From NCBI GenBank assembly GCA_903829325.1, contig CAIKPM010000033.1:1-40743 (forward strand): 40,743 nucleotides of DNA, read 5' to 3'. A model generated the notes under the pieces. The model was not told the DNA's origin and did not search any database. It saw only the letters and a program-made list of their open reading frames with translations. Of this stretch, positions 1-40,743 are shown piece by piece. Every line of letters starts with the position of its first letter. Positions within the stretch are counted from its first letter, which is position 1. The position numbers and the translations under genes are program-made. Origin of the DNA: an uncultured bacterium. Lineage in GTDB: Bacteria; Vulcanimicrobiota; Vulcanimicrobiia; Vulcanimicrobiales; Vulcanimicrobiaceae.

Positions 1-90
1 CTGGTTGCGAGAATTTAGTCCCGACGTAGGGAAAAAAGTCGCGTCATGAAAGGAGCGCGCACAGCGGATCGTAAACGAGCGGCCCAGGTG

Positions 91-134
91 GGTTCGTCTT
101 ATCCCGGTGGAACTGGGTTCGATTTATCCCGGTG
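91..134. repeat. Tandem 19-bp repeats resembling an insertion-sequence terminus
   Basis: Two copies of GGTTCGTCTTATCCCGGTG / GGTTCGATTTATCCCGGTG lie at 91-109 and 116-134, 25 bp apart, differing at two positions. Repeated terminal boxes of this kind occur at the ends of IS21-like elements, and the reading frame at 1-18 (ending in TAG) could be the last codons of a gene lying outside the window. No transposase is visible here, so the link to an IS is an inference from resemblance only. Nothing else recognisable lies in 1-174. Confidence 0.35.
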
Positions 135-174
135 CTAACACAAAGACGGCAAATTGCAGCCAATGATGATTTTC

Positions 175-1353
175 CTAACGTGGTAATGGATCCGTCCCCT
201 CGCGGAGCAAATCAAGATAGGCCGTGTACTCGAAGATGCGTCCGCGTTGCCTACCCGTTAGTTCGCGAACGAGACCGAGGTGAGTCAATGTTTCGAAGCC
301 CTTCATCGTTGTCGGGTGACTGATCCCGGTTAGGCGAGATGCACGAGGTACCGACAGAATCGGCGTACTTTGGAGCAAATCGCAAAGTCTATGCAAGGTT
401 GCCGATGAGCGATGCCCGGTAATGCGCAGACGATCTTCGCGAATGAGTTTCACAATGCGCTCCGCCGTTCTCATTGCTTGCTTTGCGGTATCGCGAACGC
501 CCTCGAGAAAGAAGCGAATCCATGCTTGCCAATCGCCATGCGTGCGCGTTCGTTGCAAAAGCTCGTAATAGACATCGCGATGCTGCTTGAGATAGAGGCT
601 CAAATATAATAATGGGGCTTCGATAATGCCGAACGAGATAAGACTGAGCGTAATCAGGAGTCTGCCAAGGCGACCGTTTCCATCGAGATACGGATGGATC
701 GTTTCGAATTGCGCGTGTGCTCGCGCAATCCGTACAAGCGGCAACTCGGCACTTTCAGCGTTATTGAGGTAGCGTTCAAGATCAGAGAGACATGCTGCGA
801 TGTCGGTCGCGGGTGGCGGAACAAAGCGCGCATTGCCCGGTCGTGTGCCGCCGATCCAATTTTGCGAGGTACGTATCATTCCGGGTTGCCGTTCACGTCC
901 TCGACCATTAAGGAGTAGGCGCGCATGAATTTCATTGAAGAGGCGTGTGGAAAGCGGAAGCTGCTGCATCCGCTCCATTCCCAGACGCAAAGCCGCCACA
1001 TAGTCGGTAACGTCAACAGCATCGAGATCATCGGCGGTTTCATCGTCCTCGAAGAGGAGAACATCCGAAAGTGAGGACTGAGTCCCTTCAATTTGTGCTG
1101 AAAGCAGTGCTTCTTTACGAAGATACATGGTGATGAAGAGGTTCGCATCGGGAATAACCGGCGATAGCCCGTCAAGTCGCGCCAAAGCCCCGCGAGCTTC
1201 ATCCGCAAGCAGCGCATCTGCTCCCTGTAGCGTAAAAGGCTGAGCATCGACCAAGCTACCAGGAATAAATGCGTGGTAGGTTTCCCCTGAGCTCGGCACC
1301 GAGCGGAGCTCTCCGCTAGGCGAGGGCCAGGCCAGATCAATCGAACCTTTCAT
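175..1353 (-). CDS. Fic family protein (class II, probable AMP-transferase) with C-terminal winged helix
   Basis: This 392-aa protein has the Fic active-site motif HPYLDGNGRLGR (residues 220-231, catalytic His220). Upstream is the autoinhibitory (S/T)xxxE(G/N) motif, read as SAQIEG at residues 85-90, so it is a class II Fic protein whose own N-terminal helix blocks the ATP site. By family knowledge such proteins transfer AMP from ATP to a hydroxyl of a target protein; the target is unknown. The C-terminal ~100 residues look like a winged-helix DNA-binding domain (alternating helices, TGISHPTTMKG recognition-like helix), common in this Fic architecture. The ATG at 1353 lies inside a perfect inverted repeat and has no clear Shine-Dalgarno sequence, so the start is the least certain part. 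The gene stands alone, next to a probable integration scar. Confidence 0.88.
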   Translation of the reverse strand: MKGSIDLAWPSPSGELRSVPSSGETYHAFIPGSLVDAQPFTLQGADALLADEARGALARLDGLSPVIPDANLFITMYLRKEALLSAQIEGTQSSLSDVLLFEDDETADDLDAVDVTDYVAALRLGMERMQQLPLSTRLFNEIHARLLLNGRGRERQPGMIRTSQNWIGGTRPGNARFVPPPATDIAACLSDLERYLNNAESAELPLVRIARAHAQFETIHPYLDGNGRLGRLLITLSLISFGIIEAPLLYLSLYLKQHRDVYYELLQRTRTHGDWQAWIRFFLEGVRDTAKQAMRTAERIVKLIREDRLRITGHRSSATLHRLCDLLQSTPILSVPRASRLTGISHPTTMKGFETLTHLGLVRELTGRQRGRIFEYTAYLDLLREGTDPLPR

Positions 1354-1417
1354 TAGCCCATCTGCTTAAGAAAGGTTCGAGCCATTTCCTTTCTTAAGCA
1401 GATGGGCTAATGAAAGG
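1346..1417. repeat. 30-bp perfect inverted repeat over the fic start codon
   Basis: Positions 1346-1375 and 1388-1417 are exact reverse complements over 30 bp, separated by a 12-bp loop (1376-1387). The left arm contains the fic start codon (1351-1353 on the plus strand), so a fic transcript beginning upstream would carry a long hairpin covering its own start. The right arm, read on the plus strand, repeats the gene start (ATG AAA GGC...) and then stops after five codons. This looks like a fold-back duplication of the start region. It is too long and has no T-tract, so it is not an ordinary terminator. Confidence 0.85.
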
Positions 1418-1498
1418 CGATGTCTAAAGAACGCTACATATTTTGGACATCGCAAAGGCTTGGTGGCTCTGTGGCTAGTTATGATCAGCCATCTGAAC

Positions 1499-1527
1499 GG
1501 TGCCCGCGCGGTGCCCCAATGGTGCCC
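1499..1527 (+). repeat. Three GGTGCCC boxes at exact 11-bp spacing
   Basis: GGTGCCC occurs at 1499-1505, 1510-1516 and 1521-1527, one helical turn apart. Regularly phased short direct repeats near a tRNA 3'-end fragment resemble the arm-type binding sites of tyrosine recombinases at att sites. No integrase gene is present in the window. The 1418-1819 interval holds only this element, the tRNA fragment and its terminator-like hairpin; the small open frames there show no recognisable protein. Confidence 0.5.
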
Positions 1528-1634
1528 ATCGCAGGCAACCAGCCTGACCCACCGGGAACTCGCGACCAGAAAAAACCTTGATTTTGCGCCGTTCACGAGC
1601 CATCCTGAGCCTTCCGCGCCTCCCTTTCCACCAT

Positions 1635-1657
1635 TTCGATTCCCGTAGGCGCCACCA
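1635..1657 (+). other. tRNA 3'-end fragment, probable attachment site scar
   Basis: These 23 nt read as a T loop (TTCGATT, 7 nt), the 3' half of a T stem (CCCGT, 5 nt), the 3' half of an acceptor stem (AGGCGCC, 7 nt), discriminator A and an encoded CCA: exactly the lengths of the last 23 nt of a tRNA. The preceding bases (1630-1634) cannot form the 5' T-stem strand ACGGG and no tRNA body is present upstream. Tyrosine-recombinase elements that integrate into tRNA genes leave such a 3' duplicate at one end. A hairpin with a T-run follows at 1662, where a tRNA gene's own terminator would sit. Confidence 0.5.
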
Positions 1658-1661
1658 ATTG

Positions 1662-1684
1662 AACCTTGTAACCACAAGGTTTTT
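1662..1684 (+). terminator. Hairpin plus T-tract after the tRNA fragment
   Basis: AACCTTGT (1662-1669) pairs with ACAAGGTT (1674-1681) around a 4-nt AACC loop, followed by TTT. The stem is 8 bp, perfect but only moderately GC-rich. Its position five bases after the CCA suggests it is the old terminator of the tRNA gene whose 3' end is duplicated here. Confidence 0.45.
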
Positions 1685-1819
1685 CGCTCCTACAGGGCCC
1701 GACGGGTGCAAAATAGTGGCCCTACGCTTGCGACACTTCCTAAATGTTCGGACCTCAGCACATCGCGATGCTCATCCTCCATGCCAGGTGTATCACCATA
1801 TCAGAAGCAAGCCAGTTCC

Positions 1820-2218
1820 ATGAAGCTTGCATACACCATCATCTATGTTCCTAATGTCACTGCAACGGTTGAGTTCTACGAAGCGGCTTTCGGGATAGCG
1901 CGCCGCTTCATTCACGAATCTGGTACGTACGCAGAGTTAGAGACGGGTGCAACTGCCTTGGCTTTCGCTGATGAAGCATTTGTTGCGGAGTCACTACACG
2001 AGTTTCGGCGTAATCGTCCTACTGATGCCCCTTGTGGTGCGGAGGTTGGGTTTGTTGTTGACGATGTCGCGAGTGCATTTGCTCAAGCCGTCGCTGCTGG
2101 AGCGCGACCTTCTGTTGAACCAATGCGCAAACCATGGGGCCAAACGGTTTCGTACGTGCGTGATCTCAACGGGTTTCTCGTCGAGCTTTGCACCAAGGTA
2201 TCCGGTTCGGAGAGCTGA
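1820..2218 (+). CDS. VOC family (glyoxalase/bleomycin-resistance-like) protein
   Basis: The 132-aa protein has the vicinal-oxygen-chelate fold signature of two beta-alpha-beta-beta-beta modules. It opens with YTIIYVPNVTATVEFYEAAFG and closes with a second half containing VGFVVDDVASAFAQAV and the terminal DLNGFLVEL strand, where Glu is the usual metal ligand. Family members are small metal-dependent lyases, dioxygenases or antibiotic-binding proteins; the substrate cannot be told from sequence. The open frame extends upstream to 1706, but the conserved domain begins at the ATG at 1820, so that start is chosen. It converges on the DUF2283 gene with a 20-bp gap. Confidence 0.85.
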   Translation: MKLAYTIIYVPNVTATVEFYEAAFGIARRFIHESGTYAELETGATALAFADEAFVAESLHEFRRNRPTDAPCGAEVGFVVDDVASAFAQAVAAGARPSVEPMRKPWGQTVSYVRDLNGFLVELCTKVSGSES

Positions 2219-2238
2219 GGTTTTTGTTCGGGAAATAC

Positions 2239-2502
2239 TTACACCGGTGTCATCGTTACGTTTTGCGTGAACAATAACGACAGGTCCAGTTCATGCGTAT
2301 ATGCGACTGCGACCAAGCCTCGAATAGTATCTGGAGTGATCGCGACCAGCTCGATGCCGACAACCTCGCCGTCAATATCATAATCAACGACGACCTCATC
2401 TTCGTCTGCAGTCGGTTCAGTCGAGGTGACTGCGGCATACGAGAAGATCAGATAGGCTGGCCCACGGATTCCCTTGCTCTTGACTGTAACGAGCTGTGTC
2501 AT
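2239..2502 (-). CDS. DUF2283-like small protein
   Basis: This 87-aa protein carries a central VVVDYDIDGEVVGIEL segment (about residues 37-52), matching the DYDxDGxVVGIE core of DUF2283 proteins, small beta-rich proteins of unknown function. The ATG at 2502 is preceded by a purine-rich stretch (AAAGAAAGAAAA) and gives the family-like length; the open frame runs 19 codons further upstream without support. It is divergent from mmpA, with 181 bp between the start codons, and convergent with the VOC gene. Its role here is unknown. Confidence 0.65.
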   Translation of the reverse strand: MTQLVTVKSKGIRGPAYLIFSYAAVTSTEPTADEDEVVVDYDIDGEVVGIELVAITPDTIRGLVAVAYTHELDLSLLFTQNVTMTPV

Positions 2503-2631
2503 GGATTTTCTTTCTTTGTGCGGAATTGCTGCTTCTAAACTCTGCTGGTCTTGGGGCACTGCGCGATAAGTTTGGTGGGGAGGATTTTTGATTTTGGTTA
2601 TTCTTGTTCACATTTGAGTGTCGCAGAGTCC

Positions 2632-2687
2632 TTGAAAATTACATGTATATATGATATTTTACTTAGGGTATGGACATGTATATATGA
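2632..2687 (+). promoter_or_regulatory. mmpAB promoter with two 14-bp operator repeats
   Basis: TTGAAA (2632-2637) and TATTTT (2655-2660), separated by 17 bp, form a good sigma-70-type promoter. The 14-bp sequence ACATGTATATATGA occurs twice, at 2641-2654, exactly filling most of the -35/-10 spacer, and at 2674-2687, overlapping the mmpA start codon. The copies are 33 bp (three helical turns) apart. Repression by the Xre-type MmpA binding both boxes is the natural inference. Confidence 0.65.
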
Positions 2688-3154
2688 ACATTGGTCAAGC
2701 CCACCTTGCTCGTAAGCAACTGGAACGTCGCCTTGCGCCACTCCGGGGAACGACGCTCATTCCTCCATCCAAAGGCTGGGTGAGAGCTATTCGAGAGTCT
2801 CTCGGTATGACGGCCCGCCAACTAGCCAGTCGTATGGGGGTTGCCCCATCGCGCGTCCCGACCATCGAAAAAGCGGAAGCGACAGGTGCGACCACATTGA
2901 GGACGCTGCAGCATGCTGCCGCGGCGATGGACTGTGCCTTCGTGTATGCCTTTGTGCCGCTCAAGCCACTTGACGACATTTTGCGGCAGCGCGCGATGCA
3001 AAAAGCTCGCAAGGACGTTTCGCGCCTTGACCACACCATGCGTCTTGAGAAGCAAGCACTTTTAAAATCCGACCTTAATGCCGAGCTGCAGCGCACGGTT
3101 GATAGCATCCTCACGGGCTCGTTGCGGGGCCTATGGGACGAAGAAGAAGCTTAG
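2684..3154 (+). CDS. Mobile mystery protein A, Xre-type HTH regulator/antitoxin
   Basis: The 156-aa protein fits the mobile mystery protein A family. Its N-terminal helical stretch contains HLARKQLERRL, followed by an Xre/Cro-type helix-turn-helix (about residues 40-85: MTARQLASRMGVAPSRVPTIEKAE, then LRTLQHAAAAMDCAFVYAFVPL) and a helical tail ending in LDEEEA-like acidic residues. In this family A is always paired with a Fic-domain B protein; A is presumed to repress the operon and possibly to neutralise B. The ATG at 2684 is preferred over the in-frame ATG at 2651 because 2651 lies within the -35/-10 promoter region. mmpB starts one base after its stop codon. Confidence 0.85.
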   Translation: MNIGQAHLARKQLERRLAPLRGTTLIPPSKGWVRAIRESLGMTARQLASRMGVAPSRVPTIEKAEATGATTLRTLQHAAAAMDCAFVYAFVPLKPLDDILRQRAMQKARKDVSRLDHTMRLEKQALLKSDLNAELQRTVDSILTGSLRGLWDEEEA

Positions 3155-3155
3155 C

Positions 3156-3746
3156 ATGCTTGATTCTCTGTTTGACGATGACGACGATGCAAACACGCCT
3201 CTCAGCGCTGAGGAACGTGAACAACTCATCCCTTCCTATATCACGCTGCGACACGAGTTGAATGAAGCTGAACAAGTCAATATCGGCGCGGCTCTACGTT
3301 GGGCCGTTGCACGCAAACGAAATGTTCTTGATCGGGACTTTCTTTGCAAGCTGCACCAGAGAATGTTCGGAGATGTATGGCGTTGGGCTGGGAAGTATCG
3401 CACTACCGCACGCAATATCGGTGTCGAAGCATATAGTATAGCAATGGATGTCCAGCAAGCTATTGAGGATGCGCAATACTGGGTTGAACACGGGACCTAC
3501 TCGGCAGACGAAATCGCTGTCCGGTTCAGCCATCGCCTGGTGGCAATTCATCCTTTTCCCAATGGAAACGGGCGTTTCTCGCGTCTTGTTGGTGATCTTC
3601 TTGCACGTCAGTTGGGGCAAACGTTCTTCACTTGGGGACAAGCAAATTTGGTTAATATTGGAGAGACCCGGGCGCGGTATATCGCGGCTCTACGTGTAGC
3701 AGATAATCATGATATTGGACCGTTACTGACTTTTGTTCGATCGTGA
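3156..3746 (+). CDS. Mobile mystery protein B, Fic-domain protein
   Basis: This 196-aa protein has a complete Fic active-site loop HPFPNGNGRFSR at residues 132-143 (catalytic His132), preceded by typical core helices (LCKLHQRMFGDVWRWAGKYRT at about 64-84). It matches mobile mystery protein B, the usual partner of the Xre-type A protein. Fic domains of this motif normally AMPylate proteins, but the target is unknown. No (S/T)xxxE(G/N) inhibitory motif is obvious within B; control would come from MmpA at expression or protein level. The ATG at 3156 lies one base after the mmpA stop, so the pair is translationally coupled; the longer frame to 3078 overlaps mmpA and is rejected. Confidence 0.87.
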   Translation: MLDSLFDDDDDANTPLSAEEREQLIPSYITLRHELNEAEQVNIGAALRWAVARKRNVLDRDFLCKLHQRMFGDVWRWAGKYRTTARNIGVEAYSIAMDVQQAIEDAQYWVEHGTYSADEIAVRFSHRLVAIHPFPNGNGRFSRLVGDLLARQLGQTFFTWGQANLVNIGETRARYIAALRVADNHDIGPLLTFVRS

Positions 3747-3752
3747 GTTGTG

Positions 3753-3773
3753 GAAAAATACGCCCTATTTTTC
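3753..3773. other. AT-rich hairpin between mmpB and treZ
   Basis: GAAAAATA (3753-3760) pairs with TATTTTTC (3766-3773) around a CGCCC loop. With Ts in the right arm it may act as a weak terminator of mmpAB, but the stem has little GC. Confidence 0.3.
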
Positions 3774-3809
3774 GAGGTCGCCTGATTCGTTGCCCTTGAT
3801 GCGTGGTAA

Positions 3810-5672
3810 TTGAGTGAGAGATTACTTCAAGACCACGGGGAGCGAAGCATACCAAGCGTATTTCGGGCCACATTCGGACCACGCATCATTCATGAGAGCG
3901 GAGAATTTCGCTTGTGGGCACCTTCGGCGCAGCGGGTTGACGTTGTCATCGACGGAGGGCGGAGCACACATCCACTTTCGCGTGGCGATGACGGTTTTTA
4001 CCGCGGTACAGTTGGAGGCATCGGGCCGGGCTCACGCTATCAGTTTCGCATTAACGCTGAGCTGTTGGTCGCCGATCCAGCTTCACGGTATCAACCAGAA
4101 GGTGTGCATGGTCCCAGTGAGATTATCGATGAACAAGCCTACGCTTGGCAAGATGCCAACTGGCGCGGACGACCCTGGGAAACAACGATCCTGTATGAAC
4201 TGCACATCGGCACATTCACTGACGCGGGAACGTATCGCGCAGCGATTGAGCAACTCGATGCGCTCGTCGATCTCGGCATTACTGCCATCGAGCTTTTGCC
4301 GCTCTGGGAATCGCCCGGAACGCGGAATTGGGGTTACGACGGCGTGCTGCCGTACGCTCCGGAACATTGCTATGGGCATCCCGATGATCTCAAGGCCCTG
4401 ATCGATGCGGCACACGCCCGCTCGCTCATGGTTTTCCTGGACGTGGTCTATAACCACTTTGGACCCGAAGGGAATTATCTTCACACATATTCCCCAGAAT
4501 TTTTCACGAATCGTGTTCATACGCCATGGGGCGAAGCCCTCAATTTTAGCGATCCTGGCAGTGAGAGCGTACGGCGATTCTTTTTAGAAAATGCCTTGTA
4601 TTGGCTTGATGATTTCCACTTCGATGGTTTGCGTTTCGATGCTATTCACGAAATATACGATGCTAGCTTACCCACGTTTCTCGAAGAACTTGCGACAACC
4701 ATCAAACGCTCATTTATAGGCAAGCGCGAGGTGCATTTGGTCGTTGAAAATGACGATAATTGCAGTCAAATCCTTTCACGTCATCGGACAACAACCGACC
4801 GACGCTTCGATGCTCAGTGGAACGACGATGCGCATCATGCCTTGCACGTAACGGCTACCGGGGAAATCGACCATTATTATCGTGATTATGCTCAAGACCC
4901 GATTGCGGATCTGATGCGGGCATTAAGCGAAGGTTTCGTCTACCAAGGTGAGTTTTCGCAGCATCGAGGACGCTGTAGGGGATCAGTCAGCACGTGCTTA
5001 CCATTGACCTCATTTGTCTTTTTCTGCCAAAATCACGATCAAATTGGCAACCGTGCGCTTGGCGATCGGCTTGGTCATCTTGTTCGCCCGCTGATTTTGC
5101 AGGCGGTTGCCGCTTTAGTTACGCTTTCCCCGATGATTCCTCTGATCTTTATGGGCGAGGAATGGAACGCCTCATCGCCCTTTCTCTTCTTTTGCGACTT
5201 TCCCGATGAATTAGCACAACGCGTGACCGAAGGTCGGCGTCGGGAGTTTTCCGGATTTCCTCAGTTTGCGAACAGCGAAGGGCAGCAGCGCATTCCTGAT
5301 CCGGCCCTGCTCTCAACTTTTCTCGCTGCGAAATTGCGCTGGGCCGAACGCAGCGAGCCGCCGCATGCGTCACTGTTGGCCCTGTATCGTACACTCTTTG
5401 CGCTCCGGCGGCGAGAGATTATTCCACGTCTTGCACGCTTGCCCGAGCACGGTGTACAGAGTACCAGACTTGACGCGCGCAGCTTTCTGGTGAGTTATCA
5501 GTTGAATGATCGGAGCCGCCTTCATCTCTTTGCCAATCTGGGTGAGGATCGTTGCCTGCAAGCCCCACCTCTGCCTGGACGCCTGCTCTTTGCCACCGAT
5601 GCCGCAAACGCGACCAGCGCCGCGCCGTGGACGGTGCGTTGGTCGCTGCAACTTCCTGCGGCAAGCGGGTAA
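3810..5672 (+). CDS. treZ: Malto-oligosyltrehalose trehalohydrolase (TreZ)
   Basis: TreZ is a cytosolic GH13 enzyme that cuts trehalose from maltooligosyl-trehalose made by TreY. The 620-aa protein has an N-terminal beta-sandwich (FRLWAPSAQRVDVVI, about 32-47) and the four GH13 motifs: DVVYNH (about 211), DGLRFDAIHE with the Asp nucleophile near 276, VVEND with the Glu acid near 312, and CQNHDQIGN near 408. The only usable in-frame start upstream of the domain is TTG at 3810, directly after an in-frame TAA, with no strong ribosome-binding site; later TTG codons would cut into the domain. The spacing to treY is 8 bp, so the two are co-transcribed. Confidence 0.93.
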   Translation: MSERLLQDHGERSIPSVFRATFGPRIIHESGEFRLWAPSAQRVDVVIDGGRSTHPLSRGDDGFYRGTVGGIGPGSRYQFRINAELLVADPASRYQPEGVHGPSEIIDEQAYAWQDANWRGRPWETTILYELHIGTFTDAGTYRAAIEQLDALVDLGITAIELLPLWESPGTRNWGYDGVLPYAPEHCYGHPDDLKALIDAAHARSLMVFLDVVYNHFGPEGNYLHTYSPEFFTNRVHTPWGEALNFSDPGSESVRRFFLENALYWLDDFHFDGLRFDAIHEIYDASLPTFLEELATTIKRSFIGKREVHLVVENDDNCSQILSRHRTTTDRRFDAQWNDDAHHALHVTATGEIDHYYRDYAQDPIADLMRALSEGFVYQGEFSQHRGRCRGSVSTCLPLTSFVFFCQNHDQIGNRALGDRLGHLVRPLILQAVAALVTLSPMIPLIFMGEEWNASSPFLFFCDFPDELAQRVTEGRRREFSGFPQFANSEGQQRIPDPALLSTFLAAKLRWAERSEPPHASLLALYRTLFALRRREIIPRLARLPEHGVQSTRLDARSFLVSYQLNDRSRLHLFANLGEDRCLQAPPLPGRLLFATDAANATSAAPWTVRWSLQLPAASG

Positions 5673-5680
5673 AGCCAAAC

Positions 5681-8536
5681 ATGCTCCCCACGATCGTCCC
5701 TACGGCAACCTATCGCCTCCAATTCCACGCAGAGTTCACGTTCCAGGCAGCGCGAGTGCTGCTCGATTATCTTCATGCTCTCGGCATTTCTCATCTCTAT
5801 GCTTCGCCGTTTCTGAAGGCAGCCTCTGGTAGTCAGCACGGTTACGATATTATTGATCATACCGCGCTCAATCCCGAGATTGGCTCTCCGAATGATTTTG
5901 AACAACTCGTGCATGCACTGCATCAGCGCGGCATGGGCCAAATTCTTGATTTTGTGCCCAATCATATGGGTGTGGCCGGGGCGGAAAATAGCTGGTGGCT
6001 CGACGTCTTAGAATGGGGCGAATGTTCGCCCTTTGCGCCATTTTTCGATATTAATTGGCAGCCGGAACGTACCGGACTGCAGGGAAAAGTCTTGCTCCCC
6101 GTGCTTGGTGATCACTATGGATCGGTGCTCGAACGCAAGCAAATTTGCTTGCGTTTTGATGCGACCAGCGGCACCTTTCACGCGTGGTACTATGCACAGG
6201 TATTGCCCATCGCGCCGAAATATTATGCGGAGCTTTTGCAGCCTGCCCTGCTGAGCTTGCGCGAGGTGCTTGATGCGCAGGATCCCCAGCTCATCGAATT
6301 TACGCGGATCGTTACCGGCTTCGCGCAGCTCTGCCACGATGGTGACCATAATGCCAATCATGCACGCATGCAAGCAAAGACGCTCAAGCTCGCTCTGAGT
6401 ACCCTGGCAATGAAACCCTTGATAGCGCAGGCTGTTGATACTGCGCTCGAGCGCTTCGAGGCTTCGAGCGCTGCAGGGGTTGAGCGCCTGCATGCATTGT
6501 TAGAACGGCAATCATATAAATTGGCTTATTGGCGAGCAGCCTTTGACGAAATTAACTATCGACGTTTTTTTGATGTCAATGAGCTTGCTGGATTACGAAT
6601 GGAACTAGCCGAGTGCTTTGCCCTGACACATAATTTTATTTTTTCGCTCATCGCCAAGGGGCAGATTCAGGGGTTGCGGATCGATCATATTGATGGGTTA
6701 TTTGCCCCGGCTAGTTATTGCAAAATACTACAAGAACGAGCGGAAACGCTCAATCAACCGATCTATCTGGTGGTCGAAAAAATTATTGCCCGCTACGAAC
6801 GCTTGCCAGAAAACTGGCTGGTGGCGGGTACCACCGGTTATGAATTCATGAATATGGTCAATGGCCTTTTCGTCGATGGGCGCAATGAAGCGCGGTTTGG
6901 GCGTCTTTACAGTCGTATTGCACCGCATCACGCTGAATACGACGAATTGGTGATCGAATGTAAAAAACGCATCATGGATGTGGAGCTAGCAAGTGAATTA
7001 AACGTACTTGCGGACAATCTGGTCCGCATTGCTGTGCAAGACCTTCACTCTAGCGATTTTACTCGCAATAGTCTACGCCTTGCCTTGCGTGAAATCATCG
7101 CAAACTTTCCGGTCTATCGCACGTATATAACCGCGGAAGAAATCTCAAGCGAAGATCGACGTTATATCGAATGGGCTGTCGCTAGAGCGCGTAAAGCGTC
7201 GGTCGTGGTTGATGATGCAACATTTGATTTTGTGCGCTCCGTTTTGACGACCGATGCGATTCGCGGAGCAGACACGAACTATCACTACCGCGATGTCATT
7301 CATTTTGCAATGAAATTTCAACAATATACGTCACCTGTCACCGCCAAAGGTGTTGAAGATACATGTTTTTATCGCTACAACCGTTTGATTTCTCTCAATG
7401 AGGTCGGGGGCGATCCCAATCGATTTGGCACGACCGTCGGCGCATTCCACCGCTTTGCAGGAGAGCGATGGAACAAAACGCCCCATGCACTGTCCTCAAC
7501 CGCCACTCACGATGCGAAGCGTGGCGAGGATGTGCGAACCCGTATTGATGTCCTCTCAGAATTTCCTGGCGTGTGGACGCGTGCGTGTTCGCGTTGGTCG
7601 CGGTTGAACCACAGCAAGAAGCGTGAGCTAGATGGACGACTTGCACCTGAGAATAACGATGAATATTTTATCTACCAAACATTGATCGGTACGTGGCCAA
7701 TTGAGGATCTCGTAGAAACCGAAACGAGCGATGACGCTTTACGCCGCGACTATGCTAACCGGATTGAAGCATACCTGCGCAAAGCGCTGCGTGAGGCTAA
7801 AATCCATTCGAGTTGGGCGAATCCGCACCATGAATATGAAGAAGCAACCCTCAACTTTGCTCGACGAATCATGGAACGTTCGAGTAAGTCGCTTTTTCTG
7901 AGTGATTTCTTGCCCTTAGCCGCAAAGGTTGCGCGGATCGGCGCCTGCTCTAGTCTCTCCCAAACCGTCCTGAAATGCACGGCGCCGGGGATTCCTGATT
8001 TCTATCAAGGCAGCGAGCTGTGGGATTATTCTTTGGTCGATCCTGATAATCGACGACCGGTCGATTATCGCAAGCGCCAGAACATATTGGCCGAGCTCCG
8101 TGAAATGTATGCGCAGCGTGAGCATGACATCTTGGCTAGCGAGCTCTTGCGCTCGTGGCCCGATGGCAGAATTAAGCTCTACGTAACCTGGATATTGCTC
8201 CAACTGCGCATGAAAAAACGTGACAATTTTCTCTCAGGCGAATACCTGCCAGTCGAGGCAATCGGAAAATTTTCCGAACACGTTTGTGCTTTTACCCGTG
8301 ATGATATACTGGTTGTCGTACCGCGTTTGCTTGGCAAAGTGATGGGATCATTTGCAGAGCTGCCCCTTGCCGAATGCTGGGGCGATACTCAGCTTATTCT
8401 CCCAAATACCGCGGTATATCAAAACATCTTCACTAACGCCCGAGTCGAACCAATCCAAAGTGGCAATGCCTCACACCTTGCGCTCAAGCAAATTTTTGCG
8501 CATCTTCCGGTCGCTGTACTAGAACGGTTATCCTGA
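5681..8536 (+). CDS. treY: Malto-oligosyltrehalose synthase (TreY)
   Basis: TreY converts the reducing-end maltose of an alpha-1,4-glucan into an alpha,alpha-1,1 (trehalose) linkage by intramolecular transglycosylation; TreZ then releases trehalose. The protein is 951 aa, at the long end of the family. It starts with the diagnostic PTATYRLQFHAEFTF and shows the GH13 motifs DFVPNHMG (about 90-97), LRIDHIDG (nucleophile near 333), VVEKI (acid Glu near 365) and the TreY-specific THDAKRGEDVR (near 608). The ATG at 5681 is chosen because the family start follows immediately; the upstream frame overlaps treZ. treS follows after 3 bp. Confidence 0.95.
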   Translation: MLPTIVPTATYRLQFHAEFTFQAARVLLDYLHALGISHLYASPFLKAASGSQHGYDIIDHTALNPEIGSPNDFEQLVHALHQRGMGQILDFVPNHMGVAGAENSWWLDVLEWGECSPFAPFFDINWQPERTGLQGKVLLPVLGDHYGSVLERKQICLRFDATSGTFHAWYYAQVLPIAPKYYAELLQPALLSLREVLDAQDPQLIEFTRIVTGFAQLCHDGDHNANHARMQAKTLKLALSTLAMKPLIAQAVDTALERFEASSAAGVERLHALLERQSYKLAYWRAAFDEINYRRFFDVNELAGLRMELAECFALTHNFIFSLIAKGQIQGLRIDHIDGLFAPASYCKILQERAETLNQPIYLVVEKIIARYERLPENWLVAGTTGYEFMNMVNGLFVDGRNEARFGRLYSRIAPHHAEYDELVIECKKRIMDVELASELNVLADNLVRIAVQDLHSSDFTRNSLRLALREIIANFPVYRTYITAEEISSEDRRYIEWAVARARKASVVVDDATFDFVRSVLTTDAIRGADTNYHYRDVIHFAMKFQQYTSPVTAKGVEDTCFYRYNRLISLNEVGGDPNRFGTTVGAFHRFAGERWNKTPHALSSTATHDAKRGEDVRTRIDVLSEFPGVWTRACSRWSRLNHSKKRELDGRLAPENNDEYFIYQTLIGTWPIEDLVETETSDDALRRDYANRIEAYLRKALREAKIHSSWANPHHEYEEATLNFARRIMERSSKSLFLSDFLPLAAKVARIGACSSLSQTVLKCTAPGIPDFYQGSELWDYSLVDPDNRRPVDYRKRQNILAELREMYAQREHDILASELLRSWPDGRIKLYVTWILLQLRMKKRDNFLSGEYLPVEAIGKFSEHVCAFTRDDILVVVPRLLGKVMGSFAELPLAECWGDTQLILPNTAVYQNIFTNARVEPIQSGNASHLALKQIFAHLPVAVLERLS

Positions 8537-8539
8537 CAT

Positions 8540-11500
8540 ATGGAACGGTATGCCCAATGGTATAAAGACGCCATCATTTACCAGCTACATGTAAAAGCAT
8601 TTTCCGATTCAAATGGCGATGGAATTGGTGATTTTCGCGGATTAACTGCAAGGCTTGATCATATCAAAGAATTAGGTGCTACCGCGATTTGGCTGTTGCC
8701 GTTTTACCCCTCGCCATTACGCGACGATGGCTATGATATTGCTAATTATTGTGATGTTCATCCGTCGTACGGAACTCTGGAAGATGCAAAGGCGTTCATC
8801 GACGCGGCCCATGAACGCGAAATATATGTGATTACAGAATTGGTTATTAATCATACGTCTGATCAACATCCCTGGTTTCAGCGCGCCCGCCGTGCGCCGA
8901 TGGGATCAGAAGAACGCAATTTTTATGTTTGGAGCGATACCGACGAAGCCTACGCGGGCACTCGTATTATCTTTACCGATAGCGAGCCATCCAATTGGAC
9001 GTGGGATCCTGTGGCGCAGCAGTATTATTGGCATCGCTTCTTTGCCCACCAACCTGATCTCAACTTTGCGAATCCTTTCGTCATTCGTGCAGTCATCGAC
9101 GTCATGCGCTTTTGGCTGAATCTGGGAGTTGATGGGATGCGGCTCGATGCGGTGCCCTATTTATGCGAGCGTGAGGGGACGACGAATGAGAATTTGCCTG
9201 AGACGCATGCGATCCTGAAAATCTTGCGTGCGGTCCTGGATGAAGAATATGAGCATCGAGTTTTTTTGGCGGAAGCCAACCAATGGCCTGAAGATGTGGC
9301 TGCCTATTTCGGTGATGATGATGAATGTCATATGGCGTTTCATTTTCCATTGATGCCACGTTTGTTTATGTCCATTGCCGAAGAAGATCGCTATCCTATT
9401 GTCGATATCATGCGACAGACGCCAGAAATTCCCCCAGCCTGTCAATGGGCTATCTTTTTACGAAACCATGATGAAATGACGCTGGAGATGGTCACGGACC
9501 GCGAGCGTGATTATATGTACGGTATCTATGCCAGCGAACCGCGGGCCCGTATAAACGTCGGCATTCGCCGACGTTTAGCGCCGTTGATGGAAAATGACCG
9601 ACCCAAAATCGAACTACTCACCAGCCTGCTCATGTCGATGCCTGGCACACCAGTTATCTATTATGGCGATGAAATCGGGATGGGCGACAATATTTTTCTC
9701 GGAGACCGCGACGGCGTACGGACGCCGATGCAATGGTCTATTGATCGCAACGGGGGATTTTCTCTCGCTGATCCACACCGACTGTATTTGCCGCCGATTA
9801 TGGATCCGATTTACGGATTTCAAAGTGTCAACGTGGAAACCCAAAGTCGCAATTCATCTTCCTTAGTCAATTGGATGAAGCGTTGTATCGCCGTACGTAA
9901 GCAACATCGACTTTTCGGTCGCGGAAAACTCACGTTTCTGACTCCGGCTAATCGCAATATTCTGGCCTATTTGCGAGAAAACGATGACGAAGTTATCTTG
10001 TGCGTGGCCAATCTTTCCCGCTCGCCACAAGCGGTAGCCCTGGATCTCTCGCGCTATACTGGCCGTACGCCCATCGAATTGCTCGGTCGCAGCCCTTTTC
10101 CGGCAATTACCGATGACCGCTATATCTTGACGATGGCCGGGCATGGATTCTTTTGGTTTGAATTGGCCGAGAATGCGGTCGCACCGATCTGGCAACAGTC
10201 GTTGCCGAGTGCCAGACCGGAATATTACACACTGGTGTTACCGCATGGCATCGGCGATCTCGCTTCAGCAAAGATTCTCGCGAGTCTCGAACATATCGTG
10301 ATCTCAAGTTTTTTACCAACGCAGCGTTGGTTTCTTGATCGCGCGTTTCGTTCTATGAGCATTGCGACGCTGCACAGTTTGCCCGAAGCATACGGCGCGG
10401 CGTACGTAGCGAGCATCGACGTAGACAGCGATGGAACAAGTGCCACGACACGCTATTTGCTGCCCTTGCTGCTGTATGATACCAGCCACGATGATGCCCC
10501 GGGAGCAATAGCGCGAGTGGCCATGGCGCGCACCCGAACGGGATCGCACGAGGGGCTGCTGTATGATGCATTCGCCGACGACAATTTCGTGCGCAGACTG
10601 GTCACCACTGCAGTGCAACAGGCTTCGTTCCCAGCATTATCTGAGGACGCCACCGTGCGGCGTTACGAAGAAGAGAAACGCCATAGTTGGGCAATTGTCG
10701 CCGACGCCTACATTCTCAAGGGTTACCGCTTGCAGCATGCTGGTGTTGCTGCCGAAGTCACCATGCTCAGGCACCTCGCTAGCCTTCCCAAGCAAACCCT
10801 CGTGCCGCAACTCATCCGCATTATCGAGGACGAGCAGGGACAACCGCTCGCCAGTGTTCATCGCTTTATCCACACCCAGGGCGATCTCTGGTTATTACTG
10901 CAAAATTATCTTTCACGCTTTATCGACCGCTACCGTGACATGGCGGCCCCCGCAAACGAAACGAATAAACATGAAGTTATCCTCACCCGCGCGCGTCGTC
11001 TCGGCGTTCGGGTCGGTGAATTGCATACTCTCCTTGCACAATCAACGACCGACTCAAATTTTTTGCCTGAACCTTTGCAACAAAGCGATTGTGAAAAGTG
11101 GCTGAGCGAGGCAACGGCCGCGCGGCGAATTGCGTGGGAAAAACTCGCTACCTATCTTGCGAATACTGCGCACAATATTCATACCGACCTCGGTGCTTTG
11201 CTTGAGCGCGGCGATGAAATTGATCAGCGACTGCACACGCTCCTCAGCGGCGAATATACGATGCATAACACGCGGATTCATGGTGATCTGCATTTAGGAG
11301 CAATCTTAGTGTGTGGTCATGATTTTCGTTTTGTTGATTTCGAGGGCGATCCTCAGCGTTTGCTTCGTCAGCCGGGGCAGAAGGATTCACCATTGCGCGA
11401 TATCGCGGACTTGTTGCGTTCACTCGACTACGCCGCAAGCAGTATCATGCTTGGTATGGGTTCGGTGGCGATCCACCATGATGCAGCTATAGACGTCAGC

Positions 11501-11752
11501 ATCCGCGATTGGACAAAACGCAGTATTGAGGCTTTTCTCCAAGGCTATCAGGCAAGCACCAGTGGCTTGTCCTCATTACCGCGCGATCCCGCTGCGTATG
11601 AAAAACTGCTCGAATTCTTCCTGATCCTCCGCAGCCTCACCGACCTCGCCTACGAACTCGATTACCGCCCAGCCTGGGTCCGCATCCCCGCGACCGCCCT
11701 CACCAGACTCCTTAAGCGCGGCAACGAACCATTACAGGCTGCGATCGGGTAA
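8540..11752 (+). CDS. treS: Trehalose synthase-maltokinase fusion (TreS-Mak/Pep2)
   Basis: The 1070-aa protein joins two enzymes. Residues 1 to about 550 are a GH13 trehalose synthase (trehalose/maltose isomerase): it opens with WYKDAIIYQLHVKAFSDSNGDG and shows ELVINH near 100, GMRLDA with nucleophile Asp203, AEANQ with Glu245 and RNHDE with Asp311. Residues about 570-1070 are a maltokinase with an aminoglycoside-phosphotransferase-like fold: the catalytic loop HGDLH has Asp916 and the metal-binding VDFEG has Asp933. Together they convert trehalose to maltose and then to maltose 1-phosphate, the donor for GlgE in the known alpha-glucan pathway. No glgE or glgB is in the window. It is the last gene of the trehalose operon. 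Confidence 0.95.
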   Translation: MERYAQWYKDAIIYQLHVKAFSDSNGDGIGDFRGLTARLDHIKELGATAIWLLPFYPSPLRDDGYDIANYCDVHPSYGTLEDAKAFIDAAHEREIYVITELVINHTSDQHPWFQRARRAPMGSEERNFYVWSDTDEAYAGTRIIFTDSEPSNWTWDPVAQQYYWHRFFAHQPDLNFANPFVIRAVIDVMRFWLNLGVDGMRLDAVPYLCEREGTTNENLPETHAILKILRAVLDEEYEHRVFLAEANQWPEDVAAYFGDDDECHMAFHFPLMPRLFMSIAEEDRYPIVDIMRQTPEIPPACQWAIFLRNHDEMTLEMVTDRERDYMYGIYASEPRARINVGIRRRLAPLMENDRPKIELLTSLLMSMPGTPVIYYGDEIGMGDNIFLGDRDGVRTPMQWSIDRNGGFSLADPHRLYLPPIMDPIYGFQSVNVETQSRNSSSLVNWMKRCIAVRKQHRLFGRGKLTFLTPANRNILAYLRENDDEVILCVANLSRSPQAVALDLSRYTGRTPIELLGRSPFPAITDDRYILTMAGHGFFWFELAENAVAPIWQQSLPSARPEYYTLVLPHGIGDLASAKILASLEHIVISSFLPTQRWFLDRAFRSMSIATLHSLPEAYGAAYVASIDVDSDGTSATTRYLLPLLLYDTSHDDAPGAIARVAMARTRTGSHEGLLYDAFADDNFVRRLVTTAVQQASFPALSEDATVRRYEEEKRHSWAIVADAYILKGYRLQHAGVAAEVTMLRHLASLPKQTLVPQLIRIIEDEQGQPLASVHRFIHTQGDLWLLLQNYLSRFIDRYRDMAAPANETNKHEVILTRARRLGVRVGELHTLLAQSTTDSNFLPEPLQQSDCEKWLSEATAARRIAWEKLATYLANTAHNIHTDLGALLERGDEIDQRLHTLLSGEYTMHNTRIHGDLHLGAILVCGHDFRFVDFEGDPQRLLRQPGQKDSPLRDIADLLRSLDYAASSIMLGMGSVAIHHDAAIDVSIRDWTKRSIEAFLQGYQASTSGLSSLPRDPAAYEKLLEFFLILRSLTDLAYELDYRPAWVRIPATALTRLLKRGNEPLQAAIG

Positions 11753-11925
11753 GGGGGGCGACCGTTGGGTATAGGGGTGGTGATATCATCGACATCTCAC
11801 TTCATTTTCTGCCCTTTACTGTCTCGCATCAAGGCCTGATCTGGCCGACCTTGTTTAACTAGCGACCACGTTGTTGCCGTAACGCGCAACGTCACTCGCA
11901 CTTTCCGATACGTAGGTAGGCCCCT

Positions 11926-13101
11926 GTGAATTGTTTACGCTTCATTCTGACTGTACCGCTCTTGATCAGCGTTGCGAGCGCGCCAGCACTAGCAACGACC
12001 GTGTTGGTCAATGACAATCCGCTCGTCCTCAATCCCAGTCCCGTCATCCAAAATGGTCGTGTGTTCGTGCCATTACGTGGCGTTTTCGAAGCGCTGGGCG
12101 CAAGCGTTGTCTATGAAAATGGCACGATCACGGCAACCCACAACAACACGACGATCTCCTTGCACATCGGCTCGACGACCGCAACTGTTACTGGCAATAC
12201 GCAAACGCTCGATACCGCACCCTTTATTGTCGGAGACAGTACTTATGTGCCGCTGCGTTTCATCGCCCAAGCGTTCGGCGATCAGGTTGGTTATAATGAC
12301 GCGAGCGGCACCGTGAATATTGCCGTCAACAATGCGCCATCACGGGCAATTGATCAGGGCCAACAGAGAGACGAACAAGCCGATATTGTCGCCCCGGCTC
12401 CACCACCACCGCTCCCTAACTATGAGCAACCGCCTTGCCCTGCGCCCAATTACGTCTGGAGTCCGGGCTATTGGTCGTGGGGTTCAGTCGGCTACTACTG
12501 GGTTCCGGGAACCTGGATCGCCCCACCGGCGGTGGGCCTGCTTTGGACGCCGGGATATTGGGCGTGGGAAAATGGCTCTTACCATTTCTTCCACGGATAT
12601 TGGGGCGAGCACGTTGGCTTTTATGGTGGAGTGTCTTACGGCTTTGGTTACTTTGGCCATGGCTTCGTGGGGGGACGTTGGATTGGCGGCGCATTCCAGT
12701 ACAACACTGCGTTTACCCACGTGAATACGAACTGGAATAATCGCGTATATCATGATAGTTCAACGGATTCGGGTTTCGGTGCGCGCGAACGTCTGAGCTA
12801 CAATGGCGGCCCTGGTGGAATCGCAGCACGCCCGAACAACTTTGAAACTATGGTCATGCGTGAACACCATTTGGATCGTACTCCTCTGCAACGACAACAC
12901 CAATTCTATGCCGCACAAGATCGGAATAATCTCGCCGCGATTAATCACGGGCGTCCTGTCACGGCCGCATTGAGGCGACCGTTGAGTGCCAACCACAGAG
13001 CATATACTTTCGCAGCGGTTCAAGCACACGACATCAGCGTCAATCGCAACTACACTATCAACAACAGTCAAACCAACATCCCGAACAACAACCGCTTCTA
13101 G
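11926..13101 (+). CDS. Secreted protein: copper amine oxidase N-terminal domain plus Tyr/Trp repeats
   Basis: The 391-aa protein begins at GTG with an AGGTAGG ribosome-binding sequence 5 bp upstream. A signal peptide (hydrophobic TVPLLISVASAPALA, cleavage near residue 23) is followed by a copper amine oxidase N-terminal-type domain (about 25-135, with the paired VFVPLRGVFEALGA and TYVPLRFIAQAFG motifs), a Pro-rich linker, and repeats of the YxWxPGYW type (about 165-215). A Gly/Tyr/Phe-rich stretch (about 220-265) leads to an Asn-rich tail. The first domain is usually a wall- or glycan-associated module, not an enzyme. An exported, envelope-associated role is likely but unproven. It stands alone, with its own start signals. 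Confidence 0.75.
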   Translation: MNCLRFILTVPLLISVASAPALATTVLVNDNPLVLNPSPVIQNGRVFVPLRGVFEALGASVVYENGTITATHNNTTISLHIGSTTATVTGNTQTLDTAPFIVGDSTYVPLRFIAQAFGDQVGYNDASGTVNIAVNNAPSRAIDQGQQRDEQADIVAPAPPPPLPNYEQPPCPAPNYVWSPGYWSWGSVGYYWVPGTWIAPPAVGLLWTPGYWAWENGSYHFFHGYWGEHVGFYGGVSYGFGYFGHGFVGGRWIGGAFQYNTAFTHVNTNWNNRVYHDSSTDSGFGARERLSYNGGPGGIAARPNNFETMVMREHHLDRTPLQRQHQFYAAQDRNNLAAINHGRPVTAALRRPLSANHRAYTFAAVQAHDISVNRNYTINNSQTNIPNNNRF

Positions 13102-13346
13102 CATAACGGCACCACATCAACAACGGCGAGTGGTTTGAGTTATTTATGGTGCACATCCCCATGGACGCAGTGCGTTCGTGAGGATGTGAGGGCTGTATTT
13201 TTCTATTCCTTAACAAATTAATGACGACAATTACATTGTGAACTAGCGTAATCATAACATAACCTTGGTGTGATGTTTATTCGCCTCATTTATTCGCAGT
13301 TGGTTGTTATGAATAGTGTCCTCTCATTTAAGAACCGAGATGCACT

Positions 13347-13709
13347 ATGGACAGCCCGAATGACTTTTCGCCACTTGAATTGGCGACTATTCACGCCACA
13401 TTGAAGAATATCGAAAAATGTGTCGCAATCAACGAATATCTGCTGACACTCTACCCCATCAAGAATAAGGATGAATTTACCAAAAGGGCTCTGCAGTACG
13501 CGGACTTGCATAACCTGATTTCCGAGATAGAACGTTTAGCCAATAATCGGCTACAGGTTCGAGAACTCAAGCCCTTTGTTGAATTACTCGGTATCGTGAA
13601 CTTGCACTTGCGCACGATTGCTGGCTATGCAGATTCTCGTCTAGCATTGATGCTGCTTGAACTCGAACGCTCGATCATCGCTGATATTGCGCAGAATTTC
13701 TTTTCGTAG
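13347..13709 (+). CDS. Hypothetical helical protein
   Basis: This 120-aa protein matches no family I recognise. It is almost entirely predicted alpha-helical, with leucine-rich amphipathic stretches (LATIHATLKNIEKCV; LMLLELERSIIADIAQNFF), no signal peptide and no membrane segment. Codon use resembles its neighbours, and an ATG lies at the start of a long open frame with no competing gene on the other strand. It converges with the GAF gene, 8 bp apart. The 245 bp upstream (13102-13346) are AT-rich and probably carry its promoter; I see no other feature there. Confidence 0.55.
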   Translation: MDSPNDFSPLELATIHATLKNIEKCVAINEYLLTLYPIKNKDEFTKRALQYADLHNLISEIERLANNRLQVRELKPFVELLGIVNLHLRTIAGYADSRLALMLLELERSIIADIAQNFFS

Positions 13710-13717
13710 ACAGCAGC

Positions 13718-14314
13718 TTAGTGATGCTTGTGATGGCTGCGTTGCATGAGGTCGTGAAGATGGCCGTGCTCATGCTTATGCAGATGTTGATCGATGTACG
13801 TTGCTGCTTGTCGCAAGCAGGAAGCTTGACGTCGTAACTCAAGTTGAGACATCGCCATGTGAGCGAGTGCCTTGATCGATTTGATTTGTTCCGCATCTAA
13901 CTCACGCGGTACCCGGTCTATCGCGCACAGAGTGCCTAATGCGGCACCTTCAGGGGTCACTAACGGAACGCCTAAATAAAAGCGAATATTTGGCTCGCCG
14001 GTCACCAGCGGATTGTTTGCAAATCGCTCGTCTTTGGTTGCGTCAGGGACGATTAATGGCTGATGCGGTGTGAGAATTGCGTGTGCACAGAATGCCATGT
14101 CCCTTGGTGTTTCGCAAACGTCAATGCCAAGCTTGGCTTTGAACCACTGCCGCGCTTCGTCGATAAGCGAGACGAGGACAATCGGTACCTTTGCGATGTA
14201 GGCTACAACTTCGGTGATATCATTGTACGCTTGCTCGGGCGGGGTATCCAACACCGAAAATTGATGCAATACCCTAATCCGCGAAGCCTCATCTAGCGGG
14301 GCGATCTCAGTCAT
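13718..14314 (-). CDS. GAF-domain protein with His-rich C-terminal tail
   Basis: The 198-aa protein is a single GAF domain (about residues 10-165) of the stand-alone sensor type: the opening SRIRVLHQFSVLDTPPEQAYNDI and the WFKAKLGIDVCETPRDMAFCAHAI segment are characteristic. GAF domains bind small ligands or tetrapyrroles, or act as redox sensors; Cys residues near 78 and 89 could matter. The last 22 residues contain 10 histidines in alternating and paired patterns, suggesting metal binding. No output domain is present, so it probably acts through a partner. 14315-14555 upstream shows a TTGACA (near 14459) but no matching -10; I see nothing else there. Confidence 0.75.
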   Translation of the reverse strand: MTEIAPLDEASRIRVLHQFSVLDTPPEQAYNDITEVVAYIAKVPIVLVSLIDEARQWFKAKLGIDVCETPRDMAFCAHAILTPHQPLIVPDATKDERFANNPLVTGEPNIRFYLGVPLVTPEGAALGTLCAIDRVPRELDAEQIKSIKALAHMAMSQLELRRQASCLRQAATYIDQHLHKHEHGHLHDLMQRSHHKHH

Positions 14315-14555
14315 GTAGGAATTCCCTCATTGTCCCTAGGTAGCAAATCAACACTGGGATATTGGTTGGAATCGGCTATGAGGTTGGTACGAATCGTCGA
14401 TGGGATAGCGTCTTAGATCAGGGCGTGTACACGTCTGCTCGAGCTTGTTGACAAACGCCTCGGTGAGAATCCTGCTGGATGCCTCTAAATATGCGGATCT
14501 TCTGGAGATCCCATCCCGGCAGGGAACGCGCGGAACGAGAGCTGATGTTTGCAGT

Positions 14556-17264
<2,709 letters not shown>

Positions 17265-17301
17265 TCAATCCCTGATTTACGGGATCTTAGCAGAACAAAT
17301 G

Positions 17302-17329
17302 TTAGAAGCGACCTGCTCCGTGGTAGAAT
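17302..17329 (+). promoter_or_regulatory. Extended -10 promoter ahead of the uvrA leader
   Basis: TTAGAA (17302-17307) and TAGAAT (17324-17329) are 16 bp apart, and TGG precedes the -10, giving an extended -10. Transcription would begin near 17336, about 245 nt before the uvrA start codon and on the far side of the terminator at 17491. Confidence 0.45.
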
Positions 17330-17370
17330 ATTATTGTCCGAATGTGTTGATGCATCGGCGGAAGGCTCAT

Positions 17371-17445
17371 ATGAAACGAGTACGTGCCATCCAATCTCGT
17401 TCGAAGTCTCTCCGGAGAGTAACGCTCTTCTGTAAGCCGCCCTAG
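17371..17445 (+). CDS. Possible 24-aa basic leader peptide
   Basis: The ATG at 17371 has a GGAAGG ribosome-binding sequence 5 bp upstream and encodes 24 residues with seven Arg/Lys in the first 16 (MKRVRAIQSRSKSLRRV...), ending at TAG. It sits between a promoter (17302) and a terminator (17491). It may be a leader ORF, or the region may be a structured small RNA: GGCGG/CCGCC (17357/17438 region), ACGAG/CTCGT and a CTCTCCGGAGAG palindrome can pair. I recognise no known RNA family in it. Confidence 0.25.
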   Translation: MKRVRAIQSRSKSLRRVTLFCKPP

Positions 17446-17490
17446 CAAGGCAATCTGCCACCAGACCTGCGCTTCTCCATTACCCTTTTG

Positions 17491-17522
17491 AGCGCGTCGA
17501 CATGGAAGTCGACGCGCTTTTT
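17491..17522 (+). terminator. Rho-independent terminator upstream of uvrA
   Basis: AGCGCGTCGAC (17491-17501) pairs perfectly with GTCGACGCGCT (17508-17518) around an ATGGAA loop, followed by five Ts. The 11-bp GC-rich stem and T-run make this the clearest terminator in the window. It lies 58 bp before the uvrA start, downstream of a promoter, so it either ends a ~185-nt RNA or attenuates uvrA-ligA. Confidence 0.8.
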
Positions 17523-17580
17523 GCTGCCTGAAAGTGAACATGAGGAAGAGATCTCGCCTCCTGCTCGAACAGACGTTCTC

Positions 17581-22952
<5,372 letters not shown>

Positions 22953-22973
22953 AGTATAGCCTTTAATCTTGGC

Positions 22974-23004
22974 CTTGCCTCATGAAAACAACGATGAAGG
23001 CAAG
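22974..23004. other. Hairpin in the leader of the Gln-rich gene
   Basis: CTTGCCTCAT (22974-22983) and ATGAAGGCAAG (22994-23004) pair with a single bulged A and a 10-nt loop. It begins 22 bp upstream of the minus-strand ATG at 22952, in the presumed 5' leader. There is no T-tract on either side, so a regulatory mRNA hairpin or protein-binding site is more likely than a terminator. Confidence 0.45.
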
Positions 23005-23204
23005 AAAATATGTGAATTATGTTTTTGATAATTATAAGAAAATATTTGAATGGATCCACTCCAGCGTATCGTGAATTGCTCTCATGGTCAATGGCTTATC
23101 GAAAGATCTTTTGTGCATATTGCCCATACAATACGCTGATCGATTGCACGACCCGCTCACTCGAATGGGTGTGTCAAGTATCCCGCTGCGTGAGCCTTTT
23201 GGCC

Positions 23205-23236
23205 CGTATACAATCAACGTGTGCTCGTATACAATC
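23205..23236. repeat. Direct repeat CGTATACAATC at 21-bp spacing
   Basis: The 11-bp sequence occurs at 23205-23215 and 23226-23236, two helical turns apart, each with a GTATAC palindromic core. It lies just upstream of a TATATA (23241-23246) and 109 bp before the large repeat-protein gene, a good place for an operator. Apart from this, the hairpin at 22974 and the G-poor leader at 23258, the 392-bp interval 22953-23344 is AT-rich with no recognisable gene. Confidence 0.5.
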
Positions 23237-23257
23237 GCACTATATAGACTTTTACCG

Positions 23258-23327
23258 TACCATCTCTAAATTCTCTTCACATTACCTTTCTTTTCCTCAC
23301 CCTCGCTTTTCTTTGTTCTCTCTTACT
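23258..23327 (+). promoter_or_regulatory. 70-nt G-depleted, C/T-rich leader
   Basis: Only two Gs occur in these 70 bases (at 23305 and 23315), and most of the rest is C and T. In RNA this would be an unstructured, C-rich, G-poor segment ending 17 nt before the start codon of the 748-aa protein, like a Rho-utilisation site or an unstructured 5' UTR. AGG at 23336-23338 is the likely ribosome-binding site. Confidence 0.4.
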
Positions 23328-23344
23328 GAAATTGCAGGTTTATT

Positions 23345-25591
23345 ATGGGTCCTTTTAACGGAATTAATCCCAATAATGCAGCCGCGTATATTGCGCATGA
23401 CCCGAAAATTGTTAATGATGTCATGCAGCTAGCCAGCAATATGGCTCAAGACGCTCAGGGCATTGGGCTGGATTCGATTATGTCCAATGGCAATCCGTAT
23501 GCAAATATATACGGATTGGGTGCGGGACTTGCTGACGGTGCGGCTGATGGGATCGCGGGTGAATTCGCTGATGGCATCGCTGGTCAGAACTTAGGTAATC
23601 TCAATGGTGTGCTCAATAGTTCGGGGACTACGCCAGCAGCTATTGAGCAGGCGATTGTCAGTGAATTGGTCTCGCTGTTGGGCTCGGGCGAGTATGGTGC
23701 TGCGCAAAATCAATATCAGTACCCTGGTGTACAGAATCAGTATCCCTATTCGGGTGTTCCGTATCCTGCGGTTGCAAATAGCTCTGCGTATGCGCAATAT
23801 AGCGCTATTGAATCTGCTCAAGCAAGCGCATACGAGACAAATTCGGTTCCAATCGATCCAACGACTGGCACACAAGCTACGAAGGGGCAGTTGAGTAGCC
23901 TTGGCTATACTTCAAAGCCAGCGGACCATGGCGGTGCTTTTTCCGGAGATGCGAAATATGAACTCGATGCATCAAATGGCGCAGCTGTGCAAGATTTATA
24001 CTATCTCCACAACGGCGATGTTGTTTCGCATAGCGCGGCTGATGCGGCTGAACTCACGGCCATCGATTCAAACGGGAATAGTGCGACGATCGATGTTAAT
24101 ACGGGCCAATTGACGAGTGGCAGCGGAGCCGCTGCGCAAGATTTACTGAATCTTGTTGCTGGTAGCAGTCAATTTCAAGGCCAGGGCGCTGCACAGGCTG
24201 CGCTTGCTGCGAGTTCCAACGCGCCGATTACCAGCAGTGGCAAGCCCGTGAGCAGCTCGACCTTGACGAACAGCGCCGGGTTTGCGTCAACCGCCAGTAC
24301 TCAGGGGATTGGTGCTGGCACGACGTATTCGAATTCGGCGAGTGGTCAGCAGTTGACTTACCTCAACGATGGTAACGTGGTTTCTAACAATGGTTCGGGT
24401 ACGTTGACGATTACTTCGTCCAATGGTAGCAGCAGCGCAAGCTTGAACCTCGCAACCGGATCGTTGAGCGGGAATTCTAGTCAATGGGCTGATCTGTATG
24501 CGGTTGCTGGGCAGGCTGGGCTTTCCAATTCCGCTTCTTATACAAATGATGCTACATCAATGACGAATCTCGCACCTACTGCTAGCAATGGGACACCGTT
24601 ATCGGCCAGCAGTGCACAGGCGTTAGGATATAGTTCTGTTGGAGCAAATACCTATTCGAATTCGTCAACCGGTCAAGTCTTGACGTTTGCGAATGATGGG
24701 AGTGTGTTGTCGACCTCTTCATCGCAACCTGGAGTAACAACGATAACCTCTTCGTCCGGCGCGACGGCTGCCGTCAACAACTCGACTGGTAGCGTGACCT
24801 CACTGGGCGGCAGCAGTGTGACAAGTACGATGAGCAATGATTTACTCGGTGTTGCTGCAAAAAGCAATCCCAGTCTTGCTGCACAATACGCGGCCTCGAC
24901 TGGTACTGCACCCGTCGATAGTACCGGTGTGCCAATTACGAGCAGTGCAGGCTTATCTAGCGCTGGGTACACTGCGAATGGTCCATCAGGTGTCGCAGGA
25001 GCGACGTATACCAACGCATCAACGGGGCAAGAACTACGTGTCTTCGGTGATGGTGATGTTGCGGCTTGGAATCCAGGCAGTTCTACAGAAACGCTAACAT
25101 CTTCAAGCGGATCGACTGCTACGATCAATCTCAGTACGGGTGCTATCACTGGTTCCGCGACTGCGACGATGTCACAAGAGTTGCAAGATGAGAATGCCTT
25201 TATTAATGGTCTGACGACCTTACAGAATCTGTCAGTATCGTCGACTGGCTCTGGTTCGTTCGTCAACACGAACAACCCCAGCTCGTCATACCATATTATT
25301 CAATCTGATCCCAAGATCACCGGCGCTACAACTGCACCGATTGTTATTGCCGAATCTAGCAAGGACCCAAATTATTTAACCGCAACGCTTTCGGGCACAA
25401 ATGACACGATCTTGTATAATAAACAAACCGGTTCATATACCGTATTGAATGGTAATCCCAGCGGTTCGACGAGTTCTGGTGAACTGGCTGAGTTGCTTGA
25501 GGCTGCGTCCTATCAAACCCATCATGTTGAGGGTGTTCCAGGGGCACCATCATCGGCTAACTCCGTGTCTGGAGGAGTGAACCTCGCCTAA
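23345..25591 (+). CDS. Large Cys-free Ser/Thr/Gly-rich repeat protein of unknown function
   Basis: The 748-aa protein has no cysteine, two tryptophans, no signal peptide and no membrane segment. Residues 1-110 are partly helical (DPKIVNDVMQLASNMAQDAQG) with a short DGIAG repeat near 65-80; residues 115-150 are a Tyr/Gln/Pro stretch (QNQYQYPGVQNQYPYSGV). About 4.5 degenerate modules of ~100-115 aa follow, at about 167-275, 292-390, 408-506, 521-615 and a partial one at 650-705. The core is TYSNxxTGQxLTFxNDGxVxS, then TITSSxGSxAxxNxxTGS, suggesting stacked beta units. The overall look is a secreted or surface structural protein exported by a non-Sec route, but no function can be named. It converges with the DUF4760 gene, 6 bp apart. 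Confidence 0.75.
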   Translation: MGPFNGINPNNAAAYIAHDPKIVNDVMQLASNMAQDAQGIGLDSIMSNGNPYANIYGLGAGLADGAADGIAGEFADGIAGQNLGNLNGVLNSSGTTPAAIEQAIVSELVSLLGSGEYGAAQNQYQYPGVQNQYPYSGVPYPAVANSSAYAQYSAIESAQASAYETNSVPIDPTTGTQATKGQLSSLGYTSKPADHGGAFSGDAKYELDASNGAAVQDLYYLHNGDVVSHSAADAAELTAIDSNGNSATIDVNTGQLTSGSGAAAQDLLNLVAGSSQFQGQGAAQAALAASSNAPITSSGKPVSSSTLTNSAGFASTASTQGIGAGTTYSNSASGQQLTYLNDGNVVSNNGSGTLTITSSNGSSSASLNLATGSLSGNSSQWADLYAVAGQAGLSNSASYTNDATSMTNLAPTASNGTPLSASSAQALGYSSVGANTYSNSSTGQVLTFANDGSVLSTSSSQPGVTTITSSSGATAAVNNSTGSVTSLGGSSVTSTMSNDLLGVAAKSNPSLAAQYAASTGTAPVDSTGVPITSSAGLSSAGYTANGPSGVAGATYTNASTGQELRVFGDGDVAAWNPGSSTETLTSSSGSTATINLSTGAITGSATATMSQELQDENAFINGLTTLQNLSVSSTGSGSFVNTNNPSSSYHIIQSDPKITGATTAPIVIAESSKDPNYLTATLSGTNDTILYNKQTGSYTVLNGNPSGSTSSGELAELLEAASYQTHHVEGVPGAPSSANSVSGGVNLA

Positions 25592-25597
25592 TACCGG

Positions 25598-26161
25598 CTA
25601 CCTCTGTGGCCTCTGGTCGCTCAGCAGTTTCGCATAAAATCGTTCCATTTTTCCGCTGTCGAGAAAATCTTTCGAGCGCATTGCCAGATGTTCAAACGCC
25701 CGGCCTGTGTAGGGGCCAAAGGCCACACGTCGTAGCACCACCATCTCGCCCAACCGTTCCCAAAGCGCAACAAAATTATCAGCGTATTCTGCCAAAATGA
25801 GTTGCTCGGCAATATTCCCCGTCGTGACTAATACGGAGATGTGTTCAAGATAGCGAAGAACATCAGCCACGGCTTGGTATTCGTCGGGGAGGTATTCAGG
25901 ATTGGTCAATTGTTCGCGGAATTGTTGATCGTTGCGGATGCGCAGCGCCAGTTCTTTGGATATTCGCCGGGCCTGGAGAAAGCGCTCAGAATCCATTTTT
26001 TCGATGAGGCGCAAATACACCGCGATGTCATTTGCATTGCGGTAGTGCCGTAATTGCGCAATCGCAGCAATTGCTGTAACCGCGACGATACAAGCGGACA
26101 GCAGTGACGCTGTTGCGCTGATCCAACCGGAGTCCATGGTGATCGTGCTCAGTACAAACAT
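25598..26161 (-). CDS. DUF4760-like single-span membrane protein
   Basis: The 187-aa protein has one N-terminal membrane helix (about 10-33, ISATASLLSACIVAVTAIAAIAQL), then a cytosolic helical domain with AVYLRLIEKMDSERFLQARRISKELAL and a LEHISVLV segment typical of DUF4760 proteins, whose function is unknown. The ATG at 26161 follows AAGGAAAG and gives a 10-bp gap from the mccB stop; an ATG 8 codons later is also possible, and the longer frame to 26197 overlaps mccB. It is probably co-transcribed with mccB, though no functional link is evident. Confidence 0.65.
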   Translation of the reverse strand: MFVLSTITMDSGWISATASLLSACIVAVTAIAAIAQLRHYRNANDIAVYLRLIEKMDSERFLQARRISKELALRIRNDQQFREQLTNPEYLPDEYQAVADVLRYLEHISVLVTTGNIAEQLILAEYADNFVALWERLGEMVVLRRVAFGPYTGRAFEHLAMRSKDFLDSGKMERFYAKLLSDQRPQR

Positions 26162-26171
26162 CTTTCCTTCA

Positions 26172-27776
26172 TCACATCCGAAATACGCCGTAGCCACGTG
26201 CGTGACTAGGAGCGTATTGTGCTGCTGCTAGGGCAAGCGCCAACGTAGCGCGAGTATCTTGCGGTGCGATGATGCCGTCGTCCCAGAGGCGGGCTGTCGC
26301 ATAATATGGTGATGATTCGTGTTCGTATTTGGCAAGAAGCGGAGCCGTGAACGCGGCATCGTCGTCGTCTGAGGGCGTTGTGCCGCGTTTTGCTTGGGCG
26401 CTATGTCGCACATTTAGCAGGGTGGCTGCGGCTTGCGCGCCGCCCATGACTGCGATCCGAGCGCTGGGCCAGAGTAAGAGCAGATGTGGGTCGTAGGCAC
26501 GTCCGCACATCGCATAATTCCCGGCGCCAAAGCTACCCCCGATCACCACGGTAAATTTCGGCACGCGTGCGCATGCCACGGCCATGACCATCTTGGCGCC
26601 ATCTTTCGCGATTCCAGCGTGTTCGTACGCCTTGCCGACCATAAATCCAGTAATATTTTGCAGAAAAACCAACGGGATGCCCCGCTGATCGCAGAGCTCG
26701 ATAAAGTGCGTGCCCTTTAATGCGCTTTCTGAAAACAGAATGCCGTTATTCGCAATAATCCCAACCGGGTGTCCATCGATATGACCAAACCCACAGATCA
26801 GCGTTACGCCGTAGCGCGCTTTGAATTCATGAAAGCGTGATCCATCGAGCAAACGCGCGAGGATGCCCCGTACATCGGTTGCTTGGCGCGGATCAGCCGG
26901 TAGGCACTCGCCGGTTTCTGCGGGATCAAACGCTGGAGCTTCAGGGGTGATGCGCGTCCACTGCGGTTGCTGCGCTCGCGGCAGAGTCGCGATGGTATTG
27001 CGGAGGAGCGCAAGCGCGTGGCGTTCGTTTTCGGCGTAATGATCCGCGACACCGGAAATGCGGGTGTGGACATCAGCTCCCCCCAGTTCTTCGGCTTCGA
27101 CTTTTTCGCCAGTGGCTGCTTCGACTAAGGGCGGCCCACCCAGAAAGATCGTGCCGGTATCGCGGACGATGATCGTTTCGTCTGACATTGCGGGAACGTA
27201 GGCGCCACCTGCGGTGCAAGACCCCATCACTGCGGCAATTTGTGCGATGCCATCGCGCGAAAGGCGGGCTTGCTCAAAAAAGATACGGCCAAAATGATCG
27301 CGATCCGGGAAGACGTCTGCTTGTAAAGGCAAATACGCGCCCCCAGAATCGACCAGGGCAATCGTTGGTAGTGCATGGGCCCGAGCGATGGCAAGTGCCC
27401 GCAGATGCTTCTTCACGGTCAGGGGATAGTATGTGCCGCCCTTTACTGTGGCGTCATTTGCGATCAGCATGCAGGCGTGGCCCTCGACGCGACCGATTCC
27501 GGTGACGATCCCGGCACTTGGCACGGCATCTTCGTAGACTTCGTGAGCTGCCAGGGGTGAGCACTCGAAAAATGAGCTGCCTGGATCGAGCAGCGCATGG
27601 ATACGCTCACGAGCGAGGAGTTTGCCTCGCTCGTGGTGCCGCGTCGTTGCTGCGTTGCCACCAGCTTGCTGGACGGAGGCTAAACGCTGACGGAGTTCTG
27701 TGACGTCAGCTTCGACTTGAGCGGCGTTCGCTTGGCGTTGGGCGGGAGAAAAGGCGATCGTTGGCGGGAGCTGCAT
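26172..27776 (-). CDS. mccB: Acyl-CoA carboxylase carboxyltransferase subunit (methylcrotonyl-CoA type)
   Basis: This 534-aa subunit transfers a carboxyl group from carboxybiotin to an acyl-CoA. Both crotonase-like halves are complete: the N half has [28 protein letters not shown] and [10 protein letters not shown]; the C half has [27 protein letters not shown] and [20 protein letters not shown]. These details match methylcrotonyl-CoA carboxylase beta more closely than propionyl-CoA carboxylase beta, but geranyl-CoA or a mixed substrate is possible. The biotin carboxylase/BCCP partner is not nearby. The ATG at 27776 faces padR across only 55 bp. Confidence 0.88.
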
Positions 27777-27831
27777 GCAGCGCGCTTCGCGAGAGAAAGG
27801 TGTTCGCCTTGGTCGCCCCGCAGGGGCAGGT

Positions 27832-28176
27832 ATGATCGAGTATGGCCATCCACCGCGTGGGACGCCGAAAAATTATCTGACCGCTTGGCTGCTCGTTGTC
27901 CTCAAAGGACGAGATTTGCATGGGTACGAGATCACGAAGATTCTGCGTGAACGTTTTCATGTTGAATGCGATGCCGGCACGGTGTATCGTGTCTTACGGC
28001 AACTAGAAAGCGAGGGATGTATTCTCTCGCAATGGCTTACGCAGGAGCATGGTCCGGTCAAACGCGTGTATACGCTCACGGATGTTGGACTGCGTTTGTT
28101 AAGCCAATGGTATACCGCACTTACGCAATATCGCGCGACCTTAGAGGCGTTTTTCATGCTTTCTGGGGAAGCGTAG
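27832..28176 (+). CDS. PadR-family transcriptional regulator
   Basis: The 114-aa protein is a PadR-type winged-helix regulator: [27 protein letters not shown] (about 9-35) followed by the recognition helix and wing [22 protein letters not shown]...[13 protein letters not shown]. The form is close to small stand-alone PadR proteins that sense aromatic or storage-related compounds. The ATG at 27832 has AGGGG 6 bp upstream. It is divergent from mccB and is followed after 6 bp by pyrF, so it may control either side. Confidence 0.85.
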
Positions 28177-28182
28177 TCCGTT

Positions 28183-28914
28183 ATGCAAACCGCAGTTTCG
28201 CCTCGCTTAATCGTTGCGCTCGATACCCCAACGTTGTCCCAAGCGCTGCATCTGGTGGAGCAATTATTACCACTAGGTGTGATTTTTAAGGTTGGTTATG
28301 AGGCGTACTACGCATTCGGACCGGCGTTATTGAACGAGATCGAAGCTTGTGGTGCGGAGTTATTTCTCGATCTCAAGCTGCACGATATTCCGCGTACCGC
28401 TGCCGCGGCGATGCGGGCGATCATGCGTCCCGGTTTAGGGATCGTGACGGTGCACGCGATGGGTGGTTTCGAGATGATGCGTGCCGTGGTCGAAGCCGCT
28501 GAAATTGTCGCCCAAGAACGTAGTCTCCGCGTCCCAGCGATTTTTGGGGTGACGATTCTGACCAGCATTGCTGAGATAACGCTCCCAGAGCTTGGTTTTA
28601 TGGGCGGAATCGGCGAGAATGTCGTGCGTTTAGCCGCTTTAGCCCGTAACGCCGGTTGTGCCGGCGTGGTGTGTTCGGCGCACGAGTCAGCCGATCTCAA
28701 AGCGTTCTTTGGTCACGATTTTCAGGCTTTATGCCCAGGCATTCGCCCAGCGGGTGCTGCTGGGGGAGATCAGCAGCGTATTGCCACGCCGACGAGTGCG
28801 ATCGGCGCCGGAGCCGATTATCTGGTGGTAGGGCGGCCGATCACGCAAGCCTCCGATCCCTTTGCTGCTGCCCAAGCGATTCTGACTGAAATGCGTTCGC
28901 TCGTCCCCGGTTGA
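28183..28914 (+). CDS. pyrF: Orotidine 5'-phosphate decarboxylase
   Basis: PyrF decarboxylates OMP to UMP, the last step of de novo pyrimidine synthesis. The 243-aa TIM-barrel protein has the catalytic DLKLHDIPRT with Asp63, Lys65 and Asp68, the N-terminal LIVALD strand, the GVVCSAHE segment and the terminal phosphate-binding ADYLVVGRPIT loop. The gap from padR is 6 bp and to pyrE 13 bp, indicating an operon. Confidence 0.95.
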   Translation: MQTAVSPRLIVALDTPTLSQALHLVEQLLPLGVIFKVGYEAYYAFGPALLNEIEACGAELFLDLKLHDIPRTAAAAMRAIMRPGLGIVTVHAMGGFEMMRAVVEAAEIVAQERSLRVPAIFGVTILTSIAEITLPELGFMGGIGENVVRLAALARNAGCAGVVCSAHESADLKAFFGHDFQALCPGIRPAGAAGGDQQRIATPTSAIGAGADYLVVGRPITQASDPFAAAQAILTEMRSLVPG

Positions 28915-28927
28915 AGAAGCAATCGCT

Positions 28928-29530
28928 ATGACATCTTCTCCGATCGTCCCTGATTTATCGGCGGCTTTGGCGCAACGTGGGGCTTTTCTTGAGGGGCATT
29001 TTCGGCTTTCTTCAGGACGGCACAGCGATCGCTTCATTCAGAAATTCCGACTACTCGAGGATCCACAGCTGGTGAGTGCGGCCGCCGCAGGCCTGATTAC
29101 GTCTGCGAAGCTGGAGCGGCCTACGGTGGTGGTAAGTGCCGCCGTTGGGGGGATTGTGCTGGGTTTCGAGGTTGCGCGACAGCTAGGCGTACGGGCAATT
29201 TTTGCAGAGAAAGAAGCGGGCGTGCCGACTTTGCGGCGCGGATTTACCTTGGGCCCTGAGGATCGTGTCTTTGTGGTGGAGGACGTGGTGACGACCGGAG
29301 GCTCGGTGCGCGAAGTGCTCGCTCTGGTTGAGCGGGCGCAGAGCACCGTGTTGGGTGTTGGCGTTATTGTTCAACGCGGCGCCAGCGATTTTGGGGTGCC
29401 CACGGTTGCATTGCTTGAGATTCCCTTGGCGTCGTACACGCCGGAAGATTGCCCCTGGTGCGCGACGGGTGTGCCTTTGCAAGACCCTGGCTCGCGGCGT
29501 TTGCAGACGTCTGCGTCGGAGCCCCTGTAG
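28928..29530 (+). CDS. pyrE: Orotate phosphoribosyltransferase
   Basis: PyrE makes OMP from orotate and PRPP, the step before PyrF. The 200-aa protein has the PRPP-binding motif VFVVEDVVTTGGSV (about 114-127), the FAEKE strand and FRLSSGRHSDRFIQKF at the substrate site. The C-terminal CPWCATGVPLQDPGSR tail is seen in the longer form of the family. The stop overlaps the hisC GTG by one base. Confidence 0.95.
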   Translation: MTSSPIVPDLSAALAQRGAFLEGHFRLSSGRHSDRFIQKFRLLEDPQLVSAAAAGLITSAKLERPTVVVSAAVGGIVLGFEVARQLGVRAIFAEKEAGVPTLRRGFTLGPEDRVFVVEDVVTTGGSVREVLALVERAQSTVLGVGVIVQRGASDFGVPTVALLEIPLASYTPEDCPWCATGVPLQDPGSRRLQTSASEPL

Positions 29531-30642
29531 TGTCGGAGTTGCTTGATTCCTTGGTGCGCGCCTCGGTCCGTAGCGTGGCTCCGTATGTACCAGGCACCAC
29601 GGTTGAACAAGCGCGCCGTCGTTTCGGGCTTGAGCGCGTCGTAAAGCTTTCCTCGAATGAGAATCCGCTCGGCACCTCGCCGCGCGCGATGGCCGCGATT
29701 CGCGAACTCGAGACTTTGCATATTTACGTTGACGATGATTATCGCGCGGTGCGTAGCCTGATTGCACAGCGCGCAGGTGACGGTGTCGCGCTTGAAAACG
29801 TGTTGCTTGGGCACGGAAGCAATGAGCTTTTAGCGCAGCTTTTTATCACGTTTACCGAGCCTGGTGATCAAGTTGTGATGGCGGATCCGACGTTTTCGCT
29901 TTACCGGATGGATGCTCGTCTGCACGGCGTCGAAGCCGTAGAAGTCCCCCTACGTGATGGCGTGCATGATTTGGATGCGATGCTGAGTGCCGTCGGTGCC
30001 AAGACCAAAATGGTGATTATTTGTGACCCAAATAATCCGACAGGCACGCAGGTTGAGCCGGAAGCGTTCGCACGTTTTGTGCAAGCATTACCGGAGCGGG
30101 TAATCCTCGTGCTCGATCAGGCCTATCGCGAGTATATGACGGCTGGAGTTGAGGGGATTACCTACGCAATGAACCGTCCGCAAACGATCGTTTTGCGGAC
30201 AGCTTCCAAGATTTATGGTTTGGCGGCGGTGCGCTTTGGTTACGCGATCGCGCAGAAAGACATGATCGACTGGCTCTTGCGCACCCGCTTGCCGTTTAAC
30301 GTCTCTGCTCCAGCGCTCGCAGCGGTGACGGCGGCTCTTGGCGACGACGATTTTTTACGCCAGAGCGTGGCTGCAAATGTGGCTGGTCGCGCCCAGCTCA
30401 CGGCTGGTTTTACACAATTGGGATTAACGATGTATCCAAGTGCGGCGAATTTTGTTGCAGTTGCTGTGCCGATGTCTGCGACCATTGCTTACGAAGGCTT
30501 ACTCAAGCAAGGCGTTATCGTGCGCTCGGGCGATGGATTACGGATGCCTCAGCGCCTGCGTGTCACGATTGGTACACAGCTTGAAAATGCGACCTTTTTG
30601 GCAGCGCTGACCGCGGTTTTAGCCAGCGAGGCCCCACGATAA
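29530..30642 (+). CDS. hisC: Histidinol-phosphate aminotransferase
   Basis: This 370-aa PLP-dependent class II aminotransferase has the HisC-like start KLSSNENPLGTSP (39-51), the DPNNPTGT loop (166-173), the conserved DQAYREY and the PLP lysine Lys227 in RTASKIYGLAAVRFGYA. HisC transaminates imidazole-acetol phosphate in histidine synthesis; HisC-like enzymes can also act on aromatic amino acids, and no other his genes are in view. The GTG at 29530 overlaps the pyrE stop (TAGTG) with GGAG upstream and gives the family N-terminus; the open frame extends further but inside pyrE. Confidence 0.9.
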   Translation: MSELLDSLVRASVRSVAPYVPGTTVEQARRRFGLERVVKLSSNENPLGTSPRAMAAIRELETLHIYVDDDYRAVRSLIAQRAGDGVALENVLLGHGSNELLAQLFITFTEPGDQVVMADPTFSLYRMDARLHGVEAVEVPLRDGVHDLDAMLSAVGAKTKMVIICDPNNPTGTQVEPEAFARFVQALPERVILVLDQAYREYMTAGVEGITYAMNRPQTIVLRTASKIYGLAAVRFGYAIAQKDMIDWLLRTRLPFNVSAPALAAVTAALGDDDFLRQSVAANVAGRAQLTAGFTQLGLTMYPSAANFVAVAVPMSATIAYEGLLKQGVIVRSGDGLRMPQRLRVTIGTQLENATFLAALTAVLASEAPR

Positions 30643-30644
30643 AC

Positions 30645-31118
30645 GTGGACATCACGAATGTCGTTGTCAGTATTGCCACGCCGGTCGATACCGCGTATTT
30701 GCTCGACCTTGGGCGGCGTACGACCATGACGAGTATATCCGAGCAACGGCCAGTCGAGTTGCATCTTGCCCAATTAGCCTATACACGCATGCTCGACTAT
30801 GTGTTCTCGCAGAAACCGGTGGTTTTTATGGCAACCACAGCTGGCAAGAACGTGGGTTTTTTGCTGTATGTCGATTTCTTGCCCGACGATGTTACCGGCC
30901 AGGAGCAAGCCTTTGTGGCGTATATGGCCGTTGAACCCATCGCCCAGCGTCAAGGTATTGGTCGTAAACTCCTCGCGGCTGCAGAAGAGTATGCTCGTTC
31001 AAAAGGACTTCCCGCAATTGCCTTGATGGTGACCGAGCAAAACCTCGCGGCACGCGGGGTATATGAAGCAGCAGGCTACACGACCGAACGTCGATTGCTG
31101 TGTAAGCCCCTGGGCTAA
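30645..31118 (+). CDS. GNAT-family N-acetyltransferase
   Basis: The 157-aa protein has the acetyl-CoA-binding motif A, AYMAVEPIAQRQGIGRKLLAAAEEYAR, with the RxGIG pyrophosphate loop, followed by motif B LMVTEQNLAARGVYEAAGYTTERR. The acceptor is unknown. It starts at GTG 3 bp after hisC, so it is the last gene of the operon. It converges on argS. Confidence 0.87.
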   Translation: MDITNVVVSIATPVDTAYLLDLGRRTTMTSISEQRPVELHLAQLAYTRMLDYVFSQKPVVFMATTAGKNVGFLLYVDFLPDDVTGQEQAFVAYMAVEPIAQRQGIGRKLLAAAEEYARSKGLPAIALMVTEQNLAARGVYEAAGYTTERRLLCKPLG

Positions 31119-31133
31119 GTTGCTCGAGGTGCC

Positions 31134-32810
31134 CTACATCTGTTCTGGGGCGCTGACTCCGGCCAGAGTGAGTACGGTTGCTAGGATGCCCTTGGTTGCG
31201 ATCGCGAGCGCAAGGCGCGCTTCAGTGGTAGGGTTGTCGTCGGTGAGGACGCGTGTATGCGCGTAGCACTGGTGAAAATCGGTCGCAATATCGCGGGCAT
31301 ATTTTGCTAAGCGATGCGGTGCGTTGTGGAGAGCAACTCCTGTCACGACTTCTGGCAGTTCGGCCAGACGCCGAATCAAAGCGAGTTCGCTCGGTTCGGT
31401 GAGCGGAGCGAGTGCGGGCCGGGCCTGGGCTGCAGCGACTCGTTCGACGGGAGCTTTCCGGAGGAGGGCGGCGATCCGCGCATGCCCATACTGGACATAA
31501 AAAACGGGATTTTCTTCGGTAGTGCGTTTGGCCAGGGCCAGGTCGAAGGTCAGCGGCGAATCGGTGCTCGATTGGATGAAAAAGAAACGCGCTGCATCCA
31601 CTCCGACTTCTTCGATGACGTCAGCTAGCGTGACGATTTGCCCGGCGCGCTTGCTCATCGAGACGAGCTCGCCATTGCGGATGAGCGTCATTTGTTGTGC
31701 GATGAGTACTTCGAGCGTGTCGGGTTTGCCAAGCGCTGCAACCAGCGCTTTGAGCCGGCCGATGTAGCCATGATGATCGGGGCCCAGGATATCGATGAGC
31801 CGCTCTGCGCCACGGCGATATTTATCTGCGTGGTACGCGACGTCGCCGGCGTAGTAGGTGGGCCGTCCATCAGAGCGTGCCAAGACGCGGTCTTTATCGT
31901 CGCCGAATTGAGTTGCGGCAAACCAGAGTGCGCCGTCGGCTTCGTAGGTGAGCCCCTGTGCGGTGAGTGCTGCGATTCCACGCTGGACGGCGCCTTGTTC
32001 GTGCAGCTCTCGCTCGCTTTGCCAACAATCGTACTCAACACCAAAACGGGTGCAGACCGCTTGTTGATCAGCGACAATCGTATCACGCCCGAATAGTGAG
32101 AAGACGGGTAGCCAAGCACTTTCCTCGGCCTGCTCCCAGATAGCGCCATCGCGCGCGCGCAGAAGCTGGGCGATCGGTTCTACGTAGCTTCCAGGGTAGC
32201 CGTCCTCCGGGAAAGGGTAGGCAGGGTCGGTGTGCTGCCGATAGCGCGCGTAGAGCGAGCGGCCGAAGGTTTCGAGCTGGTTGCCAGCGTCGTTAATGAT
32301 CCACTCGGTGGTCACGTTCACGCCGCAGAAGCGGAGGGTGTTCGCGAGGGTTGCTCCGATGCTCAAAGTACGCCCTTGTACCACGACCAGCGGTCCGGTC
32401 GGATTCGCGCTGCCAAATTCGAGCGATACTCGGGGATGGTTCGCGAGGGTGTTCCGGCCGAATTGCTTGCCGGCTGCGATGATCTCGTCGAGGGTCGCTT
32501 GCCATTGACTTGGCGCGAGGCGGATATTAATAAAGCCGGCTACGGCCTCAATTTCGCTGAGTAGGGTGTGTAATTCGGGGTCGTTTTTTGCGCGTTCGAC
32601 GAGCTGGTTCGCGACCGCTTGAGGTGCTTGGCGCGCAGATTTTGCGAGGCTGAAAGCACAATTGGTCGAGAAATCACCGAACTCACGATGCCGGGGTGCC
32701 TCAAACGTGATGCGCGGGGTACTCTCTGGCACGAGTTCTTGCGCGAGTTGGGCTAGTCGGGTCGCGACCGTTTGGGTGGCTGCAGCGGCGGCTAGTGGGG
32801 GCGTACTCAA
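31134..32810 (-). CDS. argS: Arginyl-tRNA synthetase with altered HIGH motif
   Basis: ArgS charges tRNA(Arg). The 558-aa protein shows the N-terminal additional domain, the class I catalytic core (LEFGSANPTGPLVVVQGR, then WIINDAGNQLETFGRSL), the KMSKS counterpart SMSKRAG near residue 380, and a complete DALR anticodon-binding domain (NPVFYVQYGHARIAALLRKAP onwards). The ATP-binding HxGH motif, normally right after NPTGPL, reads VVVQ at residues 142-145, so both histidines are missing. The start is TTG at 32810; no ATG/GTG gives a full N-terminus. Sixteen bp separate it from the upstream rlmH-like gene. Confidence 0.9.
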   Translation of the reverse strand: MSTPPLAAAAATQTVATRLAQLAQELVPESTPRITFEAPRHREFGDFSTNCAFSLAKSARQAPQAVANQLVERAKNDPELHTLLSEIEAVAGFINIRLAPSQWQATLDEIIAAGKQFGRNTLANHPRVSLEFGSANPTGPLVVVQGRTLSIGATLANTLRFCGVNVTTEWIINDAGNQLETFGRSLYARYRQHTDPAYPFPEDGYPGSYVEPIAQLLRARDGAIWEQAEESAWLPVFSLFGRDTIVADQQAVCTRFGVEYDCWQSERELHEQGAVQRGIAALTAQGLTYEADGALWFAATQFGDDKDRVLARSDGRPTYYAGDVAYHADKYRRGAERLIDILGPDHHGYIGRLKALVAALGKPDTLEVLIAQQMTLIRNGELVSMSKRAGQIVTLADVIEEVGVDAARFFFIQSSTDSPLTFDLALAKRTTEENPVFYVQYGHARIAALLRKAPVERVAAAQARPALAPLTEPSELALIRRLAELPEVVTGVALHNAPHRLAKYARDIATDFHQCYAHTRVLTDDNPTTEARLALAIATKGILATVLTLAGVSAPEQM

Positions 32811-32826
32811 AGTGCGATGATCCGTT

Positions 32827-33099
32827 TCAATGGTGATAGGGTGCGTTCGTGTTGATGCGTGCGGCGCGGTAGAGTTGCTCGAGCAAGAGTGCCCGACTCC
32901 ATTCGTGCAAGTATGTGAGCTTCCCGAGTACGGCGAGTGAGTCGCCTACGATCGCGCGTTGTGGATTGCTCCCATCGGTGGGGCGCAATTCGACTTCTTC
33001 GATACGATGGTAAGGACGGAGCCGCTGCAGCAAAGCATCGATGACGCCGCGTAGGTGGTGATCACGGATTTTATCGACGCAGAGAAGGCGAACGTGCAC
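32827..33099 (-). CDS. rlmH: RlmH-like 23S rRNA methyltransferase with central deletion
   Basis: RlmH methylates N3 of pseudouridine 1915 in 23S rRNA and is normally about 150 aa with a SPOUT (trefoil-knot) SAM site. This 90-aa protein keeps a convincing N-terminus (residues 1-57, HVRLLCVDKIRD...YHRIEEVELR) and C-terminus (LTYLHEWSRALLLEQLYRAARINTNAPYHH), but the central ~60-65 residues, including the LDxxGxxxSS and IGGxxG segments that form the SAM site, are gone, with the frame intact. It starts at GTG. It is probably inactive unless the deletion is an assembly artefact. Confidence 0.7.
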   Translation of the reverse strand: MHVRLLCVDKIRDHHLRGVIDALLQRLRPYHRIEEVELRPTDGSNPQRAIVGDSLAVLGKLTYLHEWSRALLLEQLYRAARINTNAPYHH

Positions 33100-33158
33100 G
33101 CTGGGCCGGCTTCCACCCGGCTGTGGTTGCGCCTGCTAGGAGTGTCCGGCAACGATTG

Positions 33159-34040
33159 CTAGTTGCTGAGGAGATACGCCCCGTCGTCGCGTTCTCGGAC
33201 GATCCCAGCAAGACTGAGACGAGCTAACGCGCTTAGTATGTCGGCGGTGCTAGCGGTGTGTTGAGCTGCAAGCTCTTCGAGATACTGCGGTTCGTCTGCG
33301 AGAGCGAGAGTTAATTGCGCTGGGAGGCTATCGGGTGGAAAGGGGAGGCATGGCTGCACGCTGGCTTTGCCTCGAGGGTGCCGCAGTGCGCCGATTGCCT
33401 CGAGGATGTCTTCAACATTGCGGGCGAGGGTGGCGCCGTCGCGGATGAGGGCATGGCAGCCGGCGACTTTGGGGCGATCGATGTCGCCTGGGACGGCTAG
33501 TACAGGTACGTTGGCAGAAGCGGCCCAAGCGGCCGTGTTCAATGCACCGCTCCGCGCGGCGGCTTCGACGACGACAACCGCATCTGATAGAGCGGCGATG
33601 ACCCCATTGCGTTGTAAAAAGCGGCTGGGCATGGCCGGTTCGTCAGGTGCGAATGGTGACAAGACGGCACCGCCTTTGGCTAGCATGCTCTCAGCGAGTG
33701 GGACGTTGCGTTTAGGAAAGAAGCGTTCGTGGCCGCCTCCTAAGATGCCCACGGTGGCTGCTCCTACGGAAAGCGAGCCACGGTGGGCTGCGCTGTCTAT
33801 TCCCAGCGCCAGTCCAGAAATGACGCAGATCCCGGCTTGTCCCAGTGCCGCAGCGAAGCGCCAAGCGATACGGCATCCTTGTTCGCTTGCTGCTCTGCTC
33901 CCGACAATTGCCACCGTAGGGCCCGCGAGCGCATCGAGATTGCCGCTGACGTACAAGCCGCGTAAGCGTGCCGGACGAGCGCGTTCTCCGCGCAGCGCCC
34001 AGATTTGCTCTGCGGAAACAAAGCTTGGAATGCTATCCAT
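33159..34040 (-). CDS. dprA: DNA-processing protein DprA
   Basis: DprA loads RecA on incoming single-stranded DNA during natural transformation. The 293-aa protein has the Rossmann-like DprA core: TVAIVGSRAASEQG, ISGLALGIDSAAHRGSL, VGILGGGHERFFPKRN, LQRNGVIAALSDAVVVVEAAARSGALNTA and VPGDID, followed by a C-terminal winged helix (about 235-290). The ATG at 34040 is the first plausible start; the longer frame to 34316 runs through the divergent DUF5679 gene. The usual N-terminal SAM-like domain is missing or very short, so the start may be unusual. Confidence 0.87.
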   Translation of the reverse strand: MDSIPSFVSAEQIWALRGERARPARLRGLYVSGNLDALAGPTVAIVGSRAASEQGCRIAWRFAAALGQAGICVISGLALGIDSAAHRGSLSVGAATVGILGGGHERFFPKRNVPLAESMLAKGGAVLSPFAPDEPAMPSRFLQRNGVIAALSDAVVVVEAAARSGALNTAAWAASANVPVLAVPGDIDRPKVAGCHALIRDGATLARNVEDILEAIGALRHPRGKASVQPCLPFPPDSLPAQLTLALADEPQYLEELAAQHTASTADILSALARLSLAGIVRERDDGAYLLSN

Positions 34041-34162
34041 GCCGGGATATTCACGCTGAGCAGCTTGCCGAGCAAGGTGGTGTTCCTCAGGAATTCTTGC
34101 CTGAGTACTAGGAATGTCCCGGCTGCCTGGGAATAGGCGCCATCCTGATAGGCAACTCGTGT

Positions 34163-34177
34163 CGTCGCTTAGCGACG
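34163..34177. promoter_or_regulatory. 15-bp palindrome in front of the DUF5679 start
   Basis: CGTCGCT-T-AGCGACG is a perfect palindrome with a single central base, ending at the first G of the GGAGG ribosome-binding site (34177-34181). It may be an operator, or a foldable block of the SD. It lies within the dprA/DUF5679 divergent region. Confidence 0.35.
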
Positions 34178-34185
34178 GAGGATCA

Positions 34186-34335
34186 ATGGCAGCCGAAGCA
34201 TATTGCGTGAAATGTAAAGCAAAGCGTGTAATGAAAGACGCACAACAGATTACCATGAAAAATGGTCGTCCGGCGACCGAGGGTAAGTGCCCAGAGTGCG
34301 GGACGAAGATGTTCAAGATAGGCGCCGCTGCCTAG
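34186..34335 (+). CDS. DUF5679 zinc-ribbon protein
   Basis: The 49-aa protein is a small zinc ribbon: CVKCKAKR at 7-14 and CPECGTK at 35-41, each a CxxC pair, with the conserved VMKDAQQITMKNGRPATEGKCPECGT pattern of DUF5679. Its function is unknown. The start is fixed by GGAGG 4 bp upstream. It directly precedes nrdR, another zinc-ribbon protein, with 9 bp between the stop codon and the presumed nrdR start. Confidence 0.75.
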   Translation: MAAEAYCVKCKAKRVMKDAQQITMKNGRPATEGKCPECGTKMFKIGAAA

Positions 34336-34344
34336 CTTGTTCCG

Positions 34345-34785
34345 CTGATTTGCCCGGGATGTCGCCAGAGTGAAACGCGAGTCGTAGACTCTCGCGACGA
34401 TGAAACGGTTGTGCGGCGCCGTCGTGAATGCCTCGCTTGTAGCCATCGCTTCACCACTTATGAGCGGATTGAAGCGCGGCGTTTTTTCGTGGTAAAGAAG
34501 GACGGGCGCCGCGAGCTTTTCAATCGTGAAAAACTCGTGAGTGGTTTGCGGCGTGCTTGCGAAAAACGCCCTATTTCCCAAGATCAGCTCGAAGAATTGG
34601 TGGGCTCAGTGGAACGCTCGCTATTTGTGCGTGCCGAAACTGAGGTTCCCACATCGGCGATAGGTGAGGCGGTCATGGAAGCGTTGAAAGGTCTTGATAA
34701 AGTTGCGTACATTCGTTTTGCGAGTGTCTATCGTTCGTTTCATGATCTTGAAAGTTTTCAGGCAGAGCTGGCCGGTCTCTTGTGA
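34345..34785 (+). CDS. nrdR: Transcriptional repressor NrdR
   Basis: NrdR represses ribonucleotide reductase genes in response to (d)ATP. The 146-aa reading has the family N-terminal zinc ribbon CPGC...CLAC, the VVDSR and RRRREC segments, FTTYERIE, and an ATP-cone (about 45-130) with [29 protein letters not shown]. From the GTG at 34411 the first Cys pair would be lost. In frame, just before CPGC, is CTG ATT TGC CCG, so the start is most likely CTG at 34345 (M-I-C-P-G-C) or possibly ATT at 34348. No clear ribosome-binding site is seen; coupling to DUF5679 is likely. The last 4 bp overlap dut. Confidence 0.82.
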
Positions 34786-35252
34786 GTCTTGAAACTCAGA
34801 CGCCAGTGTGCGTTCAGATTCTCGTTCTGGACGATGGCGTCGGATTGCCGTTACCGCGTTACATGACGGCTGGTGCCGCTGGTGCGGATTGTTACGCTGC
34901 TGTGCGTGAGCCGTTGCGCCTAGCTCCAGGCGCTCGCGTGCTGGTACCGCTTGGCTTTTCGTTGGCGATCCCACCGGGTTTTGAAGCCCAGCTACGGCCA
35001 CGTAGTGGGTTAGCGCTCAAAGCTGGGATAACGCTTTTGAATAGTCCCGGTACGATTGATGCTGATTATCGTGGTCCTGTTGGTGCTATTCTAGTGAACC
35101 TTGGCCAAGACGAATTCGTGATCGCTCGGGGCGATCGGGTTGCCCAAATCGTGATTGCCCCCGTATCTCAGGTCGCGTTTACCGTCGTCGAGCAGTTGGC
35201 AGAGAGTGGGCGCAGCGGCGGCTTCGGTAGCACTGGAGTGGCTGCTGCCTGA
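34782..35252 (+). CDS. dut: dUTP diphosphatase
   Basis: Dut hydrolyses dUTP to dUMP, keeping uracil out of DNA and supplying thymidylate synthesis. The 156-aa trimeric-type enzyme has [47 protein letters not shown] and the C-terminal P-loop-like RSGGFGSTG. It starts at GTG overlapping the nrdR stop by 4 bp; coupling it with NrdR suits a shared link to dNTP balance. Its stop overlaps the next ATG (TGATG). Confidence 0.94.
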
Positions 35253-36229
35253 TGAACGTCGTGATTGTTGGCGCCGGCGCGGTTGGCACATGGTTCGGTC
35301 GTGTTTTGGAAGAGATCGGCTGCACGGTCACTTTTGCCCCGCGTGAGCTCGAATTAGTTCTCCCGGCGAAACCCGATGTTGTTGTCGTTGCTGTGAAAGC
35401 GTATGACACCCAGCGGGCTCTATTGACTTTGCGTGCGTTGCTAGGTGAGTCGAGTTCTGCAGCGATTCTCACACTGCAGAATGGTATTGGTAACGAAGAA
35501 GAATTTGCCAATGTATTTGGTGCGGATGCGGTGATTGCGGGGGCGCTTACGGTGCCGATTGAGCGAACCGCTTCTGGCGACTCGTTCGCGGCGAACCGCG
35601 GTGGTCTCGCATTGGCTCCGATGGGTAAGCAAGCATACAATTGGCTACTGGCGGCCTTGCACGCGACTCCGGTCCCAGTCACCGTTTTCACCGATTATCG
35701 GGCGTTGAAATGGTCGAAATTGAGTCTCAATATTTTAGCGAACGCGTCGTGTGCCATCCTCGACCAAACCCCGGCTGAAGTGCTTGCCCATCCGGGCATT
35801 TTTGCGCTGGAAATGGAAGCCTTGAGAGAAGTCGCCGCAGTAATGGAGGCGGCACGTATTACTCGGGTTGACCTGCCGAAGTATCCCGTCCGCGCGTTAT
35901 TAACGATGGCGCAGGCTCCGGCATCGTTGACCCACTTCGTCTTGCCACGTCTCATAGCGCGTGCCCGTGGTGGAAAATTGCCCTCATTACTCCTGGATCT
36001 TCGGGCAAACAAGGTGAAGAGTGAAGTGGCTTGGCTCAACGGGGCAGTGGTCGCTGCAGCACGGAATTTGCATCTTGCTGCGCCGGTCAATGCAGCATTC
36101 GCTCGGCTTCTCGATGAAATCACGGCTCTGCCAGGTCGCTGGTCCAAGTTTCGCGAGCAGCCGGAGGTTTTGCTGGCAGAGGTCTTGCTCGAACGCCAGC
36201 GTTGGCAGCTTCTTCCCATAAATTCTTGA
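35252..36229 (+). CDS. panE: Ketopantoate reductase-like protein (PanE/ApbA family)
   Basis: The 325-aa protein begins with the NADP-binding GAGAVGTWFG loop (residues 7-16), contains the LTLQNGIGNEE segment with the conserved catalytic-site Asn, and has the C-terminal helical domain with VKSEVAWLNGAVVAAARNLHLAAPVN, including the conserved E-x-x-x-L-N-G. In pantothenate synthesis PanE reduces 2-dehydropantoate to pantoate; family members with other 2-keto acid substrates exist, so the assignment is by family. It is translationally coupled to dut by a one-base overlap. Confidence 0.85.
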   Translation: MNVVIVGAGAVGTWFGRVLEEIGCTVTFAPRELELVLPAKPDVVVVAVKAYDTQRALLTLRALLGESSSAAILTLQNGIGNEEEFANVFGADAVIAGALTVPIERTASGDSFAANRGGLALAPMGKQAYNWLLAALHATPVPVTVFTDYRALKWSKLSLNILANASCAILDQTPAEVLAHPGIFALEMEALREVAAVMEAARITRVDLPKYPVRALLTMAQAPASLTHFVLPRLIARARGGKLPSLLLDLRANKVKSEVAWLNGAVVAAARNLHLAAPVNAAFARLLDEITALPGRWSKFREQPEVLLAEVLLERQRWQLLPINS

Positions 36230-36242
36230 GGCAAATATATCC

Positions 36243-37085
36243 GTGAGAAATCCAAACGTTCCAGAATCACTCGATGGCTGGCATATTTTGCACCGCATGT
36301 TTCGCTTCGATCGACATCGATGGGAACAACTCTCAGGCATGCAACGCGATGACCTTGCGCGCCAATCGACGCAGGCGTTGCTGCAACTTCACGCTGCATA
36401 CGACGGCGATGTCTCAGTAGCGCAGCTACTTGGCCATAAGGCTGATTTGATGCTCACCCATTACGCGCGTTCGTTTGAGCAGCTAGCGGTGTTAGAAACG
36501 AAAATCGATAGTTTGGGGATGTCAGCTTTTTTACGCCCGGTCTATTCGTATTTATCAGTGCTTGAATTAGGCTTGTACGAAGCGACGGCGCAGATGCACA
36601 AAACGCTTGAGGCGCAGGGGCTTGAGCCACATAGTGAAGCCTGGATTCAAGCTTTTGATGCGCTATTGCTTGAGCAAACTCGCGAGCCGCGTAACGGCGT
36701 GCGGCTTTGGGCGAAGGTTCCCCATCGACGGTATGTCTGCTTTTATCCGATGAATAAGCGCCGCGGTGAAACGTACAACTGGTACGCTACGCCGTACGAA
36801 GATCGCAATCGGATGATGCGCGAACATGGCAAAATTGGTCGCACGTATCATGGCTTGGTAAATCAAGTGATCTCTGGCTCAACCGGCTTCGATGAGTACG
36901 AATGGGGTGTCGATTTATATGCGGATGACCCTTTGGTCTTCAAAAATCTTATTTATGAAATGCGTTTTGACGAAGCGAGCGCTCGGTATGGTGAATTCGG
37001 GCCCTTTTACAACGGAATTCAATTCTCGATAGCGGAGTTCGGCACGTTTCTGAAAGGGGATGTACTGCCACGTCTGCTTGACTGA
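36243..37085 (+). CDS. hemQ: Coproheme decarboxylase (HemQ / chlorite dismutase family)
   Basis: HemQ oxidatively decarboxylates coproheme to heme b in the coproporphyrin-dependent heme pathway of Gram-positives and several other phyla. The 280-aa protein matches the family: YVCFYPMNKRRGETYNWYATPYEDRNRMMREHG, the axial-His region GRTYHGLVNQVISGSTGFDEYEWGVDLYADDPLVFKNLIYEMRFDEAS, and FGPFYNG. Chlorite dismutase is unlikely because the length and motifs are of the HemQ type. It starts at GTG with GAGG upstream, 13 bp after panE. No other heme gene is in the window. Confidence 0.9.
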   Translation: MRNPNVPESLDGWHILHRMFRFDRHRWEQLSGMQRDDLARQSTQALLQLHAAYDGDVSVAQLLGHKADLMLTHYARSFEQLAVLETKIDSLGMSAFLRPVYSYLSVLELGLYEATAQMHKTLEAQGLEPHSEAWIQAFDALLLEQTREPRNGVRLWAKVPHRRYVCFYPMNKRRGETYNWYATPYEDRNRMMREHGKIGRTYHGLVNQVISGSTGFDEYEWGVDLYADDPLVFKNLIYEMRFDEASARYGEFGPFYNGIQFSIAEFGTFLKGDVLPRLLD

Positions 37086-37213
37086 TTGCAGCGCTTCAGT
37101 TTCTGAGATTTTTGCCGATCGATTTCCAGGGGAACGCGAAAAATATCATGAGACCTTGAGGTCATGTATCGGGGTCTCGACTGTATGTGGCGTGCAATTG
37201 AGAGGGAGCTTGC

Positions 37214-38794
37214 TTGAAGAATCTTTTGTTTCTTAATCAGTATAGAATGCGTCTTTTGGGCTTATTCAGCGTTATCGCCGTATCCATATTGATATTGCTT
37301 CCGTCTCTTTACTATGTAAAGCCAACGTATCAAGACGAAGGTGTCCTTTTGCATGGTGCAAGTCAGATGATCGCAGGCAAAAAACTCTATCTTGATTTTT
37401 TTGCTTTTTATCCGCCGGTCAGCTATCTGCTGACTGAGGCAGGACTATCTATGTTTGGACAGTCTTTGTTGGCCGCTCATGTGCTCGCGATTATAGTGCT
37501 GATCAGCATCGTAAGCGTAATCTATATGATCTGTTATCACATCGGAATATGTCAACCTGATGTTGACACGGAGGGCATATCTGAAAAGATGCTGCTTTCA
37601 GCAATTCTCCCGCTGTCTTGGTTAATATTGATTAATCCATGCTGGGTCGGGGTTAGTCATCACTGGTTTAGTGTTTTGTTTGGTTTAATATCCGTTTGGC
37701 TTGCATTGCTGAGTAAAAAGAACAGTAATAGTGACCTTGGGCTAACTTTATTAGCTGGAGTGATGGCTGGCGTGGCCACCATGAGCACGGTGTCGTTCTT
37801 GTATGTAGCTGCAGCGGTGAGCGTATTGTATTGGCGTGGTTCATGCGTTAAATATATCATCGTGTTTTGTTGTGGTTTTGTTGTGGTTCCTGTTTTGTGC
37901 TTGTTTTATGTATTCCTCAATCATTCATTTAGCGCTGCATATTCTGATATTCTCGGCTTCACGTTGACACGGTATTCCAGCGTGCAACGTGTCCCGTTTG
38001 CCTGGGGACTGCCATGGGGTAATCCGGTCAAGGATTTATTCCCTATTGCCGGATGTCTCGCTTTTATTACTTATTTACAATATCGCCGTTCTTTGTTCGC
38101 GGAGGCATATTTTGCATTGTTTGTGTTTCTTGGTCTAGCTGGCTTGGTTATGACCTATCCGAGACCAGAAGCCGATCATATTGGCTTTGCTGCCCCGTTG
38201 ATACTCCCACTGATTGCCTACTGCTACTCGCGCTTGGTCCGAAGCGAAGCGAAACGAATATTACGATATGGCTCACTAAGTATATTGTTGACCTATATCC
38301 CTATAATCGTATTACATGCGCGTGCAGTGGTCACTCCAATTCCGAGGATCAGCTCGGCCGCTGGTCCGATCGCTTTTTTCGCGTCTGGTGGGAATGATAT
38401 GCTACGTTTTATCAATAAGACATCAAAAAAAGATGGTTTTTTCTTTTATCCGTATCTACCGTTAATGCCATTTCTGACCAAGAGGGATCAAATTGCTCCG
38501 GTCGATATTTTTGTTCCGGGTTATACCTACCCCAGTCAATATCGCGACTCATGTTTTGCTGCCGTTCAGCGTGCCAACTGGGTCATAACTGGTGAACAGT
38601 TCCAAAATCCAAGTGTTTGGAAATTGTCTTTCCCTGCGATGCAAGATGCAAATCCGCCCGAGGTACAGCTGTTGAGTCACGCTATCCGTGATAATTTTAT
38701 TCACGTGAAGCATTATGGTATTTTTGATGTCTGGCACAGACGTGAGCGAACCAAAAATTACACAAGTTGTAAGCGAATAGCTTCTATACCTTGA
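37214..38794 (+). CDS. Glycosyltransferase 39-like multi-pass membrane protein
   Basis: The 526-aa integral membrane protein has about ten hydrophobic segments. After the first membrane helix comes YQDEGVLLHGASQMIAGKKLYLDFFAFYPPVSYLL (about 38-73), the DE-type acidic motif and loop seen in GT39/ArnT/mannosyltransferase-like enzymes, which use polyprenyl-phosphate sugars in the membrane. The acceptor is unknown. The start is TTG at 37214 with GGGAG 6 bp upstream. The sequence is more AT-rich and less biased in codon use than the genes to its left, suggesting a different history. It converges with the methyltransferase gene. Confidence 0.7.
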   Translation: MKNLLFLNQYRMRLLGLFSVIAVSILILLPSLYYVKPTYQDEGVLLHGASQMIAGKKLYLDFFAFYPPVSYLLTEAGLSMFGQSLLAAHVLAIIVLISIVSVIYMICYHIGICQPDVDTEGISEKMLLSAILPLSWLILINPCWVGVSHHWFSVLFGLISVWLALLSKKNSNSDLGLTLLAGVMAGVATMSTVSFLYVAAAVSVLYWRGSCVKYIIVFCCGFVVVPVLCLFYVFLNHSFSAAYSDILGFTLTRYSSVQRVPFAWGLPWGNPVKDLFPIAGCLAFITYLQYRRSLFAEAYFALFVFLGLAGLVMTYPRPEADHIGFAAPLILPLIAYCYSRLVRSEAKRILRYGSLSILLTYIPIIVLHARAVVTPIPRISSAAGPIAFFASGGNDMLRFINKTSKKDGFFFYPYLPLMPFLTKRDQIAPVDIFVPGYTYPSQYRDSCFAAVQRANWVITGEQFQNPSVWKLSFPAMQDANPPEVQLLSHAIRDNFIHVKHYGIFDVWHRRERTKNYTSCKRIASIP

Positions 38795-39521
38795 GGTCGG
38801 CCTTAGTGGAGGATCTTCCTACTACTGCTAAGATCGATAAGCCAAAAGGTGGGTTTATCCAGGGAAGCCACGATCCTTCGCTGCAAAAGATCGTTTTAAG
38901 TACGGCGTTCAGCCAGTGCGGGGGAACTTCGCTGCCAGTCTGTTTGCATAATAGTCGTAATGCGAAAGCCACTGGAAGCAGTATTGTGTTGAAAAAGCAT
39001 AGTTTTTTTATTGTCAGGCCCGATTTTTGAATTTTCTGCATTAACTCATCGCGTTCATAGCGTCGTTTGTGATGTAGCTCTCGGTCGTGTTCGGAAAATA
39101 GTATGCGGTACGCTGGCACAGTAATAATGGCGAGGCCATTGGGGGTCAGGAGGTTATTGATTGTTGCTAATGTTTTCTGGTCATGTTCAATGTGCTCTAA
39201 AACGTCTAATAAAACTACTAAATCAAATTTTCTATCACCAAGCTGTAGCTGATCGGGAAGAACGCCGGGTAAAATCTCGGCACTAAGACCCTTGGCTTCT
39301 GATATCTTTCGCGCCGTATCATTCATTTCTACCGCGGTCACCTTGCCAAATTGAGCCAACATTTGAAGGTTACCCCCAGTGCCAGATCCTAGCTCTAGTA
39401 TTTTTGCAGTGTCGGTAACATCAAGACTCTTGATTAGGCGCTGGAGAATGTACCTTCTCCCAACAAACCACCAGTGTCGAGATTCTACATCTGCCATTTC
39501 AAGATATGCTTTATGTTCCAT
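38784..39521 (-). CDS. Class I SAM-dependent methyltransferase
   Basis: The 245-aa protein has the SAM-binding motif ILELGSGTGGN (about 39-50), the acidic V-E-M-N strand end, FDLVVLLDVLEHIEHD (motif II region) and LTPNGLAIITVPA (motif III), typical of Methyltransf_11/23 enzymes. HWWFVGRRYIL at the N-terminus is found in those linked to polysaccharide or lipid gene clusters. Of two starts, the ATG at 39521 is preferred because AAGG lies 5 bp upstream; the ATG at 39533 is 4 codons earlier. It overlaps the GT2 gene end, so they are co-transcribed. Confidence 0.85.
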   Translation of the reverse strand: MEHKAYLEMADVESRHWWFVGRRYILQRLIKSLDVTDTAKILELGSGTGGNLQMLAQFGKVTAVEMNDTARKISEAKGLSAEILPGVLPDQLQLGDRKFDLVVLLDVLEHIEHDQKTLATINNLLTPNGLAIITVPAYRILFSEHDRELHHKRRYERDELMQKIQKSGLTIKKLCFFNTILLPVAFALRLLCKQTGSEVPPHWLNAVLKTIFCSEGSWLPWINPPFGLSILAVVGRSSTKADLKV

Positions 39522-40599
39522 TATTGCCTTCATGCCACTTTCGCACTAAATAGCTAGGGCGTTGTTTGGTTTCTAGGTAGATCCTGCCAATGTATTCTCC
39601 TAAAATTCCAATGCTCATTAATTGGACTGATCCAAGAAACAGAATGATGACAATGAGTGATGCGTATCCAGGGATGTTTGTTCCATGGATAATTTGGTAA
39701 GCAATAATAAATAATCCATATAGAAATGTTGCCATGGTTCCGGTGAAGCCTATGTAAGTCCAAATTTTTAGCGGGGCGGTGGAAAAACTGGTAAATCCAT
39801 TAACTGCTAAATCCCAGAGTGATGCTCCAGAAAATTTTGTTGCACCATTTTTTCGCGCAGGGCGAGAATACTCAATGGTGAGCGTGCGGAAACCAACCCA
39901 CGCAAACAGTCCTTTCATGAAACGTTGGCGTTCGGGTAATCGCTTTAACGCATCCACCACAATGCGGTCCATTAATCGGAAATCGCCAACGTCTTCTGGC
40001 AGTTTGGTTTTGCAGATCTGATTGTGAGCTCGGTAGAAAAAATGAGATGTTATACGTTTTAAGAACGAATCGCTATTGCGTTCGATGCGGCGGGCTAGTA
40101 CCATTTCCCCGCCGCTTTGCCACGCTTCAATAAGTTGACTGATTAGTTCGGGGGGGTCTTGTAGGTCAGCATCCATGGGAATCACTGCATCGCCCTTTGC
40201 TGCATCTATTCCAGCGGTCAATGCAGCTTCTTTGCCAAAATTTCTCGATAGCTCTATTACTTGTACTCGGTGGTCAGCCTGTGCTAGCTCAATTAATATT
40301 TGCAGTGTAGCATCAACGCTTCCGTCATCTATGCAGACGATCTCCCATTGCATGTCTGTTATCGCATCGATAGTTGAGGTAAGAGCTGAATAGAAAACAG
40401 CGATTGTTGCTTCTTCGTTATAGAAAGGAACGACGATCGATATAAGCTTACCTGTTTTACTGTCTGTTACCAGACAATCAACGTCGCTTGTTAGATCATT
40501 GGGGCTATTTCTATGTTCACTTCGCCGCATACTGGGAGTATCGGAAGAAAACAGCCCCCAGTTATCCAATGCTGTCGTAGTTTTGTCAAGATTTACCAC
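39511..40599 (-). CDS. GtrB/DPM1-like glycosyltransferase family 2 protein
   Basis: The 362-aa protein has a GT2 catalytic domain (SIVVPFYNEEATIAVFYSAL; IDDGSVDAT; ELSRNFGKEAALTAGIDAAKGDAVIPMDADLQDPPEL with the metal-binding DAD) followed by two membrane helices (about 265-340), as in enzymes that put sugars on polyprenyl phosphate. It would supply lipid-linked sugar to a GT39-like transferase such as the neighbour. Before the catalytic domain are about 50 extra residues of no known type, so the GTG start at 40599 may be too early; an ATG lies 23 codons later. The start is next to an IS element end. Confidence 0.85.
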   Translation of the reverse strand: MVNLDKTTTALDNWGLFSSDTPSMRRSEHRNSPNDLTSDVDCLVTDSKTGKLISIVVPFYNEEATIAVFYSALTSTIDAITDMQWEIVCIDDGSVDATLQILIELAQADHRVQVIELSRNFGKEAALTAGIDAAKGDAVIPMDADLQDPPELISQLIEAWQSGGEMVLARRIERNSDSFLKRITSHFFYRAHNQICKTKLPEDVGDFRLMDRIVVDALKRLPERQRFMKGLFAWVGFRTLTIEYSRPARKNGATKFSGASLWDLAVNGFTSFSTAPLKIWTYIGFTGTMATFLYGLFIIAYQIIHGTNIPGYASLIVIILFLGSVQLMSIGILGEYIGRIYLETKQRPSYLVRKWHEGNNGT

Positions 40600-40674
40600 G
40601 TGTCCCTATGTGTCAATATGACGTGAGACCAGTCTGAACCAGTAATCTTGCTAGGGCATATAGGATAGTCACGT

Positions 40675-40743
40675 ATGTCAAACGAGCAACCACACCGTCG
40701 TAGCTTTAAGGCCGCTGAGAAGGCTGCAATCGTCTCTGAGTAC
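40675..40743 (+). CDS. Transposase N-terminus (IS3-type OrfA), cut by window end
   Basis: The ATG at 40675 (AGGA about 9 bp upstream) begins MSNEQPHRRSFKAAEKAAIVSEY, which is the start of the helix-turn-helix of IS3-family OrfA proteins. The frame runs off the window. A sequence beginning TGTCAATATGACGTGAGACC at 40611 (or TGTCCCTATG at 40601) is a possible left end of the element, since IS3 ends start with TG, but the other end is not visible. Confidence 0.6.
   Translation, partial: MSNEQPHRRSFKAAEKAAIVSEY

Follow-up and report, generated by a model that had tools for sequence, protein, structure and literature searches.

A displaced tRNA-Glu 3' end with phased GGTGCCC boxes as a probable right attachment end of a tRNA-targeted integrative element in an uncultured member of the Vulcanimicrobiota

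The stretch of DNA analysed here (the window; 40,743 bp, the entire contig C33 of its assembly) carries at positions 1499-1684 a scar that is best explained as the right attachment end of an integrative element targeted to tRNA-Glu(UUC), and most likely as a junction within a tandem array of such elements (probability about 0.92). The scar combines three short phased boxes, a tRNA 3' end and a terminator-like hairpin. A sequence-only reading of the same DNA had already recognized in it the layout of the distal end of a tRNA-integrated element, and comparison with relatives bears this out: dozens of displaced tRNA-Glu ends there share the layout, down to the distance and spacing of the boxes.

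On the forward strand of the window, direct GGTGCCC boxes occupy positions 1499-1505, 1510-1516 and 1521-1527. Their spacing of 11 bp and the gap of 107 bp between the third box and position 1635 are, base for base, as first read from the sequence, and the first box starts 136 bp before the tRNA core (-136). Direct repeats at roughly one helical turn and at a fixed distance from a core are characteristic of lambda-like arm sites, and the boxes, with their spacing of 11, are accordingly putative right-arm (arm-type) integrase sites. The attachment core, TTCGATTCCCGTAGGCGCCACCA (1635-1657, forward strand), is a displaced tRNA-Glu(UUC) 3' end comprising the T loop, the 3' strands of the T stem and the acceptor stem, the discriminator A and CCA. 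No full tRNA was found in the window by ARAGORN, and an Rfam search of the window returned no match at the gathering score. Directly after the core lies the hairpin with its T-run (1661-1684, forward strand), which proved to be real, with a 9-bp stem and a z-score of -2.9 for the region; in relatives, most tRNA-Glu copies and fragments are likewise followed by a hairpin of this kind. Past the boxes, the window also aligns with the right ends G026:230764 and G014:158273 of relatives. The alignment includes GGCAACC (1534..1540, forward strand), 13 bp from the start of the third box, which has the same offset in G026:230764 and a related counterpart, CGCAACC, in G014:158273. It also includes GAAAAAACCTTGATT (1569..1583, forward strand), about 62 bp before the core, which contains the right-end motif AAAnCCTT. 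The 58 right-end flanks of relatives contain AAA(N)CCTT 12 times in all, and 10 of these occurrences are at -70 to -61.

The relatives in question belong to Candidatus Eremiobacterota/Vulcanimicrobiota, and homologous integrases with the same target are present in Candidatus Eremiobacterota records; NCBI places this name under Vulcanimicrobiota. The core is found with at most one mismatch in 82 of 99 family genomes, often in multiple copies, one of which is the intact tRNA. Several family genomes possess two to five copies on one contig; for example, G009 and G026 each have five, spread over 49 kb and 27 kb, respectively, and G029 and G036 have three each. In at least 15 relatives, the tRNA and a fragment share a replicon and an orientation and lie as far apart as the ends of an island; in the window's own assembly they are on different contigs. 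Contigs ending at the core or a few bases from it were seen in G004, G018, G019 and G020, as is expected where a repeated attachment core breaks the assembly. As judged from these genome sequences, the tRNA-Glu 3' end is a hotspot for islands across this bacterial family. Genome G063 (e.g., L188 and L170) holds approximately 25 displaced tRNA-Glu 3' ends, of both Glu(UUC) and Glu(CUC) types, as well as a 208-bp island whose two ends both carry ATTGGC boxes.

Phased boxes at these sites follow a common rule. A survey of 92 cores in the regions examined scored perfect direct repeats of at least 6 nt at spacings of 7-24. Upstream of displaced fragments (i.e., at right ends), 27 of 29 repeats with a spacing of 11 lie at -142 to -120, in agreement with the position and spacing of the window's boxes, while downstream (i.e., at left ends) 32 of 40 start at +40 to +60; no other spacing in the range shows such clustering. 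The boxes of these repeats are 6-10 bp long, and their words vary by island, including CGTCTAACA, CGGTTGCC, TGGGCAC, GTGGCAC, GGGTGCA, TGCTTAT, TGGTCAC and ATTGGC. Within one island, the left-end word recurs at the right end without a change of orientation, with at least 5 nt in common in 13 of the 17 islands for which both ends were scored; in inverse orientation, the ends of these 17 pairs never have more than 4 nt in common. Because many sites come from related genomes and cannot each be counted as an independent event, the permutation was additionally restricted to distinct words; the pairing of end words gave p = 5e-5 for nine non-redundant pairs. The unpaired exceptions probably sit in arrays with lost or nested ends. 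Finally, the integrase beside G026:235469, the nearest intact relative, combines a Phage_integrase catalytic domain with an Arm-DNA-bind match (PF14657) slightly below the curated cut-off, which makes arm-type sites the natural reading of the boxes.

The word GGTGCCC itself was sought more widely. No left end with GTGCC boxes turned up in the 99 family genomes, and the cognate left end of the GGTGCCC island was thus not found. Among viral contigs, seven have three GGTGCCC boxes at 11 bp, mostly as low-complexity repeats. In one of the seven, the unrelated IMG/VR contig L057, GGTGCCC is repeated on the minus strand three times and twice at 11-bp spacing near 1880-1905 and 2080-2100; these boxes adjoin a tyrosine integrase gene, a suggestive instance of the same box word at an integrase. 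On another IMG/VR contig, L304, GGGTGCA boxes flank the core at -125 and +46, and an integrase lies about 4 kb further on; this may be a free attP, or else the point where like islands meet.

Evidence for a tandem junction comes from the DNA to the right of the scar. There, CGACGGGTGCAAAA (1700..1713, forward strand) resembles a relic left-end box, lying at +42 with ACGGGTGCA at +44 and a decayed second box. When the window's right flank is aligned with left ends of relatives, the same word appears at the same offset in G026:214161, G030:43480 and G010:18921, with a match of 12 to 14 nt. The flank looks like a GGGTGCA-type left end, now worn, that belonged to an older island, and this resemblance suggests that the scar is probably a junction of two islands in a tandem array, not a simple boundary between island and chromosome. 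Alternatively, the scar may be the end of a single island, followed by the original chromosome and the original tRNA terminator, with the likeness to left ends arising by chance or from a common terminator. Such a boundary would fit the finding that neither a second scar nor an integrase remnant lies to the right of the core, there being no integrase remnant left anywhere in the window, as well as the beginning of the metabolic genes TreZ, TreY and TreS at 3810. It does not readily explain why CGACGGGTGCAAAA should sit at the exact left-end box offset of three relatives, a match of that length in a fixed place, and we regard it as rather unlikely, although it is the strongest of the alternatives.

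Several further searches concerned the same flank. The supposed older island should have its boundary between 1730 and about 3800, but none was found there, and comparison of synteny between the window's right side and the tRNA-Glu regions of relatives gave nothing useful. At the treZ loci of 20 relatives, no scar was present in the upstream DNA available, where gene order differs and several contigs end early. Likewise, no relative with an empty site was found. The trehalose genes of the window (3810-11752) are ordered TreZ-TreY-TreS/maltokinase-like; several relatives instead have a TreS-like match about 3 kb upstream of TreZ. A search of relatives for the glyoxalase gene yielded distant homologues only.

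The source of the displaced fragment is indicated by the host's own tRNA set, which numbers 44 in a genome assembly of 1.89 Mb in 70 contigs. The tRNA-Glu(UUC) of this set ends in TTCGATTCCCGTTGGCGCTACCA (C67:1000-1022) and differs from the fragment at two positions, while the closest of the other tRNAs differ at 5 of the 20 nt compared. The fragment is thus displaced from a tRNA of the same genome, as in Islander-type islands, and, followed upstream, it resembles tRNA-Glu only as far as the first T of the T loop, consistent with a crossover in the T-stem region. The sequence-only reading had described exactly the last 23 nt of a tRNA; the tRNA end from T loop to CCA stands, and the match is 21 of 23 rather than exact. 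That reading also held that the absence of any tRNA ending in the 23-mer would count against it, and indeed none of the 44 own tRNAs has this end. Taken literally the objection applies, but its intent does not, given the 21 of 23 positions matched by tRNA-Glu(UUC). Similarly, a tRNA with acceptor GGCGCCT had been anticipated; the actual acceptor is GGCGCCA, in a tRNA-Glu(UUC) that does have an integrase remnant alongside.

An exact match might be sought in another tRNA that was broken by the insertion, such as tRNA-Arg(CCG), the only expected isoacceptor missing from the 44 own tRNAs. The exact 23-mer would indeed require an acceptor GGCGCCT, and the missing gene may simply fall in an assembly gap. 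This origin is very improbable: among the tRNAs of 148 relatives, none has the 23-mer as its 3' end, even with one mismatch allowed; furthermore, a tRNA with a GGCGCC acceptor and this 3' end is absent from the 99 family genomes, and all scars in relatives comparable to the window's are Glu ends. The exact 23-mer is otherwise present only at L073 7214-7236, in a genome of another genus (G048), where it lacks phased boxes, lies 7.2 kb downstream of a tRNA-Glu gene in the same orientation and also codes for the final residues of an open reading frame. Finally, although boxes and core are both short, a chance encounter of a tRNA-like 23-mer with unrelated short repeats can practically be dismissed, as the expected number of cores in the window is 0.00 at up to three mismatches, GGTGCCC is the sole 7-mer in the whole window repeated three times at 8-15 bp spacing, any such triple was seen in only 1 of 100 windows (~1%) in a first-order Markov simulation of the window, and boxes and core stand at the family-wide distance.

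The intact tRNA-Glu(UUC) is found at 1000-1074 of a separate contig, C67, which is not joinable to C33 in this assembly; its 3' side lies 1 kb from the contig end. Directly downstream is a Phage_integrase (PF00589) gene that points at the tRNA and ends approximately 100 bp from its 3' end. This tyrosine integrase is split into two overlapping frames by a frameshift and truncated near the contig end. A terminator-like hairpin also directly follows the tRNA. An integrase next to an intact tRNA is another hallmark of Islander-type islands, and this arrangement marks the left end of an island integrated at the tRNA. The sequence-only reading had looked for the full tRNA to the left of the window, with an integrase beside it. 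The integrase remnant is indeed beside the intact tRNA; the tRNA, however, is on another contig, the window being a whole contig, and it may or may not lie to the left. Pairing of the C67 integrase with the window scar was considered and rejected on box words, as this integrase-side left end bears GCAACC boxes rather than GGTGCCC. The difference indicates that the C67 end and the scar probably derive from two different islands, and by the word rule the C67 left end would be a third end, not that of the GGTGCCC island. By eye, the start of an IS3-like transposase OrfA (RRSF..) can be made out at both contig ends (window 40678-40743 and C67 1-80), and insertion sequences probably caused the assembly breaks of C33 and C67.

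Genes close to the scar include two of the Fic type. The first (175..1353, minus strand) encodes a Fic_N/Fic-domain protein with Pfam matches PF13784 and PF02661 over the cut-off; its position left of the scar suggests that it may be island cargo next to the right end. A perfect 30-bp inverted repeat with a 12-bp loop (1346-1417) covers its start codon and may represent an operator, an inverted duplication or an assembly fold-back. The second Fic gene (2651-3746) lies to the right of the scar, directly behind a gene for an HTH_3 protein, with which it forms a toxin-antitoxin-like pair.

Taken as a whole, a tandem junction would have arisen as follows. A tyrosine integrase would have joined the element's core, which equals the tRNA 3' end from T loop to CCA, to the identical chromosomal sequence, thereby rebuilding an intact tRNA at the island's left end and displacing the old 3' end to the right end, at 1635-1657. 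The DNA left of 1635 would then be island DNA, and the GGTGCCC boxes within it would be bound as arm-type sites, on one helix face, by the N-terminal arm domain of the integrase. The scar would join the right end of this island to the relic left end of the older GGGTGCA-type island, whose own insertion would have come first and supplied the 3' half of the scar as a once working tRNA 3' end. The remainder of the tandem array may have been lost or may lie across assembly gaps.

Its anatomy, shared with the attP sites of mycobacteriophages CrimD and Pixie and with Islander-type islands, assigns the scar to a known kind of site. Islander defines an island by an intact tRNA, a displaced fragment and an integrase (PMC4383910). 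Islands of this type that use the T-stem/loop attachment sub-site are alike in having the tRNA rebuilt at one end and its 3' fragment at the other, a tyrosine integrase by the tRNA and occasional tandem arrays (PMC4383910). In the present genome, by contrast, scar and intact tRNA occupy separate contigs, and the integrase is disrupted. Among its 3,919 islands, Islander reported tandems of three or more in only four cases, each member needing its own integrase (PMC4383910), a stricter criterion than that behind the two relatives described here with five ends in a row. In CrimD and Pixie, short arm-type sites stand in pairs or triplets on either side of a core derived from a tRNA or tmRNA: the Pixie attP has an arm-site pair on one side and three sites on the other in direct orientation, the CrimD attP has a terminator hairpin between core and arm, and related integrases of this type have differing arm words (PMC3203893). 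The window scar has the same anatomy in a different phylum and with a different core (tRNA-Glu), and unlike in these phages, a single site stacks many islands whose box words can be compared between the two ends. Bivalent tyrosine integrases of the lambda type likewise use a core and distant arm sites, and the nearest intact relative possesses Phage_integrase, Arm-DNA-bind_4 and a SAM-like N-terminal part; the copy in the present genome is frameshifted and truncated at the contig end, and arm binding is predicted here. What is new is that box words pair throughout the family at a single shared tRNA.

It is tempting, albeit doubtful, to suggest that tRNA-Glu arrays constitute a natural library of arm-site words, in which each island would carry its own word of 6-9 bp, repeated every 11 bp on both arms, and the core would be shared. 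If so, arm words could distinguish stacked islands and keep an integrase from excising its neighbours in the array. The rule itself (a core with boxes near -136 and near +46 that share one word) can be used to find and pair island ends in fragmented metagenome assemblies. Paired words and the integrases adjacent to them amount to a data set on the choice of DNA by integrase arm domains, and such data also bear on how many islands can use one tRNA without interference.
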